Under the pieces are notes generated by a model. It had not been told where the DNA came from. It saw only the letters and a program-made list of their open reading frames with translations, and searched no databases. A stretch of 64,000 nt of DNA from Terriglobus albidus (GTDB lineage Bacteria > Acidobacteriota > Terriglobia > Terriglobales > Acidobacteriaceae). The translations under genes and the position numbers were made by a program. How positions within the stretch are numbered: position 1 is the first letter of the stretch; the number at the start of each line of letters is the position of its first letter. The stretch lies in NCBI RefSeq assembly GCF_008000815.1, contig NZ_CP042806.1, positions 4,960,001 through 5,024,000 on the forward strand, written 5' to 3'. This document shows, in pieces, positions 1-64,000 of this stretch.

Positions 1-689
1 GCCTTCACGAAGATCTCGTTCCAGAGCCGCGCCTCCAGATGCGACTCCATCTTCGGCAGGTAGAAGTACGGCCCGCTGCCGCGCGCAACCAGCTCCTTGG
101 CATTGTGGAAGAAGTACAGACCGAAGTCGAAGATGGAGCCTGACATCGGCTCACCGTCCACGACGATATGCCGTTCCTCCATATGCCATCCACGCGCGCG
201 GACGAACAGCACTGCTGTCTGCTCATTGAGCTTGTAGCTCTTGCCTGTCTTCGCATCCTCGAAGGTGATGGTACGGCGGATCGCGTCCCGCAGATTAGCC
301 TGGCCATCGAGCAGGTTGTTCCACAGCGGTGTGGACGAGTCCTCAAAATCGGCCATGAAGACCTTCGCGCCGGAGTTCAGCGCGTTGATGATCATCTTCC
401 GGTCAACCGGACCGGTGATCTCGACACGCCGGTCCTGGATATCGGCCGGGATCGGAGCGCAGCGCCAGTCTCCCACGCGAATATGCGCGGTCTCGTGCAG
501 AAAGTCGGGCTTCTCTCCCGCGTCCAGACGAGCCTGGCGCGCAACACGTGCCGCCAGCAGCTCCTTACGGCGCGGATTGAAGGCGCGGTGCAGCTCAACC
601 ACGAAGGCAAGTGCCTCAGGAGTGAGGATTTCGGCGTGAGCGGCAGAGACGGGGGCGTTGATCGTGACACCGGCGATGTTCAGACTCAT
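1..689 (-). CDS. aceB: Malate synthase A, N-terminal part (runs off the window)
   Basis: Malate synthase condenses glyoxylate and acetyl-CoA to malate in the cytosolic glyoxylate shunt. The frame is open from an ATG at 689 to the window edge and gives the first 229 residues of a protein that is usually about 530 long. The start MSLNIAGV is followed by the family landmarks [12 protein letters not shown] (88-98) and the strongly conserved [10 protein letters not shown] (109-118). No isocitrate lyase gene is visible here. The gene diverges from the DUF2264 gene, so the roughly 100 bp between them should hold both promoters. The identification is firm; only the C-terminal half is unseen. Confidence 0.93.
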
Positions 690-735
690 GACTTGGATAT
701 AGTACTGCCCCACGAAATATCATGCAGAGCGACGG

Positions 736-777
736 TATGTGGTCCAACTTCCCGTCACTCAGAAGTTGGGCCACATG
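736..777 (+). promoter_or_regulatory. 16-bp stem-loop or operator in the aceB/DUF2264 divergent region
   Basis: Two 16-base arms (736-751 and 762-777) can pair with two G-U wobbles around a 10-base loop. The structure ends 15 bases before the DUF2264 start codon, just upstream of the AGGGAG ribosome-binding site (781-786). It could be an RNA hairpin in the leader or, as DNA, a dyad operator for a regulator of either divergent gene. The sequence alone does not decide. Confidence 0.5.
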
Positions 778-791
778 CCCAGGGAGACTCG

Positions 792-2003
792 ATGGATCGG
801 CGTGAGTTTGTGACAGGTGCAGGACTGGCTCTGGCAGCCGGTATGGCGCGCGGAGAGAAGACAGGAGCAGCCCAACCCACCACCGGAGTCCGGCAGGAGT
901 GGATCGCGATGGTGGAAAAGACCGCCGGTCCCGTACTCACAGCCCTGAGCCAACGCCGCCTGAAACAGGTGATGCCGGTCGAATGCAAGCCGGGCCAGGA
1001 GGAGTCGCGCCGCCTTTGCACCTACCTTGAGGCGCTGGGACGCACGCTCTGCGGCATCAGCCCATGGCTCGAGAGCGGCACCTCCGGAAAGTATGCCGAG
1101 TTGGCGCGGGAAGCTATCGCTGCCGGCGCCAACTCCGCATCCCCCGACTACATGCCCTTCGGCTCCATCGCACAGACGCTGGTGGATGCCGCGTTCCTCG
1201 GCCTGGGCATTCTGCGCGCTCCAAAAGAGCTGAACCAGAAGCTCCCCGAGAAGACGAAGCAACTGCTGATCAAGGGATTGCAACAGACCCGCACCCAGAA
1301 AGCGGGCATGAGCAACTGGCTGCTCTTCGCAGCGACTGTTGAAGCCGCGATTGAGGCCTTGGGCGGCTCATGGGAGAAGGCACCGGTGGAGCTGGCGCTC
1401 GCAAAACACAAGGAGTGGTACCTCGGTGACGGCGTCTATGGCGACGGCCCCCACTTCCACGCCGACTACTACGACAGCTTCGTCATTCATCCCTTCATGC
1501 TGGCTGTCCTGGAAAGCCCTGTCGGCAAGGTCGGTGTCGGGCCAGAGCTCGTCGAGGTCGAGCCCAAGCGCGCCATCCGCTACGCCGCCATTCAGGAACG
1601 GATGATCGCCCGTGATGGCACCTGGCCGGTTGTGGGCCGGTCCATCGCGTATCGCTGCGGAGCCTTTCATCTTCTTGCCGACATGGCGCTGAGGCAGCAG
1701 CTCCCGGAGCATGTAGTTCCCGCCCAGGTGCGCGGCGCGCTCACGGCCGCCATGCAGGCCTCTCTGGGTGCTCGCGGCACTTACGACTCCAACGGCTGGC
1801 TCACGATCGGCCTGGCGGGGCATCAGCCATCACTGGGAGAGCCCTATATCTCCACCGGCAGCCTCTATCTATGCCTGGAGGCCTTTCTGCCGCTTGGCCT
1901 GCCCGCAGATGCGCCGTTCTGGAAGGACGCTCCCGCGGACTGGACGGCACGGAGAGTGTGGGCCGGGCAGGATCTGCCGAATGATCATGCGGTGGATATC
2001 TAA
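792..2003 (+). CDS. DUF2264 domain protein, Tat-exported
   Basis: A 403-aa protein that begins MDRREFVTGAGLALAAG, a twin-arginine signal (RR at 3-4), so it is expected in the periplasm. The rest matches the general pattern of DUF2264 proteins: alpha-helical, rich in Trp, Tyr and His, with a block WYLGDGVYGDGPHFHADYYD near residues 210-230. This family occurs beside polysaccharide-degradation genes in other bacteria, but no reaction has been established that I can cite. The start at 792 is chosen over far-upstream in-frame starts because AGGGAG lies 5 bases before it and the signal peptide starts there. Confidence 0.8.
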   Translation: MDRREFVTGAGLALAAGMARGEKTGAAQPTTGVRQEWIAMVEKTAGPVLTALSQRRLKQVMPVECKPGQEESRRLCTYLEALGRTLCGISPWLESGTSGKYAELAREAIAAGANSASPDYMPFGSIAQTLVDAAFLGLGILRAPKELNQKLPEKTKQLLIKGLQQTRTQKAGMSNWLLFAATVEAAIEALGGSWEKAPVELALAKHKEWYLGDGVYGDGPHFHADYYDSFVIHPFMLAVLESPVGKVGVGPELVEVEPKRAIRYAAIQERMIARDGTWPVVGRSIAYRCGAFHLLADMALRQQLPEHVVPAQVRGALTAAMQASLGARGTYDSNGWLTIGLAGHQPSLGEPYISTGSLYLCLEAFLPLGLPADAPFWKDAPADWTARRVWAGQDLPNDHAVDI

Positions 2004-2158
2004 AGGAGACGATTGCAGGACTGTCTCCGGACATCCTTTACAGATCGTCTCCATACATCCTTTACAGATCGAAACAGGAAGACAATGCCAAGAGCCTCAC
2101 GACTGTAAACCCCGCCGGTGCGGCGCATCCCGTTTCGCACCATAGGTGCGAACGTCTT

Positions 2159-2342
2159 GCTTAAGGGGACGGCTTCAGCCGTCCCGCATACAACGCCCAG
2201 AGGACAAACGGCTTTCAGCCGCTGAGGTTAGATTTGTCTATCATTTCGGCGCGCACTGGCAGGGCAAAACATAGCCCTCAGCGGCTGAAGCCGCTTTCTC
2301 ATCAGGGCCGGTACGGGACGGCTTTCAGCCGTCCCCTTAAGC
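2159..2342. repeat. Nested inverted repeats in a gene-free stretch
   Basis: The gene-free stretch 2004-2463 holds an outer inverted repeat (2159-2185 with 2315-2342; core GGACGGCTTCAGCCGTCC) and an inner one (2209-2227 with 2276-2294; core GCGGCTGAAGCCGC). Each arm is itself a small palindrome. Before it lies a short direct repeat around CATCCTTTACAGATCG (2032-2067). After it, 2419-2448 carries a CATCCTGAGC..AGCGAAGGA motif of the kind that recurs between genes in this bacterial group. I see no coding sequence here. A transcript would fold into a long hairpin between the convergent genes on either side and could stop transcription in both directions. Confidence 0.7.
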
Positions 2343-2463
2343 AGAGCATTCGCGCTTACAGCGCGAAATGGTTGTGCTACGCACAACGCTTGAGGTCAGC
2401 GTTGTACGAATCATCTTCTTGTCATCCTGAGCATAGCGAAGGACCTGCTTGCGCTTTTTGTCT

Positions 2464-3003
2464 CTACCTTGCAATCGGCTTCGACACAGCCTCTTCCGCC
2501 GCGGCGGGAAGCGGTTTATCCGCCTTGGAGAGCAGTAACGAAACCTGCCAGAGCTGAGTATCGTTCAATAGCTTCTGATAGGAGGGCATTCCCGTCAGCC
2601 TGATACCGTTCTTCACCCGCCAGTAGGTCATGCCCGGCTCGTCATCGCTGACGCCCACTACGCCGTTTTTGTGCTTCTGCCAAAGCTGCGGTGTCTGCGG
2701 ATACATCGATGCCCCAAATGCCGATGGATGCCCCTTCATACCGTGGCACGAGGCGCACTGCTCGCGATAGATATTTGCTCCGGCTACCAGGTTCTCATCG
2801 CTTGCAGGAATTGGCGGCTGCTTAGGCATCTCTGCTTCGATACGAGCATGAAGCGGCACACGGACGACCTGCTTTTCGAAGGGAAAGGCGTCATCGGCAA
2901 CCGCCACCGGAGGACGTCCGAAAACGAAGTATACGTAGGCGATTGCAGGCAGCACGAGAAGGCCGGCTGCGATTCCGAGAATGAAAACGATGGCGGAGCG
3001 CAT
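2464..3003 (-). CDS. Membrane-anchored cytochrome c (mono-haem)
   Basis: A 179-aa class I cytochrome c. An uncleaved N-terminal segment (about 6-28) anchors it to the membrane with the haem domain in the periplasm. The haem motif is CASCH (83-87), and the likely axial Met is M139 in GIRLTGMPSY. It resembles the cytochrome in the copper operon at 26335-26961: both have CASCH, a YP..P block, and KNG(I/V)RL(T/S)GMP. It lies 8 bp after the hydratase gene and may share its transcript. It probably carries single electrons; the partner is unknown. The C-terminus is Ala/Pro-rich. Confidence 0.88.
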   Translation of the reverse strand: MRSAIVFILGIAAGLLVLPAIAYVYFVFGRPPVAVADDAFPFEKQVVRVPLHARIEAEMPKQPPIPASDENLVAGANIYREQCASCHGMKGHPSAFGASMYPQTPQLWQKHKNGVVGVSDDEPGMTYWRVKNGIRLTGMPSYQKLLNDTQLWQVSLLLSKADKPLPAAAEEAVSKPIAR

Positions 3004-3011
3004 ATAGGAAG

Positions 3012-3800
3012 CTAGCTTGCGAAAGAAAGCTTAACTGATCCTGAACTCGTAAATCGAACCGCCGCCTCTGCTCCTGGCGTTGTGGGCGTATTTCCGGTCC
3101 ATGATCCGGTCGTGATCCACTGCCCGGCACGGATGCCGCCGGTGCGCTTCGCTCCTTCATTCACCACCCACGAGAGCAGACGCATCAGGTCCGTGCCGCC
3201 AGGGTTCGATCCCGTACGCTCGACGCGGATCACCCCATCCACTACCAGTTCGACCGATTCCTGCGCCCAGTCGACGCTCTGCCAGTTCTCGATCGCCGGC
3301 CCGTGTACAAAGGCGCCGTGGAACTGCATGTCCGCAGAGACGGCCAGCCGGGGGTGCTTCCCAGGCTCGGTATACGCCGACTCCAGCACCTCGATGATGA
3401 CGTGCGCGGACGAGATCGCCGCAGCAATCTCTTCGTTCGTGTAACGCTCCGCGCGCGCCGGAAGATCCTTGGCGAAGTGGAAGGCGATCTCGCCCTCGAG
3501 GATCCGCAGGCGATGCATCGGATTGATCAGGGTCGATCCGGACGCAGCCATCCAGATGAGCGGCATGGGAGCAAAGAACGGCTCGGCATCCGGGGAAGCC
3601 GCGCCTACCTTGTAGCCGCCTACATCACCGTAGGCCGCCATCATCTCGTCCTGCACAAAGTATGCCTCCTCCATGGAAGACGGGACAAGATGATCCGGCA
3701 GTGCATCGATCGTCTTGCCTGTGCGGCGGGCGTCCAGCAACAGGTCGGCCAGTGAACGAAGGTGCGACTCGCGCTCCGCGGTGAGGGTGTTCTGCGACAT
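3012..3800 (-). CDS. 2-keto-4-pentenoate hydratase / MhpD-like protein
   Basis: A 262-aa cytosolic protein of the fumarylacetoacetate-hydrolase-like fold, closest in pattern to 2-keto-4-pentenoate hydratase (MhpD) and 2-oxo-hepta-3-ene-1,7-dioate hydratase, which add water to 2-oxo-enoic acids from aromatic catabolism. Supporting blocks are GGYKVGAASPDAEPFFAPM (61-79), the metal-ligand-type ILEGEIAFHFAKDL (100-113), and the C-terminal GQWITTGSWTG..P. No other aromatic-degradation gene is nearby, so the true substrate may differ. AAGGAG lies 11 bases before the ATG, inside the last unit of a tandem repeat. Confidence 0.82.
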   Translation of the reverse strand: MSQNTLTAERESHLRSLADLLLDARRTGKTIDALPDHLVPSSMEEAYFVQDEMMAAYGDVGGYKVGAASPDAEPFFAPMPLIWMAASGSTLINPMHRLRILEGEIAFHFAKDLPARAERYTNEEIAAAISSAHVIIEVLESAYTEPGKHPRLAVSADMQFHGAFVHGPAIENWQSVDWAQESVELVVDGVIRVERTGSNPGGTDLMRLLSWVVNEGAKRTGGIRAGQWITTGSWTGNTPTTPGAEAAVRFTSSGSVKLSFAS

Positions 3801-3816
3801 AGCGTCTCTTTCTCCT

Positions 3817-3858
3817 TAACTACTGCTTCGCGCTCCTTAACTACTGCTTCGCGCTCCT
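3817..3858. repeat. 21-bp tandem repeat carrying Shine-Dalgarno-like motifs
   Basis: Two perfect 21-bp units (3817-3837, 3838-3858), plus partial units at both ends, fill the gap between the glycosylase stop and the hydratase start. Read on the minus strand each unit carries AGGAG and a TAG that duplicates the 3' end of the glycosylase gene. A slippage duplication of the gene end is the simplest origin. Confidence 0.85.
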
Positions 3859-3861
3859 GAA

Positions 3862-4755
3862 CTACTGTTTTTCGGGAGGCTTCAGCCCCAACTCCCGCAT
3901 CACCATCTGCAAATCCTTCCAGGCCTCACCCTTCATCCGGGGATCGCGCAACAGAAAGGCTGGATGGTAGGTCACAGCCACCTTGGCTCCGCGCGCCTGG
4001 TGCCAGGTACCGCGCAGACCGGCAAGCGCCTGCTTCCGGCCCAGCAGATATGTTGCCGCTGTAGAGCCGAGAGCCACAATCACCTTAGGCTGTACGACAT
4101 CGATCTGTTTGATCAGGAACTGCGAACAGGTGGTGGCTTCCACGTACTCCGGAGTACGGTTTGCCGGCGGACGGCACTTCACGATATTGGCGATGTAAAC
4201 CTGCTCACGCTTTATACCCATCGCCGTGATCATGTTGTTGAGCAACTGCCCGGCCTTGCCCACAAAGGGCAGCCCCTGTGCATCTTCATCAGCTCCGGGA
4301 CCTTCCCCGACAAACATGAGCGTGGCGTTCGGGTCACCGTCGGCAAAGACGATCTTGCGGCGTCCGCCATAGGCAAGTGGACAGCGGGTGCAGTCGCCGA
4401 TCTCATCCTGGATCAGCTTCATCGCAGCCGGGCGATCGGCGGCGGGAACCGTCGTCGTCGGCAAAGGAACAAGTTCATCAAAGGAATACAGCTTAGGAAT
4501 GGGAGGCTCTCTCAGCTCCGGCGGCAGCATCTGCGCCGGTTGTGGCTCGCGGTCATCGATCTCCGGCGCAGTCACAGCCGTCACCGGGACCGGTGTTGGT
4601 ACGGGAGCGGGAGGCATAAGCTGCTCGATAACCGCAGAGGCATGTTGCGTCTGCGGAGCCGGCTCGCTCCAACGATAGAACTCGTGTACGCCAAGGTCGC
4701 GGAAGTACGCGACATAGGCCCGCAGCCGCGCGGCGGCCTCAGGCGTGTAAGTCAT
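3862..4755 (-). CDS. Family 4 uracil-DNA glycosylase with 4Fe-4S cluster
   Basis: A 297-aa cytosolic repair enzyme that removes uracil from DNA. The catalytic domain occupies about residues 105-297. Four cysteines in family-4 spacing (C122, C125, C194, C210) should hold the 4Fe-4S cluster. The active-site block is GEGPGADEDAQGLPFVG (150-166) and the second motif HPAFLLRDP (264-272). The first 100 residues are an acidic, proline-rich extension not needed for catalysis, so the protein is longer than the usual 200-220. It follows rpoZ on the same strand across a dispersed palindromic repeat. Confidence 0.93.
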   Translation of the reverse strand: MTYTPEAAARLRAYVAYFRDLGVHEFYRWSEPAPQTQHASAVIEQLMPPAPVPTPVPVTAVTAPEIDDREPQPAQMLPPELREPPIPKLYSFDELVPLPTTTVPAADRPAAMKLIQDEIGDCTRCPLAYGGRRKIVFADGDPNATLMFVGEGPGADEDAQGLPFVGKAGQLLNNMITAMGIKREQVYIANIVKCRPPANRTPEYVEATTCSQFLIKQIDVVQPKVIVALGSTAATYLLGRKQALAGLRGTWHQARGAKVAVTYHPAFLLRDPRMKGEAWKDLQMVMRELGLKPPEKQ

Positions 4756-4764
4756 ACAACGATC

Positions 4765-4876
4765 TTAGAGCGTTTTCCCTGTTGCTGGGTATCCCGTCAG
4801 GGGCATGCAGCGGCGTTTTCATTGCGGAAAACGCCATGGATGCGGAAGCCCTAGACCTACAGAGAAAATGCTCTAA
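4765..4876. repeat. Palindromic intergenic repeat, copy A
   Basis: A 112-bp element. Ends TTAGAGCGTTTTCCCTG and CAGAGAAAATGCTCTAA are inverted repeats with two mismatches, and the centre is a 9-bp hairpin, GGCGTTTTC/GAAAACGCC (4812-4835). Further copies occur at 19371-19488, 47451-47563 (opposite orientation) and 48575-48679. The outer end overlaps rpoZ and supplies its TAG stop codon. No protein is encoded. Confidence 0.9.
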
Positions 4877-5076
4877 AGCACAGACTCGATGTCGGGCTTC
4901 AACTCGGTTTTGGGAACGACAAACTTTACCTGCCCGGAGAGAATCTCGTCCTGGGCAACACGGCATGCCTTCATCGATTTAGACGCGATCAGAGGGGCTG
5001 CACCCGACTGCAGTTGACGCGCACGGCGCGCCGCTCCCTTAACCAGGCTGTACTTATTGACGAGCTTTGGATCCAT
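4873..5076 (-). CDS. rpoZ: RNA polymerase omega subunit
   Basis: A 67-aa protein in the usual rpoZ position after gmk and yicC. Omega helps fold and assemble the beta-prime subunit. The core MDPKLVNKYSLVKGAARRAR followed by A(A)PLI..KS.K.C.VAQ.EI..G.V matches short acidobacterial or deltaproteobacterial omega proteins. The start at 5076 is preferred over an in-frame ATG at 5130 because GGAGG lies 7 bases before it and homology begins there. The stop codon falls inside the end of repeat copy A. Confidence 0.85.
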   Translation of the reverse strand: MDPKLVNKYSLVKGAARRARQLQSGAAPLIASKSMKACRVAQDEILSGQVKFVVPKTELKPDIESVL

Positions 5077-5187
5077 TGCTTGCCTCCGTATGCAAGCAAT
5101 GTACCCGCTCGCATCGGAGTCGCCAAGCATGAATTTACGCTGTGGATTTTCGAGGTCGAATTCGGGAATGAAAGTACGAGAGGCGAA

Positions 5188-5853
5188 CTAATCCCTGGCA
5201 AAGCTGTGGAGCGAATGGCTCAGCCGCTCCGACATCGCCGAGGTGCGGCACGACTGTGCCAGCTCACGCAGATAGCGTCCTTCTTCCCCACGCTCGGTCA
5301 TGACGACCGCCTTCAGCTCCGTCACCGCCTGGTCCAGCACGTCATTCACCACGGCGTATTTGTACTTCTCCAGAAACTGCAGTTCGTTCCGTGCCTCAGT
5401 CAGCCGCCGCTGAATCACCGTCTCGTCGCTCATGTTTTCGGCCAGCGACCGGTTACGCAGCCGCATCTCAAGCACCTGCGGGCTCGGCGGCAGGATGAAG
5501 ATGGAGATTGCGTCCGGCATCTTCTGCATCACCTGCATCGCTCCCTGCACGTCGATATCAAGCAGCAGGTCGTGGTTGTGCTGCCGTGCCTGATCCAGCG
5601 CCGAACGCGCCGTGCCGTAGTAGTTGCCGAAGACCTCGGCCCACTCCAGGAATTCATCACGGGCGATCATCGCCTCAAAGTTTTCACGCGTGGTGAAGTG
5701 ATACGCCTCGCCATCCACCTCAGAACCGCGCGGCGCGCGGGTGGTGTAGGAGACCGAAAATTCAAGCCCGGCCACAAGCGAGCGGACACCGGCCACAAGA
5801 GTCGACTTACCCGAGCCGGAAGGCGCGGAGATGATGAAGAGAATGCCTGCCAT
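5188..5853 (-). CDS. gmk: Guanylate kinase
   Basis: A 221-aa cytosolic kinase that phosphorylates GMP to GDP with ATP. The P-loop is APSGSGKST (10-18), followed by the GMP-binding block SVSYTTRAPRGSEVDGEAYHF and the FLEWAEVFGNYYGT segment. The length is normal for the family. It lies between yicC and rpoZ on the same strand, the order common in Gram-negative genomes, and works in purine nucleotide synthesis with the guaB product encoded elsewhere in the window. Confidence 0.97.
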   Translation of the reverse strand: MAGILFIISAPSGSGKSTLVAGVRSLVAGLEFSVSYTTRAPRGSEVDGEAYHFTTRENFEAMIARDEFLEWAEVFGNYYGTARSALDQARQHNHDLLLDIDVQGAMQVMQKMPDAISIFILPPSPQVLEMRLRNRSLAENMSDETVIQRRLTEARNELQFLEKYKYAVVNDVLDQAVTELKAVVMTERGEEGRYLRELAQSCRTSAMSERLSHSLHSFARD

Positions 5854-5930
5854 CAGAAGAAATGTTTCTTTTGGAAAGTGTACATAACACGGTGCCTTCT
5901 ATGTTTCGCAAGGAAACGAGCTGGTAGAAA

Positions 5931-5973
5931 AGCAGATTTCTCCGTTCCCTGCGGTCGCTCCGAAATGACAAAA
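5931..5973 (+). repeat. Dispersed 43-bp repeat, copy 1
   Basis: A segment with core CAGATTTCTCCG..CCC..GGTCGCT.CGAAATGACAAA, also found at 39161-39203 (minus strand) and 51529-51572. It lies between gmk and yicC and is followed by a low-complexity run of CTAGCAACTAG-like words (5991-6033). It is not coding. Confidence 0.8.
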
Positions 5974-6048
5974 AGGGAGTACCGGCTATCCCAACTAGCA
6001 ACTAGCAACCAGCAACCAGGAACTAGCAACTGGGCGGCACAGCCGCCC

Positions 6049-6954
6049 TTATTCCAGGTTCTGTACCTGTTCCCTTGCCTTTTCGATCACCGTCTTGAGC
6101 TCCAGGCCAAGCTCGGTGATCCTGAGGCCATTTGCCGTGTTGGCTCCGCTGGTCTTGGAGAGCAGCGTATTTGATTCCCGGTTCAGTTCCTGCAGCAGGA
6201 AGTCGAGTTTCTTCCCCAATTCTCCACCGGCGGCGAGCAGGCCACGGAAGTGGTCGACGTGGGTCTTCAGCCGGACGATCTCCTCTTCCACGTCACTGCG
6301 TTCGGCCATGATCGCGGCCTCGGAGAGCAGACGCTCTTCGCTGATACTGACGCCTTCGGTCAGCTCCGCAATCCGGGTCCGGATACGCTCGTAGTAGCTG
6401 GCGCGCACGTCGACCCGCAGCGTGTTCACTTCGTCTGCAACAGCCCCGATACGCACCATGCAGGTATCGAGCTCGGCCACGAGCGCCGCACCCTCCTGGG
6501 CCCGCATTGACCGCAGCGAGGCAATCAGCGGTTCCACCTCCTGCAGCACAGCCGCCTCAATCTGCTCCGGCCTCAGCTCAGAATCTTCGCCATCCGAGCT
6601 GAACACTCCGGGCATGCGCAGAATGCTGGAGAGGTCCGGTTCGCCGGACAGGCTATTCTCCTCCGCCGCCCGACGATACGCGTCGACATACGCGGCCACA
6701 GCGGTACGGTCATACTGCAGTGTGCGCTGCCGCTGGCGATCGAGCTGCAGTGTTACCTCGACATGGCCGCGGCGCAACTGCTCCTTGAGCAGCTTGCGAA
6801 GCTGCATCTCCAGCGCATCGCAACCGGCGGGAAGGCGCATATGCAGATCGAGGAAACGGTGGTTGACACTCTTCAGCGAGAGCGTAAATCCAACGCCCTC
6901 AGCCACACTGCCTTGAATACGGGCAAACCCCGTCATCGAATATGCAAGACTCAT
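6049..6954 (-). CDS. yicC: YicC family endoribonuclease
   Basis: A 301-aa protein of the YicC/YloC family. E. coli YicC was reported as an endoribonuclease that can act on small RNAs. The hallmark N-terminus SMTGFARIQG (6-15) is followed by LKSVNHRFLDLHMRLP (27-42), and the C-terminal block KLDFLLQELNRESNTLLSKT is the most conserved part of the family. Its start overlaps the end of the upstream ABC exporter gene by 4 bp (ATGA), so the two are translationally coupled. Confidence 0.93.
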   Translation of the reverse strand: MSLAYSMTGFARIQGSVAEGVGFTLSLKSVNHRFLDLHMRLPAGCDALEMQLRKLLKEQLRRGHVEVTLQLDRQRQRTLQYDRTAVAAYVDAYRRAAEENSLSGEPDLSSILRMPGVFSSDGEDSELRPEQIEAAVLQEVEPLIASLRSMRAQEGAALVAELDTCMVRIGAVADEVNTLRVDVRASYYERIRTRIAELTEGVSISEERLLSEAAIMAERSDVEEEIVRLKTHVDHFRGLLAAGGELGKKLDFLLQELNRESNTLLSKTSGANTANGLRITELGLELKTVIEKAREQVQNLE

Positions 6955-8798
6955 GCGGTCCCTTCCGCAACAGTTTCAACAGCCCGGTCATTGACGAACT
7001 GCAGGTCATACAGCCGCTTGTACGTGCCGGAGAGCTGTAGCAGCTCCTCGTGCGACCCAATCTCGGTAATCTGCCCTTGCTCGATCACTGCGATGCGGTC
7101 GGCGCGGCGAACCGTGCTCAACCGATGCGCAATCACAAATACTGTACGTCCCTGCATCAGGTTGGCCAGGGCGGCCTGCACCAGGGACTCGCTCTCCGTA
7201 TCCAGCGCCGAGGTCGCCTCGTCCAGAATCAGGATCGGCGCATTCTTGAGCAGAGCTCGCGCAATCGCCAGACGCTGGCGTTCCCCACCGGAGAGACGCG
7301 CGCCCTTTTCGCCGATCATGGTGTCGTAACCGTTCGGCAACCGCTCAATGAAATCGTGCGCCAGAGCCGCCTTCGCAGCCTCCTGTACCCGGGCTAACGG
7401 CACATCGGGCTGGCCATACGCGATGTTGTTGCGCACCGTGTCATTGAACAGAACGATTTCCTGCGTCACCTTGCCGATCAGCTTGCGCAACGATGCGATG
7501 GTGACGTCGCGCAGATCGTGACCATCGACTGAGATCGCCCCTTCGGTCACATCGAAGAAGCGCGGGATCAGATTCACCAGTGTCGACTTGCCGGCGCCGC
7601 TGGGGCCGACAAAGGCGATCACCTCGCCACGCCTCACATCCAGATTGATGTCCCGCAGCACCTGCTTCTGCTCATGATCAACCTCATACGCAAAGCCGAC
7701 GTGTTCAAACCGGATTTCGTTCTGGAAGCCCTGTAGGGGAAGTGCCTTCTTCTTCTCGATCACATCATCCTGAGCGTCCATGAATCGGAATATCTCATCA
7801 CTGGCGCCGAGTGCCTGCTGAAAGCTGTTGTAGAACAGGGCAAACTTGCGCACCGGGTCATACAACGTGAATACGGCCACCAGAAACGAGATGAATGATC
7901 CGGCCGTCATCTCATGCCTCAGAATGCGATCACGCCCAAATAACAACAGCAGCGCAATAGCGACCGACCCAATGGCGTCCATTAGCGGGGAGCTAATCGC
8001 CTGCACGCTCACGCTCTTCAGATTGGCGCTGAAGAGACGGCGCGCCGCCTTGCGGAAGCGGTTCATCTCCCATAGCTCCATGCCGAAGGCCTTCACGATG
8101 CGGTTGCCGGTGATGGTCTCGTGCAGGATGTTCTGAATCTCGGCCAGCTTGTCCTGGCCCTTCCGAGTAGTGCTCCGAACACTGCGACCAATGCGCCGCG
8201 CCGACGAGATCACCACCGGCACAAACAACAGGAGCACCCAGCTCAGCCTGCCACCCATCAGAACCACGACCACCGCCGTCCACAATAATGTGAAGAACTG
8301 CTGCAGCAGTTCACTCAACACCGACGACATCGCAACCTGAACTTTTTCGATGTCGTTGATCAGCGTCGAAAGCAGCGTACCCGTCGTGTGCCGCTGAAAG
8401 AACGCGACCGAGCGGCGAAGGACGGCGTTATAGAGGTCGTTGCGCAGATCGGTGATCATGCCGAAGCCGGCGTAGTTCACCAGATAGGTCCCGAAGTAAT
8501 CGCAGATGCTCTTCACGAGCGCCGAACACACCAGAGCATAGGCCACCACCGTCCAGGCATGGTGAAAGTGATTCGGTACAAACCATTGCAGATTGAGCGT
8601 CAGGTTCCAGAACGGAATGTGGAAGACCAGAACGTCCCGCGAGAGCGCATCCGGTCGCAACACATTGTCGAAGATCGGCTTGACCAGAAGAATGCGGAAG
8701 GCCGCCATTGCCCCGACGATCGCCATCAGCACGACCGAGGCCAGCGAGTAAAGCATGTATGGCCGCGCGTATAGCAGCAACCTCCAGATGCGCCTCAA
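6951..8798 (-). CDS. msbA: MsbA-like ABC exporter, fused permease and ATPase
   Basis: A 615-aa half-transporter. The N-terminal exporter domain (about 1-320) has six membrane helices. The ATPase domain has Walker A GPSGAGKST (398-406), signature LSGGERQR and Walker B ILILDEATSALD. The family flips lipid A core or other lipids from the inner to the outer leaflet. Its place between rapZ/hpf/rpoN/lptB and yicC, close to the Lpt genes, favours an envelope-lipid role, but other type-IV exporters look alike. The 82 bp upstream hold no obvious strong promoter, so read-through from rapZ is likely. Confidence 0.88.
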   Translation of the reverse strand: MRRIWRLLLYARPYMLYSLASVVLMAIVGAMAAFRILLVKPIFDNVLRPDALSRDVLVFHIPFWNLTLNLQWFVPNHFHHAWTVVAYALVCSALVKSICDYFGTYLVNYAGFGMITDLRNDLYNAVLRRSVAFFQRHTTGTLLSTLINDIEKVQVAMSSVLSELLQQFFTLLWTAVVVVLMGGRLSWVLLLFVPVVISSARRIGRSVRSTTRKGQDKLAEIQNILHETITGNRIVKAFGMELWEMNRFRKAARRLFSANLKSVSVQAISSPLMDAIGSVAIALLLLFGRDRILRHEMTAGSFISFLVAVFTLYDPVRKFALFYNSFQQALGASDEIFRFMDAQDDVIEKKKALPLQGFQNEIRFEHVGFAYEVDHEQKQVLRDINLDVRRGEVIAFVGPSGAGKSTLVNLIPRFFDVTEGAISVDGHDLRDVTIASLRKLIGKVTQEIVLFNDTVRNNIAYGQPDVPLARVQEAAKAALAHDFIERLPNGYDTMIGEKGARLSGGERQRLAIARALLKNAPILILDEATSALDTESESLVQAALANLMQGRTVFVIAHRLSTVRRADRIAVIEQGQITEIGSHEELLQLSGTYKRLYDLQFVNDRAVETVAEGTA

Positions 8799-8880
8799 AT
8801 GCGCACCCCCAGACCGAAGTTGGTGATGGGAGACATCGGTCTTATTCTAATCAGCCCCAAAAGGACTTGCTCTTGGCCGG

Positions 8881-9786
8881 TCAACGCGGCATGTCCCTGT
8901 GTCCGGTCTTGACCCGATAGCCCGCAGCCTCCAGCCGCTTTTTCATCTCTTCGGCGATTGCGACCGACCGATGCTGGCCACCGGTACATCCAAAGGCGAT
9001 GGTCAGGTAGCTCTTGCCTTCCTTGACGTAGAACGGCAGCAGAAACTTCATCAGATCGGTGGTCTTGTCCAGGAACTCCTTCGTCTGCGGGAAGCGCTTC
9101 ACGTAGCGCGCCACCTTCGGGTTCAGCCCGGTTTCCTTGCGGAACTCGGGGATGAAGTGCGGATTCGGCAGGAAACGCACATCGAAGACGAGGTCAGCCT
9201 CCGGCGGTACACCATTCTTGAAGCCGAAGCTGATGGAGCTTACCAGCAGGTTCTGATCGGTATCTCCACGGTCGAACTGCTGGTTAATATGGGTTCGCAG
9301 CTCGTGGACATTGAACTTGGTGGTGTCCAGAATGACATCGGCCACATTCCGGATGGGATCGAGCCGCTTCCGCTCCCGCTGGATCGACTGCAACACCGTA
9401 TCGTTCCGTCCCAGCGGATGCGGCCGGCGCGTCTCGCTGAACCGGCGCAACAGTACCTCGTCGGTCGCCTCCAGGAAGACAACTCTGGTATCCAGTACTT
9501 TGCGGACTTCTTTCAGGATTGCGGGAAATGCGTCGAGCTTCATGCCCTCGCGCACATCCACCACGAGAGCGGCACGATCGATCTCGTGCGACTGCCGCAC
9601 CAGGTCGGCAAACCTGGGGACCAGTTCCAGCGGCAGGTTGTCGACCGAGTAGAACCCAAGGTCCTCAAATGCCTTCAGAGCACTGAGTTTGCCGGAACCG
9701 GACAAGCCCGTCAGAATGACGAGCCTGTCCTTTCCATCCGATTTCTTCTTTGGGGATGCCGCCCGCGTCGTACCCTTCTTTGGCAT
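8881..9786 (-). CDS. rapZ: RapZ-family nucleotide-binding RNase adaptor
   Basis: A 301-aa RapZ (YvcJ/YhbJ) protein. In E. coli RapZ guides RNase E to the GlmZ small RNA and so controls amino-sugar synthesis; in many bacteria it is a P-loop protein of less clear target. The C-terminal domain has the conserved FGCTGGQHRSVAIAE block. The N-terminal P-loop reads GLSGSGKLS (27-35): the Ser/Thr that normally follows the lysine is Leu34. The first 20 residues are a basic linker. It sits in the classic lptB-rpoN-hpf-rapZ order, without the ptsN usually found there. Confidence 0.94.
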   Translation of the reverse strand: MPKKGTTRAASPKKKSDGKDRLVILTGLSGSGKLSALKAFEDLGFYSVDNLPLELVPRFADLVRQSHEIDRAALVVDVREGMKLDAFPAILKEVRKVLDTRVVFLEATDEVLLRRFSETRRPHPLGRNDTVLQSIQRERKRLDPIRNVADVILDTTKFNVHELRTHINQQFDRGDTDQNLLVSSISFGFKNGVPPEADLVFDVRFLPNPHFIPEFRKETGLNPKVARYVKRFPQTKEFLDKTTDLMKFLLPFYVKEGKSYLTIAFGCTGGQHRSVAIAEEMKKRLEAAGYRVKTGHRDMPR

Positions 9787-9798
9787 GCAGAGATGCTA

Positions 9799-10458
9799 CT
9801 ACGCCGGCGTCTCAATCAGCTCCATCTTGCCGTCACGCATACGATGCAGCACCAACAACTGCCCCGTCCGGTTACGGAAGATAAAGATGTCCTTATCGCG
9901 GTAGTGTGCTTCCTTCAGCGCCTCCTCCAGGGTCATAGGGCGCATCGCCACCGAATCCAGCGAGCGAATGATGTGTGGCTCCGGCAGGCTGGCCATCTGC
10001 GGGAAGCTATGCGCTATCACGGCCACCTTGCCGTTGGCGTGGCCGTTCAGCTTCGACTTTCGGGCGGCCGGCATTGCGGAGACCTTGTCCGTCGCGGCGC
10101 GGGCTTCGTCACCGCTCAGCCGGACGGTGCCCGCCGTCAGCTTATCTCCCTGGGGGTGGCGTTTCCGTGTCACGATAGTCTTCTTCTGCTTCAAGACCTG
10201 CTTCTCGATCTTGTCCAGAGCGTCGCGCAACGCGATCTCCGCTTCCGGTGAGATGCACAAGGCTGCGATGTCTTTCAGCTTGGTCTTCAAGGTGATTTCC
10301 ACGCTGCAGCGGTACTTTTCGCAGTTTAAAAAGATGTGGACTTTGGCTGTATCGTCGACCAGCTTTTCAATCCGCTTCAAACCCTCTTCAGCCAGGGCCT
10401 TCAGCTTCTTGGTAACAACGACCTTTCGTGCGGTGTATTCCACGTGCATATTGGGCAC
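9799..10458 (-). CDS. hpf: Ribosome hibernation promoting factor, long form
   Basis: A 219-aa long-form HPF. The N-terminal S30AE domain (about 1-100) sits in the decoding centre of idle ribosomes. The C-terminal domain (about 155-219; MRPMTLEEALKEAHYRDKDIFIFRN) drives 100S dimer formation in the long-form family. A lysine-rich linker joins them. It lies 27 bp after rpoN and 12 bp before rapZ on the same strand, so it is almost certainly co-transcribed with them, as in many Gram-negatives. Confidence 0.94.
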   Translation of the reverse strand: MPNMHVEYTARKVVVTKKLKALAEEGLKRIEKLVDDTAKVHIFLNCEKYRCSVEITLKTKLKDIAALCISPEAEIALRDALDKIEKQVLKQKKTIVTRKRHPQGDKLTAGTVRLSGDEARAATDKVSAMPAARKSKLNGHANGKVAVIAHSFPQMASLPEPHIIRSLDSVAMRPMTLEEALKEAHYRDKDIFIFRNRTGQLLVLHRMRDGKMELIETPA

Positions 10459-10485
10459 CTCTTTCTAAGGTCTGGTTAGACGCGA

Positions 10486-12066
10486 TTAGCGTACTCTGCG
10501 TTTATGGGTACTGGGAATCTGCATTTCTTCCCGGTACTTTGCAACGGTGCGACGAGTAATCTGAATTCCCTGGCGCTGCAGTTCGGCGGCCAGGTAGTCG
10601 TCCGTATAAGGTTGGCGCGGGTCCTCATCTTCAATCAGCTTCTTTACCTTCCGTTTGAGCAGTACGAGTGGAAGGTCGCCACCTTCAGGCCCATTCACTC
10701 CTTCCGAGAAAAAGAAACGAAGCTCGTATACGCCCTGCGGCGTATGGACATATTTATTCGACACCGCACGGCTGACCGTAGAGGGATGTACGCCGATCTC
10801 CTCGGCAACCTCCTTGATCATCATCGGCCGCAGACCGTCGATGCCCTTCTCAAGAAAATCATGCTGCCGGCGCACGATTGCCTCGCAGGTACGCACGATC
10901 GTATTCTTCCGCTGTTCGATATTCCGCAATAGCTGGATCGCCGAACGATACCGCTCCTTCACGTACTCCTTCAGGTCACGGTCGGCATCCTTCTGGTGCA
11001 TCATGCGGCGATAGCCCGCATTCAACCGCAGCGCCGGCATATCCTCCTCATTCATCACCACCACGTACTCATCGCCGCGCTTTACGAAAGCGACATCGGG
11101 TTCAATCAGCCGCGTCTCCGCATTGTTGTAGCGCTGGCCTGGACGAGGATCGAGCGAGCGGATAACGTCCACCGCCTCCTGCACCGTCTCCGGCGACTGC
11201 GCGCACTCCTTCACCAGCTCGCGCATATCCTTCTTCTGCAGCAGAGCCAGATGTTGCTGCACGATCGCATCGGCGATCCGCATGACACAACTACGGTGCT
11301 CTGCCGCCAGCTTCTCGACATCCTCGACCCGACGATCGATCTCGACGGAGAAGTCGTCCTCATGCTCTTTCTGAGCCCGGTACGAGGCACGCCGCTCGGC
11401 AGCCGCCTCGGCCTCGCGTTCGCGCGCGGCGAGCTGCATCAGCAGGCATTCCTTAAGATCACGCGCTCCCACACCGGCTGGGTCAAGTGTCCCGATCACC
11501 TTGTGGGCTTCTTCCAGCGCCGCCTCTGGATGCTCAATCCCCTGCTCTCGTAAAGCCGTGGCGAGCTCTTCGTCGGTGGCGACTAAATACCCGTTCTCAT
11601 CCAGATTGCCGATCATCAGCTCCGCGGCCGACCGCACCTCGTCTGGCAGATGGACGGAGCCGAGCTGCCACAGCAGATGGTCCGTCAGTGTGCTTGGCTT
11701 GGAAAGGAAGTTCTCGAAGGAAGGCTTGTCCAGCTCCTCACCGCCCAGATTGCCCGTTCGGAAACCAGGGTCCAGATACTCCTGGAAGTAGCTGCCGAAA
11801 TCAATCTCTTCGAAGGGGTCCTTCTCCTCCTTGACGGCAGTTTCTTCGGCGGTCCGCTCGCGGTCGCCCTCGCGTCCGGCGAGCTCTTCGAAGGAGGGGT
11901 CGTTGCTCTCGATCTCCTCAAGAACAGGGTTCTCGACGATCTCAGTGTTGATCATCTCCCTGAGCTCAAGCTTGTTCAGCGCCAATACGCTGACCATCTG
12001 CATCAGGCCAGGCGTCAACACCTGGCGTTGGGAGATCTTTACGTTGAGCTTGGGTTGGAGGAGCAC
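10486..12066 (-). CDS. rpoN: RNA polymerase sigma-54 factor
   Basis: A 526-aa sigma-54. Region I starts at residue 1 (MLLQPKLNVKISQRQVLTP) and contacts activators. A charged acidic region II (about 60-120) follows. The C-terminal RpoN box RRTVAKYREE (505-514) reads the -24 promoter element. Sigma-54 needs a bacterial enhancer-binding protein to open promoters; none is encoded in this window. Its position upstream of hpf and downstream of lptB is the standard arrangement. Confidence 0.97.
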   Translation of the reverse strand: MLLQPKLNVKISQRQVLTPGLMQMVSVLALNKLELREMINTEIVENPVLEEIESNDPSFEELAGREGDRERTAEETAVKEEKDPFEEIDFGSYFQEYLDPGFRTGNLGGEELDKPSFENFLSKPSTLTDHLLWQLGSVHLPDEVRSAAELMIGNLDENGYLVATDEELATALREQGIEHPEAALEEAHKVIGTLDPAGVGARDLKECLLMQLAAREREAEAAAERRASYRAQKEHEDDFSVEIDRRVEDVEKLAAEHRSCVMRIADAIVQQHLALLQKKDMRELVKECAQSPETVQEAVDVIRSLDPRPGQRYNNAETRLIEPDVAFVKRGDEYVVVMNEEDMPALRLNAGYRRMMHQKDADRDLKEYVKERYRSAIQLLRNIEQRKNTIVRTCEAIVRRQHDFLEKGIDGLRPMMIKEVAEEIGVHPSTVSRAVSNKYVHTPQGVYELRFFFSEGVNGPEGGDLPLVLLKRKVKKLIEDEDPRQPYTDDYLAAELQRQGIQITRRTVAKYREEMQIPSTHKRRVR

Positions 12067-12165
12067 TCTTTGTTACTGGATCCCTTCTTTATCTCCGCGG
12101 CAGGGTCTCTCCGACCGTGTGCCGTAGTCTACACCCGCATGCAGGCTTGTAAAGTGGGGGTTGTA

Positions 12166-12891
12166 CTACAACGAAAACCCCTCTCCCAAATAGATGCGCT
12201 TGACCTCCGGATCGCGTCCAAGTTCACCTGGAGTTCCCTCCCGGAAGATTTTGCCCTCATTAATGATGTAAGCGCGGTCGGTGACACTCAGCGTCTCCCG
12301 GACGTTATGGTCGGTGATCAAAACTCCGATCCCGCTGGTCTTCAGGTCAAAGATGATCTCCTGCAGATCCAGCACCGCGATCGGATCGATTCCCGAAAAC
12401 GGCTCATCCAGAAGGATGAAAGCCGGCTGGATACACAGGCAGCGGGCGATCTCCACGCGGCGGCGCAGACCGCCGGAGAGCGCATACCCCTGGGTCTTAC
12501 GGACTGGGCCCAGATTGAGCTGCTCGATCAGCTTTTCCTGACGCGTCCGCCGTGTCTCGGGCGAGAGCTGTTGCGCCTCCAGAACCGCCATGATGTTCTC
12601 TTCGACCGAGAGCTTGCGGAAGACCGAAGGTTCCTGTGGCAGATAGCTGATGCCGAACTTCCGGGCCCGCATATACATGGGAACCCGGCTGATATCGACG
12701 CCATCTGAGAGCACCCGGCCGATATCGGGCCGCACCAGGCCCACCATCATGTAGAAACTTGTCGTCTTGCCCGCCCCATTGGGGCCCAATAGGCCGACGA
12801 CCTCGCCCTGGCTGACGTGCAGGCTGACCCCGCGTACTACTGGCCGGCCGCCATAGCTCTTTCCGATCTCATCTGTTGACAGCCTGCGCAT
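12166..12891 (-). CDS. lptB: LPS export ABC transporter ATPase LptB
   Basis: A 241-aa ATPase that powers the LptB2FG complex, which lifts lipopolysaccharide from the inner membrane to the Lpt bridge. Walker A is GPNGAGKTT (36-44), the signature region [13 protein letters not shown] is typical of LptB, and Walker B is [13 protein letters not shown]. The start codon overlaps the stop of the upstream lptC/A-like gene (TAATG), so translation is coupled. The lptF/lptG permease genes are not in the window. Confidence 0.96.
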
Positions 12892-15080
12892 TACTTCACC
12901 TGCGTTTCGGTACGCACACGCCGGTCGCTCGCGCCCGATACAACCACGCTACCATCCGCTGCGTGGAAGCTCAATTCCGTCCCGGTGATCGTCCCCTGTT
13001 GCGGATCCACCACTTTAGGAGATCCGGTAAGAACGGCCAGTCCATCGGCCGCCGTATAGACCAACTGGCCGCCCGTACCCCGGCGCTGTCCCTGGTCGAT
13101 CACAACCTCTTCTTTGGCGACTACCCGCTCCACGTTGCCGCTGAAATCAGCCGTTTTTGCTTTGGAGGCAGAAAGAAAGACTGTCGCCTGCCGCGCGCTG
13201 ACAGTGCCGTCGGCGCTCTCCATCCGAACAGGTCCGGCAAACTCCACCTGGTGTTGGGCTTCGCTGAAGCTCATCTGACGGGCTGTAATGCGATAGACCG
13301 CCGAGGGACGCTTCGGAGTAGCCGCCGAGACCAGTACCGCTCGCACCATGCCATTGCCTGCCGCGGCCAAAGCCGTATGCTTCCCACGGTCGAGCGTGAT
13401 CGCGGGTGCCTCGACCTGGGAGTTCGACTGCCACAGACGGGCCGGGCGGGCTCCACCGGTGAAGATCGCCAGTTCGTCCTGAGGTCTCCACTCAGCGCGG
13501 TCCGCGATTACGTGCATGGGGTCGTTGCCGCGGGCATAGGTCGCTTTCACATTGCCAATGGCCCAGGATTGCTGCGTCTGACGCTGCATCTGGATCCGTT
13601 CCGCCTCTACACTTCCGTCTCCGTCACTGACACGGGGATGCCCTGTCAGCTCAACCAGGCCGTCCTGCTTCAACACCGCCTGATCGCCCGTCGCCCTGCT
13701 CTGACGAGGCTGTCCCTTCACCACGCTGGCCTGCGTCACGGTTACGCCGCCGGACATCGTGCCCGATTCCACCTCATTGGCGGCATTCAGTGCAACATCG
13801 ATGCGATCGGAAGCACCGGTCTGGGTGACACCCTTCGCTGAGGCCGATTCCATGCGGGCATGCCCCTCACCATGGACCTGCGACGCACGAGGCCGCCGGT
13901 CGCCGACAAACTGCGCCGTCAGCAGATCCGCCTGGAAGTGGCTGCGCGCTCCATCGGCAACGCTCAACACATTGGCATCTCCCTCAGCCACCGCTGAGCG
14001 CAGCACGGGATTCTTCTCCACCTGCTCGAAGTGGAGGTCAACCTTGGCGGCACGCAGGTCCCGCGAGGTCCGCTTCCCCTCCGCATCTGTCAGGTGCACG
14101 CCTCCAGTCAGGTGGGCTACCTTTGCCACGCCACCTGCTCCGAACTCCACCAGAGCCTCGGACGCATCGCCGCGCGAAATCCGTTCGGCAGTGTTCTGCT
14201 CCGTGTGCACTGCCCCCTGAAGCCGAACCCGTTCCGGTTCACTGCGGGCACTCAGCCATGTCTCGCTGCGCTGCGCCGTCAGCAGGCGCCCATCGTCGGA
14301 GGTGACCTTTAGCCCTCCGGAGGTTTCAATCCGCTCGGCCGAACCATCCCGGCGAAGATGCACGGTTGCCTCAGCGGCTTCTCCGACGGAGCCGCCCTGC
14401 ACCATCCGAGTCTGCTTCAGTTGCGCAACCTGTCCCTTGCGGTCAAGCTGAGCCCAACCGGCGAACATCTGGATCTGGCGGCCCTTCGCCTCGGTTGTAG
14501 CCTCCACGGCGGAGTGCAAGACCAACAGTCCGGTATCGGTGCTGTAGTCGGCGCCCGTGGCGTGACCGCTTACTCCCTTGGCGGCAAATTCGATTGGTTT
14601 CTCAGTGGCGGCAAGGCCCAGCTTCTGCAGAAAGACCAGACCGCTGGTCTTCACATGTACGGCCGCCTGCTCTTCCTTCCCTTCCGGAGTGTCCAGGTCG
14701 AGATGAACTTCGCCGTCTGCCTGGATGACGCCGTTGGTCTGGTCGTAGATGAACTCGTTGCTGCTGATGCGGTCGATCCGGGAGCCGTCATGCACGATAA
14801 TTTTGACGTCGTGCAGCGTCACCTTGCCGTCGGTGCGCTGAATCATCTTCGACGCATGTACGGTAAAGAGTGTTCGGCCCTTGACGCTCTGGGAGTAGGT
14901 GAACCCATTCGTCGACTGCTTGATATCGACACCGAGCTTCGCCGGTAGCCTCTTCAAAAAACTTCCCGTCCGATACCGCGCATAGCCAATGAAGCCGGCC
15001 ACCAGCAAGAGCAGCGCGCCCGCACCGATCAGCAGCCACATCCGCAATCGCTCAACCGTTATCCGCATTCCGTGCCACAT
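12891..15080 (-). CDS. Large LptC/LptA-like (OstA) LPS transport protein
   Basis: A 729-aa protein with one N-terminal membrane helix (about 14-34), then an LptC-like beta-jellyroll (about 40-190) and a long series of OstA/LptA-like beta repeats up to the C-terminus. LptC (about 190 aa) and LptA (about 185 aa) are normally separate, so this gene appears to combine both and add material in between. It should form part or all of the periplasmic LPS bridge. The coupling to lptB (TAATG overlap) supports the role. The start at 15080 has a GAGAG-type ribosome site; an ATG four codons later is possible. Confidence 0.82.
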
Positions 15081-15112
15081 CTATTCTCTCACCGGCCTAC
15101 AATGAAGCCTGC

Positions 15113-15739
15113 ATGAGCGATCAACTCTACCTTTCCCTCTGGTTTCCCAACTTCCGGCTGGAAGCGTTGCCCGCCGCTCTGATCAGCGTCTTGCAGCAGT
15201 TCGCCCGCATCTCCGGCGACAGCCGTGTCTCCGCGGCATCCGCTATTCCCATTGACTGGACCGAGGCACCCGTCTATCAGCGCATCTATGTCAATGACGA
15301 GGAGGCGCAGGAGAGCGATGACTCCAAGATCGAAAATGCCGTCCGAGAGGCCACCGAACAGCTCCACGACGACACCGCCTACGAGTTCGAGATGAAGTGG
15401 CAGCTCTGGCTGCCGGAGTCCGTCGAGGGGTTCGACACCACCTGGCGGCTACAGCCTCATACCGTCAAGGTCATCGGCCTCGGTCCGGAGTTCGACTCCG
15501 GCGCCTACGACCAGAACGGCCATATCCGCATCGACTTCGGCCTCGACACACCCTGGGTCCTCGAAGACGAGGAACTGGACAAGACCGCCGGGCAAAAGAT
15601 CCAGCAGAACGTGGAGAAGCTTCTGGCCTTCACTCTGTCGGTTGAGAAACATAGCGGCATCTCCAGCCGCCTGCTCTGGACCGAATCCGGAGAGCCGCTG
15701 GCCGAAAAGCTGGTCGCCAGCCTGCAACGGCTGAACTAA
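15113..15739 (+). CDS. Conserved-looking protein of unknown function
   Basis: A 208-aa soluble protein with no signal peptide. I do not recognise the family. It is acidic with several aromatic-rich strands (LYLSLWFPNF at 5-14, MKWQLWLPESVEGFDTTWRL) and even codon use typical of this genome, so it is very probably a real gene. It starts only 32 bp from the divergent lptC/A-like gene. It has no enzyme motif I can point to. Confidence 0.72.
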   Translation: MSDQLYLSLWFPNFRLEALPAALISVLQQFARISGDSRVSAASAIPIDWTEAPVYQRIYVNDEEAQESDDSKIENAVREATEQLHDDTAYEFEMKWQLWLPESVEGFDTTWRLQPHTVKVIGLGPEFDSGAYDQNGHIRIDFGLDTPWVLEDEELDKTAGQKIQQNVEKLLAFTLSVEKHSGISSRLLWTESGEPLAEKLVASLQRLN

Positions 15740-15851
15740 GGCGTCCTCAGTTCCCCGGCTTTCCCTCCAAGCCCCATGGACATCAGGCGACCTGCTAAGT
15801 TAGTGCATAACAACGTCTCCGTACCGTAGTCACCCTTCCCTAAGGAGCGAC

Positions 15852-17036
15852 ATGGCTACCCCTCCGGCCAAATTGGCCAGTACGCCTGTTTCGCGGCGCA
15901 CCACGGTCACCTACGTCACCGCCCTGCTACTCATTGCGGCTCTGTCGATCAGTTCCCACCTGCTGACCAACACCATCATCCAGCGCCAGTCTGCAACGGC
16001 CGGCACCGTGAATATGGCGGGAAGGCAACGCATGCTGGCTCAACGCATCTTCCGCATCTCCCTGCAGATGGCCGATGGATCGGAAGACTTTGTTCAAGCG
16101 CGGGTTGAGCTGATTAATGCCATTACCCAGATGGAACGGGAACGTGACAATCTGCTGCACGGATCCGTCTCTCCGCGAATTCTCCCTCCTGCCACTCCGC
16201 GGCTGCAGACCATCTACTTCGACGGGCAAGACTCTCTCGAACATCTCGGCGACCAGTTCCTCGACCACGCCAAGCATTTCGCTGCAACCAGGCATGAAGG
16301 AGTTAGCCTCGGCAACGAAGACCTTAACGCAATTGGTTTCCTGTTGCAGCAGAAACTTTTGCCCGCGCTGGAGATGGCGGTTACCGCCTATCAGGCGGAC
16401 AGCGAAGAGGCCATCCAGCGGCTGAACCACACCATGCTGCTTCTGCTCTGCTTCATGTTGCTCTTGCTACTCACTGAGGCGCTTTTCATCTATCAGCCGC
16501 TCTTCCACCGGCTTAAAGTTTCCTACGATGCCCTTATCACCGCCGCACGCACTGACCCGCTGACTGGCTCGCTGAACCGTCGTGCCTTTCTGGAGGAGTG
16601 CGCCAAGATCTTTCAACGGTTCCGGCGCACCGGTTCTCCCATTGCCATGCTGGCGCTGGATCTTGACCACTTCAAATCCATCAACGACACCTGGGGCCAT
16701 GCCACCGGAGACCGCGTCATCCTCGAATTCGTCGGAGCCACCCTGAGCTGCCTTCGTCCGCACGATCGTATGGGCCGACTCGGAGGAGAAGAGTTTTCCA
16801 TTCTTCTTCCCAACACTCATCCCGAGACCGCCCTCGAACTCGCCGAGTCCATCCGCTCCACCGTAGCCTCTCTCCCGATCACCGCCGAGACTGGAGAAGA
16901 GCTTCATTTTTCCGTTTCTATCGGCATTGCAGCTTCCCTGCCGGGAGACGGCGACATCTTTGCCGTGCTCGCTCGCGCCGACCGTAACCTATACATAGCC
17001 AAGGAACAAGGCCGCAATCGCACTGCCATGGCATAG
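15852..17036 (+). CDS. Membrane diguanylate cyclase with PilJ/NarX-type sensor
   Basis: A 394-aa protein that makes cyclic di-GMP. Membrane helices at about 21-40 and 194-214 flank a periplasmic helical domain that starts with NMAGRQRMLAQRI (54-66), the signature of PilJ/NarX-type N-terminal sensors. The GGDEF domain spans about 225-394, with GGEEF at 311-315. An RxxD inhibitory site (R302-D305) lies exactly five residues before it, so product inhibition is expected. It stands alone in front of guaB, whose pathway supplies its GTP substrate. Confidence 0.92.
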   Translation: MATPPAKLASTPVSRRTTVTYVTALLLIAALSISSHLLTNTIIQRQSATAGTVNMAGRQRMLAQRIFRISLQMADGSEDFVQARVELINAITQMERERDNLLHGSVSPRILPPATPRLQTIYFDGQDSLEHLGDQFLDHAKHFAATRHEGVSLGNEDLNAIGFLLQQKLLPALEMAVTAYQADSEEAIQRLNHTMLLLLCFMLLLLLTEALFIYQPLFHRLKVSYDALITAARTDPLTGSLNRRAFLEECAKIFQRFRRTGSPIAMLALDLDHFKSINDTWGHATGDRVILEFVGATLSCLRPHDRMGRLGGEEFSILLPNTHPETALELAESIRSTVASLPITAETGEELHFSVSIGIAASLPGDGDIFAVLARADRNLYIAKEQGRNRTAMA

Positions 17037-17094
17037 GTAAGGGCGGGGCACCAAGCACACCCGTTTTGCACAACTGCACTACAATCTCAAGAAC

Positions 17095-18621
17095 ATGATC
17101 GCTTCACCCGTACCTGAGGCACTTACCTTCGATGACGTCCTGCTTGTTCCTGCGTACTCCGACGTTGTCCCCACGCAGGTTTCCACGCAGACCCGGCTTA
17201 CCGCCAACATCACGCTGAATATTCCGCTGATGTCGGCCGCAATGGACACCGTCACCGAGTCCCGTCTGGCCATTGCCATGGCCCAGCAGGGCGGCATGGG
17301 CGTTGTCCACCGCAATCTAACCATTGACGCCCAGGCAAGCGAGATCGATAAGGTCAAGCGCTCCGAGTCCGGCATGATCGTTGACCCGGTAACCATCGGA
17401 CCCGATCAGCCGATTGCGGACGCCCTTGATGTGATGCGGCGTTACAAGATCTCCGGCGTTCCGGTCACGCGCAACCGCAAGCTGGTCGGCATCCTGACCA
17501 ACCGCGACCTCCGCTTCGTCTCCCGTACCGATCTCCGCATCGACGAGGTGATGACCAAGAACAACCTCATCACCGTCCCGGTCGGCACTACCCTGGAGCA
17601 GGCTGAACAGATCCTCCATCAACATCGCGTGGAGAAGCTTCTGGTGGTCAACGACGCCTATGAGCTAAAAGGCCTGATCACCGTCAAAGACATCCAGAAG
17701 AAGTTGAAGTATCCCAACGCCTGCAAGGACGACCAGGGCCGTCTACGTGTCGCCGGAGCCATCGGCGCCACGGGTGACTTTCTGGAGCGTGCGGCTGAGC
17801 TGATCAAGGCCCGCGTCGACGCTCTCGCCATCGACTCTGCCCACGGCCACTCCAGCCGCGTTCTGGAAGCTGTCGCTGAGTGCAAGAAGCGCTTCCCCAA
17901 CGTTGATCTCATCGCCGGCAACATTGCCACCTACGAAGGCTGCGCTGCTCTCATCGAAGCCGGCGCCGACGCCGTCAAAGTCGGCATTGGACCTGGCTCC
18001 ATCTGCACCACCCGCATGGTAACCGGCGCAGGTATGCCCCAGATCACCGCAATCTCGGAGGCCTACCGCGCCGCCGATGAGCGCGGCATCTCCGTCATCG
18101 CTGACGGCGGCATCAAGTACTCCGGTGATATCACCAAGGCCATCGCCGCCGGCGCCTCCATCGTCATGATGGGTTCGCTCTTCGCCGGCGTGGACGAGTC
18201 CCCGGGTGAGACCATCCTTTACCAAGGCCGCAGCTTCAAGGCCTACCGCGGCATGGGCTCGCTCTCTGCGATGGCGCAGGGATCGGGCGAACGTTACTTC
18301 CAAGGCAAAGACGACATGAAGGACGGGTCGGCGGCAGAACGGCAGTCGATCACCGCTCCGGAGCCGACAAACTCTAACCGCCTGGCCAAGTTCGTTCCGG
18401 AAGGCATCGAAGGCCGCGTACCGCATCGCGGACCGCTGGAGAACATGGTTTACCAGCTCGTCGGCGGCCTGCGCTCGGGCATGGGCTACCTGGGCTGCGG
18501 CACGATTCCGGATCTGCAGAAGAACGGCCGCTTCATTCGCATCTCCGGCGCCGGTTTGCGCGAGTCGCACGTTCACGATGTCATCATCACGCGCGAAGCG
18601 CCCAACTATCACGTCGAATAA
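17095..18621 (+). CDS. guaB: IMP dehydrogenase
   Basis: A 508-aa cytosolic enzyme that oxidises IMP to XMP with NAD, the rate-limiting step to guanine nucleotides. The catalytic barrel is split by a tandem CBS pair (about 96-205). The catalytic cysteine is C304 in [13 protein letters not shown], and the RY-containing flap is SGERYFQGK. The length is normal. A TACAAT hexamer ends about 12 bases before the ATG, which would give a very short leader. The next gene starts directly at the base after the stop codon. Confidence 0.97.
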
Positions 18622-19146
18622 ATGGGCGTCTTCCGCAAAAGACCTTCCAACCTGGAATCACGCACCGGTGTGCGCTGGCTCCTCTATGCCTGGCTTCCGG
18701 CCATCATCATGGTCGCTGCCATCATCACGGAGTCCACGCACACGTTCTCGGCCGCCAACACCGATGGCATGTTCAGGCCGGTCTGGGAAGCCATCTTCGG
18801 TAAAGTGGATAACCTCCGCTGGCAGGAGATTCACCACTACATCCGCAAGACCGGTCACTTTACCGGATATGGCCTGCTCTGCATCACCAGCCTGCGTGCC
18901 TGGCTGCTGACCTTTGCCCGCACTCTGCGGCACATGCCTATCGGCGCTTGGCGTGCGCGCTCCGCACTCATGGCGATCTGCACGACAGTCTTTGTCGCAT
19001 CCAGCGATGAGTTACACCAGTACTTCATGCCAGATCGAACCGGAACTATCGTCGATGTCGGCCTCGACACGTTTGGCGGCCTGTGTTTCCTCGGCGTGAT
19101 TGCGCTGTTGTTCTGGCGCAGGGGTTCTGCTCGCTCCAGCAACTAG
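18622..19146 (+). CDS. VanZ-like membrane protein
   Basis: A 174-aa inner-membrane protein with about four hydrophobic helices. It carries VanZ-family landmarks: the KTGHFTGYGLLCI block (about 73-85), the central SSDELHQYFMPDRTGTIVDVGLDTFGG, and a C-terminal helix. VanZ gives low-level teicoplanin resistance in enterococci; the wider family has no settled reaction. Its ATG follows the guaB TAA with no gap, so it is probably translated from the guaB message. Confidence 0.85.
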   Translation: MGVFRKRPSNLESRTGVRWLLYAWLPAIIMVAAIITESTHTFSAANTDGMFRPVWEAIFGKVDNLRWQEIHHYIRKTGHFTGYGLLCITSLRAWLLTFARTLRHMPIGAWRARSALMAICTTVFVASSDELHQYFMPDRTGTIVDVGLDTFGGLCFLGVIALLFWRRGSARSSN

Positions 19147-19174
19147 GCTTATCATTTCTAAGGCAGGTTGGAGA

Positions 19175-19364
19175 ACCCGTGGGAGCGGCGGGCTTCAGCC
19201 GGCCTCAGCCCGCCGATAAAAGGATAAAAGTCGATATACCGTAGGCTAAAAGCCCACGCCTTTACCCCAGCCAGCGAGCTGGCCAGGGCCCCCTATGTTC
19301 CCACCTCATTCGAGCTGCGCTCGAACATCCCACCCATCGCGATGCGATGGATGGGGCACCCAGA
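19175..19364. repeat. Cluster of intergenic palindromes in a gene-free stretch
   Basis: This is the first part of the 600-bp gene-free stretch 19147-19760. It holds a GGCGGGCTTCAGCC palindrome (about 19187-19215), a hairpin around ATTCGAGCTGCGCTCGAA (about 19309-19326) and a CATCGCGATGCGATGG palindrome (about 19335-19350). The next segment is repeat copy B, and the last 270 bp up to the receptor gene should carry its promoter. No coding sequence is seen. Confidence 0.65.
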
Positions 19365-19370
19365 GTATGG

Positions 19371-19488
19371 GCTAGCCATTTTCCCTGTGGCTGGGTATCC
19401 CGGAAGAGGAGTGCACCGGCGTTTTCATTTCGGAAAACGCCCATAGATGCGGAAGCCCCACTCTACACCTACAGGGAAAATGGGCTAA
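19371..19488. repeat. Palindromic intergenic repeat, copy B
   Basis: A 118-bp relative of the element at 4765-4876. The ends carry CCATTTTCCCTG and CAGGGAAAATGG, and the central hairpin is GGCGTTTTC/GAAAACGCC. The right half includes the CATAGATGCGGAAGCCC word shared with the other copies. It lies in the long spacer upstream of the receptor gene. Confidence 0.88.
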
Positions 19489-19760
19489 CGTTTGTGACAG
19501 TTCTACACGCCCTCTAGCGAAAGTAATCAACTTCACATCTTTGGACATAGGTCATTTGCCTGTGGCGCGGCCACTGCCGTAAAGCGCACACTCAGCGCAA
19601 AATTCAACGCACCAATATGCGTGCGGAAAGTACTTGATTTGTCTGTCACATACAGTCATTCCGGATCAAATCATCGGCTTGAGCACGTTGGCCAGATGGT
19701 TGTTGGAGGTGCAACGAAACTACCTGGCCTTTGAAAGCAATTTCTCCGAGGTCAAAGACG

Positions 19761-22700
19761 ATGAAAAAACTAATCAAAACAGTTCAGCTTGCCTGTTCGA
19801 TTTTGTTGTTTTCCTGCGGTGCCCTGCTAGCACAGACGATCACAGCCAGCGTAAATGGAACAGTAACCGATCCAACCGGAGCAGTCGTTGTCAATGCCAC
19901 AGTAATGGCCGTCAACGTCGACACCGGTGTGACAACACCCACCACCACGAACCACGAAGGAATCTACGCCATTCGCTTTCTGCAGATTGGGAACTATCAG
20001 ATAAAGGTCGAATCTGCCGGCTTCGCGACTACCACATTCGGTCCATTCGTCCTTGAAACCGGACAGAACGCCAAAGTTGATATGAAATTGCTGCTGGCCA
20101 GCCAGGCACAAAACGTCGAGGTCACCTCAGAGGTTGTGCCGCTGATTAATACGGAGACTCCCACGCTTGCTACAACTCTCGACACGCGAGCCATTGAGAA
20201 TATCCCGCTGGTAAGCCGCAATCTTGTTGCTCTCACCATGTTTCTACCGGGCGCCGTCAGCACAAATCCAAATGGCTTCGTAAACCAGGCCGGAGTCTCC
20301 GGTCCTATCAGCTCGAACCAAAGCGTATCGGTGAATGGAAACCGGCAGCAGACGAATCAATATCTGCTGGATGGCATGAATATCAACCAGACGCTGGACG
20401 ATATTCCCGGCTATAACCCGAGCGTCGACGCCATCGGCCAGGTGCAAGTGATCTCTGCCAACGCACCCGCCGAGTATGGCAATGTGCTTGGCGGCGACAT
20501 CCTGTATCAAACCAAGAGCGGCACCAATCAATGGCATGGAAGCGCGTTCTACTACTTGTCGAACTTCAACCTGAACGCGAACACATGGGCCAACAAACAC
20601 GGCACGACAATCATTCCCAAGACGTCCTTTACCCGCAATATCTTCGGTGGGACATTCGGCGGCCCAATCTTCCATGACAGGCTCTTCTTCTTCGCGGACT
20701 ACCAGGGCGGACGGTACCACTCCGGCGGTATTGGAACGGCAACGGTCCTTACCACGAAGATGAGACAGGGTGACTTCTCCGAGCTTCTGGATCGCAGCCT
20801 TATGTGTTCCGGCGACACCGGCGGCGTGTGCACTTCCAACGCTCGTTTGATTCAGCTCTACGATGCGACCGCGAGCGGCTCCCCCGCATACGCGAACAAC
20901 AAGGTCTCCATCCTGAACCCGGCTGCCGTCTATCTGTTCGCGCATCCGGAGGTATATCCGCTGCCTAATCGCACGCCGGATAGAAGCAATACGCCGGCAC
21001 GCAATAACTATCAGGGCCCAACCAAGAACCGGAACTATGGCAATCAATTCGATATCAAAGTCGACTGGAAGGCCACGGAGAAAGACACTCTCTCCGTACG
21101 GTTCAGCAAAGCCGAGCAGGGACAGACCACAACCAATGTTCTGCCGGTCAGCTTCGCCAGCGCTCCGACCTTCCCAGTCCGCGGCGTTGCGATCAATGAG
21201 GTCCATACCCTCAATTCCTCGATGGTGAACGAGTTCCGCGCTGGTTATACCCGCATTCAAAACAACGGCGCTGTGCTGCTGGACCCGACCGGAGTCTTCG
21301 GACTCAATGGCGACAAGATCCTCAGCATCGGATCGAATAATGCCGTCTCTCAGGCGTTCGCCGGTTTCTCTGCGCTCGCTATGAGCGATTCGGCCAGCCC
21401 ACAAGGCTTCCGGGCCTCCAACGGTACGGAGTACACCACTCTCGGTAACGCAAATCTCGGCACCAATTACACGCTGAACACGTTTCTCTATGGCGACAAC
21501 TTCACCTTGCTCAAGAACCGCCACACCATCAAATTCGGTGTGCAGTTCCTTCGTCAGCAGCAGAACAACTTCTATCCGGGCAACGATGGTTCTCTGGGCG
21601 GATTTTACTATCTCGGCCCCGGTACAGCCAGTCCGAATGGCAACCCCAATGGATACAGCACCGGATATACAGCGGCTGATTTTGTGCTGAACCGCGCCGG
21701 CTTCATCAGCAAAGGCGGAGTCGCCGGCCCAGTCGGAATGCGCTCGTGGCGCGACGCCTATTTCGCTCAGGATGACTGGAAGGTCACTCCAAGGCTCACA
21801 CTGAACCTGGGCGTACGGTACGAGTATGTTCAACCAATCTATGAAGTCCATCACAAGATGTCGACGATCGATCCGGGGAATCCAGCGGTCATTCTGATCG
21901 ACGGCAGCGCACAGGCCAGGGCAGCAGGCTATGGCCGTGGACTTGTCGATCCTTACTACGGCAGCATCATGCCCCGCATCGGTTTTGCGTATTCAGCGAC
22001 TCCGAAGCTCGTCCTCCGCGGTGGATATGGGTTGCAGAACTACATGGAAGGCACCGGTGCGAACCTGCGTATGACGACAAACCTTCCCTTCCAGGCGACC
22101 TATCAGGCCACCGGCGTACAGGCAAGCCCCAGTGGGACTGGCAGCTTCTTCCTTGTACAAAATGGATTCGGCAGCGGCACGGCCAGCTCCAACGTTTACA
22201 ACGTCTGGAACAAGAAGATAAAGCCGGCATTCATTGGCATCTACAACCTGACCCTGGAGTATCAGCTCAACAACACGGCTTCGGTCCAGGTTGGCTATGT
22301 TGGTGAAGCCGGACAGCACCTGGTGACGGCCAATCAGCGGAACCAGCTTCACAATCCCTGCGTTATCAACGGAATTGTTCAAGCCGTGACCGCTACTCCA
22401 TCGGCAACCTGCCTGGCGCAAGCGCCGGCTCCGTTCTATGCGACACCCGGTGTGGGCTACAACGGTGTGATCCGCTACACCGACTCCAACGCCATGATGA
22501 ACTACAACGCCATGCAGACCAGCTTCCGCCAGCGTGAATGGCATGGCCTGCAATACACGGTCAACTACACCTGGAGCCATGGCAATACCAACAGCACCGG
22601 CTTCTATGGTGTTCCCAGCATCACCGCAGCCAGCGCGTATGCACAGAACGTCTACGATCTCCATTCGGAATACGGCCCCATCGGGCAGGACGTCCGCCAT

Positions 22701-23303
22701 GCAGTCAACTGGAACATGGTCTACGATCTTCCCCTGGGACGTAAGCGCCTGTTCGGCGCCAACATGCCGTTGATCGTAGACGAACTGATCGGCGGCTGGA
22801 AGATCGGCATGACGGGTGTTACCTACAGCGGCTTTCCCGTCAACATAAATACCTCGAACAACACTTCCGGCGTGAACGGAAACTCGTTACGTGCAAATCA
22901 CTATCGAGCGCTCAAGATCGTCAACCGCTCCATCAACAACTGGTTTGGCACCGATCCTTCCGCAAAGCCTTGTGGCACCAAGACGGACTCGGTAACAAAG
23001 ATCGTTACCATCGACGACAACGGCTTATGCGCATATGGCCAGCCGGCGCCTGGCCTCTTCGGCACCGCTCGTCCCACCTCAGAACGCGCACCCGGCTTCC
23101 AGACTTACGGCGCTTCCGTCACTAAGGACTTCACGATCTGGCGTGAGCAACAGGTTAACTTCCGCGCCGATGCGGATAACGTCTTCAACAGCGCGTACCT
23201 CAGTAATCCCACCAGCAACGTGACATCTTCCACCTTCGGTCAGATCACCGCAGTACGTTCCGGCCCGAGACAACTGCAACTCTCCGTCAAGTACCACTTC
23301 TAG
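19761..23303 (+). CDS. TonB-dependent receptor-like outer-membrane protein
   Basis: An 1180-aa outer-membrane protein of the type abundant in Acidobacteriota. A signal peptide (MKKLIKTVQLACSILLF..LLAQ) is followed by a carboxypeptidase-regulatory-like beta-sandwich (about 25-110, GTVTDPTGAVV..), a plug-like region with LLDGMNINQT, and a long beta-barrel ending in the aromatic SVKYHF. It probably takes up a polymer fragment or chelate. I start it at 19761, ten codons after another in-frame start, because GAGG lies 9 bases before it and the signal peptide begins there. A clear hairpin terminator follows. The next two genes encode Tat-exported enzymes and may act on its substrate. Confidence 0.9.
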   Translation: MKKLIKTVQLACSILLFSCGALLAQTITASVNGTVTDPTGAVVVNATVMAVNVDTGVTTPTTTNHEGIYAIRFLQIGNYQIKVESAGFATTTFGPFVLETGQNAKVDMKLLLASQAQNVEVTSEVVPLINTETPTLATTLDTRAIENIPLVSRNLVALTMFLPGAVSTNPNGFVNQAGVSGPISSNQSVSVNGNRQQTNQYLLDGMNINQTLDDIPGYNPSVDAIGQVQVISANAPAEYGNVLGGDILYQTKSGTNQWHGSAFYYLSNFNLNANTWANKHGTTIIPKTSFTRNIFGGTFGGPIFHDRLFFFADYQGGRYHSGGIGTATVLTTKMRQGDFSELLDRSLMCSGDTGGVCTSNARLIQLYDATASGSPAYANNKVSILNPAAVYLFAHPEVYPLPNRTPDRSNTPARNNYQGPTKNRNYGNQFDIKVDWKATEKDTLSVRFSKAEQGQTTTNVLPVSFASAPTFPVRGVAINEVHTLNSSMVNEFRAGYTRIQNNGAVLLDPTGVFGLNGDKILSIGSNNAVSQAFAGFSALAMSDSASPQGFRASNGTEYTTLGNANLGTNYTLNTFLYGDNFTLLKNRHTIKFGVQFLRQQQNNFYPGNDGSLGGFYYLGPGTASPNGNPNGYSTGYTAADFVLNRAGFISKGGVAGPVGMRSWRDAYFAQDDWKVTPRLTLNLGVRYEYVQPIYEVHHKMSTIDPGNPAVILIDGSAQARAAGYGRGLVDPYYGSIMPRIGFAYSATPKLVLRGGYGLQNYMEGTGANLRMTTNLPFQATYQATGVQASPSGTGSFFLVQNGFGSGTASSNVYNVWNKKIKPAFIGIYNLTLEYQLNNTASVQVGYVGEAGQHLVTANQRNQLHNPCVINGIVQAVTATPSATCLAQAPAPFYATPGVGYNGVIRYTDSNAMMNYNAMQTSFRQREWHGLQYTVNYTWSHGNTNSTGFYGVPSITAASAYAQNVYDLHSEYGPIGQDVRHAVNWNMVYDLPLGRKRLFGANMPLIVDELIGGWKIGMTGVTYSGFPVNINTSNNTSGVNGNSLRANHYRALKIVNRSINNWFGTDPSAKPCGTKTDSVTKIVTIDDNGLCAYGQPAPGLFGTARPTSERAPGFQTYGASVTKDFTIWREQQVNFRADADNVFNSAYLSNPTSNVTSSTFGQITAVRSGPRQLQLSVKYHF

Positions 23304-23310
23304 AACGCAG

Positions 23311-23338
23311 GCGACCTGCCTCATCCGAGGCAGGTCGC
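23311..23338 (+). terminator. Rho-independent-type terminator after the receptor gene
   Basis: A perfect 11-bp stem (23311-23321 with 23328-23338, GC-rich) with a 6-base loop, followed by TTTC. It begins 7 bases after the receptor stop codon. The following gene has its own ribosome site, so part of the transcript may read through. Confidence 0.8.
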
Positions 23339-23376
23339 TTTCAACCAAAAACGATGCAAAGGGAGGATCTCTTTCA

Positions 23377-23952
23377 GTGATCGAGAATTTCGTGGAGACC
23401 AGCTCACGGCGCAGCTTCTTTGGAAAGCTGGCAGCGATGGCAACTATCCTCACGGGAGCGTCCAGGCTCCCAGCTCAACAATCTACCCCGGCACAGCAAT
23501 CAGCTCCATCTGCCACCGCGCCTTCGTCCCCGGAAGGCAACAGGCCCCGCCCCACCGGCAACCACACCTATAACGGCATCTATTACTTTTCGGGAACCGG
23601 ATCGAATGACGGGTATCCCAAAGAGGATCACGTTACCGTGACCGATCCCTTCGAGAAGCATGTCACCCGAACCATGGATGCTCTGAAGAAATCTCTTGAT
23701 CGGAATGGTTGCAGCATGGACAGCATCCTCAATCTGCAAGTCTTTCTCTGCCTGCCGCTTGCGGACAGTAATCCCACGCCTACAGGAAAAGCCAGATTTG
23801 ACGCCCACAAGGCGCAGTATGACGCGTTAAATAAGATCTATGCGACATACTTCACCCCGGGAAAAACCCCGTCCCGTGCCTGCATGGCGGTGGAATGGAT
23901 TCCCGGCGATTCCCTCATTGAAATTGTCGGCAGCGCACGAGTGATTGCCTGA
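23377..23952 (+). CDS. Rid-family (YjgF/RidA-like) protein with Tat signal
   Basis: A 191-aa protein. Residues 10-34 form a twin-arginine signal (SRRSFFGKLAAMATILTG), then a Pro/Ser/Gln-rich linker (35-60), then a Rid fold (about 65-191). Typical RidA hydrolyses reactive enamines or imines released by PLP enzymes in the cytosol. Here the Tat signal places it in the periplasm. The conserved arginine is in TPSRACMAVEWIPGDSLIEI near the C-terminus. The start is a GTG with GGAGG 10 bases upstream. The next gene encodes a Tat-exported PLP enzyme, so the pair may work together. Confidence 0.82.
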   Translation: MIENFVETSSRRSFFGKLAAMATILTGASRLPAQQSTPAQQSAPSATAPSSPEGNRPRPTGNHTYNGIYYFSGTGSNDGYPKEDHVTVTDPFEKHVTRTMDALKKSLDRNGCSMDSILNLQVFLCLPLADSNPTPTGKARFDAHKAQYDALNKIYATYFTPGKTPSRACMAVEWIPGDSLIEIVGSARVIA

Positions 23953-24003
23953 CCGATTCATCCACGAACGAAGAAACACACAAAGAATCTGAAGGAGTAA
24001 AGA

Positions 24004-25389
24004 ATGAATCTCGGATCCGGCTGGAATCGCCGTTCTTTTCTATCGATGCTTGCGGCGGCAACCGGCAATCTACTCAGCCCTTCCAGGCTTAATGCCGAAG
24101 GGATGTTTTCAAAAAAAGGCAAACAGACCATTCCCCCTGTCGATGGCCATCCCATTGTGCCGATTACAAGTGGCCTCGGTTCTACCGGCGATATCTATGC
24201 CGAGCTTGGGGTCACACCCCTCATCAATATCAATGGAACAGTAACAGTGATCGGCGGCTCGGTGATGAGACCCGAGGTCATGGAACTGATGCGCCAGGGC
24301 AACCAGCATTTTGTCCTGATTAATGAGCTGGAAGTCGCAGCCGGGAAGTTTATTGCGAAGCTATGCAAGTCGCCTGAAGGCTACACCGGCCTGGTGACGG
24401 CCGGCGCGGCCGCTGCCATGGTTGTCGGCTATGCGGGCATGATGACCGAAGACCTGGAACCTCGCATCACTTCCTGCCCTGACGTCAGCGGCTTTCCTCG
24501 GACGGAGGTCATCATTCAAAAGAGTCACCGTTATCCCTTCGACCATCAGATTCGCCAGACAGGCGCAAAGCTGGTCGAGGTGGAGACTCGCGAGGAGATG
24601 ATCGCCGCCATCAACCCGAAGACGCTGGCGATCCACTTCACGAATATCCTGTCAGACCGTGGCAAGGTCAGCGGCCCTGAGACCGTTGCCATCGCCAAAG
24701 CCCACAACATCTATACCTTCAACGATGCCTCTGCCGATGTTCCTCCCAAAGAACGCCTGTGGGAGTATCCCGCGCTTGGCTTCGACATGGTGACCTTCAG
24801 CGGCGGCAAGGATATCTGCGGCCCCCAGGCCTCCGGTGTTCTTATCGGCAAGGAAGAGCTGATCCGCTGGTCGATGCTCAACATGAGTCCGCAGGAAGAT
24901 CGTATCGGCCGCCCCTGCAAAGTCGGCAAAGAAACCATCTTCGCGCTGCTGAAAGCCCTGGAGCTGTTTGTGAACCAGGACTACGATTCAGTGCTGAAGA
25001 TGTACGATGCCCGTGCGCAGGTGATTACCGATGCCATCAAGAAGTTCGGTGTAACGGCCCTTCCACGGGAGTTCAACCCTCAGGCTCTGGGCAATGTGAC
25101 GCCGCACTATAGCTGGCATATCGATCCGGCAAAGCTGAAGATTACCGGACCGGAGGTCATGCAGAAGCTCGCCGATACAAAGCCTGTCGGTATTGGAAGC
25201 ATGGGAGCGGGAGCAAGCGGACTTCGCGGACGCAATCCAGACGCTCCCGCAGGACCGCCCCCTGAACGCCGCCGTCGTCCCTCAGACCCGAGTGTCTTCG
25301 GCTTCGCTCTTTGGCAGATCAAAGATGGCGAGGACAAGATCATTGCGGACCGGCTCGTGCAGATCTTCAGCGAAGCACCGAAGGCTTGA
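24004..25389 (+). CDS. SelA-like PLP-dependent enzyme with Tat signal
   Basis: A 461-aa fold-type I PLP enzyme of the SelA / D-glucosaminate-6-phosphate ammonia-lyase group. A twin-arginine signal (NRRSFLSMLAAATGNLL, 8-24) predicts export of the folded, cofactor-loaded enzyme. The likely Schiff-base lysine is K269 in FSGGKDICGPQ, and the residue contacting the pyridine nitrogen is D241 in FNDASAD. Near residues 405-425 there is an unusual loop rich in Pro and Arg. No selC or selB is seen, so selenocysteine synthesis is unlikely; an eliminase acting on an amino sugar or D-amino acid derivative is more plausible. It follows the Rid-family gene by 51 bp. Confidence 0.82.
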   Translation: MNLGSGWNRRSFLSMLAAATGNLLSPSRLNAEGMFSKKGKQTIPPVDGHPIVPITSGLGSTGDIYAELGVTPLININGTVTVIGGSVMRPEVMELMRQGNQHFVLINELEVAAGKFIAKLCKSPEGYTGLVTAGAAAAMVVGYAGMMTEDLEPRITSCPDVSGFPRTEVIIQKSHRYPFDHQIRQTGAKLVEVETREEMIAAINPKTLAIHFTNILSDRGKVSGPETVAIAKAHNIYTFNDASADVPPKERLWEYPALGFDMVTFSGGKDICGPQASGVLIGKEELIRWSMLNMSPQEDRIGRPCKVGKETIFALLKALELFVNQDYDSVLKMYDARAQVITDAIKKFGVTALPREFNPQALGNVTPHYSWHIDPAKLKITGPEVMQKLADTKPVGIGSMGAGASGLRGRNPDAPAGPPPERRRRPSDPSVFGFALWQIKDGEDKIIADRLVQIFSEAPKA

Positions 25390-25504
25390 CCGCAACAGCG
25401 TTCTGTTTCTCGCTGGAGGTACAACCAGCTTGTTTCCTTCCGATATCCGGGCGCCGGCTACGTGCCGATGCGCCCGGGAATCGAAAGATCGAAGCAATTG
25501 CGGT

Positions 25505-25921
25505 CTATTTCATCTGATCTGCGATCTTCTGGTGAACTGCAGCAAGTTGGTCCGCCTCCGCAGCCCCATGCGCGAAGAAATCGGCAAACTGCTTACAGTG
25601 CTGCGCCGCTCCCGTCTTCGACGGCTCGTAAAGATCGCCTTTCGTATACACCGTTGCGAGGTCCTGATGCTCTTCGGCTTCTTTCCGCAGCCGGCTCGCC
25701 TCAGCACGATAGTAGTCGGCAAGCCTGAGGTGGTCTTCCCGGGTCTTCGCATTTGCGATGAGAGCTTTCAGTTCTTTATGCGAGAGTTTTCGATGTGCAT
25801 TCGATGCGGGCGGTGAGCTTGATCCGGTCTGCCCGAACGCCGTTATGGAGATAACCATCCCCATCATCGAACTCATCAGGGTTCTACGGCTCCATGATCG
25901 CTGGAATGCATCCTTATCCAT
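25505..25921 (-). CDS. Small secreted helical protein, last gene of copper operon
   Basis: A 138-aa protein with an N-terminal export signal (SRRTLMSSMMGMVISITAFG). The mature part is nearly all helix, with regularly spaced His, Tyr and Ala (LRLADYYRAEASRLRKEAEEH, and AAQHCKQFADFFAHGAAEA). I do not recognise a named family. The His and Cys positions could bind metal. It lies 32 bp after the DUF5666 gene and is the last gene of the run that starts at 30662. Confidence 0.68.
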   Translation of the reverse strand: MDKDAFQRSWSRRTLMSSMMGMVISITAFGQTGSSSPPASNAHRKLSHKELKALIANAKTREDHLRLADYYRAEASRLRKEAEEHQDLATVYTKGDLYEPSKTGAAQHCKQFADFFAHGAAEADQLAAVHQKIADQMK

Positions 25922-25953
25922 TTGTATTCTCCTCGCCGGCGAACGCGCTCCGC

Positions 25954-26319
25954 TTATTTTGATTTGGCTCCAGACATATCCATTCCATTCATCTCACCAT
26001 GCATCCCCTTCATATCGCCCGTTCCTTGCATGGTCCCAACTTTGATTTCGGCAGCGATCAGTTGCTCTCCTTTTTTTGAAGCGTGTACTGCAACATGATC
26101 CCCGACCTTGATGTCTTTTTGCGCGATCGCAGATGTACCTTTGGAATACTTCGTCTGCGTATTCAGAACAACCGTCTGCGTTGTTCCATTTATAGCCTTG
26201 ACCGTTATGCTGTCCGCGGTGACGGCCGTCACCGTACCCATCACATGCTGCATCCCTTCATGGGCATACGCCAGGCCGGCAAACAAAATAACGACAATGA
26301 ATGCAATCAAACGTTTCAT
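25954..26319 (-). CDS. Periplasmic DUF5666-type protein with Met/His tail
   Basis: A 121-aa secreted protein. A signal peptide (1-19, ends AYA) precedes a small beta-barrel resembling DUF5666: repeated GTVTAVTADSITVK and IKVGDHVAVHASKKG. The C-terminal tail MKGMHGEMNGMDMSG is rich in Met, with one His, as in periplasmic copper carriers. Its place between a cytochrome c and a helical secreted protein, behind the multicopper oxidase and TolC-type genes, supports a copper-carrier or copper-buffer role. Confidence 0.75.
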   Translation of the reverse strand: MKRLIAFIVVILFAGLAYAHEGMQHVMGTVTAVTADSITVKAINGTTQTVVLNTQTKYSKGTSAIAQKDIKVGDHVAVHASKKGEQLIAAEIKVGTMQGTGDMKGMHGEMNGMDMSGAKSK

Positions 26320-26334
26320 GAAATCTCCTATCTG

Positions 26335-26961
26335 TTAGCGGTGCGTTGTAGACGTCTCCGGTGACGCAGAAGCTCCGCCACCGTTCAAAAATTGCTGTTC
26401 CTCACGTTCTTCCTGAAGCTCTTCCGATGTCTTCGGGTTCAACTGCTCCATCTGCAGCTCTTCCTGCTCCGTCAGCTTTGGAAGATGGCGAATGAAAGCG
26501 ACGAGCTTCCAACTGTCGATATCATCGTCTCCCGGCTCTCCGAAGGCGGGCATTCCGCTCAACCTCACGCCGTTTTTGATGGTGTAGTAGAGCTCCCCAT
26601 CTGAGAGTTCCTGCGTCGGTGCGCGCCGCATGTCCGGAGGACGCGGATACATCGTTTTCCCATACATGGTCTCGCTGCTGCCATTATTCCCGTGACAGGA
26701 CGCGCAGTGGTCTGCCCAGTGCGCCATGCCTTCACGAAGGACATCTGGCGTAGCCTGCATGGGGTTCTTCAACTCCATTTCGCCGGAAGGAATGGCCGCC
26801 TGGCGAAACGTTGTCGCCAGCATCGCTTCAATCTTGCCGGGTTGATTCCGTGTACTGAAACCGCGATGCACGAAACGCCATGTCAGAAAGCCGGCGCAAG
26901 CCAGCAGCAGAACAGTCAACGAAACGATGGACAGAACGAACCGGTACCGCATCGCGCTCAC
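26335..26961 (-). CDS. Membrane-anchored cytochrome c in copper operon
   Basis: A 208-aa mono-haem cytochrome c. The anchor helix is about 8-28, the haem motif CASCH is at 86-90, and the axial Met is probably M137 in VRLSGMPAF. The C-terminal 40 residues are strongly acidic and Gln-rich. Its start overlaps the TolC-type gene by 4 bp. A haem protein beside a periplasmic multicopper oxidase could donate or accept the electrons of Cu(I) oxidation. It is similar to the cytochrome at 2464-3003. Confidence 0.87.
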   Translation of the reverse strand: MSAMRYRFVLSIVSLTVLLLACAGFLTWRFVHRGFSTRNQPGKIEAMLATTFRQAAIPSGEMELKNPMQATPDVLREGMAHWADHCASCHGNNGSSETMYGKTMYPRPPDMRRAPTQELSDGELYYTIKNGVRLSGMPAFGEPGDDDIDSWKLVAFIRHLPKLTEQEELQMEQLNPKTSEELQEEREEQQFLNGGGASASPETSTTHR

Positions 26962-28574
26962 TCCTGCGCTCCAGTTGCGTTAGGAAGATTGATCGTGGTG
27001 CTCGGCGTATCGCTTGAGACCGGAGCCTGAAGACCTCCGCTCAAGGTGTAGTTCTGGAGAGCAATCGCGTTACGCCAGACTTCACGTAGCGCTTTCACAT
27101 AGCTCACGCGCAGTTGAAAGAGTGTTCGTTGCGAGACGAGCACCTGCGGATAGGCCTGAGCCATGTTCTGATACTTATTCAGATAGAGCTGATAGGCGCG
27201 CTCGGCACGAGGAATGAGCTGGGTTTTATAGCGGTCTGCTTCGAATCGAGCCGACTCATAAGACTGTGCAAGCGGTGCTGAGTGCTGACGCAGCGATAAC
27301 TGTTCGCGGCGAAGCGACTGTTCGGCGCGCTCGATATCCGCTTTGGCCGCCTGCACATTTCCCTGGTTCCTATTCCACAGCGGAATATTCACACCGGCGC
27401 TGGCAAAGCTCTGTGGACCGGTCGCCTTGTTGGGCGAGCCATCGATCCTCTCGAAGTTGTACTGCTCCCCTGCCTTCAACTGCAGGTCCGGTATCGCTTC
27501 CCGTTTGGCGTCTTTAAGGCGTGCCTGTGCAACAACGATCTCCTGCTGCGCCCGCTTCACCGTAGGACTTTCGGAGACAACACTCTCTGTCATCTGTTCT
27601 GCATTGAGATCAGGAGTCTTTTCCAACTCTCCCTGCAAGGGACTGACAGGAAGCTCTCCTTTGCCTGCGAGAGCAGAGAGGACACGAAAGGTTTCAAGGT
27701 AGTGCCTCTGCGCAACGGTGTAGTCCACCTTCGCCTGTTCCGACTCAACCTCCGTTTGCAGTATGTCTGGAGCATCTGCCTGGCCTACATTCGCAAGTTG
27801 ATGCACGGTCTCAACCGCATCGAGCGCGATTCCCAGTAACTGTTGCCGCAGGCGAACCGTCTCCTGCGCTGTCAGTGCATCGAAGAATGCCTGCTGGATA
27901 TCGGCATGGACGCGATATGTCTGCTCCTGCACGCCAATCTGCTCCGAGCGGCTCTCTTGCGCATGGATATCGCGCCGCAGCCCCAGCTTTCCTCCAAGGA
28001 CTATGGTCTGCTGGACAAAGGCACCTTGTTCGCCGCCGCCATAAGAACCTCCGCGGATTTGTTCTCCCTGATAGCCGACCGTGGGATTGGGATACAAACC
28101 CGCCTGCCGTGCTTTTTCCTGGGATCTACGGACAAAGGCGCCTGCTTCCTTGATCGTGGGATTGTTCGCATCCGCCAGTTTTATGAAGTCATCCAAATTC
28201 ATGGGAGGCCGTGCAGCAACCTCCTTCAACAGCTCCGGCGCAGGCAGACTCGACCCTGTCTTGTGTTCCGGGTTCTCGGGCTCCTGCAGCGTCATGGTGG
28301 CGTGTGAGCTCTGCCCACTTTGCGGAGAGGAGGTCTGCGCGGGGGGATGTTGATGCTGCATTCCCGGCATGCTGTGTTCCTGATGCTCTTCGTGTTGCGC
28401 GGCGCCTTGCGGTTGTTGCTTCGACTGCGTGTTGGATGGCGTTTTTGCCGGTGTGCAACCAGGCATATCCATACCTTCCATGCACGGCATTGCATTGTGT
28501 TCCTGGCCCTGCGCAATGGAGATGCTACCGAAGAGAGCGATCATCGCAAAGGGAATATAGAGTTTCATCGTCAT
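26958..28574 (-). CDS. TolC/CusC-type outer-membrane channel with metal-binding N-terminus
   Basis: About 538 aa. Residues from about 130 on form a typical TolC-family outer-membrane efflux protein with two long helical repeats. Before that, mature residues about 20-100 are full of Met and His (MPCMEGMDMPGC, SMPGMQHQHPP, EEHQEHSM), an extension not found in ordinary TolC or CusC. The start at 28574 is chosen because AGGAG lies a few bases upstream; an in-frame ATG at 28589 would place that motif inside the gene. It follows the multicopper oxidase stop almost directly. No CusA/CusB or other RND partner is in the operon. Confidence 0.87.
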   Translation of the reverse strand: MTMKLYIPFAMIALFGSISIAQGQEHNAMPCMEGMDMPGCTPAKTPSNTQSKQQPQGAAQHEEHQEHSMPGMQHQHPPAQTSSPQSGQSSHATMTLQEPENPEHKTGSSLPAPELLKEVAARPPMNLDDFIKLADANNPTIKEAGAFVRRSQEKARQAGLYPNPTVGYQGEQIRGGSYGGGEQGAFVQQTIVLGGKLGLRRDIHAQESRSEQIGVQEQTYRVHADIQQAFFDALTAQETVRLRQQLLGIALDAVETVHQLANVGQADAPDILQTEVESEQAKVDYTVAQRHYLETFRVLSALAGKGELPVSPLQGELEKTPDLNAEQMTESVVSESPTVKRAQQEIVVAQARLKDAKREAIPDLQLKAGEQYNFERIDGSPNKATGPQSFASAGVNIPLWNRNQGNVQAAKADIERAEQSLRREQLSLRQHSAPLAQSYESARFEADRYKTQLIPRAERAYQLYLNKYQNMAQAYPQVLVSQRTLFQLRVSYVKALREVWRNAIALQNYTLSGGLQAPVSSDTPSTTINLPNATGAQE

Positions 28575-28590
28575 GACAGGGCTCCTCATC

Positions 28591-30072
28591 TCAGGCGCGC
28601 TCCAGAATGGTTTTGTAGGGATCGTTGGGCCGGTTCGCCTGCTTCATACGCGAGATGACTTCGTCATATTTTTCCGGAGGCAACACTCGCACAAAGGTCA
28701 TCATGCCCTGCATGAAGCCGCTCCATCCGGCATTGAGGCCGTAGTTCTCCGGCCGCTCCACCGCCTCATCCATCACCATCATTGGCCCTTCCATGTAGGC
28801 GTCCTGCGGGAAGTTGGGAACGTCGTTCGCATTCTGGGCCACATCGCTCGCCATATCCGCCATCTGCTTCTCACTCATGTTGTGCTGCATACCGGGCATG
28901 GCATCCATCGCCTTTTGCTGAGAGAGAGGACCGTTAGTGGATGGCGTCTCGTTCGCGTTGCCAACGCCACCGAGACCGCGGCCGAGAGCGGGGCCGTAGC
29001 CCTCTCCCATCGGAGCGCCAGGCTCACCCGTCAGCATGCCCATTCCGGTATTCATGGCGCCGCCTGCCGGCATTCCGGCGGCGCGCGTCATCTTTCCAGC
29101 AACGGAGGACATCTGGTTCATCATGTGATGTGGGAGGTGGCAATGAATCATCCAGTCGCCTGGATTATTCGCAACAAACTCCACCGTGCGGGCCTGAGCG
29201 ACACCTACCAGCACCGTGTTGCCCGGCCACCAACCTGCCTCGGGGATACGTCCGCCTTCGGTTCCTGTGGTGTAGAACGTGTGGCCATGCAGATGCATCG
29301 GATGATGATCCATCCCAAGATTGACAAAGCGGATACGCACACGGTCGCCGAGCCGCACGATCAGCGGAGTCGATGCCGGAGCGGCCTTCCCGTTGAAGAC
29401 CAGCCAGTTGAACTCCATGTTCATGGTGTTGGGGACGGTGTTATTCGGAAGGACGGCATACTCCTGCAGATGAATCAGGAAGTCCTTGTCGCAGTGGGGG
29501 CGATACGGCTCCTTCGGATGCATGATGAAGGCGCCAAGCATGCCGGCCATCTCCTGCATGGCCATGTGGGAGTGATAGAAGTACGTGCCCTCCTGGTGAA
29601 TGTCGAACTCATAAACGAATCGTCCGCCAGGTTTCACCGGAGGCTGGCTGATCGCCGGCTGGCCGTCGTTCTGGATGGTGTCTTCAAATCCATGCCAGTG
29701 GATGGAGGTTGGCTCCGGCAGATGGTTATCGAAGATAACGCGGACGTGGTCGCCCTGATTCACCTGGATGCTAGGACCAGGTGCGCTGCCGTTGAATCCC
29801 CAGAGATCGAGCGTCTTATCCGGGTGAATCTGTCGCTTCACGACCTCAGCCACAAGGTGGAAGACCTTGGTATTGCCGTCCATCGTGTAGGCAAGATCGC
29901 CAACGTCCGTCGTAACGACCGGGACATTGAAGGCCGCACCGCGGTCGCGGGTACGCTTGCGCTTCAACTGTTCGGCGGCGGATTGAGGTGTGGACGCGCA
30001 TAGCTTGTTCGCCGAAAGAAAAGCGGCTCCCAGGCCAAATGCGCTCTGCAGAAACGAGCGGCGGTTCGCCAT
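28591..30072 (-). CDS. Two-domain multicopper oxidase with Met-rich tail (CopA/CueO-like)
   Basis: A 493-aa Tat-exported oxidase (NRRSFLQSAFGLGAAFLS). Cupredoxin domain 1 carries HWHG (125-128) and HSH (167-169). Domain 2 carries HPMHLHGH (257-264) and HCHLPHH (310-316) with M321 as probable axial ligand of the type 1 copper. The four His-rich motifs of the family are thus complete within two domains rather than the usual three. The last 170 residues form a tail with about 20 Met. The likely role is oxidation of Cu(I) to the less toxic Cu(II) in the periplasm. Confidence 0.92.
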   Translation of the reverse strand: MANRRSFLQSAFGLGAAFLSANKLCASTPQSAAEQLKRKRTRDRGAAFNVPVVTTDVGDLAYTMDGNTKVFHLVAEVVKRQIHPDKTLDLWGFNGSAPGPSIQVNQGDHVRVIFDNHLPEPTSIHWHGFEDTIQNDGQPAISQPPVKPGGRFVYEFDIHQEGTYFYHSHMAMQEMAGMLGAFIMHPKEPYRPHCDKDFLIHLQEYAVLPNNTVPNTMNMEFNWLVFNGKAAPASTPLIVRLGDRVRIRFVNLGMDHHPMHLHGHTFYTTGTEGGRIPEAGWWPGNTVLVGVAQARTVEFVANNPGDWMIHCHLPHHMMNQMSSVAGKMTRAAGMPAGGAMNTGMGMLTGEPGAPMGEGYGPALGRGLGGVGNANETPSTNGPLSQQKAMDAMPGMQHNMSEKQMADMASDVAQNANDVPNFPQDAYMEGPMMVMDEAVERPENYGLNAGWSGFMQGMMTFVRVLPPEKYDEVISRMKQANRPNDPYKTILERA

Positions 30073-30203
30073 AAAAACTCCATTGAATAAGGACAGAGAG
30101 TTGGAGTCACCGGCGCGGAACGCTGTACAGCTTCAAGAAGATAGAAGCAAAATGGCGCACTCCGGCCAGCGACAGAGGATATGTCGCTGGAAAAGAACTA
30201 CGC

Positions 30204-30662
30204 CTAGACGCGCTGTATGGAGGTCAGTTCGAAAGCGGTAAGAGGGCCTGGCGGCGGCTCTTCCGTAGAAAGCGATGTATGAGAAGCCTGAAGAACAGGC
30301 TGCGCTGTGACGATCGCAACAACGACTGCAATGACAGTCCAGTTCGGCTGCCAGTCGCGCGTCGATTCGGCAATGGCAGCATCGTCATGTCCGCAGAGGT
30401 GATGCCCGGAGCTTACGATGTAGCATCCCGCATCGCTTTGGGACTCCGTCATATGCATAGCTCCGCAATCGGGCATGTCGCCCATCTCACTCGCTTGGGC
30501 TTTGGAGACGACCTGCGTTTGCGTGGATCTGTCTGAACCCGCTGTGCCGGAAGCTTTCACCTGTCCCAGATCGCAGAGCGCTTCACAACGAGCGGAGACG
30601 CAGGAAAAAACCAGGGCCAGGACGACCGCAACTGTTCCGACGATGGTTCGAACCCTGTGCAT
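30204..30662 (-). CDS. Small Cys/His-containing secreted or membrane protein
   Basis: A 152-aa protein with an N-terminal signal or anchor (1-24), a middle part with several Cys, His and Met (CEALC, DCGAMHM, SSGHHLCGHDD), a second hydrophobic stretch (about 108-124) and a Pro-rich end. I recognise no family. It is the first gene of the copper-related run and is separated from the oxidase gene by 131 bp. A metal-sensing or metal-binding role fits the composition and place but is inference. Confidence 0.62.
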   Translation of the reverse strand: MHRVRTIVGTVAVVLALVFSCVSARCEALCDLGQVKASGTAGSDRSTQTQVVSKAQASEMGDMPDCGAMHMTESQSDAGCYIVSSGHHLCGHDDAAIAESTRDWQPNWTVIAVVVAIVTAQPVLQASHTSLSTEEPPPGPLTAFELTSIQRV

Positions 30663-30676
30663 TTTCCTTTTTTGAC

Positions 30677-30700
30677 CTTCTGCATTCTTTAACGCAGAAG
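30677..30700. promoter_or_regulatory. Dyad upstream of the copper operon
   Basis: CTTCTGC and GCAGAAG (30677-30683, 30694-30700) are perfect inverted arms with a 10-base spacer. They begin 15 bp upstream of the first gene of the copper run. It may be an operator for a metal regulator or a leader hairpin. No regulator gene is adjacent. Confidence 0.4.
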
Positions 30701-30757
30701 ATCGTTCTCCGTTTCAGTTGTACCACCTTCCGCTGGAGATTTCCTGCCGGCTACCCT

Positions 30758-32155
30758 TCAGCGGCTGGGAACAGTAGCAGCTGCAGTATCTGGAACCTTT
30801 GTGCTGAATGACCTTGCAAGGAATGCGAGTATGCGAGGTGCGGCATCCAGACCCGAATTTGCATTGCCGTCTGGAGTCCCACCAAGCTCTTCCGGCTGGC
30901 CGGAAACGGGATGCCGCAATGCCCCGGTCCAGGCCGGAGCAATCTCAGGAGCACCGGCGCGATGTCCGGCCTTTGGATAATCAAGCCGTTCCACCTCATA
31001 CCTGAAATGTGCCTCTTTCAGGCGTGACTCAATCCTAGCGGTCATCTGCGACGAAGGCCACACTCCGTCATCCTTGCCTGAGATCATCAGGATCGGGCCG
31101 CGAGTATTCTCAACAGCAATCTCAGCGGGCAGGTCCGGAGACTTACCGTATCCCTGTACGCCGGCATATGCCAAAGGCCGTCCATGCCATGTCCAGGCGG
31201 CGCCACCGCCGCCGTCGCAACAAGCCGGCACACGCACATCTGCCGGAACGAACGCCACAACCGCGTGCAGAATTGGATAAAGTGAGCCCAACTCAAGCGC
31301 CAGTTCTCCACCTCGCGATGCTCCCACAACGCCTATCCGTTCTGGATCGACTTCGTGACGATCGGCGAGCCAGTGCAGGGCGCTGCCAAAATATTCGAGC
31401 GGGATATCTCGCAATTGATCCGGGAGTCCTGGCGCATGGAAGTAGGCAAGAGCGAGAGTTACATAACCATGGTTCGCCAGCCAGGCTGCCCGGCGCACCG
31501 GCGTGCCACCTTCTGATCCACCGACCACCAGAAGTGCAGGACGCTTCGCACTCGCGGACGTCCCGTCGGAAACCTCTCCGGCTGGCATTGGAATACTCTC
31601 CGACGGCAAAAACAATACGCCGTGAAGCAATCCATTTACCTGGACCATGTGCACTCCGTTATCCAGACTGCGCTGCTCCAGTTGTGCGGTCGCGTCTCCC
31701 GTCTTGCTATGCAGGGTGAAATGGATATTCTGCGACCCCAGATTGTGTGGAGCCTGATAGATATGCGCCTCGCCATTGGATCGCATCGCCCAAACCAGCC
31801 CCATCGCAGAGACTCCACGGTAACTACCCTTCAGCGCCGGCGACTTCGACAGATCCAGTGAGCCGGTTTCATCCGCAATAAACTGTGCGTCCGCCCGCCA
31901 GGTATGACCGGCGGCATCTTCCAGTTCCGAACGAATCGAAACCGCCTCTCCAGGCGTGAGCCCTCCTGCACGAATGACCACCGGGTGATCGACAAGAGTA
32001 CTCGCGGGCTCGATGGTTAGAGTTTGCCCACGGCTATTCGTACCGCACAGCAGGACAGTGGCAAGCGCAAGCTGAAACCATACGCTGTGTCGGCCTACGC
32101 TGCCCGGAGATGCACGTACTGACAAGAAAGAGGACGTGCGCACAGTGCGGAACAT
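30758..32155 (-). CDS. BAAT-like acyl-CoA thioesterase / acyltransferase family protein
   Basis: A 465-aa protein with a hydrophobic export segment (about 26-43). An N-terminal immunoglobulin-like domain of the acyl-CoA thioester hydrolase/BAAT type follows (about 45-170, LVDHPVVIRAGGLTPGEAVSIRS). The C-terminal alpha/beta-hydrolase (about 195-450) has a nucleophile elbow GASRGGELAL, so a Ser replaces the Cys of bile-acid N-acyltransferases. Further residues in SGKDDGVWPS and AGHRAGAP fit Asp and His of the triad. The bacterial substrate is unknown; a secreted esterase or thioesterase is the safest reading. Confidence 0.82.
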   Translation of the reverse strand: MFRTVRTSSFLSVRASPGSVGRHSVWFQLALATVLLCGTNSRGQTLTIEPASTLVDHPVVIRAGGLTPGEAVSIRSELEDAAGHTWRADAQFIADETGSLDLSKSPALKGSYRGVSAMGLVWAMRSNGEAHIYQAPHNLGSQNIHFTLHSKTGDATAQLEQRSLDNGVHMVQVNGLLHGVLFLPSESIPMPAGEVSDGTSASAKRPALLVVGGSEGGTPVRRAAWLANHGYVTLALAYFHAPGLPDQLRDIPLEYFGSALHWLADRHEVDPERIGVVGASRGGELALELGSLYPILHAVVAFVPADVRVPACCDGGGGAAWTWHGRPLAYAGVQGYGKSPDLPAEIAVENTRGPILMISGKDDGVWPSSQMTARIESRLKEAHFRYEVERLDYPKAGHRAGAPEIAPAWTGALRHPVSGQPEELGGTPDGNANSGLDAAPRILAFLARSFSTKVPDTAAATVPSR

Positions 32156-32297
32156 TCACGAACCCGAAGTCGATTTCGACCTGCACAAGCAGTCTGAAGC
32201 ACCGTAACGAAATACACAAGCTCGAAAGAGCCTGCCTGCACGGTTCCCGCTGAAGGCATAAGCGGTCAGATCTCATCTCGAAGTAACGTGATGTTAA

Positions 32298-33896
32298 TCA
32301 TGAGGAGACGCCATCTGCAGACGAGGGCCTACCCGGCTCGATCAGCAGCCACGCCGTAAGCGAACTCAACACCGCAAGTGCCGACGCGATCCAGATCACC
32401 GAACGGTAGCCGCTTAGAAACGATTCGGTGATCGCATACTGAACTGCGGGTGCTGGATTGTGCGCTGCCGCCAACTGCGGCCGGGCGGCGTCGACCTGCG
32501 CACGAACATCGGGACTCATGGTCAATTGGGAGAGATGTTGATCGAGAGCATGGTTGAACACCGTTGCTAAAACCGCGCCAAAGGCCGCCACAGCAAGCAG
32601 AGCGGCCAAACGCGAGACCGCATTATTGACTCCTGAGCCAAGTCCGGACTCGGAATCTGGAACGGCGTTCATGACCGTCGTCGTCAAAGGAGCGACGCTG
32701 ATCACCATGCCCAGCCCCATAACTACGATGGGCGGGAAGAATGCGGCCCAGTAACTCCCATTCTGCGGAACGATCGCGAAGAGGGCGATGCCACCGGCTG
32801 CCACCAGAGGTCCAACTGTCAGCGGAAGTCGAGAGCCGTAGTGTGCTACCAGACCGCCAGCCCAGCGGGAAAGACCGAACATGATTGCCACAAAGGGAAG
32901 AAATGCTGCTCCTGCCTGCGTTGCTGTGTAGTGCTGGATCTGGATCAGGTCCATGGGGAAGAAGAACATCAGCCCGCCGAGGGCTGCATACAGGAATAGA
33001 GTCAGCAGATTCGCACCCGTGAAGTTTCGCGAGCGAAACAGCGTGAGCGAAACCATGGGAGCCCTAGAGTAATATTCAACCGCGACAAACGCCACCAGGA
33101 GAAGGACTCCCAGGATGATGGCCGCTGCAATCATCCTGGGGTTAGGGAGCGCCCGACTGGGCAACTCGATTAAGCCATAGGTAATGCCGCCAAGCCCCAG
33201 CGTGACCAGGAGAGCGCCTAACCAGTCGACACGACGCGAGATCTCAACGTTGCGGCTTTCCGGAACTCTGGCGGACAACAGAATCACTGCCAGCGCAAGT
33301 GGAAGATTCAGAAAGAAGACCCAGCGCCACGTGGAGTGCTCAATCAACCAGCCGCCGATGACAGGACCAATGGCGGAGGTGATCGCGGAAAATCCGGACC
33401 ATGTACCAATAGCCTGCCCTCTCGTACTCGGCGGAAAAGAAGCTGTGATTAGCGCCAGACTTCCCGGCACCAACAGCGCCGCGCCAAAACCCTGCAGGGA
33501 ACGTGCCCAGATCAGCATGTGGATGTCCTGGGCCAGGCCGCACCATGCAGAAGCGGCGGCGAACACAACAACTCCGCAGATATAGATCTTGCGACGGCCG
33601 AAAATGTCTCCCAGAGAACCGCCGACAAGAAGCAGCGCTGCCAGCAAAAGAGCGTACGCTTCTACGACCCACTGCACGTCTGCGAGCGATGCGTGGAAGG
33701 CATTCTGCAGCGCAGGAAGCGCAACATTGACCACCGTCCCGTCAAGAAACGCCATGCTCGACCCCAGGATGGTGGCCGCAAGGACGACGCGTCCGCTCGC
33801 CTGCGAATTGGCGCTATCGCTTCTCATGGATGGAATCTCGACGGTCCTCCCACCTGGATTATCCATCCTTACATGCATTGATTGATAAAGAGGCAA
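32298..33896 (-). CDS. MFS drug efflux transporter, DHA2 (14-TM) type
   Basis: A 532-aa inner-membrane protein with 14 predicted helices. Motif C-like GPVIGGWLIEHSTWRWVFFLNLP and the motif A-like loop GGSLGDIFGRRKIY place it in the EmrB/QacA family of proton-driven exporters. The start could be any of several Met codons before the first helix; an in-frame MRSDSANSQ 23 codons in is also plausible. It ends the NmrA-cupin-hydrolase-MFS run on the minus strand. Confidence 0.9.
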   Translation of the reverse strand: MPLYQSMHVRMDNPGGRTVEIPSMRSDSANSQASGRVVLAATILGSSMAFLDGTVVNVALPALQNAFHASLADVQWVVEAYALLLAALLLVGGSLGDIFGRRKIYICGVVVFAAASAWCGLAQDIHMLIWARSLQGFGAALLVPGSLALITASFPPSTRGQAIGTWSGFSAITSAIGPVIGGWLIEHSTWRWVFFLNLPLALAVILLSARVPESRNVEISRRVDWLGALLVTLGLGGITYGLIELPSRALPNPRMIAAAIILGVLLLVAFVAVEYYSRAPMVSLTLFRSRNFTGANLLTLFLYAALGGLMFFFPMDLIQIQHYTATQAGAAFLPFVAIMFGLSRWAGGLVAHYGSRLPLTVGPLVAAGGIALFAIVPQNGSYWAAFFPPIVVMGLGMVISVAPLTTTVMNAVPDSESGLGSGVNNAVSRLAALLAVAAFGAVLATVFNHALDQHLSQLTMSPDVRAQVDAARPQLAAAHNPAPAVQYAITESFLSGYRSVIWIASALAVLSSLTAWLLIEPGRPSSADGVSS

Positions 33897-33949
33897 TATC
33901 CCCGGAAGGCCGGCGATGGGTCTGGCCGGCCTGCCGCAGTTGGAAAGGT

Positions 33950-34795
33950 TCAGGCTGCTCTGCGAGCCTTACGGACCGGCTTCAGGAACTCGAGAAGGTC
34001 GGTATTGACCTGCTCTGCATTTGTAGCTGTAAGGCCATGCGGCAGGCCAGGATAGTAGATTTCCTTCGCACCTTTGATGAGCTTGGCTGACTTCCGCCCG
34101 GTATCGTTGATTGGCACGATCTGGTCGTCCTCGCCGTGAATAATCAGCGTCGGCACATCGAACTTCTTGAGGTCTTCGGTAAAGTCGGTCTCAGAGAATG
34201 CCTTGATGCAATCGTAGATATTCTTAAGACCGCCCTGCATGCTCCACAACCAGAACTGATCCAGCGTGCCCTGAGAGACGTTTGCTCCTGGCCGGTTGGC
34301 TCCATAGAACGGTAAAGCAAAGTCTTGGTAAAACTGCGAACGATCTTTCTTGAGGCTGCTGCGTAACTGGTCGAAGACCTCGATCGGAATGCCTTCGGGA
34401 TTAGTAGCAGACTTCACCATGATCGGCGGCACAGCGGCGATCAGGACCGCGGCGGCAACCCTCTTTGTGCCGTGCCGGCCGATGTAGCGTGCAACTTCTC
34501 CTCCTCCCGTCGAGTGGCCGACCAGAGTGGCATCCTTCAGATCAAGTGCCTCAATCACAGCCGCCAGATCGTCGGCATATCCGTTCATGTCATTCCCAGA
34601 CCATGCCTGGCTGGACCGCCCGTGACCGCGCCGGTCATGCGCCACCACGCGGAATCCATTCTCTGCGAGGAAGTACAGTTGCGCATCCCATGCATCGGAG
34701 TTCAGCGGCCATCCATGGGAAAACGTGACAACCGGGCCGCTGCCCCAGTCCTTGTAGTAAATGGTTGTGCCGTCTTTTACCTTGATCGTGCTCAT
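33950..34795 (-). CDS. Alpha/beta hydrolase of the non-haem haloperoxidase type
   Basis: A 281-aa cytosolic hydrolase. The nucleophile is S95 in GHSTGGGE, the Asp lies in [12 protein letters not shown], and the His in PGLPHGL. The [13 protein letters not shown] and HDRRGHGRS blocks are typical of cofactor-free chloroperoxidase-like esterases. The start at 34795 is fixed by AGGAGG 9 bases upstream; a longer frame begins at 34831. It sits between a cupin gene and an MFS exporter. Confidence 0.9.
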
Positions 34796-34845
34796 GTGAA
34801 TCTCCCTCCTTGAGGTCTGTGCAGCGAGCATGTGTCGTCTGCATT

Positions 34846-35232
34846 TTAGTTCACAGGTGTCAGTACCGGAGCGCCCTTCTCTTTCACGAGGAAGACCACG
34901 AACTTTGCCGGTTTGGTCTTGCTGGCGTTGCGGCCGACGGAGTGAATGTCATCCGGACCTTCATAGAAGGTCTGCCCAGGCGTCAGAGTTACTTCTTTGC
35001 CGCCCTTGACCTGCATGATGATCGAGCCTTCCAGCACATAGACAAACGCATGCGCATAGTGGCGGTGTGCAGGATCCGAACTTCCCGGCGGGTACACCAC
35101 TGTGATCATCAGACCTTCTTTGTTAATGTCTTTCAGATCCCTCGACATCAGCTCCGAGACCTGGGCTTGCTGTGCCACCAGTAAGCCCGGTGTGAACCAC
35201 GCCAGGCACAAGATCAGCTTTGCGAACGTCAT
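34846..35232 (-). CDS. Secreted cupin-domain protein
   Basis: A 128-aa single-domain cupin with a signal peptide ([21 protein letters not shown]). Cupin motif 1 is [16 protein letters not shown], with metal-ligand histidines, and motif 2 is [18 protein letters not shown]. The start at 35232 has AGGAGG 6 bases before it; a longer frame begins at 35304. Such small cupins can be dioxygenases, quercetinase-like enzymes or simple sensors. The substrate is unknown. Confidence 0.85.
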
Positions 35233-35274
35233 ACTTAACCTCCTCGCGTATTGCTTCCTGTTTTTGTTTCGGGC

Positions 35275-35304
35275 ATGGAAGCCGGGTTCAAATCCGGCTT
35301 CCAT
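35275..35304. terminator. 11-bp hairpin between NmrA-like and cupin genes
   Basis: A perfect 11-bp stem (35275-35285 with 35294-35304) with an 8-base loop. It lacks a T-run on either side, so it may attenuate or stabilise the minus-strand transcript rather than end it. Its loop GTTCAAAT mimics a tRNA T-loop, but no tRNA surrounds it. Confidence 0.55.
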
Positions 35305-35336
35305 TTCGACGGGACGCGACTACTGTTCTGTGCGAA

Positions 35337-36137
35337 CTAAGCGGCTGCGTGCGCGGCCGGCTTCGCGGACTCTTTAAGCCAGGTATCGAAGCGAATTTCG
35401 CCAAGCCGGGCGTTGTTGGCGGGAACCAACGCGCGCTCATCGACTTCCACTCCGAAATAACCGGCGGCGGGATCGGCGACGACTGTGCGTGAATCGTTAC
35501 GAGCGCTGAGACCCTGCCGGACAAACTCGTCGAGACGGAACTGTTGTGGGCCTCCGACTTCGACAATGCCGTTTATCGCGGGGCCAACGGCAACTCTGCC
35601 GACGGCACTTGCAACATCGTCGGCCGCCATGGGCTGAATGAGCACCGGCGCTACACGAACGGTCGTTCCGACGGTAGAAGCGTCGGCGATGCTCTTGACG
35701 AACTCAAAGAACTGGGTCGCGTGAACGATGGAATATGGAATCGAAGATTCGGCGATGAGCTTCTCCTGCATCAGCTTCGCACGGAAGTATCCGCGAATCG
35801 TCTTCTCCGCGTCGGACGGCTTTTTCTGAGCGATGCGATCGGTTCCGACAACTGACAACGCAACATGATGCCGAACGCCCGCGTCCTTCTCATACCGAAT
35901 GAGGTTGTTGGTAGCAGTGGTAAAGAACTTCATCGCCTCCGCCTCCTCGAAGGAAGGAGAGTTCGATACATCAACGACCACCGAAGCGCCCTTCAGAACC
36001 TCAGCGAGCCCCTCGCCGGTGAGCGTGTTGACACCTGAATTGGGTGATGCTGGTACGGCCTCGTGCCCGTGCTCACGAAGCTTGCTGACAAGCTTGGATC
36101 CGATAAGGCCGGTTCCGCCAATCACTACGATTTTCAT
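35337..36137 (-). CDS. NmrA-like NAD(P)-binding oxidoreductase
   Basis: A 266-aa Rossmann-fold protein of the atypical short-chain dehydrogenase / NmrA group. The nucleotide motif is GGTGLIGSKL (8-17), and no YxxxK catalytic pair is evident in place, as is common in NmrA-like proteins. Such oxidoreductase/epimerase genes are frequent partners of ECF41 sigma factors. A TGTCACA-N16-GGTC element lies 60-86 bp before the start. It heads a run with the cupin, hydrolase and MFS genes. Confidence 0.88.
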   Translation of the reverse strand: MKIVVIGGTGLIGSKLVSKLREHGHEAVPASPNSGVNTLTGEGLAEVLKGASVVVDVSNSPSFEEAEAMKFFTTATNNLIRYEKDAGVRHHVALSVVGTDRIAQKKPSDAEKTIRGYFRAKLMQEKLIAESSIPYSIVHATQFFEFVKSIADASTVGTTVRVAPVLIQPMAADDVASAVGRVAVGPAINGIVEVGGPQQFRLDEFVRQGLSARNDSRTVVADPAAGYFGVEVDERALVPANNARLGEIRFDTWLKESAKPAAHAAA

Positions 36138-36196
36138 AATGGTTCCCCTTCGTTTCCCGAATAGCCATTTCAGTTTGGCCTTTTCGTGTCAGCTAA

Positions 36197-36223
36197 GACC
36201 GAACAGGACTGCATTTTGTGACA
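36197..36223 (-). promoter_or_regulatory. ECF41-type promoter of the NmrA-like gene
   Basis: On the minus strand TGTCACA (36223-36217), 16 bases, then GGTC (36200-36197). The spacing and -35 word match the ECF41 form TGTCACA-N16-CGTC as I remember it, with one change in the -10. The -10 lies about 60 bp before the start codon. Confidence 0.7.
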
Positions 36224-36235
36224 GGCGGCTTGCTA

Positions 36236-36826
36236 TTAGCCGACAAGTAGTTCGATAAGCGTTTTTGAAGGCAGCCACTCCGGGAAGCTGCGGCGAAACG
36301 AGGTCTCGTCGGCATCGATGAGTCCAACCAATACTTCGGATACGATCAAGCCGCCGACTGGGCCCAGTCGATTTCCGCCAGTTCGGATATCGGCTTCGCG
36401 AAGTATGTAGTACCAGAGAGGTGTCTCGCCGCGCCAACCGGTAGAGGCGATGCCCGCGTCCTCCGGGGTAAGCGGAGTTAGTCCAAGATGCCGCGCAACG
36501 GCTTCGCCTGATGGCAACCCGACGCCTTGCCCTCGTTGCAGATCGCGGACAGCAAGAGAGTGATAGTCGTCGATTTCGACGTCTCCGGTAAGATCTACCG
36601 GCAACCTGATAAGAGATGAAACGAGCTTCCCATCGATCCTCTTGCAGCGCTGAGGGGATATCGCATCCGGTCCGTCGAAAAAAACTGTTCGTCCGCCCGG
36701 AAAGACGGAAGCTCCGGAAACATTCGGGCGTAGTTTGCAGGTGCAAGTGGCGCATCGATTGCCACGCGTGCTCGCGCAGGTGATAGGCAGTGGCTTGGAA
36801 CGAATGCTGCGCTTTGACTCATACAC
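36236..36826 (-). pseudogene. Remnant of an animal-type haem peroxidase gene (C-terminal part)
   Basis: The 196-codon frame ends in sequence that looks like the C-terminal third of bacterial An_peroxidase proteins: RIDGKLVSSLIRLPV, LAVRDLQRGQGVGLPSGEAVAR, PLWYYILREADI and GNRLGPVGGLIVSEVLVGLI. Full proteins are about 500-600 aa. Before residue 45 the frame shows no family sequence and is Arg/Cys-rich like out-of-frame DNA, so the haem-binding N-terminal two thirds are missing. It lies directly after the TMEM175-like gene (gap 6 bp). A deletion scar is the simplest reading; a short functional protein is unlikely. Confidence 0.65.
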
Positions 36827-36832
36827 ACCTCT

Positions 36833-37438
36833 TCATACGGTGAGACGCTTTTCGATGCGCCGGTCCGGAATCAGCCAGATCAGAGCCGCAATCACAAAGA
36901 TCGCCTGGGCAATCCATGAGGAATAGAGCGTTGTCAGAACGGCCAGCGGATACAGCAGTAGCGACAGCTTCCCTTTCCAATCACTCCCGATGGCCTGCCG
37001 TAAAAGTGAATCCTGCCCTTGCGAGCGAATGATTGCCTGCTGGAGAACGTAATAGGCGACCGCAGCCATAGATAGTACTCCGCCGTAGAGCGCTGTGGGC
37101 ACGTTGGTGAAGTGGTTCTCGCCCATCCATCCGGTAGCAAACGGAAGCAAGGAGAGCCAGAACAGGAGGTGCAAGTTGGCCCAGAGGACACCACCTGTCA
37201 CTGCCCTGCACAGGTGAAACAGATGATGATGGTTGTTCCAGTAAATGCCGACGTAGATAAAGCTCAGGACGTAGCTCAGAAACACAGGCAGCAGCGGCCT
37301 CAGATTCTCAAGACCGCCCCCATGCGGCACCTTCAACTCCAGCACCATGATCGTGATAATGATTGCGATGACTCCATCGCTGAATGCTTCCAGCCTTCCT
37401 GCGGTCATTTCTCCGTGCCCTTTCTCGCACTTGAGCAT
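36833..37438 (-). CDS. TMEM175/DUF1211 family potassium-channel-like protein
   Basis: A 201-aa inner-membrane protein with about six helices. The family signature is in helix 1: RLEAFSDGVIAIIITIMVLELK. Bacterial TMEM175 proteins form tetrameric potassium channels. An internal ATG ten codons downstream (MTAGRLEAF) may be the true start, as homology begins there. It follows the Rieske gene by 32 bp on the same strand, so it may be part of an ECF41-driven transcript. Confidence 0.88.
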   Translation of the reverse strand: MLKCEKGHGEMTAGRLEAFSDGVIAIIITIMVLELKVPHGGGLENLRPLLPVFLSYVLSFIYVGIYWNNHHHLFHLCRAVTGGVLWANLHLLFWLSLLPFATGWMGENHFTNVPTALYGGVLSMAAVAYYVLQQAIIRSQGQDSLLRQAIGSDWKGKLSLLLYPLAVLTTLYSSWIAQAIFVIAALIWLIPDRRIEKRLTV

Positions 37439-37470
37439 TTTCTCCTAAGGGGTGCATCAGAAGGATTGCT

Positions 37471-37824
37471 CTAAACAGCCTCCACCCGTCCGATCTCGCC
37501 TTCCACAACCACGACGCTATATGTCTTAAGTGCATCTACAGCAGGGCCGCGCAAGACTGCTCCGGAGCAGACATTGAACTGGGAACCATGCCACGGGCAT
37601 GTCACGGTTGATCCATCGAAGCTGCCTTCGTTCAGAGGCCCCTGCTTGTGTGGGCATTTCGCCTGCGTCGCGCAGAAACTCCCTGCAGCGTTAAACACAA
37701 CGGCATCGCCAACCAGCAGGGACGAACCCGCGGGCACGTCTTTGACATGGAACTGGTTCCCTTTCAGGGCTTCGGTTTGCGTGGAAGAGCTTGTGGTGTC
37801 CGCCAACTGCGATTTGATCTCCAT
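37471..37824 (-). CDS. Small Rieske [2Fe-2S] ferredoxin-like protein
   Basis: A 117-aa soluble protein with a Rieske fold. The cluster ligands are in CPHKQGPL and CPWHGSQF, as in NirD and dioxygenase ferredoxins. Such proteins pass single electrons to an oxygenase or reductase. The start at 37824 is chosen for AAAGG 7 bases before it; a longer frame begins at 37872. It diverges from the ferritin-like gene, with a TGTCACA-type promoter for each in the 170 bp between them, so the two may work as a redox pair. Confidence 0.9.
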   Translation of the reverse strand: MEIKSQLADTTSSSTQTEALKGNQFHVKDVPAGSSLLVGDAVVFNAAGSFCATQAKCPHKQGPLNEGSFDGSTVTCPWHGSQFNVCSGAVLRGPAVDALKTYSVVVVEGEIGRVEAV

Positions 37825-37887
37825 GGCATGCCTTTCAGGATTTGAAGTATGGGTGACGCAGCGCAACCGCACCTTGTCGTCACCTAT

Positions 37888-37914
37888 GACAAGACAGCTC
37901 CTGTAAATGTGACA
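37888..37914 (-). promoter_or_regulatory. ECF41-type promoter of the Rieske gene
   Basis: On the minus strand TGTCACA (37914-37908), 16 bases, then TGTC (37891-37888). It has the same -35 and spacing as the sites at 36197-36223 and 37944-37970, with a different first -10 base. It lies 64 bp before the Rieske start. Confidence 0.6.
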
Positions 37915-37943
37915 GCGGTCTCTTCACGCCTGAATCGCAGCTG

Positions 37944-37970
37944 TGTCACAAATCAAAGCTTTATCCGGTC
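37944..37970 (+). promoter_or_regulatory. ECF41-type promoter of the ferritin-like gene
   Basis: TGTCACA (37944-37950), 16 bases, then GGTC (37967-37970). Transcription would begin near 37977, which makes the ATG at 37995 the natural start and leaves a short leader with GAGG at 37979-37982. It is divergent from the Rieske promoter 29 bp away. Confidence 0.7.
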
Positions 37971-37994
37971 ATTGCTGCGAGGTTGAGTACTGCC

Positions 37995-39092
37995 ATGAAA
38001 CCATCTGATTCAACATCCGCCACGGAGACAGCATCCAGCACTGGAGCCATCACAACCCTGGAGAGTCTTCGGGAACACCTGCAGTGGGCCCTTGAGCTGG
38101 AGCACTCGACCATTCCGCCGTATCTCTGCGCGCTGTATTCCATTAAGGCCGGACACAACACCGAAGCCATCGAGGTGCTAAACAGCATTCTTGTCGAGGA
38201 GATGCTGCACCTTACCCTTACGGCTAATCTTCTGAATGCGGTAGGTGGGCAGCCGAGGCTGGACACGCCGCAGATGCTGCAAAGCTATCCCCGACCATTG
38301 CCGCACAGCGCCGATTCCTTCGAGGTCTCTTTACTCCGTTTTGGCCCGGATGCGCTTGAGACATTCCTCAAGATTGAACAACCGTCGCCAGCGACCGGAC
38401 CGGCCGAGGGTAACCACTACGAAACGATTGGCCAGTTCTATGAAGCAATCGAACAGGGATTTCACGACCTGTCGGCCAGCCTGGGCGAGAGGAATGTCTT
38501 CTGCGGTGATCCGGCTCGGCAGATCACGAACCATCCCTTTTATAGCGGTGGCGGCCACATTGTGGCGGTGAACGATCTTGCTTCCGCATTGGCGGCAATG
38601 GCAGAGATCGTTGAACAAGGCGAAGGTGCCAGCCACTCACAAATATGGGACGGAGACACTGACGTCTTCCATCCGGAACGTAATCAGGTCGCCCATTATT
38701 ACCGGTTCCAGGAGCTGAAGCTCGGCAGACGATACCGCCGCGGCGACACGCCGCGATCAGGCCCTACGGGCGATCCGGTCGCGGTCGACTGGAGCGCTGT
38801 ACACCGCATGCGTGCGAATCCGAGATCTACAGATCACTTTGCCGGCACTCCAGTTCGACTGGCTCAGGACGAGTTCAACCCTTCCTATTGCGCTCTCCTG
38901 CAGCTTCTCGAACAGGTATTCAATGGAGCGCCGCAGATGCTTGGAAGCGCGTTTGGAGGAATGTACACGTTGAAGAGTCAGGCCCAGAACCTGATGAAGA
39001 TGGCCAACGAAGACGGAGATACGACGGCCGGTCCGGCTTTCGAATACGTTCCGCCGGAGCTACGAACAGTGGACCGCAATCATCCACAATAG
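37995..39092 (+). CDS. VioB-like ferritin-fold protein (PF12902 type)
   Basis: A 365-aa cytosolic protein. The N-terminal ferritin-like domain (about 20-240) has the motifs LELEHSTIPPYLCALYSI and VEEMLHLTLTANLLNAVGG, which supply Glu/His metal ligands. This is the iminophenyl-pyruvate dimer synthase domain of VioB/RebD/StaD, which couples imino acids in violacein-type pathways. The rest of those pathways is absent here, so the substrate is unknown. The ATG at 37995 is preferred to an upstream in-frame TTG (37983), which would leave almost no leader after the promoter. Confidence 0.82.
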   Translation: MKPSDSTSATETASSTGAITTLESLREHLQWALELEHSTIPPYLCALYSIKAGHNTEAIEVLNSILVEEMLHLTLTANLLNAVGGQPRLDTPQMLQSYPRPLPHSADSFEVSLLRFGPDALETFLKIEQPSPATGPAEGNHYETIGQFYEAIEQGFHDLSASLGERNVFCGDPARQITNHPFYSGGGHIVAVNDLASALAAMAEIVEQGEGASHSQIWDGDTDVFHPERNQVAHYYRFQELKLGRRYRRGDTPRSGPTGDPVAVDWSAVHRMRANPRSTDHFAGTPVRLAQDEFNPSYCALLQLLEQVFNGAPQMLGSAFGGMYTLKSQAQNLMKMANEDGDTTAGPAFEYVPPELRTVDRNHPQ

Positions 39093-39130
39093 GCGGTATC
39101 GACAACTTTACTCGGACCGCAAGAGTGGGA

Positions 39131-39203
39131 CATTCGAGCGAAGCTCGAACCGCCCTTTTTGTCATTTCGTAGCGACCAACGGGAGCGAAGAAATCTGCTT
39201 CTC
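39131..39203 (-). repeat. Dispersed repeat, copy 2, with hairpin
   Basis: Minus-strand copy of the 43-bp repeat (39161-39203), joined to a TTCGAGCGAAGCTCGAA hairpin and a CCCTTTTTG run (39133-39161). The same combination, in the other orientation, is at 51525-51605. Placed after the ferritin-like gene, the hairpin plus T-run may end its transcript. The stretch 39204-39411 has no gene and should hold the promoter of the peptide cluster, though I see no clear -35/-10. Confidence 0.75.
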
Positions 39204-39411
39204 CACCGATGCAAACTGGAAAAGCCGATCCCTTCGGGATCGGCTCGATAACAGCTAGGAGCAGAGCAGCCGCGCTCACACGCCAATCGTCTCGGGAGTT
39301 CTCTAAAATCACGTGCGATATCGGTCGACAATTTACGTCTTGCTTCCCTCCACGGCAACGTGTTACATCTTTCATCAATCTATTTTTTGCGACGTTGACA
39401 AAGGGATTCAT

Positions 39412-39594
39412 ATGAGCGGTAACTTCCCGACTGTAAATTCTCGCCCCTTATTTCGGCCCGGCACCTTTCGTAAACGGCCGAACGGCACGCAGGGGCATCT
39501 TCTGAAAATAGCGCAGCTACCTCCTTATTTTCGCTACTGTTTAACGCTACTTGTCTTTGTGCTGGCAGCAGTAGCGATTCAGTTCGCTCTTTAG
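39412..39594 (+). CDS. 60-aa membrane peptide at the head of the peptide cluster
   Basis: A 60-aa open frame with AAAGGG 7 bases before its ATG. The first 35 residues are basic and Pro-rich; the last 25 form one membrane helix (CLTLLVFVLAAVAIQFAL) that ends the protein. I recognise no family. It lies 34 bp before the C39 exporter on the same strand, so it probably belongs to the cluster as an accessory, immunity or membrane-tether peptide. It has no double-glycine leader and so is unlikely to be a second precursor. Confidence 0.6.
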   Translation: MSGNFPTVNSRPLFRPGTFRKRPNGTQGHLLKIAQLPPYFRYCLTLLVFVLAAVAIQFAL

Positions 39595-39628
39595 CGATCT
39601 TCTTACGCTCCTGGGGAGGGGCATTGCG

Positions 39629-41788
39629 ATGAGACAGCGATTACCGCTGATCATGCAAGCGGAAACCAGTGAATGTGGCGTCGTATGCCTTGCGATGATC
39701 GCAGGCTTTTATGGACGCGCGACTACTCTCTCCTCATTGCGGCGAGAGTGCTCCACCTCTCTCAGAGGATTGACCTTAGAACACCTGATTACCGCCGCAC
39801 AACGGCTGCATCTTGCCTCACGGCCTCTTCGAGTCGAACTCAGCGAACTACAAGAGGTATCTCTTCCATGCATCCTCCATTGGGAGATGTCTCATTTTGT
39901 GGTCTTGCGGTCAGTCTCGCGAAGCCACCTCACAATTCACGATCCTGCCATCGGCGTAAGACGCATTTCGCTTGAAAATGCCGATCAGTCTTTTACAGGA
40001 GTCGTGCTTGAACTGTGGCCAACCGAAGACTTTACCAGAAAGTCCGATTCAGTTCCTGTTACGATCACAGAACTCTTGGGAAGCGTTTCCGGCGTCCGCC
40101 GTCTAGGCGCTAAGACGCTGTTCTTGTCCGCTCTCACTGAACTTCTCGTTATTTGCACGCCGCTTCTTCTTCAGTTCACGGTCGATCGTGCTACTGCAGG
40201 CCAAGGCAACATTCTTTACATGGGCGTAGTTGCATTGACGGTGTGTTGCCTTTTGGAAGCGCTGGCAACGCTCAGCCGCGACTTGTCAATCATCAACCTC
40301 GGTAATCGAATCAGCCTTGCCTGGCAATCGAACCTGCTTTCTCATCTTTTGCAGTTGTCTTTACCATTTTTCGAAAAGCGCTCCACAGGCGACCTCCTCT
40401 CACGATTTGATGCGGCCGAAAGCGTTCGGCTCATGCTCGTGGGCTCGTATGCCAATATCCTGGTCAGCGGTCTGGTCACTGCCTTCACCTTAGTGGCGAT
40501 GTTCTTTTACAGCCCTGTTCTCGCATCTATAGTGATTGCCGGTGCGATTGTATTCCTCGGAATCCGGCAAGGCACCCTGCGGAAGATTCGCGAAGCATCG
40601 GCGAGCCAGAACATGCACGAAGTAGCACTTCGGTCGCATCTCCTGGAGACCTTGCAAGGCATTCGGCCTATAAAACTTTTTAAGAAAACCGGCTGGCGGA
40701 ATTCTCATTGGCTGAATGTCTTAGTGGATCTCATGAACGCGCGTTCCACTACTGAAACAACCCGAAGCTGGATCAACGGCAGCAACACAGCCATCCTCGG
40801 GGTGGAATTAGCCCTCGTGATTGGTATTGGTGGACATCTTCTCCTTCTGCATAAATTTAGCGTTGGGGCGTTCCTTGCGTTTCTTGTGTATCGAGATCAC
40901 TTCAATGTACGTGCCTTTGCACTCATCAACGGTACTTATGACCTGAGTGCGATGTCGACGCAATTGAGTCGTGTCGGAGACATCGTCAGAGAATCCCCCG
41001 ATAGCGCGGCTGCCGCCAAGTTGGAGGCTGAAAGCATGCCCCCCTCTCCTTACAGCATGGAAATTAACGACGTTTCGTTTCGGTATTCCGATCATGATCC
41101 GTGGATCATTCAGAATCTATGCCTCCGCATCCAGCAGGGCGAGTGCGTGTCGATTACGGGGCGTTCGGGTATTGGAAAGTCGACTTTGGTGAAGTTGATG
41201 TGCGGATTGTTGCGCCCAAATGAAGGTGAGATCTACGCCAACGGCAAACCGCTGAATGAAGAGCACTCACTGGGTGTCGTTCTCCAGGAGGACATGGTTT
41301 TCGCTGGGACGATTGCTGAGAACATCCATTTTTTTGCTGAAACGCCGGACGGTTCACTGATTGAACACTGTGCACGCCTCGCCGCTTTGGCCGAAGATAT
41401 CGACGCGATGCCAATGCGGTATCAAACTCAGGTAGGCACAGGAGGGGCGGGATTGTCAGGAGGGCAGAAGCAACGGCTCCTCATAGCACGCGCACTCTAT
41501 ACCAAGCCATCCATCCTGATTTTTGACGAATCGACGAGTCATCTAGACCTGCTGACGGAGCGCACCATCTCACAATCGCTCTCCGCTCTTTCGATTACCA
41601 GGATTCTCATTGCACATCGCCCTGAAACTATCGCGATCGCTGATAGAGTAGTGGCCTTTAGAGATCGCAAGCTTATCGACATTACTGACAAGTTTCGGGC
41701 TTTGCCCCCGAAAACGAGTGGCCAAACCGCTCGGGACTATACGCAAAGGAGCAGTACGCACTATGTCTACAGCAATGAACAATGGTAA
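39629..41788 (+). CDS. C39-peptidase ABC exporter for double-glycine peptides
   Basis: A 719-aa peptidase-containing ABC transporter. The N-terminal C39 domain (1-130) has C16 in AETSECG, H89 in HWEMSHF and D105 in IHDPAIG, a complete catalytic triad. An exporter domain of six helices follows (about 155-440), then an ATPase with Walker A GRSGIGKST (511-519), signature LSGGQKQR and Walker B ILIFDESTSHLD. Such proteins cut leader peptides after Gly-Gly and export the core. The precursor gene overlaps its last 26 bp. GGGAGGGG precedes the start. Codon use is less GC-rich than the flanking genes, which suggests transfer. Confidence 0.93.
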   Translation: MRQRLPLIMQAETSECGVVCLAMIAGFYGRATTLSSLRRECSTSLRGLTLEHLITAAQRLHLASRPLRVELSELQEVSLPCILHWEMSHFVVLRSVSRSHLTIHDPAIGVRRISLENADQSFTGVVLELWPTEDFTRKSDSVPVTITELLGSVSGVRRLGAKTLFLSALTELLVICTPLLLQFTVDRATAGQGNILYMGVVALTVCCLLEALATLSRDLSIINLGNRISLAWQSNLLSHLLQLSLPFFEKRSTGDLLSRFDAAESVRLMLVGSYANILVSGLVTAFTLVAMFFYSPVLASIVIAGAIVFLGIRQGTLRKIREASASQNMHEVALRSHLLETLQGIRPIKLFKKTGWRNSHWLNVLVDLMNARSTTETTRSWINGSNTAILGVELALVIGIGGHLLLLHKFSVGAFLAFLVYRDHFNVRAFALINGTYDLSAMSTQLSRVGDIVRESPDSAAAAKLEAESMPPSPYSMEINDVSFRYSDHDPWIIQNLCLRIQQGECVSITGRSGIGKSTLVKLMCGLLRPNEGEIYANGKPLNEEHSLGVVLQEDMVFAGTIAENIHFFAETPDGSLIEHCARLAALAEDIDAMPMRYQTQVGTGGAGLSGGQKQRLLIARALYTKPSILIFDESTSHLDLLTERTISQSLSALSITRILIAHRPETIAIADRVVAFRDRKLIDITDKFRALPPKTSGQTARDYTQRSSTHYVYSNEQW

Positions 41789-41945
41789 ACGGGTTTTCGC
41801 GCGTGCGAATGCACGCATCCTAACTGCCGATGAGTTGAAGCTGGTCAGCGGAGGCGACGATGGCGACTCCACCTCGAATGGGACGACCAAAGGTGGGGCA
41901 GACAGCGTTGTCGTCGTAGACGACATCACCGTTCCGGGCGCTTAA
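41763..41945 (+). CDS. Double-glycine precursor peptide, probable graspetide precursor
   Basis: A 60-aa peptide. Residues 1-31 look like a secretion leader with the motif LTADELKLVSGG (20-31), the LS..EL..V.GG form cut by C39 peptidases. The 29-residue core (32-60) starts DDGDSTSNGTTKGG and ends VVVVDDITVPGA. It has six Asp, and eight Ser/Thr/Lys that could form side-chain ester or amide bonds. There is no Cys, Trp or Glu. AAGGAG lies 11 bases before the ATG, and the gene starts inside the exporter gene. The ATP-grasp gene follows at once. A second Gly-Gly at 44-45 could be another processing point. Confidence 0.75.
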   Translation: MSTAMNNGKRVFARANARILTADELKLVSGGDDGDSTSNGTTKGGADSVVVVDDITVPGA

Positions 41946-41956
41946 CCAAGTAAATC

Positions 41957-41997
41957 ATGAGGCTCCATGCTGCTCACATAGGGCAATGGAGCCTCAT
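41957..41997 (+). promoter_or_regulatory. Perfect 12-bp stem-loop between precursor and ligase genes
   Basis: Arms 41957-41968 and 41986-41997 are perfectly complementary, with a 17-base loop. No T-run follows, so it is not a classic terminator. It lies 11 bp after the precursor stop, where an attenuator or RNA-stabilising hairpin would raise precursor over enzyme. It also covers the first ATG of the ligase frame, which argues against that start. Confidence 0.75.
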
Positions 41998-42025
41998 CGG
42001 CAATAGGTGTTTGCGAAAGGGCAAT

Positions 42026-43087
42026 GTGGCTATCATCATAATTTCGGATCTTGTGGACTATCATGCGGCCGCTGTGGCTTGGGCTCTTGCCGCCACAGGC
42101 GTTCCCTACGTCCAGTGGGAGGGCATTGGGTATGAAGAACCCCGGCAAGCGTCAATTGAACTCGGCTCGTATACACGAGTACGCTTAGGTGGCCATCTGG
42201 TGAGCAAAAACGACGTGATATGGTTTCGTCGACCTCGGCAGCTCTCTTACCATCCAGACATGGCCGTCCTTGATCGGCGGTTTGCGATGCTAGAGTCCTT
42301 GCGCTTTTCAGAATGCCTAGGAGCTGCTCTCGACGAGATCGGCTGTCGCTGTGTCAATTCTCCTACGGCTGTCTATGACATTAACCGTAAGGCAGCGCAG
42401 ATTATCCTGGCGCACAAAGTTGGATTGTTAGTTCCCCATACGCTTATGGGGAATCAGCCTCCGGAGATCGAAGATTTTTTCCGGTCGGTCGAGAACGATG
42501 CTGTTTATAAGGCTTTCTTACCGCATCTCTGGTTCGATCCTGACACCGAATCGCAGGCAATATTGGAAACAAAAAATATCTCTTCATTAGCAAACGACGT
42601 GATTGAAGTTGCCACGTATACTCCGGGAATCTATCAAAAGCGCGTTCGCAAAGTTGCCGATATTCGTGTTCTCGTAATGGGCGAGCTAATGCGCGCGTTT
42701 GTTCTCCATTCAGAGGCTCTGGATTGGAGATATACGCAGGACTATGCAGATCTAAAAATTAAGGAAAGAGCGATACCTGCGCCCATTCGTAGCCTCATTG
42801 AGCAATTCATGTCCGCGGCAGGAATTGTCACCGGCTCATTGGACTTCGGGCTGGATGAACATGGTCAGTGGTGGTTCTTCGAGATCAACGAATCCGGTCA
42901 ATTCTTATGGATCGATCACTCTATGGAGGGCGCCGGTGTATTCCAAGACTTTCTGGCATTTCTTAGCGGAAAGCCCCGAGAGCTCTTCCCCTGTCTAAAA
43001 GATTATCGGCATGATGACTCGATCCTCGACTCACGCCCGAAAGAGATGGCTCCAATAGTCACGGTGGAACATCTCGGAGTTTGTTAG
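42026..43087 (+). CDS. ATP-grasp peptide ligase of the MvdC/MvdD (graspetide) type
   Basis: About 353 aa from the GTG at 42026. The N-terminal domain begins VAIIIISDLVDYH and has the WFRRP motif typical of MvdC/MvdD-like ligases. The ATP-grasp part has DINRKAAQIILA, then QKRVRKVADIRVLVMG, then the metal-binding DFGLDEHGQWWFFEINESGQF, with E and N of FEIN as ligands. These enzymes join Ser/Thr or Lys side chains to Asp/Glu in a precursor. The in-frame ATG at 41957 lies in a hairpin, lacks a ribosome site and adds 23 residues without family match; TTG at 42011 is another option. AAGGG lies just before the GTG. Confidence 0.85.
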   Translation: MAIIIISDLVDYHAAAVAWALAATGVPYVQWEGIGYEEPRQASIELGSYTRVRLGGHLVSKNDVIWFRRPRQLSYHPDMAVLDRRFAMLESLRFSECLGAALDEIGCRCVNSPTAVYDINRKAAQIILAHKVGLLVPHTLMGNQPPEIEDFFRSVENDAVYKAFLPHLWFDPDTESQAILETKNISSLANDVIEVATYTPGIYQKRVRKVADIRVLVMGELMRAFVLHSEALDWRYTQDYADLKIKERAIPAPIRSLIEQFMSAAGIVTGSLDFGLDEHGQWWFFEINESGQFLWIDHSMEGAGVFQDFLAFLSGKPRELFPCLKDYRHDDSILDSRPKEMAPIVTVEHLGVC

Positions 43088-43107
43088 CGGAAAGGATATG
43101 TTGACCG

Positions 43108-43968
43108 ATGTGGAGTTTTAAGATGAACATCGTGGGCCCGATGCTGTTGAGCGGAGTGCTGCTAGTGACGGAGTTGGTCTGCGTTGCCAAAACTCCTCCT
43201 GTGGAGCAGCCGAAGCAACAACCGGGCACATGTTGTGCGCAAGGTTTTGATGTCGTTTCGATCAAGCAAACGAAGGAGAATTCGGACAATGTTCTGATGT
43301 TCTCAAGGGAGGATGGTTTCAATGCCCAGAATGTGCATGTCGCGGCACTTTTGAACTACGCTTTCGATGCGCATGAATATCAGATTATCGGTTTACCGGA
43401 TTGGGCCCGGTCTACAACGTTCGACGTTGTTGGAAAATTTTCCGATCCGAATGAAGTGGCCCTAAAGAAAGCTACCCTGGAGGAGCGGGAAGAATGGGTG
43501 GCCAAAATCTTGGTAGAAAGATTCCATCTTGTGTCTCATAAAGAGAAGCGGGTCATGCCGGTCTATGATTTGACCGTGAGCAAGGATGGCTTTAAGGCCA
43601 AGCAATCTCAGCCCGCAACCGTCGATCAAGGCCACCTAGCCGATTCCGTCAATCCACAGCAGGGCATGCTGTATGCGACCAATCGAAGTATCTTTGGAAA
43701 GAGCGCGCCATTTTCAGATCTTGCACCACTTCTTTCCGGAATCGTTAACAGATCCGTTATAGACAAGACTGGTGTCACAGGAAGCTACGACATTAAATTG
43801 GTCTGGACCCCGGAACAGGCTATGCTATCGAATGCTCCACAAAGTAGCCAAGGCCCACCGGATATCTATACAGCTCTCCAGCAACAACTTGGCCTACGAC
43901 TTAGCAGCAGCAAAGCGCCAGTCGATGTTCTTGTGATCGATTCCATCAGTTTTCCTATTGCGAACTGA
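43108..43968 (+). CDS. TIGR03435 family protein (acidobacterial)
   Basis: A 286-aa protein with an N-terminal export segment (about 8-27). It has TIGR03435 landmarks: FDVVSIKQTKE, the ILVERFHLVSHKEKRVMPVYDLTVSKDG core, and VIDKTGVTGSYDIKLVWTP near the C-terminus. The family is greatly expanded in Acidobacteriota and has no established function. It starts 20 bp after the ligase gene. An ATG at 43123 with GGAG 8 bases upstream is an equally good start. Its stop overlaps the next start by one base, so it belongs to the peptide cluster transcript. Confidence 0.85.
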   Translation: MWSFKMNIVGPMLLSGVLLVTELVCVAKTPPVEQPKQQPGTCCAQGFDVVSIKQTKENSDNVLMFSREDGFNAQNVHVAALLNYAFDAHEYQIIGLPDWARSTTFDVVGKFSDPNEVALKKATLEEREEWVAKILVERFHLVSHKEKRVMPVYDLTVSKDGFKAKQSQPATVDQGHLADSVNPQQGMLYATNRSIFGKSAPFSDLAPLLSGIVNRSVIDKTGVTGSYDIKLVWTPEQAMLSNAPQSSQGPPDIYTALQQQLGLRLSSSKAPVDVLVIDSISFPIAN

Positions 43969-44936
43969 TGGAATTGAGACAAATTCTTAGGCTATCGGCT
44001 ATACCAGAAAATATGTATTCGGTCTTCAAATACGCTTCGTTGAGATTCCTGACTGTGCTTGCCGGCCTCATGCTGGCCTCTACTATGCATTTGTATGCAT
44101 CGGCACCCTGTCGCTCAATTCCCGGTGCAGCTCAGCTCTGGTCTGATTTTAAGACTCGCTGGGTTTGGATCGGCGAAACCCACGGAACCTCCGAGATTCC
44201 TGCGGCTTTCGGCGACTTGGTCTGTGACGCTCTTGCTCAAGGACGCGTCGTCACGGTGGTTCTTGAACGGCCTGCCACAGAGCAGACAGCAATTGACGGG
44301 CTCATTAGCTCCAGCGATCCTAGCTGGAGCGAAAACCAACTTCTCAACCAGCCCGATTGGCAGAATGTCTTCGATGGGAGAACTAGCAAGGCCATGCTAA
44401 AGCTTCTTCTCCGGCTTCGAGAGCTGAAGAAGGAATATCCGGCGATGCGTGTATCCGCAATCGTCAACTTCGCATCGGCCTCATCAGATAGTCAGATCAA
44501 GGATGATGACGTAGATAAAGCTATCGGCCGCGCTGTTTTGGCGCTAGAGAGGAAGGAACCCAGAAATATTGTGTTGGTTCTCACCGGAAACGTCCATGGT
44601 ATGAAGAGTCCCGTACTGGGTTACAAGACTGCGGCGATGTACCTTCCGTCCGAAGGTCTTGTTTCACTGGAAGTGACGGGTCTAGGTGGAGATGCCTGGA
44701 CAATGCATCGTGGCGCTTGTGGCCCTGGCCCCGCCGGAGTCCGCGACAAGGATACAAATCGCTCATTGGGAATCTATCTCCATGGCGATTTAGCACCAGT
44801 AGGGAAAGTAGATGGCATTTTAGCTTTAGGCGAACCGACTTCGGCGTCATCTCCTGCAAACTCAACGATGCTGGAAGGCGCTCCTTGTCGAGAAGTGTTT
44901 TCCTCTCGACAGAGGGAAGAATCGTCTCCCAACTGA
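43968..44936 (+). CDS. EreA/ChaN-like secreted protein
   Basis: A 322-aa protein with a hydrophobic export segment (about 25-44). The mature part starts like the erythromycin-esterase/ChaN superfamily: WVWIGETHGTSEIPAAFGDL, then VVTVVLERPATEQTAIDG, and later VLVLTGNVHGMKSP with a conserved His. These proteins use Glu/His pairs for hydrolysis or haem/iron binding. Its start is coupled to the TIGR03435 stop (TGATG). It may modify, open or bind the exported peptide, or give self-protection; that is inference. An internal ATG at 44013 is an alternative start. The next 266 bp hold no gene. Confidence 0.65.
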   Translation: MELRQILRLSAIPENMYSVFKYASLRFLTVLAGLMLASTMHLYASAPCRSIPGAAQLWSDFKTRWVWIGETHGTSEIPAAFGDLVCDALAQGRVVTVVLERPATEQTAIDGLISSSDPSWSENQLLNQPDWQNVFDGRTSKAMLKLLLRLRELKKEYPAMRVSAIVNFASASSDSQIKDDDVDKAIGRAVLALERKEPRNIVLVLTGNVHGMKSPVLGYKTAAMYLPSEGLVSLEVTGLGGDAWTMHRGACGPGPAGVRDKDTNRSLGIYLHGDLAPVGKVDGILALGEPTSASSPANSTMLEGAPCREVFSSRQREESSPN

Positions 44937-45202
44937 AGAATTGATTTCCCGAAGTTGTTCTGCCTGTGAGAAGGGGGCGTTTCACTCCTTCCCGCTCCGG
45001 CCGCCTTGCGTCATGCGTCACCCACAACAGCGGGACATTCCTTTCCGCAACGCCCTTCCTCTAAGTCTTGTGCGCTAACACGCACGAATGCGGTTGACAG
45101 GCTTTGCTAAGGGGCTCCGCCAATCGCGCGGCGCTAGGCATCCTGAATCTCCGCACCTGGCTTGTGCAGACCTCCTGTACGTTCCGTCCTTTCCGCGCCA
45201 GC

Positions 45203-45826
45203 TTAGCCATCGATAAAGCCCCGCTTGATTGCAATAGTTACCGCATGCGTGCGGTCGTTCGCGCCAAGTTTGGAGAGGATACTTTTCATGTGCCCTTTGA
45301 TGGTGGCTTCGGAGACGGACAACTGAGCTCCGATGATCTTGTTTGAGTTTCCGTCTGCGACACGCCGTAGTACTTCAATCTCGCGATCGCTGAGCGCATC
45401 CTCGGTCATATGCTCCGCGAGCTCAGCTGCTATTTCCGGCGGAATCCTTCTCTTGCCGGCGTTCACAGCGCGGATCGTCTCCAGCAAGTCTTTCCGCAGC
45501 ATGCTTTTAAGAAGATATCCGGAGGCCCCTGCCTTCAAGGCACGAAACGCCTGCACGTCACCCTGGTAGGTCGTAAGCACAACGAATCGAGCATCTGGAA
45601 ACTCCGACCGGATGGCAACGATCGTCTCGATACCGTTCATCCCCGGCATCTGCAGATCCATCAGGGTTACATCGGGTCGGTGGCGACGAAAGAGTTCAAT
45701 CGCCTCCTGCCCATTCGCCGCTTCGGCGACAAGCTCGACGTCCTGCTCACCTTCCAGTACAGCGGCGATTCCTTCACGCAGCAGGGGGTGGTCGTCTACA
45801 GTGAGAACCTTGATGATCTTTGTCAC
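45203..45826 (-). CDS. NarL/FixJ-type response regulator, orphan
   Basis: A 207-aa regulator. The receiver domain (1-120) has D57 as phosphorylation site in LMDLQMPGMNG, with acidic D11-D12 and K106. The LuxR-type helix-turn-helix (about 142-205) has LSDREIEVLRRVADGNSNK and SVSEATIKGHMKSILSKLGANDR. No histidine kinase is adjacent, so its partner is encoded elsewhere. It diverges from the DoxX-like gene. Confidence 0.93.
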   Translation of the reverse strand: MTKIIKVLTVDDHPLLREGIAAVLEGEQDVELVAEAANGQEAIELFRRHRPDVTLMDLQMPGMNGIETIVAIRSEFPDARFVVLTTYQGDVQAFRALKAGASGYLLKSMLRKDLLETIRAVNAGKRRIPPEIAAELAEHMTEDALSDREIEVLRRVADGNSNKIIGAQLSVSEATIKGHMKSILSKLGANDRTHAVTIAIKRGFIDG

Positions 45827-45968
45827 GGCTTATACCTCCACTCTGCTTCAGAAAATCCTGACATCTAACGATACGCCGGGTGCGGCGCCGACTCATTCTC
45901 CCAACGGATAGCGAACGCCCCCTACTTTCGAGATTGCCTGGCAGCCCTGCCGTCTTTAGCCTTCGGAT

Positions 45969-46337
45969 GTGCAGCGACTCTTCTCAATGTTTCCTACCGG
46001 ACTGGTGGGGGTGGCGCTCCTGGTATTGCGAGTCTCGATAGCCACCTCCTTACTCATCCATGCAGCCGACCGCTGCTCTCAGCTGACCTCCTGCTGGATG
46101 ACGATCGGATTCGCTCTGACGGCATTGCCTTTGTGCCTTGGCTTGTTCACGCCATATGTCGCTGTGTTTTCGGGAGTGTTGCAGTTCCTGGCGCTTATGT
46201 CTGATGGAGGCAATCGCCCTCAGCTCATTACATCAATCGTCGACAGCGGAGTACTCTCAGTTCTGGGCCCAGGCGCCTACTCGATCGATTCCCGGCTCTT
46301 CGGTCGAAAACTTCTCGAGCTTCCTCCTAAAAAGTAG
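45969..46337 (+). CDS. Small DoxX-like membrane protein
   Basis: A 122-aa inner-membrane protein with about four helices. The C-terminal GPGAYSIDSRLFGRKLL resembles the end of DoxX-family proteins (GPGA.S.D). DoxX proteins are linked to thiol and oxidative-stress responses in other bacteria. The frame opens with GTG at 45969; an ATG six codons later is an alternative. It may be co-transcribed with the sigma-factor gene 185 bp downstream, but I cannot show it. Confidence 0.7.
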   Translation: MQRLFSMFPTGLVGVALLVLRVSIATSLLIHAADRCSQLTSCWMTIGFALTALPLCLGLFTPYVAVFSGVLQFLALMSDGGNRPQLITSIVDSGVLSVLGPGAYSIDSRLFGRKLLELPPKK

Positions 46338-46522
46338 TGCGCCAGTGACAGAACACTGCCAAAGCAGGTAGACGCGGTCCCCCTATGTTGCTTCGCGGTA
46401 GGACGAGTGGCGCTCTCCCAGTATCCGAAAGAGGTGAATTCGCCAGCACGAAAGGGGATGTTGGGTAAGCCGCGATGAGCCGGATACTCCAATCAAAAGC
46501 AGCCTAGAGAGGAGATCCCCCA

Positions 46523-47428
46523 ATGACTCAGCTTGAGAAAGTCCAGTACACAGCAGACGGCTTTCTATCTCCGACCGATCCACATCTCAAATGGAATACA
46601 CAAACCAGTGAATACGATGACGGTCTCTCGGCGTTTCTCGATTTGCGGCGCAACCTATTTGGCGTCGCCTATCGCATGCTGAGAAGCGCCGCCGAGGCAG
46701 AGGATATTCTTCAGGACGTCTGGCTGCGATGGCAGACCACGGATCGTAGCCTGGTGCTCGATCCTTCGGCATTCCTGATGACGATCACGACCCGTATGTG
46801 CATCAACTTGTGCAAGTCCGCCCGTTCGCGCCGCGAGACCTATGTCGGGACTTGGTTTTCAGAGCCGGTTGATCCAACCATCGATCCCTGCCTGGGAGCA
46901 GAACGCAAAGATGCATTGAAGACTGCTGTCCTGGTTCTCCTGGCGAAGCTCCGTCCGACAGAACGTGCCGTGTATGTCCTTCGCGAGGCCTTCGACTACT
47001 CCTATTGCCAGATCGCAGAGATCCTTCAGATGAAGGAAACCAACGTTCGCCAACTGCTTACCCGTGCTCGCAGACATATCGCGGCGCGGCAGCCTGCAGC
47101 GGTGAGTTCGGCGGAGCGGAGGCGTTTTCTGGCGGCCTTTACCGCTGCCGCCCAGAACGGAGATCTGGTTAAACTGGAGGGTCTCTTCTCCCCTGGCGCC
47201 GTTCCAGACGAGCGAGGAAATACCGCGACCGATCTGGAGCCTCCGCCTGTGGAACAAAATCTGACAGCCTGTCACAAAACGGCGGGGTACGCGGTCTTAA
47301 CCAGCGCAACCATCCGCAGTGAGGCTGATCGGAATGAAGGTCTCAATCACATGGAAGTGGAGGCCAGCAGCATTGGTCTGCTGGCAACACATGGGATGGT
47401 TCGTACTGTAAGTTTCGTCTGCAAATAA
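46523..47428 (+). CDS. ECF sigma factor, ECF41/SigJ-like, with degraded C-terminal domain
   Basis: A 301-aa protein. Sigma region 2 is about 36-105 (LRRNLFGVAYRMLRSAAEAEDILQDVWLRW) and region 4 about 133-186 (LRPTERAVYVLREAF.YSYCQIAEIL). The linker YVGTWFSEPV is typical of ECF41. These factors have a fused SnoaL-like domain that controls activity. Here it starts normally (FLAAFTAAAQNGDLVKLEGLF, 202-222), but from about residue 228 the sequence no longer fits and the usual DGGG motif is missing. An ECF41-type promoter word lies in this non-fitting part. The start has a GGAGA site. Confidence 0.88.
   Translation: MTQLEKVQYTADGFLSPTDPHLKWNTQTSEYDDGLSAFLDLRRNLFGVAYRMLRSAAEAEDILQDVWLRWQTTDRSLVLDPSAFLMTITTRMCINLCKSARSRRETYVGTWFSEPVDPTIDPCLGAERKDALKTAVLVLLAKLRPTERAVYVLREAFDYSYCQIAEILQMKETNVRQLLTRARRHIAARQPAAVSSAERRRFLAAFTAAAQNGDLVKLEGLFSPGAVPDERGNTATDLEPPPVEQNLTACHKTAGYAVLTSATIRSEADRNEGLNHMEVEASSIGLLATHGMVRTVSFVCK
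47270..47296 (+). promoter_or_regulatory. ECF41-type promoter word inside the sigma gene
   Basis: TGTCACA (47270-47276), 16 bases, then GGTC (47293-47296), in the 3' part of the sigma-factor frame. It is identical in form to the sites before the NmrA-like and ferritin-like genes. It may be the orphaned promoter of a lost target gene, or it may drive a transcript toward the small acidic gene at 47773. Confidence 0.55.
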
Positions 47429-47450
47429 AACGAATACTGCTTGTTTCGTA

Positions 47451-47563
47451 GAGCATTTTTGCTGTGAGTGTGATGCAGGGCTTCCGCATCTATGGGCGTT
47501 TTCCGCAATGAAAACGCCACTGCACGCCCCTTCCGGATACCCGGCAACAGGGAAAATGCTCGA
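47451..47563. repeat. Palindromic intergenic repeat, copy C (reverse orientation)
   Basis: A 113-bp copy with ends TAGAGCATTTTTGCTG and CAGGGAAAATGCTC and central hairpin GGCGTTTTC/GAAAACGCC. It runs opposite to the other copies and begins 22 bp after the sigma-factor stop codon. The next 209 bp to the acidic small gene show nothing else. Confidence 0.88.
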
Positions 47564-47772
47564 TGGCATGCGCACGCAGGGGAGCTGGGTTTTCGCGATT
47601 TCTCCAGCTTGTTCCCGGTGAAGGAGAATCGCAGGCAACCGGGGAACTCTGCGTGCTGCATTAAAAAATGATCAGTCAATTTTGCTCTTGTCTTAACTCT
47701 TGTCCGGGATGTGTATCTCGTGGTTCAATTACCGACCCAATACGCGGCGCACGCAAGAAGGAGGAATGACGG

Positions 47773-48042
47773 ATGGATATCTACGTACGTACCGATGAAA
47801 CCATTCTGATCCAGACGGATGCTTACTACGAGGAGCAGGCCAGCCAGGAAGAGGTATACCTCGAAGAGACGGAGGAAGGACTACGCATGATCCTATGCGC
47901 GGACGATCCGCCCTCACCTCAAAGCGAGTGTGTCAACAAGGAACAGGGTGAGGCGGTGGAAGAGCTTATCACCGGCGATGCCGATGATCCTCCCCTCAGT
48001 GAGGAGACGGTCAGGGAGATGCTTCACATATGCCCCGAGTAA
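47773..48042 (+). CDS. Small highly acidic protein of unknown function
   Basis: An 89-aa cytosolic protein with GGAGG 9 bases before its ATG. About a quarter of the residues are Glu or Asp, with clusters such as EEVYLEETEEG and ADDPP twice (43-47 and 70-74, ADDPP.S). I recognise no family and no domain. It stands alone between repeat copy C and a convergent secreted-protein gene, with an 8-bp gap to that gene's end. Confidence 0.6.
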   Translation: MDIYVRTDETILIQTDAYYEEQASQEEVYLEETEEGLRMILCADDPPSPQSECVNKEQGEAVEELITGDADDPPLSEETVREMLHICPE

Positions 48043-48049
48043 CAGGAGC

Positions 48050-48565
48050 TTACGGCTTACACAGCTCCTGTTCCGTCATCGCCTTCAACAGTGGCCTGGT
48101 CGGAAAACTCCAGCTCGTATCGCGATCCTTGAAGACCGTCATCGTGGTCGTCGATCCCATGAACTTTAGATAGAAGTCCACCGGTTCCATATTGCCGGAG
48201 TGCGCGCCCGGGCGGTTGTACAGGAACTGGTTGTTACGCACTTCCACCCACTCCCGCCGCATCGGCTTGTAAGCATCGAAGGTAAATGTCAGCCTGGTCA
48301 GCGGCAGAGGCGGTTCCGTGGCCTGCCGCTCATACGGCATCCAGAAGGCGGGCGTCTGCCCGACCTCAAAGAAGATATCCGCCTGCTTCACGCCCTCTAC
48401 CGTCTTGATGCACTGCAATGTCAGCCAGGCATCTTCAGGTTCACCGCGTACGCTGATACGCGTCCATGCGGCCCGGCTGGTAGCGGCCACGCCGCTGGTC
48501 ACAGAAAGATTGGGCGCCTGTGCCAAGGCGGCACAGGTGAACAGCATCCAGACAAAGCGGCGCAT
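48050..48565 (-). CDS. Secreted protein of unknown function
   Basis: A 171-aa protein with a short signal peptide (MRRFVWMLFTCAALAQA). The mature part is beta-rich with several Trp, Tyr and Phe (LPLTRLTFTFDAYKPMRREW, VDFYLKFMGSTTTMTVF) and two Cys that could pair. I do not recognise the family. Repeat copy D separates it from the VWFA-related gene upstream on the same strand. Confidence 0.65.
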   Translation of the reverse strand: MRRFVWMLFTCAALAQAPNLSVTSGVAATSRAAWTRISVRGEPEDAWLTLQCIKTVEGVKQADIFFEVGQTPAFWMPYERQATEPPLPLTRLTFTFDAYKPMRREWVEVRNNQFLYNRPGAHSGNMEPVDFYLKFMGSTTTMTVFKDRDTSWSFPTRPLLKAMTEQELCKP

Positions 48566-48574
48566 ATGGCCACT

Positions 48575-48679
48575 TTAGAGCATCTTCCCCGTTGCTGGGT
48601 ATCAGGAAGAGGTGTGCAGCGGCGTTTTCATCTCAGAAAACGCCCATAGATGCGGAAACCCTACACGGAAGGTGCTCTA
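48575..48679. repeat. Palindromic intergenic repeat, copy D
   Basis: A 105-bp copy with left end TTAGAGCATCTTCCCCG, right end CGGAAGGTGCTCTA and central hairpin GGCGTTTTC/GAAAACGCC. As with copy A, its end overlaps the stop codon (TAG) of the adjacent gene, here the VWFA-related gene. Confidence 0.88.
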
Positions 48680-49831
48680 CCGCGAAGGCTCGCCGACATA
48701 GTAGCCGTCGCGCGTCTGCACGAAGAGTTTGTTGTCCTTTGTCGTCAGGTCGATCTGGTGGTAACCGTCGCTTCCTGTCGCCTGGTCCGGGGTGAACTCG
48801 ATGCGGTACTGGCTGCGAAGCTCACGGGCAATTTCTTTATAGATTTCGTCGACCGGATGCTTCTTGCTGACCTCGAAGACCTGACCGCCGGTCTCCTGTG
48901 TCATACGCTCCAGCACCTTCTTACCGTCTCCATTGCGGTTTCCCGAGCCGGAGCCGCCACCCGGGCCAGGCCAGCTGCCCCGAGGTCCGCCGCCGAAGCC
49001 GCGCTGTCCGCCGCTCTCTTCGCCCTTGTAGTAGATCGCGTAAATGATGGTGTCGGAGCGCTGTGCGGCTTCCAGAGAGCGGGCCAGTGTTACCTTGCTG
49101 CCGCGGTCCTCACCGTCGGTCAGCAGGATCAGTGCCTTGCGGCCGGTTTGCTTCTTCATCAACTCATCGCTGCCCAGGAACACAGCGTCGTACAGCACCG
49201 TTCCGCCACCGCCGAAGCCACCACGCCCGCCGCCCTGGCCGCCTCCCTGCCCACCACGACGGCCGCTGCGGCCACCGCCACCGGGAAACTGAAAGAAGTT
49301 CTGCGATCCACGGCGATCGTCATCGGGCGGAGCTCCGCCATTCCGATCACCGCCACCACCGCTGCCAGGACGGTCCCCCTCGAGCTGCTTCAACCCTTCC
49401 TGCAGCTTGCCCCGTTCATGCGTCAGATCCGCCAGCAGGTCAGCCTTATGGCCGAACTGAATGACGAACGCCCGGTCATCGTTCGAGGTGAGCATATCGT
49501 CCAGAAACGCCGAACTTGCGCGCCGCTCATCATCCAAACGGCTGGAGACGCTACCGCTGACGTCCACCAGAAGCCCCAACGTCAACGGCAGATTGGCGTC
49601 ACTGGTGAAATAACGAATCTCCTGGGGCTTGCCGTCGACTTTGAGGTTGAAATCTTCCTTTTTCAGGGTCAGGACAAGTGCGCCCTTCTTGTCATGTACG
49701 ACTGTGGGTACATGGACAAGTTTTGCGCCGACACCCTGAATTGGCTTCGGCGCCTCCTGGGCGCTTAATACATGAGCAAACAATACACACGAAGAACCGA
49801 GGACGAAGGAAAGGAGCAGTCTGCGCTTCAT
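48677..49831 (-). CDS. VWFA-related acidobacterial protein (TIGR03436 type)
   Basis: A 384-aa secreted protein. A signal peptide (1-24) precedes an N-terminal strand region with VPTVVHDKKGALVLTLKKEDF (41-61), typical of the acidobacterial VWFA-related family. The von Willebrand A domain follows, with metal-site motif DVSGS (90-94) and the later TDGEDRGS. An insertion of about 60 residues (about 153-215) is nearly all Gly, Asp, Arg and Gln, and a second Gly-rich loop lies near 277-305. Function in the family is unknown; the fold usually mediates protein or matrix contacts. Confidence 0.88.
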   Translation of the reverse strand: MKRRLLLSFVLGSSCVLFAHVLSAQEAPKPIQGVGAKLVHVPTVVHDKKGALVLTLKKEDFNLKVDGKPQEIRYFTSDANLPLTLGLLVDVSGSVSSRLDDERRASSAFLDDMLTSNDDRAFVIQFGHKADLLADLTHERGKLQEGLKQLEGDRPGSGGGGDRNGGAPPDDDRRGSQNFFQFPGGGGRSGRRGGQGGGQGGGRGGFGGGGTVLYDAVFLGSDELMKKQTGRKALILLTDGEDRGSKVTLARSLEAAQRSDTIIYAIYYKGEESGGQRGFGGGPRGSWPGPGGGSGSGNRNGDGKKVLERMTQETGGQVFEVSKKHPVDEIYKEIARELRSQYRIEFTPDQATGSDGYHQIDLTTKDNKLFVQTRDGYYVGEPSR

Positions 49832-49901
49832 GGCATCTTTCTTAGACGGCCCCGCGCAGAAGTGGACTACAGGCCATCTCTGCGCGGAGGCCTCCCTCGT
49901 C

Positions 49902-51446
49902 CTAAACTCTTACGAACCGGACGGCCATATAGGGCTTGCCGGTCAGCTTCACCCGGCTCTTCCCGCTAAACTCTCCGGCGACCGGCGTTAAGGTCATTGC
50001 CCAGGGATCGATCAACTCCGCGCGGTACTTGCCTTTGTCCGGCAGGGGAAAGTCGTAGTAAAGCGGCCCATGGAAGTCGAAGTAGAACAGGAATGATTCA
50101 TCCTGATTCCGCTTCGCGCTCGGATAGTAAGGCGGCTCGATCTGGGTAAATCCGATCTGATTCCCACCCACGGCGGCGGTCTCCTCCACCATCTTTCGCA
50201 GAAAGCCGATGCGGGCGGGACTCGTGCCCTTCAGCGTGCCACCGTGCGACCACCACAGCACGGCCTTGTCGTTCTCGATATCGCTCTCGGTCACGTAGGT
50301 CTCGCCGTGCCCGGGGTAGACTCCCGCGACGATGCACAGCCAGAAACGCCGTGTCATCTCCTCGCCTGACAGGTTGCCCCACCGCGAATTGATATTGCCT
50401 TCATACATGCACTCGTCGAAGATGACCGGTTTACGCCACGACGAGCGCCAACTCGCCGCCTTGTCGAAGGCGTAGTCCTGCACGCCGGCGTGTGTGCACC
50501 AGACGCGGCTGTAGTCATACGGAGCCTTGCTGTAGTGGATCGACCGCAGATGTCCATACGGATCGCTCTCGGTGACAATCTCCGCATAGCGGTCCCAGTC
50601 GCCGGTGTTCTTCTTCTTCATCAGATCGAACTCGTTGGCCAGCGACCACCACACGTTGCGATACGCCGCAAAGCGCGCGATCACATACCGCAGATAACGA
50701 TCGTCGACCTCCGCCGGCATCTCCTGGAAGCCCCAGTGATCGTAGGGATGAAAGAGGATCAGGTCCGCCTCGACGTTCATCGCTCGCAGGTCCAGAATGC
50801 GCTGCTCGATATGGCGGAAATACTCCGGATTGAAGCGGGAGTAATCATTCGTCTCACCCTGGCGCGGGAACGGGAAGCGCGGCGGAACTCCGTGGTTGTA
50901 CTGGTACCACTTGGGGAAGATGCACATGCGCATCTTGTTGAATGGCCCTGTCTTCAAGGCTGCCAGCGTCTCACGCTCGCGCTCTTCCGTTTGGTGCACC
51001 CAGGCATAGCAGGTGGTGCCAAACGGAAAGTACGGTGTGCCGTCGGCGTAGCCGAAGTGGAAGGTGTCACGCACGCTTACAGGACCATGGTTGCCGCCGG
51101 CGGCAGGCGTCACCTCCACGGCTCCTGTCTTCCCTTTCAGCACCGGTGCGTTGCTGTCGGTGGTGTAGTTCCAGGCGCCGACCGAGTCCGGCATGAAGCG
51201 CACCTTATACACACCATCGCCGTCGTAGAAGCCGTCGATCGTCATCTCCCGGCCTCCTTTGCGGAAGATGGCTTTCACCCAGATGTCCAGGAACGGATTG
51301 CCTTCCTTCGGGCCATTCAGGGTGATTTCAAAGACATCCCAGCGTTCGACCTTCGTTGCCGGTTGTGCTGGTGCAGCCATACCGTTTGTCGATATCCCGG
51401 CAACCATGGCGGCGCCGCCGGCCTTCAGCATCTCTCTGCGATTCAT
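49902..51446 (-). CDS. DUF5060/DUF4038 glycoside hydrolase-like protein, Tat-exported
   Basis: A 514-aa periplasmic protein. The start at 51446 gives a twin-arginine signal (NRREMLKAGGAAMVAG). A DUF5060 beta-sandwich (about 35-115) is followed by a TIM-barrel of the DUF4038 / apiosidase-like type (about 125-420) and a C-terminal beta domain. Likely catalytic acids are E272 in WWSLANEFDL and E345 in KPVIFDECMYEG. The substrate is probably a plant cell-wall or exopolysaccharide side chain, but it cannot be fixed from sequence. A longer frame from 51482 adds 12 residues before the signal. Confidence 0.85.
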   Translation of the reverse strand: MNRREMLKAGGAAMVAGISTNGMAAPAQPATKVERWDVFEITLNGPKEGNPFLDIWVKAIFRKGGREMTIDGFYDGDGVYKVRFMPDSVGAWNYTTDSNAPVLKGKTGAVEVTPAAGGNHGPVSVRDTFHFGYADGTPYFPFGTTCYAWVHQTEERERETLAALKTGPFNKMRMCIFPKWYQYNHGVPPRFPFPRQGETNDYSRFNPEYFRHIEQRILDLRAMNVEADLILFHPYDHWGFQEMPAEVDDRYLRYVIARFAAYRNVWWSLANEFDLMKKKNTGDWDRYAEIVTESDPYGHLRSIHYSKAPYDYSRVWCTHAGVQDYAFDKAASWRSSWRKPVIFDECMYEGNINSRWGNLSGEEMTRRFWLCIVAGVYPGHGETYVTESDIENDKAVLWWSHGGTLKGTSPARIGFLRKMVEETAAVGGNQIGFTQIEPPYYPSAKRNQDESFLFYFDFHGPLYYDFPLPDKGKYRAELIDPWAMTLTPVAGEFSGKSRVKLTGKPYMAVRFVRV

Positions 51447-51524
51447 GCCGACAAGTTTACTTGCATATGCATAAAGATGCATAGAGGTTGGGGAGTGAAA
51501 AATTCCCTCCTGAGAGATACCGGA

Positions 51525-51605
51525 AGAGAAGCGGATTTCTCCGCTCCCGTTGGTCGCTGCGAAATGACAAATAAAAGCGGTTCGAGCACAGCTCGAACCG
51601 CTCTC
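51525..51605 (+). repeat. Dispersed repeat, copy 3, with hairpin
   Basis: The 43-bp repeat (51529-51572) is followed by AGCGGTTCGAG..CTCGAACCGCT, an 11-bp perfect stem (51576-51602). The same two parts, in reverse, occur at 39131-39203; copy 1 at 5931-5973 lacks the hairpin. It fills the gap between the glycoside hydrolase gene start and the response-regulator gene end. Confidence 0.78.
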
Positions 51606-51659
51606 CGGCCCCTTCGTTCGTGGATCCCGAAGCCCCCGTCGCGAGGGTGGGTTAGCCGT

Positions 51660-52271
51660 TTATAGCCAGCCTTTGGAGCGCGCGAGTCGAGCTGCCTCGA
51701 TACGGTTGGACACGCCGAGTTTTGCGATCGATTCCGAGAGGTAATTCCGCACCGTGCCTTCGCTCAGGCCCAATTCCCGCGCCACATCTGCTGTCGACAT
51801 ACCGTCGCCGGCTCGTTGCAGAATCTGCCGTTCGCGGTCGGTCAGCGGATCGGGATCGGCTGTCCACGCCTCGGCTGCCAAATCCGGATCTACCACACGC
51901 AGACCGCGATGCACCCGTCGGATTGCCTCGGCGAGCTCGGCCGCGGGACGGTCCTTTAGTAGATAGCCCTGGGCTCCGGAATCGAGCGCGCGGCGCAGGT
52001 AGCCGGGACGGGCAAATGTCGTCAGAATCACCACGCGTGTCTTTGGGAAGCGCTCTTTCACTACCGCCGCCAGCTCGAGGCCAGTCATCTGCGGCATCTC
52101 GATATCGGTGACCAGCACTTGCGGGGGCTTCTTCGTCATGAGATCTAACGCTGCGCGCCCGTTACTGGCTGTGCCTGCCACGGTAATATCGGGCTCTGTA
52201 TTCAATAGCGCCGCCAGGGCGCCCAGAACCATGCCCTGGTCTTCGACCAACAGAACCTCAATCTTCGTCAT
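51660..52271 (-). CDS. DesR-like response regulator
   Basis: A 203-aa NarL-type regulator. The receiver has D56 in VTDIEMPQMTG, and the C-terminal helix-turn-helix has LTDRERQILQRAGDGMSTADVARELGL and SEGTVRNYLSESIAKLGVSNR, the form typical of DesR-like regulators. It is the last gene of a run: ABC ATPase, permease, histidine kinase, regulator. Its start overlaps the kinase stop by 4 bp (ATGA). A candidate operator for it lies before the ABC ATPase gene. Confidence 0.94.
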   Translation of the reverse strand: MTKIEVLLVEDQGMVLGALAALLNTEPDITVAGTASNGRAALDLMTKKPPQVLVTDIEMPQMTGLELAAVVKERFPKTRVVILTTFARPGYLRRALDSGAQGYLLKDRPAAELAEAIRRVHRGLRVVDPDLAAEAWTADPDPLTDRERQILQRAGDGMSTADVARELGLSEGTVRNYLSESIAKLGVSNRIEAARLARSKGWL

Positions 52272-53419
52272 ACCGTGGCTGCACCCTGCGGCAGATCGAT
52301 CGTCAGTTGAGTACCAACCTCAGACTGGATCGACAACCGCCCACCCAGTGCTTCCACGCGTTCACGCATACCGCGCAATCCTGACCCCTCTTCCTTGACC
52401 CCGCCTTTGCCATTATCCGCAACCGTAACGTGCAGCCTTCCATCGCGGAAGCGGAACTGCATCCAGACCTCGGTCGCCTCAGAATGGCGCATGATATTGG
52501 TCACACTCTCCCGCACCGCCAGGCATAGCACTGTCTCTTCTGCGATCGGCAATTCGTTCGGCAGGCCATCGCAGACCAGCTTGATGCCGGCCGTTGCGAG
52601 CGTTTTGCGTGCACGGTCTACCTCTGCGCTCAGGCCCTGTGAGCGGTATCCCAGAACAGCCTCACGGACCTCCGCCAGAGCCTTACGTGATGTCTGCTGG
52701 ATCTCAGCTATCTCAGATGCAGCCGCATTGGGATCGCTGGCGATCAGCTTGCCTGCCAACTCGCTCTTCAGCGCAATGACTGTCAGCGTATGTCCCAGCA
52801 GGTCATGCAGGTCGCGTGCAATGCGCTCCCGCTCGGCAACCGTCGCCAGATGTTCGATCTCTTCGTTGGCAAGTTTCAGCTTCGCATTGGAGCGTTCCTG
52901 CTCCGCGTAGTACATGTTTGTCAGCGTGATTACCACCACGAAGAAGACACCAATGAAGACCGACCAGTGGTTCAACTGGAAGATCGCCATCTCGACGAAC
53001 ATACCGGAGACTTGCGCTCCCATCGCGATCAGCGCTTTTCGCGGATTCTTCAGGATGAACGGCAGCATGGCTACCGGATAGACAAATAGCCCGGATGCGC
53101 CGGCATTGAACGGCAGGTACGCATAGCCGACCGCAAACAGTACGGTGTATGCGACCCAACGGGTGCGCCCCCTGGTTTCGGCCGCTGCGATAAACGAGAT
53201 CAGAAAGATGGGATATGCGATCGCCAGCGCGATCCACGCATCACGTTCGTGCCGGAGAATGGGCTCGATCAGGAAAAACACGGTGTAGGTCAGCGAGATA
53301 TAGCGAAAGAAGCGCCTTGCCTTCCGTTCCGCCCACTTCTTTTCCCGAAGTACCCGCTCCAGTTTTTCGTTCTCGTTGTTTTCGTTGCAGTCGACCACCG
53401 CACCCTCTCCTGACATCAC
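52268..53419 (-). CDS. DesK-like sensor histidine kinase
   Basis: A 383-aa membrane kinase of the HisKA_3 class. Four to five membrane helices span about 40-172, with no large extracellular domain, as in B. subtilis DesK, which senses membrane thickness. The phospho-acceptor is H205 in ERIARDLHDLLGH. The ATPase domain has the N box NIMRHSEATEV and the G box DNGKGG.EEGSGLRGMRER. The frame opens GTG-ATG, so the exact start is uncertain by one codon. It starts at the stop codon of the permease gene. Confidence 0.92.
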   Translation of the reverse strand: MMSGEGAVVDCNENNENEKLERVLREKKWAERKARRFFRYISLTYTVFFLIEPILRHERDAWIALAIAYPIFLISFIAAAETRGRTRWVAYTVLFAVGYAYLPFNAGASGLFVYPVAMLPFILKNPRKALIAMGAQVSGMFVEMAIFQLNHWSVFIGVFFVVVITLTNMYYAEQERSNAKLKLANEEIEHLATVAERERIARDLHDLLGHTLTVIALKSELAGKLIASDPNAAASEIAEIQQTSRKALAEVREAVLGYRSQGLSAEVDRARKTLATAGIKLVCDGLPNELPIAEETVLCLAVRESVTNIMRHSEATEVWMQFRFRDGRLHVTVADNGKGGVKEEGSGLRGMRERVEALGGRLSIQSEVGTQLTIDLPQGAATV

Positions 53420-53420
53420 C

Positions 53421-54191
53421 TTAGCTCTTTGCCGCGTTCCGCCGGAAGAGCACCATCGCCAATCCCAACATCAATACGGTAAATCCTGCGAGTGCAGCTA
53501 CGTGGCCGGCCACCGAACCCTGCCTATCAAACCCGATGCCTCCAAGCGCAATCTGCGCCAGATGGTACGTCGGCCATACCGGCGCCACCTTCTGCAGCCA
53601 GTGCGGCAGCACGGATAGCGGCATCCACAACCCGGAGCAGAAGCTCATCGGCAGATAGATCAGGTTCAGAATGCCCGGCGCAGCCTGCGGCGGCACCACC
53701 ATCGCCAACATCAGTCCCATGGAGGCAAAGGGCAGCACCCCGCCAAGAATCGTGAGCGCCAGGTTTCGGATTTCCGCACCCGTAATCACCACATGCCCCA
53801 TCGTCAGACCAAGGGTCAACAGCAGCCCGAAGATTATCGTCGCGAAGGCAAAGGCCGTCAGCAGCTTTGCCACCAGATATGCCCCAGCCGGCATGGGGCT
53901 GGCCTGCTTGACCTCCAGCCATCCCAGGTTGCGCTCATTCGACAGCGTCACGCTGATACCAAAGAGTGAACAGCCCACCAGGCCGAAGATCGAATAGGTC
54001 GCCATCAGGTACTTGCTCGCCGACAGCACCTCATGTCCCCTGCTGTTCACAACACCGAAAAGCAGATAGAACATCAGCGGGAAGCCGATCGTCGCCAGGG
54101 TAAAAGTGCGGGCGCGCAGAAGGCGCAGAAACTCGTACTTTGCCTCTTTGCGGTACAACGGGAAACGGGGTGCAATAGTCATCGTCGTCAT
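53421..54191 (-). CDS. ABC-2 type exporter permease
   Basis: A 256-aa inner-membrane protein with six predicted helices. It has the ABC-2 pattern: a cytosolic start (YRKEAKYEFLRLLRARTFTLATIGFP), a YSIFGLVGCSLFGISVTL helix, a QASPMPAGAYLVAKLL segment and the late LPMSFCSGLWMPLSVLP motif. It pairs with the ATPase 2 bp upstream. DesKR-linked ABC-2 exporters of this kind often act in drug or lipid stress; the substrate is unknown. Confidence 0.9.
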   Translation of the reverse strand: MTTMTIAPRFPLYRKEAKYEFLRLLRARTFTLATIGFPLMFYLLFGVVNSRGHEVLSASKYLMATYSIFGLVGCSLFGISVTLSNERNLGWLEVKQASPMPAGAYLVAKLLTAFAFATIIFGLLLTLGLTMGHVVITGAEIRNLALTILGGVLPFASMGLMLAMVVPPQAAPGILNLIYLPMSFCSGLWMPLSVLPHWLQKVAPVWPTYHLAQIALGGIGFDRQGSVAGHVAALAGFTVLMLGLAMVLFRRNAAKS

Positions 54192-54193
54192 CG

Positions 54194-55117
54194 CTACTCT
54201 CCTTTGGTCAATGCGAGGAAGGCATCTTCAAGTGCCGGGCTGCTGATCTCAAGGCTGTGCAGGCCGGTATCGAGCGCCAGCATCTGGCGCACGTTATCTT
54301 CGACCTCCGCGGAACGCACCACGGTGGTTCCGTGTTTTACCTCAACCGACGTAACGCCGGGCAGGCGGCGCAACAAATCTTCATCTAACGAGGTCACGCA
54401 CTTGATCGTCCTTCCAGAGACCCTCGACTTGATCTGTGCCGGTGTGCCTTCGGCGATTACTGTTCCCTTGTTGATCACCACAATGCGGTTCGCCAGGCTA
54501 TCCGCTTCTTCCAGATAGTGCGTCGTCAAGAGCACCGTCTTCCCCCGGCTGGCAAGGTCGCGCACCTGCTGCCACAGCCCATGGCGCGATTCGATATCCA
54601 TACCAAGCGTGGGCTCATCCAGAAAGACAAGATCAGGATCCCCACAGATCGCCAGGGCAAACAGCAGACGCTGCTTCTGACCACCACTTAATTGGCTGAA
54701 CAGGCGATCCTCAATCCCGGCCAGACCGGCAACGCGCACGACATGCTCTACGGGTAACGGAGTGGGGTAATAGCTGCGGAAGAGGTCGAGGTACTCCTTG
54801 ACCTTCAGCGTCTCCGGAACGCGAGCCACCTGCAGCATGGCGCCGATTCGGGTCCGTGTCGCCGCATCGCGGGGATTCCCGCCGAAGACCCGGGCCTCAC
54901 CGGCATCCGGTCCAAGTAGTCCCAGCAACAGTTTGATCGCGGTTGTCTTTCCTGCGCCGTTCGGCCCCAGCAGGGCAACCACCTCCCCGGCGCGCAGGGA
55001 TAAAGAAACCTCATCCAGCGCGCGATGCGCTCCATAGTTCTTCGTAGCTCCGCGCAGATATGCCACCTCAACTGCCGCCGGTGTTGAGATTGCGCTTCTC
55101 TCTTCCACTGCCACCAT
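54194..55117 (-). CDS. ABC transporter ATPase, DrrA/CcmA-like
   Basis: A 307-aa ATPase. Walker A is GPNGAGKTT (51-59), the signature LSGGQKQR (143-150), and Walker B LVFLDEPTLGMD. A C-terminal extension of about 80 residues (DEDLLRRLPGVTSVEVKHG..) is typical of exporters that pair with ABC-2 permeases. It is the first gene of the four-gene run and diverges from the receptor at 55311. The double dyad operator lies 88 bp before its start. Confidence 0.92.
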   Translation of the reverse strand: MVAVEERSAISTPAAVEVAYLRGATKNYGAHRALDEVSLSLRAGEVVALLGPNGAGKTTAIKLLLGLLGPDAGEARVFGGNPRDAATRTRIGAMLQVARVPETLKVKEYLDLFRSYYPTPLPVEHVVRVAGLAGIEDRLFSQLSGGQKQRLLFALAICGDPDLVFLDEPTLGMDIESRHGLWQQVRDLASRGKTVLLTTHYLEEADSLANRIVVINKGTVIAEGTPAQIKSRVSGRTIKCVTSLDEDLLRRLPGVTSVEVKHGTTVVRSAEVEDNVRQMLALDTGLHSLEISSPALEDAFLALTKGE

Positions 55118-55204
55118 CGCTGCACCTCCAGAAGATCGTCTTCAAACTCCTCAAGCATCGCGTTGATGCTCTGCCGGCAACAGTGCCGGATGTCATTCTT
55201 CGCG

Positions 55205-55235
55205 CATGACATTTGTCATGCTGACAAATGTCATG
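55205..55235. promoter_or_regulatory. Double dyad operator between two-component/ABC and receptor operons
   Basis: A perfect 14-bp inverted repeat (55205-55218, 55222-55235) with a 3-base spacer. Each arm contains TGACA-N2-TGTCA, itself a dyad (55207-55218 and 55222-55233), so two dimers could bind side by side 15 bp apart. A further TGACA half-site is at 55244. A LuxR/DesR-type regulator is the obvious candidate, controlling its own operon, the receptor operon, or both. Confidence 0.75.
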
Positions 55236-55310
55236 GCTTCGCCCTGACAACTCACACTGTTTTCCCCCTGCGCGCTCCGCGATGCTTGAGTTCGTCAAGG
55301 AGAAACCGCG

Positions 55311-57953
55311 ATGCACTTCAAGCTCTCTGCTCTCTGCCTTCTGTTCGCCGGCACACTCGCCGCTCAGCAGTGCTCTCCCGTCACGGGCACTGTACGCGAT
55401 ACCACGGGAGCGGTGATTCCAGACGCGACGCTGACGGTGGACACCAACCCAGCGATCGTCTCCGACGCGCAGGGCCATTTCTCTCTAGGCTGCATCAGTG
55501 GAAAGCACACGCTTCTGGTCGAGGCCATCAGCTTCGCATCGCAGACGATCTCCCTGCCGGGCGCCGCAACGCTCAATATTACGTTGAAGCCGGAAACCGT
55601 CACGATGGCTGTCGATGCACAGATCGACGGCTCGGGCCTGGATACCAGCGCCGGTGACGCCGCCGGATCACGCACCCTGAACCGCCAGGACCTGGCACAG
55701 ATGGCCGACGATCCCGACGACCTGCAGCGCCAGTTGCAGGCCCTCGCCGCTGTCTCCGGCGGTGCTCCAGGTGCAGCCACCATCACCGTAGACGGCTTCC
55801 AGAACGGCAGCCGTATGCCCCCCAAGTCGTCCATCGCCTTCGTCCGCGTGAATCCTGATCTCTTCTCTGCCGAATACGAACGGCCTCCTTATGAGGGCGG
55901 ACGGATCGAGATCATAACCCGACCTGGTCAGGACAAATATCACGGCTCGCTCTTTCTCACCGACTCCGATACGCTGTTCAACGCACGCGATCCCTTCGCC
56001 ACCAGCCGCGCCGCGATCGGCAAGCGCCGTTATGGCTTCGATCTCTCTGGCCCGCTGCTCTCCAAGAAACGCGACTTCACGCTCTCGCTCGAGAAACGTG
56101 ATATCGACGACTTTGCAGTCGTCAATGCCGTGACACTCGACGCTACGGGCAACCAGCAGAGTGTCAATCAGAACGTCCCCACACCGCAGCGCCTGTGGAT
56201 CGCGAACGCTCGCGTCGGCATGATGCTCTCACCGAAGAACAACTTCACGCTCAGCTACACCGCCAACGTGAACTCTCTGCAGAACCTCGCCGTAGGAGGC
56301 ACGATACTCCCGGAGGCCGGCTATGACAGCCAGCAAGCCGAACATATTATCCGCGCCACCAACGTCACGACCATCTCTCCGCGCATTGTGCACGAAGCCC
56401 GTGCGAGCTTTATGTGGCGCAATCGAGATGACACGCCGCACTCCACCGCGGCGGCCCTGCAGGTTTCTGGCGCCTTCACCGCCGGTGGATACACCGGTGG
56501 GTACTTCGCCAGCCACGAAAAGGTCACCGAAGTGGATGACGACGTCCTGCTCAGCAGTAAAAAGCACGCACTCAAGCTTGGCCTGCAGATGATCGACAAT
56601 CTTGAGCACCTCAACCAACCCGACACCTTCAATGGAAGCTATACCTTCAGCGGCGCAACCGTCGGAGGAACGACGATCGGTGGTCTTGAACAGTACCGTC
56701 GCGCCATGCTCCGCCTCGCGGGCGGCACAGCGACGACCTACACCGTCAACCAGGGCTCGCCGACCGTCGACTTCAACCAGCTTCGCCTTGTGCTCTTCGC
56801 GCAGGACCAGTGGAAGCTGACGCCGCACGTTCAGATTGCGCTCGGCATGCGCTATGCACTGCAGACCTCGCCTTCCACCTTCTCCAACCTTGGACCTCGT
56901 GCCGGAATCTCCTGGTCACCGGATAAGAAGCAGAAGCTGATCCTGCGTGCACGCGCCGGTCTCTTCTTCTCGCCCATCGATACCAACACTGCGGGAGTCA
57001 CGCTCCGTCTGAACGGCATCACCCAGCAGCAGAGCATCATCTACTCCGCCAACTACGGCACGCCGCTCACTGGAGCCACGCCTATCCACACGCTCCGCAA
57101 CTTCGCGGGTTCCGTCATGCAGACACCTTCGTTGCAGACTCACCTGGGTGCAGAGTATGAACTTCCCGCTCACTGGCACATCCAGAGCAACCTCTACATC
57201 GTGCGTGCCTGGGATACCATGCGCTCGCGAAATATCAATGCTCCGCTCAACAACCAACCCACCGGACCTCGCCCCACGGTAGCCAACACCAACATCCTCG
57301 AATACCAGCAGACCGGTCATCTGCACGGCAACGTCATGTTCGTCGGTGTGGATCAACACAGCCTGCGCCGCTTCCAGATCTTCCTGGGTTATGTACGCAT
57401 GGATCTTCGCGGCGACGCCGACGGTCCCAACACCTTCCAGCAATCAAACCTCAGCAAAGCGGGCGAGCTTGCGCGTCCTACATGGACGAACACGCACCGC
57501 ATCATCAGCATCAGCCAGGTCAATCTGCCGAAGAAGTTCACGGTCAGCAATGTCTTCAACGCGACTTCAGGTACGCCACTCAACCTCACCACCGGCCTCG
57601 ACACCAACGGTGACGGCGTCTTCAATGAACGCCCGCAGTACGCCACTTCGACGGCAAATGCCTACCAGACTCCTTTCGGTCTGTTGACCGCTGTGGGTGG
57701 AACCGGCGCCTTTCCACGCAACGCCGCCACTCTTCCCTGGACGGTACAGCTCGATACCAACCTCAGCCGCAGCTTTGCTCTCTCGAAGAAGGACGCCGCT
57801 CGCACCATTACGTTCAACGCACGCGCAGCGAACCTGATGAACCACACGAACGTAACCGCGGTCGGCAGCGTGCTTGGCTCGCCGCTCTTCCTCAAGCCCT
57901 ACGCCTCAGACGCCGGCCGGCGCATTGAGCTCGGCTTCCGGTACAACTTCTAA
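55311..57953 (+). CDS. TonB-dependent receptor-like outer-membrane protein
   Basis: An 880-aa outer-membrane protein. The signal peptide MHFKLSALCLLFAGTLAAQ is followed by a carboxypeptidase-regulatory-like domain (about 22-95, GTVRDTTGAVIPDATLTV), a plug-type region with ITVDGFQNGSRMPPKSSIAF and RPGQDKYHGSLFLTDSDTLF, and a beta-barrel ending in GFRYNF. AAGGAG lies before the start. It diverges from the DesKR/ABC run across the double dyad, and a secreted protein of unknown function follows 24 bp later. Confidence 0.9.
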   Translation: MHFKLSALCLLFAGTLAAQQCSPVTGTVRDTTGAVIPDATLTVDTNPAIVSDAQGHFSLGCISGKHTLLVEAISFASQTISLPGAATLNITLKPETVTMAVDAQIDGSGLDTSAGDAAGSRTLNRQDLAQMADDPDDLQRQLQALAAVSGGAPGAATITVDGFQNGSRMPPKSSIAFVRVNPDLFSAEYERPPYEGGRIEIITRPGQDKYHGSLFLTDSDTLFNARDPFATSRAAIGKRRYGFDLSGPLLSKKRDFTLSLEKRDIDDFAVVNAVTLDATGNQQSVNQNVPTPQRLWIANARVGMMLSPKNNFTLSYTANVNSLQNLAVGGTILPEAGYDSQQAEHIIRATNVTTISPRIVHEARASFMWRNRDDTPHSTAAALQVSGAFTAGGYTGGYFASHEKVTEVDDDVLLSSKKHALKLGLQMIDNLEHLNQPDTFNGSYTFSGATVGGTTIGGLEQYRRAMLRLAGGTATTYTVNQGSPTVDFNQLRLVLFAQDQWKLTPHVQIALGMRYALQTSPSTFSNLGPRAGISWSPDKKQKLILRARAGLFFSPIDTNTAGVTLRLNGITQQQSIIYSANYGTPLTGATPIHTLRNFAGSVMQTPSLQTHLGAEYELPAHWHIQSNLYIVRAWDTMRSRNINAPLNNQPTGPRPTVANTNILEYQQTGHLHGNVMFVGVDQHSLRRFQIFLGYVRMDLRGDADGPNTFQQSNLSKAGELARPTWTNTHRIISISQVNLPKKFTVSNVFNATSGTPLNLTTGLDTNGDGVFNERPQYATSTANAYQTPFGLLTAVGGTGAFPRNAATLPWTVQLDTNLSRSFALSKKDAARTITFNARAANLMNHTNVTAVGSVLGSPLFLKPYASDAGRRIELGFRYNF

Positions 57954-57977
57954 ACGATCATTGCAAGGAGACCTCGC

Positions 57978-59084
57978 ATGAACCGCATCGCATCTCTGAT
58001 TACCTCCGCCGTCGTCGCTGCAACTTCCGCCGCTGGTTACGCACAGCAGGCCGCCATCGCTCCTCCAGTCTCCGGCCTGATGATCAGCTATCGTTACTGG
58101 CCCGAACAGTTCGTGCAGTGGACAGGGCCGGAGGTTCCCTACACTATGGTTGAGCTCGATTACGACGAGAACAACGGCAAACCCCTCTACGACTTCATCG
58201 TGACCAGCCGCGCCACTGGAAAGCGTGTCCACTTCGCCAATCAACCGCAGCTCGTGGCCATCGCCAAGGCGCAGGACGGTGAAGCATATCTTACCCAGAT
58301 CGAGTTCACGAGGCCCGACAGCGAGGTGAACGGCGCGACCTTCGATCTTCGTCTTCGCCTCAATGACGGGACGCCTGTTGAGTGGCGATTTATTCAGGGC
58401 TCGGACGTCGTGCAGCAGGGTGGCGGCCTGACCGCTGTCGCTGAGGCCAAGGTTCCGGTCTTTCCCTATCGGGAAGAGTCCGCAGTCGCCGGCGAAGGCT
58501 CGGCCATCGTCGTGGGTGACAAGACCTCCATCGCTGAGATGTGGAAGGAGATCTCCAGGCCTCCTTACTTCGTCGCCTGGCACGGAGCGCTGACGCACTC
58601 GGCCACCACGGCCGTGCTCGCGGCCGGCAGTGAGAGCTTCAAGGTCACCTCCGCTCCAAGCGAGCTGAAACAGGGCGCTACCTGGCAGCTCACCCAGGAA
58701 AGCGGACGTTCGATCACTCTCAAGATCGAGAAGGCTGCCGCTCCGCATTACACCATCTCGGTCGAGAACAACCCAATGGTGAAGCAGACCATGGAAGCCA
58801 CCTACGATGGCACAAACTGGGCCATCGAGAAGATCCGTTACGCTCCGGTCCGCGCCGAAGACCACGGTCTGACCCTGCAGTTCACACCTGCTTTTGGCCA
58901 GACCGAGACCTCGACCGTTGACCTCATCATCGGTAAGAAGACAAAGATTGCGACGGCTACCCTCAGCGGCACTCCGGTGAAGTACCAGCTCGCCATGAAG
59001 TCGCCTGAGTGGGCTAAAGGTAAGACGCTGACCGGCGCCAACAACATCACGCCGGAGAGTGTCACGCTTGCGGTTCATCCTTAA
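57978..59084 (+). CDS. Secreted protein of unknown function, partner of the receptor
   Basis: A 368-aa periplasmic or surface protein with a signal peptide (1-22, AGYAQ). The mature part is beta-rich, with an early MISYRYWPEQFVQWTGPEVPY segment and WHGALTHSATTAVL in the middle; no catalytic motif is apparent and I do not recognise the family. AAGGAG precedes the start, and it lies 24 bp after the receptor gene, so the two form an operon. A surface lipoprotein-like binding partner is a guess; there is no lipobox Cys. Confidence 0.7.
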   Translation: MNRIASLITSAVVAATSAAGYAQQAAIAPPVSGLMISYRYWPEQFVQWTGPEVPYTMVELDYDENNGKPLYDFIVTSRATGKRVHFANQPQLVAIAKAQDGEAYLTQIEFTRPDSEVNGATFDLRLRLNDGTPVEWRFIQGSDVVQQGGGLTAVAEAKVPVFPYREESAVAGEGSAIVVGDKTSIAEMWKEISRPPYFVAWHGALTHSATTAVLAAGSESFKVTSAPSELKQGATWQLTQESGRSITLKIEKAAAPHYTISVENNPMVKQTMEATYDGTNWAIEKIRYAPVRAEDHGLTLQFTPAFGQTETSTVDLIIGKKTKIATATLSGTPVKYQLAMKSPEWAKGKTLTGANNITPESVTLAVHP

Positions 59085-59093
59085 CGTGACGCG

Positions 59094-59121
59094 CCTCACG
59101 ACCGTACTTACGGTCGTGGGG
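59094..59121. terminator. 12-bp hairpin between convergent genes
   Basis: A stem of 12 pairs with one G-U (59094-59105 with 59110-59121) and a 4-base loop lies between the receptor partner gene and the convergent sulfotransferase gene. It could serve both transcripts. There is no clear T-run. Confidence 0.65.
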
Positions 59122-59140
59122 CATGATCCTCGGATCCGTT

Positions 59141-59974
59141 TCAGAGATAGCCGAGCCGCTTCATCACAGTTCCGTGAGCCGTCTCGATGCGCACAAGCTG
59201 CTCCGGTGTAAGCCGTAGCTTCCCTTCTCCAGCTTTGCCCGAACGAAAGAATTTGTCCTTCGCATGCGGATTCTCGCGGAAGCCCTGCTGCTGCTCCTGC
59301 CTGGCCAACTGATCGAAATGGGTCGCCGCAACCGCGGCTTCAATATGCTCCGCCGGCATGCGCAGGAACTCCACAATCTTTCGAAGGCTAGCCGCCGGAT
59401 CGTGCAGCAGGTCCTCATAGCGGACGAGCAGGAGTGGAAAATCCCCATCCAACCAGCTTGTGACGTGGGTGCTCCATCCCCCCAGAAGCTGAGGCAGCTG
59501 TCGCGCAGGACCGCCCGGACTATTGGCCAGAACATACCTCTCGGCCGCGAGGATATCGACTGCCGCATCGAGAGTTGTCCCGAAGAACGCCGCCGCGGAA
59601 ACGGCGACATCTCGCGGGTCGCGGACGATATAGACGACACCACGTGTCCTGTCTTTGGGAAACACGGGCTCTCCTGCTTCGTTCCGCCAGAGCCGATCAT
59701 GCACTTTATGGATCAATACGTCTCGGCGGCAGTCCAATGCAAGCCGGCGATAGAGCTCGGGCCGGACCATGGCGATCTCACTGAATGTAAGCTCCGTAGC
59801 CTCGACGCCAAACTGCTCCTGCAGATTGGTATAGGAGACAATCGGCACTTTCAACTCCAGATCGTTGATGTCAGGGACGGCTCCGCCCAGCGCCAGGCTA
59901 TTCAACATCATCCTCACCCAGGTGTTCCCGGATTTCGGATAAGAGGCCAGCCAGATGTATTCGGTCTCTTTCAC
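59141..59974 (-). CDS. PAPS-dependent sulfotransferase
   Basis: A 277-aa cytosolic enzyme that moves sulfate from PAPS to a hydroxyl or amine. The 5'-phosphosulfate loop is SYPKSGNTWVR (11-21), the 3'-phosphate site YIVRDPRDVAVS, and the C-terminal FRSGKAGEGKL resembles the RKG..G.W-type end motif in weakened form. The acceptor is unknown. Its start overlaps the HprK-like stop by 4 bp, and an APS kinase gene that would help supply PAPS lies in the same operon. Confidence 0.93.
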   Translation of the reverse strand: MKETEYIWLASYPKSGNTWVRMMLNSLALGGAVPDINDLELKVPIVSYTNLQEQFGVEATELTFSEIAMVRPELYRRLALDCRRDVLIHKVHDRLWRNEAGEPVFPKDRTRGVVYIVRDPRDVAVSAAAFFGTTLDAAVDILAAERYVLANSPGGPARQLPQLLGGWSTHVTSWLDGDFPLLLVRYEDLLHDPAASLRKIVEFLRMPAEHIEAAVAATHFDQLARQEQQQGFRENPHAKDKFFRSGKAGEGKLRLTPEQLVRIETAHGTVMKRLGYL

Positions 59975-60882
59975 CAGTACGCCTCCACGTGTTGGAGCAA
60001 CGACGAGGCGATCTCCCGCAACCGTTGCATCTGGTGGGGATGCCCCATACGGATTACGGGAACTTCAGCCGCCAATGCACTTAACGCGGTAAGCATGGGC
60101 TTCTGCCGTTGCAGCAGCCCGGCGAACCGGTGCTGATAGACCAACGAATGCGGTGGCATAACGCTATGCATTCCCCGTAGCCGCTCAAAATGAACTGAGC
60201 GGTGATGTGCATCTTCCACTCGCACCAGGAGGCCGGCTCGCACAGGCAACGCAGCCTGAGTTACAAGCGTGAACTTGCGCAAACCGGGCCGCAACGCGCA
60301 ACGTGCCTCTTCCGGAAATCCAAGATAATCTCCGACATCGGGCCAGAGACGAATCCGTGACGGTCCTGCAGAGACCATTGCCCCTTCGCGACTCACATCG
60401 ACAAGGCAAAGGTCGTCGCTTAGAAACTCCGCACCCTGCTCCATCAGTGCCGCCGCGAGTGCCGACTTACCCACCGTGGCCCAACCCGATAGCAGGATCG
60501 CCCTGCCTCGCACCACGACAGCACTCGCATGCAACACCAAACGGCTGTTCTGATGAAAGAGCAGGCCGGCAACGGTCCCCGTCAAAAAGCTCTGAAAGGG
60601 CTCGCTCTGCGGACTTTCGTAGGGAGATACAAGGATCTCCCGGCCATCTCGCAGCAGAAAACGGCCTGCGTGTTTCATGTTGAGCAGGACCTCACCCTCG
60701 CGGTCAATCTCAATAAATGGGCCTCGCTCAATAGAATCCGGAAGCGATTCTGGAACTTCCGTCTCCAGAAGGGTCACCTCACCCGAAGCGATCTCAGACC
60801 CCTGCCAGGGAGATAACCAGCTAAGATCCCATGGGCTCGATAGCCGGTAGCCGTAGAAGTTGAACTGCCGCATCTCCCGCAT
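59971..60882 (-). CDS. HPr-kinase-like (HprK-related) P-loop kinase
   Basis: About 303 aa from the ATG at 60882. The P-loop is GWATVGKSA (133-141), followed by EQGAEFLSDDLCLVD, as in HPr kinase/phosphorylase C-terminal domains. The HPr partner-binding N-domain is absent and the first 120 residues are of another, unassigned type. Stand-alone HprK homologues of this sort occur with peptide-modifying genes, where some phosphorylate peptides. The start is chosen because it lies 2 bp after the APS kinase stop; a longer frame begins at 60960 inside that gene. Confidence 0.78.
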   Translation of the reverse strand: MREMRQFNFYGYRLSSPWDLSWLSPWQGSEIASGEVTLLETEVPESLPDSIERGPFIEIDREGEVLLNMKHAGRFLLRDGREILVSPYESPQSEPFQSFLTGTVAGLLFHQNSRLVLHASAVVVRGRAILLSGWATVGKSALAAALMEQGAEFLSDDLCLVDVSREGAMVSAGPSRIRLWPDVGDYLGFPEEARCALRPGLRKFTLVTQAALPVRAGLLVRVEDAHHRSVHFERLRGMHSVMPPHSLVYQHRFAGLLQRQKPMLTALSALAAEVPVIRMGHPHQMQRLREIASSLLQHVEAYW

Positions 60883-60884
60883 GG

Positions 60885-61526
60885 CTATCGCAAGGACTCC
60901 GCAATGGCCCTGAGGACACGCTGCGAGCTTTCTTCGATGCTCTCGCTGGCGGTCCTGCAATGAATCTCAGGCTCGACGGGAGCTTCGTACGGTGCATCGA
61001 TCCCGGTGAACTGTGTAATCTCTCCGCGTCGTACCCGGCGATACAGTCCCTTCGGATCCCGCTCCTCACAGGTTTGAAGGGGAGCATCCACAAAGACCTC
61101 CAGATACGCGCGGCATATCGCCCGCACTTCCTGGCGCGTGCTGCGATACGGAGCGATAACGGCAACCAGCACGACCGCGCCCTCCTCCGCCCTGGTTTTT
61201 GCCAGAGCGCCGATCCGTCGGACATTCTCTTCCCGGTCCGTCTTCGAGAACCCGAGGGTGGGATGCATCTGCTTGCGCACCTCATCTCCGTCGAGGAATA
61301 CCGCCGGTATGCCAAAAGACGTCAGGCTCTGCTGTACGGCTTGCGCAATGGTCGTCTTGCCGGCGCCGCTTAGTCCGGTCAGCCAGACGACAAGGCCGCC
61401 CTTTTCTCGAAGAGTATGTGGGGAAACAGAGATCAATCGATGGCTTTCAAAAGGAGGTCGTAAAGGCAGTGTAAGCGATTTCAATGTACCTGAAGATCGA
61501 TCCTTCTGTCCCGCAACAGAGGGCAA
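60885..61526 (-). CDS. cysC: Adenylylsulfate (APS) kinase
   Basis: A 213-aa kinase that makes PAPS from APS and ATP. The P-loop is GLSGAGKTT (51-59), with VFLDGDEVRKQMHPTLGFSKTDREENVRRIG and VDAPLQTCEERDPKGLY as family landmarks, and the DAPYEAPVEPEI end motif. The first 30 residues are not family-like and the frame opens with TTG without a good ribosome site, so the real start may be further in. No cysD/cysN is in the window. It heads a three-gene run with the HprK-like and sulfotransferase genes. Confidence 0.9.
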   Translation of the reverse strand: MPSVAGQKDRSSGTLKSLTLPLRPPFESHRLISVSPHTLREKGGLVVWLTGLSGAGKTTIAQAVQQSLTSFGIPAVFLDGDEVRKQMHPTLGFSKTDREENVRRIGALAKTRAEEGAVVLVAVIAPYRSTRQEVRAICRAYLEVFVDAPLQTCEERDPKGLYRRVRRGEITQFTGIDAPYEAPVEPEIHCRTASESIEESSQRVLRAIAESLR

Positions 61527-61531
61527 GCGTC

Positions 61532-61636
61532 TTCATCACCAGGATCGCCATGTTCATCACCAGGATCGGCATGTTCATCACCAGGATCGGCATGTTCATC
61601 ACCAGGATCGGCATGTTCATCACCAGGATCGGCATG
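61532..61636. repeat. 5 x 21-bp tandem repeat (minisatellite)
   Basis: Five contiguous 21-bp units, four identical and the first with one change, sit directly upstream of the APS kinase frame. The unit length keeps both strands open: the minus strand would give MPILVMN repeats and the plus strand FITRIGM repeats. No ribosome site or conserved context supports translation. Units are contiguous without spacers. The rest of 61637-61905 has no feature I can name apart from the ribosome site of the next gene. Confidence 0.92.
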
Positions 61637-61905
61637 TTCGCCTGCTGGGCTTCCCCTTGGCTGCCGGAGCGCATCGGAGTAGATTAACGTGCCAGGTTTC
61701 AGGCTTAGGGCTGATCGGTCACGTGTGACTGACGCGTGATTCGCCCGAACAGTTCCCTACCAGCAAACACCGATCCAGTCCGCCATCGACGCGTACCGCT
61801 CCTTTGCCCGTCACGAACCCGGGTTGGATCAAGGTCAAGCTGGTCCCTCGCTCGGCAAACGCCATGCCGCTTAGTCACTATCACTGAAACCCAAGGAGAA
61901 TACCC

Positions 61906-62415
61906 ATGAAGTTCTTTTCGGCAAATCTCTCCAACCTTCGCGAACTCTATATCAATCAACTTCAGATGTTGCTGTCTACGGAGCGGCAGATCATACACGC
62001 GATTCCGAAGATGATTGAAAAAGCAGGTGATCTTCAGATCAAACAGGCCCTTCAATCACACCTGCAGGAAACTGAAGTCCAGGTCCGCCGCCTCGAAGAG
62101 ATTCTCCGGCAGACTACTGGTGAGGCGGAGATGGTCAAATGCAAAGCACTCGCGGCCTTAGTGGAGGAAGCAGAGAACATGATCCAAGATGCTTCCGACG
62201 AGTCTGTACGCGATGCCGCCATCATCGCCGCCATCCAACGAATCGAACACTATGAAATCGCCACCTACGGAGCTGTTCGTCACTTTGCCCAGATTTTAGG
62301 CGAAAGCACACCGGCACAGCTCCTCGACCAAACCATCAAAGAAGAAGGCCACGCCGATCACCTGCTGAGCAGCATTGCCGATCGCGTCAACCCTTATGCG
62401 CAAAAAGCCGCCTAG
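61906..62415 (+). CDS. YciE/YciF-type ferritin-like stress protein (DUF892)
   Basis: A 169-aa four-helix protein. Landmarks are LRELYINQLQMLLSTERQII (12-31), helix 2 with LQSHLQETEVQVRRLEEI, and helix 4 with RIEHYEIATYGAVRHFAQILGES, supplying Glu/His metal ligands. YciE/YciF proteins are induced by general and osmotic stress; the reaction is not settled. AAGGAG precedes the start. A hairpin terminator follows. Confidence 0.93.
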   Translation: MKFFSANLSNLRELYINQLQMLLSTERQIIHAIPKMIEKAGDLQIKQALQSHLQETEVQVRRLEEILRQTTGEAEMVKCKALAALVEEAENMIQDASDESVRDAAIIAAIQRIEHYEIATYGAVRHFAQILGESTPAQLLDQTIKEEGHADHLLSSIADRVNPYAQKAA

Positions 62416-62430
62416 TCTTCTGCAGAAAAC

Positions 62431-62460
62431 CGCCGGGCGCGCCTATCCAGCGGCCCGGCG
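62431..62460 (+). terminator. Hairpin after the YciE-like gene
   Basis: CGCCGGGC and GCCCGGCG (62431-62438, 62453-62460) form a perfect 8-bp GC stem with a 14-base loop, 15 bp after the stop codon, followed by TTCCTGTTGT. Confidence 0.65.
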
Positions 62461-63203
62461 TTCCTGTTGTGCAACAGATCTCACCTGTGTCGGAAGGAAA
62501 GTGACGACGACCGCCCGATCTTCGCCTTGATCGTGGCCTTAAGCTGCAACAACGCCGACCGATGTTCTTCCTTTGTCCGCGCCGAAGAACAGTCCGACGG
62601 TACGTACAACTCGTATCGACGCATATTGGCGTCGTGTGCGGTGCAGGTAATGCAGCTATTAGTTGTGAGTAAGAATCAGCGATCGCGTGCCAAGAAACCG
62701 GAGCAGCGTCTCGAGAGGTGTCTCGTAAAGCCCGAATGCATCGGCTTCAACACGAAATACTCAAACGGACTGATGATATCGATCAGCAGCAATGCAGATC
62801 TGGAGTACTTACGTTCTCTAGCTTTCGCGGAGGTGACCATGGAGTTGATTCGGAGGGACAACGGTCATTGACTCATCTGGCTTTCGTAACGTTGGTTGCA
62901 TAACGCACAAAGCCGTCTGCCTTAAAGAAGGCATTTCTCGGCCGCAGGTTGCCCGCAGGCCGACAGTCCGTCATGTTGTGGACATTTGTTCACAGGAATC
63001 TTCAAAGAGGCTAGAATGTGAGGCATGAATTGACGGGATGCGGAAAGCTATTTCGCACTCGAACAATCGGAATCAATATTGTCCCTCTGCGGCTCCTCAT
63101 CCTTGGAAAGCCCATTTGTAGCGGTTCTCTTATACCGCTGAACTTCTTTTCGCTGCTTCGTTGTCTTTGAGCAGCGCTCATCGAAAGAATCGGGGTGAAG
63201 CAG
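62461..63203. other. Stretch without a recognisable gene
   Basis: About 740 bp. One plus-strand frame (62467-62871, TTG start, 134 aa) has GC-rich third positions in its first half, but no ribosome site, signal, motif or family I know, and its second half looks non-coding. It may be the remains of a gene. The part 62900-63203 shows no coding sequence and should hold the promoter of the response-regulator gene; I see no clear -35/-10. Confidence 0.5.
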
Positions 63204-63593
63204 ATGACGAATGAAAATCGTCCGCTTATCTTCGTTGTTGACGACGAAACACTTATCTCAAGGTCTCTTGCAACCATTCTCAAGCAACAGGGCTTTTCCG
63301 CCTGCGACTTCAACGATCCGCGTCGCGCGCTGGAGATGGCCCTCGTCACACCACCGGATCTGCTTCTCAGCGATGTGATGATGCCCTATCTCACGGGCAT
63401 CGAGCTCGCCATCGCGATGAAAAAGATCACACCATGCAAGGTGCTGCTCTTCTCTGGTCAAGCCGGCACCGTGGACCTCCTGGAGTCAGCTCGAAACCGG
63501 GGCTACGACTTCGAGCTGTTGCACAAACCAATCCATCCCGCAGAACTGCTCCGGGAGATACGTCACTCGCTGCCATTAGAGCTTTGCAATTAA
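63204..63593 (+). CDS. Single-domain response regulator
   Basis: A 129-aa CheY-like receiver without output domain. Acidic residues are in FVVDDE, the phospho-site is the Asp of LLLSDVMMPYLTG, and the conserved Lys is in LLHKPIHPAEL. It may relay phosphate or act by protein contact. The ATG at 63204 has a GGGGTG element before it; an in-frame GTG at 63195 is possible. No kinase is nearby. Confidence 0.9.
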   Translation: MTNENRPLIFVVDDETLISRSLATILKQQGFSACDFNDPRRALEMALVTPPDLLLSDVMMPYLTGIELAIAMKKITPCKVLLFSGQAGTVDLLESARNRGYDFELLHKPIHPAELLREIRHSLPLELCN

Positions 63594-63632
63594 CTCTATC
63601 GGCGATAGTGCCCCGTACCAATGGCGAAAGTG

Positions 63633-63672
63633 AAGATGCCCCGCACCTGACATCACAGATGCGGGGCATCTT
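63633..63672. terminator. Strong hairpin between convergent genes
   Basis: A perfect 13-bp stem (63633-63645 with 63660-63672) with a 14-base loop, followed on the plus strand by TGTATTT. It lies between the response-regulator gene and the convergent glycosyltransferase gene and can end both transcripts. Confidence 0.85.
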
Positions 63673-63689
63673 GTATTTACAGGTGCGCT

Positions 63690-64000
63690 CTAAACTTCCG
63701 CCATCTCCTCTGGTTCGACAGCGATATGGTTACGCAGCAGAGGCTCAATCGCCAGCAACGTATTCTGCAGCGCGTCGCAGCCTTCATACGCACAGCTCAT
63801 CGCCTGCGCTTTCTGGCGATAGCTGCTCTCCGCAAGAATGGAGCGTACCGCATCGCGAATCTGTTCGGCGGTGGGAGTTCCCGTCTTCAGGTCGATACCG
63901 CAGCCGCTCCACGCGACACGCGCCGAGACAAAGGGCTTATCCTCCGAAGCTCCGGCACTTATCAGCGGTACACCCGCACGCAATGCCATCTGAACACCGT
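63690..64000 (-). CDS. UGT/MGT-like glycosyltransferase, C-terminal end
   Basis: The frame runs off the window and gives the last 102 residues or so. It begins GVQMALRAGVPLISAG, then EDKPFVSARVAWSGCGIDL and TPTAEQIRDAVRSILAESSYRQKA, the nucleotide-sugar-binding end of macrolide/ergosterol-type glycosyltransferases (GT1). These transfer a sugar from UDP- or dTDP-sugar to a lipid, macrolide or pigment. The acceptor cannot be told. Confidence 0.88.
   Translation of the reverse strand, partial: GVQMALRAGVPLISAGASEDKPFVSARVAWSGCGIDLKTGTPTAEQIRDAVRSILAESSYRQKAQAMSCAYEGCDALQNTLLAIEPLLRNHIAVEPEEMAEV

Follow-up and report, generated by a model that had tools for sequence, protein, structure and literature searches.

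The six genes at positions 39412-44936 of the window, which is the whole 64,000-nucleotide stretch of DNA analysed here (positions 4,960,001-5,024,000 on C1 of the closed 6.4 Mb genome), raise the question of whether they make and export a cross-linked peptide and, if so, where such a peptide would be released. The original prediction had described this locus as a graspetide cluster, and the features on which that description was built were recovered. All six open reading frames (ORFs) are present on the + strand, the gaps below 35 bp or overlaps hold when the ligase is counted from the ATG at 41957 (in gene order, a gap of 34 bp, an overlap of 26 bp, gaps of 11 and 20 bp and an overlap of 1 bp), and the LTADELKLVSGG leader of the 60-aa precursor and the WFRRP, DIRV and FEIN motifs of the ATP-grasp protein were all found. 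The locus is lower in GC than its flanks, as had been noted, with 49-54% in the six 1-kb bins at 39-45 kb against 54-61% in the ten bins on each side, and the lowest GC of the neighbourhood falls on the six-gene stretch. A scan for signals gave two promoter-like (4.6 expected) and seven terminator-like ones (5.8 expected). The features are as follows.

39412..39594, + strand: membrane peptide of 60 aa, probably the anchor-only remainder of an HlyD-type adaptor (position, PLFRP, one helix)
39629..41788, + strand: C39 peptidase ABC exporter (PCAT), 719 aa (Peptidase_C39, ABC_membrane, ABC_tran)
41763..41945, + strand: precursor, 60 aa, with a 31-aa leader ending in GG and a 29-aa core (leader profile)
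42026..43087, + strand: graspetide ATP-grasp ligase by profile, tree and fold, 353 aa from GTG
41957..43087, + strand: the same ligase from ATG, 376 aa (alternative start)
43108..43968, + strand: TIGR03435/DUF3738 protein, 286 aa, probable passenger or accessory (181.3 bits)
43968..44936, + strand: distant Tiki/ChaN-like protein, 322 aa, probable passenger or accessory (PF04187, E=0.21)
39241..45203, no strand: stretch of about 5.96 kb missing from two collinear congeners, all six genes inside (alignment)

Profile scores, a tree and the predicted fold all place the ATP-grasp protein among the graspetide (microviridin-type) ligases. It scored 156.2 bits (E=1.1e-45) with TIGR04187, below the curated cut-off of 350, 88.1 bits with MvdC (cut-off 425) and 81.2 bits with MvdD (cut-off 475), against 24.2 bits with the RimK models; the scores with the NCBIfam graspetide-ligase models are all below cut-off, yet far above those of RimK. 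Sequence matches in the PDB at E<1e-5 were 9bou (PruB), CdnC, MdnC, AMdnB, MdnB and 7drm (PsnB). The predicted model of the ligase (pLDDT 83.3, pTM 0.83; 11 sequences) retrieved graspetide macrocyclases at Foldseek ranks 1-30 and RimK from rank 31. D212/R214 and E286/N288, numbered from the GTG start, are invariant in 11 sequences and are presumably the catalytic residues. In a ligase tree of 49 rows, restricted to matches of more than 230 residues and with long branches for several rows elsewhere, the window sequence grouped with those of loci L039 and L040 at 100/98 and lay inside a 22-row acidobacterial set, L069 included, with a support of 100/100. Grouping with non-peptide ligases, the outcome that had been named in advance as speaking against the cluster, was not seen, the best PDB matches and the top 30 fold matches being graspetide ligases. 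It is highly unlikely that the enzyme is RimK-like, adding amino acids or joining the peptide to something else and forming no rings; a weak RimK model score and the RimK folds from rank 31 onwards speak for a RimK-like enzyme, while graspetide ligases that are far ahead by both sequence and fold, and a precursor core rich in donors and acceptors alike, speak against it.

In the alignment, the homologues have their start Met at the position of the GTG at 42026, so that the ligase most likely starts there (353 aa) and the gap between precursor and ligase is therefore 80 bp. Counting its own genome each time, the ligase was matched in 9 of 200 sampled genomes of the family (E<=0.001), 6 of 399 of the class (1e-50) and 6 of 396 of the phylum (1e-30), and a search of plasmid records gave 65 matches, all below 60% identity.

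The precursor is one of an acidobacterial family whose leader, RVLxRxGARxL...GG, combines a conserved front half, RVLxRxGARxL, with a C39 site, L(-12)xxxE(-8)L(-7)...GG. A profile built from 14 leaders of other loci, without the window sequence, was run on 12,550 ORFs taken from the window and 31 loci; it gave E=1.4e-6 for the window precursor and 7e-10, 3e-6 and 6.7e-4 for those of L039, L069 and L040, respectively. Pfam and NCBIfam gave no credible match to the window precursor, and leader families gave only an unrelated one (E=0.23). The window leader carries L(-12), E(-8), L(-7) and GG, in agreement with the PCAT leader rule, L(-12)xxxE(-8)L(-7) plus GG, set out in a passage of PMC8277102. 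The same 31 residues contain no proline, hence no Phhx(1,2)h motif; this motif is reported, in the relevant part of Makarova et al. (PMC8939145), for only about half of graspetide precursors, and therefore does not define the class.

The 29-aa core, encoded next to the ligase, is rich in S/T/K and D and holds S/T/K donors and D/E acceptors. Core kinds in the family include TxTxC...DGD...EC at Angelobacter-type loci, and (S)NPDxxxDQ and similar sequences, and the cores of the window clade (window, L039, L040) end in xVxxDDxxV. The alignment of the window core was clearly beyond chance only with L039 (25 of 5000 shuffles as good); with L040 it was borderline (266 of 5000), and similarity to L069 (828 of 5000), L044 (1376) and L026 (3038) was not beyond chance. 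At locus L028 of genome G106, 14 leader-bearing ORFs (E<=7.3e-7) stand in a row at 4600-8195, flanked by a single C39 exporter and a single ligase; other contigs of G106 carry more ligases. More distant graspetide-like ligases occur in other acidobacterial genomes (L036 and L092, the latter with three in a row), and the leader profile found no window-type leader at either locus. Precursors near the weak ligase relatives L035-L038 and L092-L094 were covered by this profile only.

The exporter matched Peptidase_C39 at 124 bits and both ABC_membrane and ABC_tran above their cut-offs. The complete C/H/D triad ascribed to its C39 domain is indeed there, Q10, C16, H89 and D105 being present and invariant in nine aligned exporters, and a C39 domain with Q, C, H and D fused to an ABC exporter identifies the protein as a PCAT. 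The gene-order comparison that had been suggested disclosed the order C39 exporter-precursor-ligase on other acidobacterial contigs as well. The ligase, precursor and exporter families thus support the reading as a graspetide cluster whose precursor has a GG leader and whose exporter is of the C39 type, and to judge from sequence the six-gene stretch very probably encodes a ring-locked peptide and its inner-membrane export.

HlyD-type adaptors are encoded directly upstream of the related C39 exporters and come in three sizes. Full-length forms are found at L069 (431 aa; 104.9 bits with TIGR01843, below its cut-off of 208.65) and L134 (a 478-aa frame). Hairpin-less adaptors of about 190-210 aa at L041, L042, L044 and L045 align to residues of about 1-83 and 304-422 of the L069 adaptor, the middle missing, and those of L028 and L140 were classed with them by profile and length. 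Anchor-only forms are those of L043 (79 aa), L050 (90 aa), L039 (87 aa, from GTG), L136 (71-77 aa), L040 (short, with TTG starts only, on a contig with runs of N) and the window (60 aa). No adaptor match was obtained at exporter loci L137 and L138, so that the tally over 16 loci is two full-length, six hairpin-less, six anchor-only and two without a match. Eight further stretches were available, of which five were analysed for adaptors and three are apparently the L040, L041 and L050 contigs again. In the ligase tree L043 and L050 group with L041, apart from the subtree that holds the window, L039 and L040; since anchor-only loci occur in two separate subtrees, the shortening looks repeated. 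It also extends beyond graspetide loci, as L136 is not one: at 3913-8586 of its contig (genome G175) it has a radical-SAM-like ORF (by eye), a 403-aa ORF, the anchor-only adaptor and a C39 exporter. At L050 (3-5537), the graspetide locus is immediately preceded, on its upstream side, by a large ORF that by eye resembles a non-ribosomal peptide synthetase.

The 60-aa peptide of the window has a PLFRP tail and one membrane helix ending at its last residue, with no periplasmic barrel, lipoyl or hairpin domains, and shares both place and motif with the adaptors upstream of related C39 exporters. It had no match in Pfam or NCBIfam. With a profile of five long adaptors applied to 7,443 ORFs it scored E=0.43, the next ORF, an unrelated one, having 0.79, and L050 (1.3e-16), L043 (1.3e-13), L040 (0.0013) and L039 (0.071) all came ahead of it; with a nine-sequence profile to which the short forms had been added it scored E=0.021, the next having 0.3, and was the best ORF outside the training set. 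Its sequence score alone is unconvincing, and its position directly before the exporter carries most weight. Mainly on the ground of this position, the peptide is probably an HlyD-type adaptor cut to its cytoplasmic tail and membrane helix, and it was classed as a probable remnant and not as an adaptor because the ORF stops where the helix does, 34 bp before the start of the C39 gene. Small membrane proteins are frequent companions of peptide clusters, and with a profile score so near noise the peptide might instead be unrelated to HlyD and serve the cluster as a small membrane protein with an immunity or accessory function. This is rather unlikely, considering that it occupies the exact adaptor place of its relatives, has PLFRP and one helix in common with their adaptors, and ranks first outside the training set of the nine-sequence profile.

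The remnant-adaptor assignment is used in the following proposal for the route of the peptide. Recruited by the leader through its N-terminal part (KRVFARANARIL), the ligase would use ATP to join Ser/Thr/Lys side chains of the core to Asp carboxylates; D22 and D23, the DD pair close to the C-terminus of the core, would probably be among the acceptors. The C39 domain would then recognise L(-12)xxxE(-8)L(-7) and cut after GG, the ABC part would carry the core across the inner membrane, and the 60-aa anchor, its tail and helix touching the transporter, would maintain the exporter in an active or assembled state. For HlyD lacking its N-terminal cytoplasmic helix, a passage of PMC4446572 describes a stop in both TolC recruitment and activation of the HlyB ATPase. 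An anchor-activated exporter with periplasmic release is proposed because the anchor-only form keeps the HlyD tail and helix and drops the part that contacts TolC; as such an anchor cannot reach an outer-membrane channel, the peptide would be released into the periplasm, barring an adaptor in trans. The whole reading, a graspetide biosynthesis and export unit with an anchor-type adaptor and periplasmic release, is given a probability of about 0.65.

The main rival keeps the same graspetide and C39 processing and places export outside the cell, through an adaptor and an outer-membrane channel encoded elsewhere. The 31 weak HlyD-model matches in the genome make an adaptor in trans readily conceivable; a second C39 gene at C1:5469308 has an HlyD-model match just upstream and, by eye, a second ABC ORF and one resembling TolC at the same locus, and the relatives L069 and L134 keep full-length adaptors. 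Against it, a search of this genome with the L069 adaptor gave no hit at E<=0.001, albeit with a weak, single-sequence query, and several loci have shortened the adaptor gene instead of plainly losing it, which suggests that the retained piece has some function of its own. Export in trans is possible though the less favoured, and it is compatible with periplasmic release. The second C39 locus (G000:C1:5465000-5475000, L107), where a TolC-like ORF, an HlyD-like adaptor and a second ABC ORF were named partly by eye, also holds a Nif11-like peptide whose leader ends in LSEEELDSVAGG, and was read as an NHLM-type system.

Periplasmic release may be considered for the phylum at large. Tentatively, and at somewhat less than even odds, Acidobacteria may have repeatedly reduced the adaptor of C39 exporters to a tail-plus-helix microprotein of 60-90 aa, which would act as a dedicated exporter subunit, with cross-linked peptides going to the periplasm and not outside.

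The locus as a whole is absent from two congeners that share long collinear parts with the window, 39241-45203 being missing from both. One (G569, L099) aligns up to 39240 and resumes at 45204 with 64 bp in between; the other (G128, L098) aligns up to 39069 and also resumes at 45204, with 394 bp in between. The ligase profile matched 1 of 19 genomes of the genus, the window's own. The ferritin-like gene upstream of the stretch is present in 3 of the 19, the window's own included, and the other two do not have the stretch. To judge from their rarity and lower GC, the six genes appear to be a discrete gain in this lineage; a loss in the others is less likely. An origin of the six-gene stretch ancestral to the genus was considered and rejected, given the ligase in 1 of 19 genomes and the two congeners that carry the ferritin-like gene without the stretch. 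Direct repeats were not found at the two ends of 39241-45203, and on this ground, together with a ligase scan of viral contigs that found no relative, a mobile-element or phage origin was rejected as well, the check for transposases covering the six ORFs as read. A dispersed repeat of about 55-72 bp occurs in both orientations at 39133-39203, 51526-51597 and 5923-5977 of the window; the left end of the stretch lies directly after one copy, and that copy is also found in congener L099.

The original prediction had further taken all six genes to be one system, and for the last two this was not supported. The TIGR03435 protein, with 181.3 bits against a cut-off of 40, belongs to a family with 33 matches in this genome. 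The last gene reached PF04187 at E=0.21 (12 bits, below the cut-off of 27.7; 21.3 bits for its best homologue), its best PDB match by sequence had an E of only 0.72, and its single-sequence model (pLDDT 38.9) was useless for fold. Among the related loci examined, blastp found no homologue of either protein. Of 150 genomes searched, 4 others had homologues of the last gene, and in the stretches fetched around them blastp found no homologue of the ligase, C39 exporter or precursor. Since both genes ride on the inserted stretch, a role for them is possible, but it is unsupported. They could still be a working pair for periplasmic maturation, resistance or ester opening, as both begin with signal-peptide-like segments (by eye), and Tiki/TraB-family peptidases are predicted, in a passage of Makarova et al. 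(PMC8939145), to be co-expressed with some branch 2 graspetide ligases. The 33 copies of TIGR03435, the related loci devoid of both genes by blastp and the four homologue loci devoid of the cluster genes make such a pair unlikely.

Compared with known systems, the window ligase has the ATP-grasp macrocyclase fold of MdnB/MdnC (microviridin), CdnC (chryseoviridin), PsnB (plesiocin) and PruB (Streptomyces coelicolor), but is only about 20-26% identical to these in the fold alignments and belongs to a separate acidobacterial clade. As in known graspetides (omega-ester-containing peptides), a precursor with a leader and a D/S/T/K-rich core adjoins the ligase. The leader of the family is nevertheless RVLxRxGARxL, with no proline, in place of PFFARFL, and its cores are distinguished by DD near the end (window clade) or by TxTxC...DGD...EC (Angelobacter-type). 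In the parts of two surveys that deal with gene neighbourhoods, C39 PCAT and HlyD are the most frequent partner families of graspetide ligases (Makarova et al. 2022, PMC8939145), and groups 26, 30, 32 and 40 have a neighbouring protease or PCAT (Carter et al. 2026, PMC13097080). The window resembles such loci, for which HlyD-family partners are known, in that a leader-cutting exporter is encoded with the ligase. The difference lies in the adaptor, since most of the acidobacterial relatives examined carry just a hairpin-less or anchor-only form. The 60-aa peptide has the N-terminal LFRPE-type tail, the single helix and the gene position directly upstream of C39 of HlyD/CvaA-type membrane fusion proteins, but not their periplasmic barrel, lipoyl domain and hairpin. 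BesA, described in a passage of PMC4446572 as an adaptor without a hairpin, is likewise shortened, but it is part of an RND pump and keeps its periplasmic portion. A literature search on shortened adaptors led no further than passages of PMC8277102 and PMC4446572.

The peptide had also been presented as of a type not described from this phylum. At the level of the class this does not stand, as a 2026 review (PMC13001092) mentions, in the part concerned, a few group-13 graspetide clusters from Acidobacteria; for this particular family, novelty is likely. The main texts of PMC8939145 and PMC13097080 do not contain the string 'acidobacter', and the family was not found in the accessible parts of the graspetide and microviridin literature on Acidobacteria/Acidobacteriota, PMC12136951, PMC7750434, PMC11520301 and PMC11118758 included, a scope that excludes supplements and most subscription papers.

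If true, these findings would add a precursor and ligase clade to the graspetides, from a phylum of abundant and poorly studied soil bacteria, and arrays in which one ligase is accompanied by as many as 14 precursors, as at L028, would be suited to studies of enzyme tolerance. They would also mean that adaptor truncation was made by nature several times over. The series of full, hairpin-less and anchor-only adaptors makes a long-standing question testable, namely the role of the HlyD tail and helix beyond the TolC tunnel.
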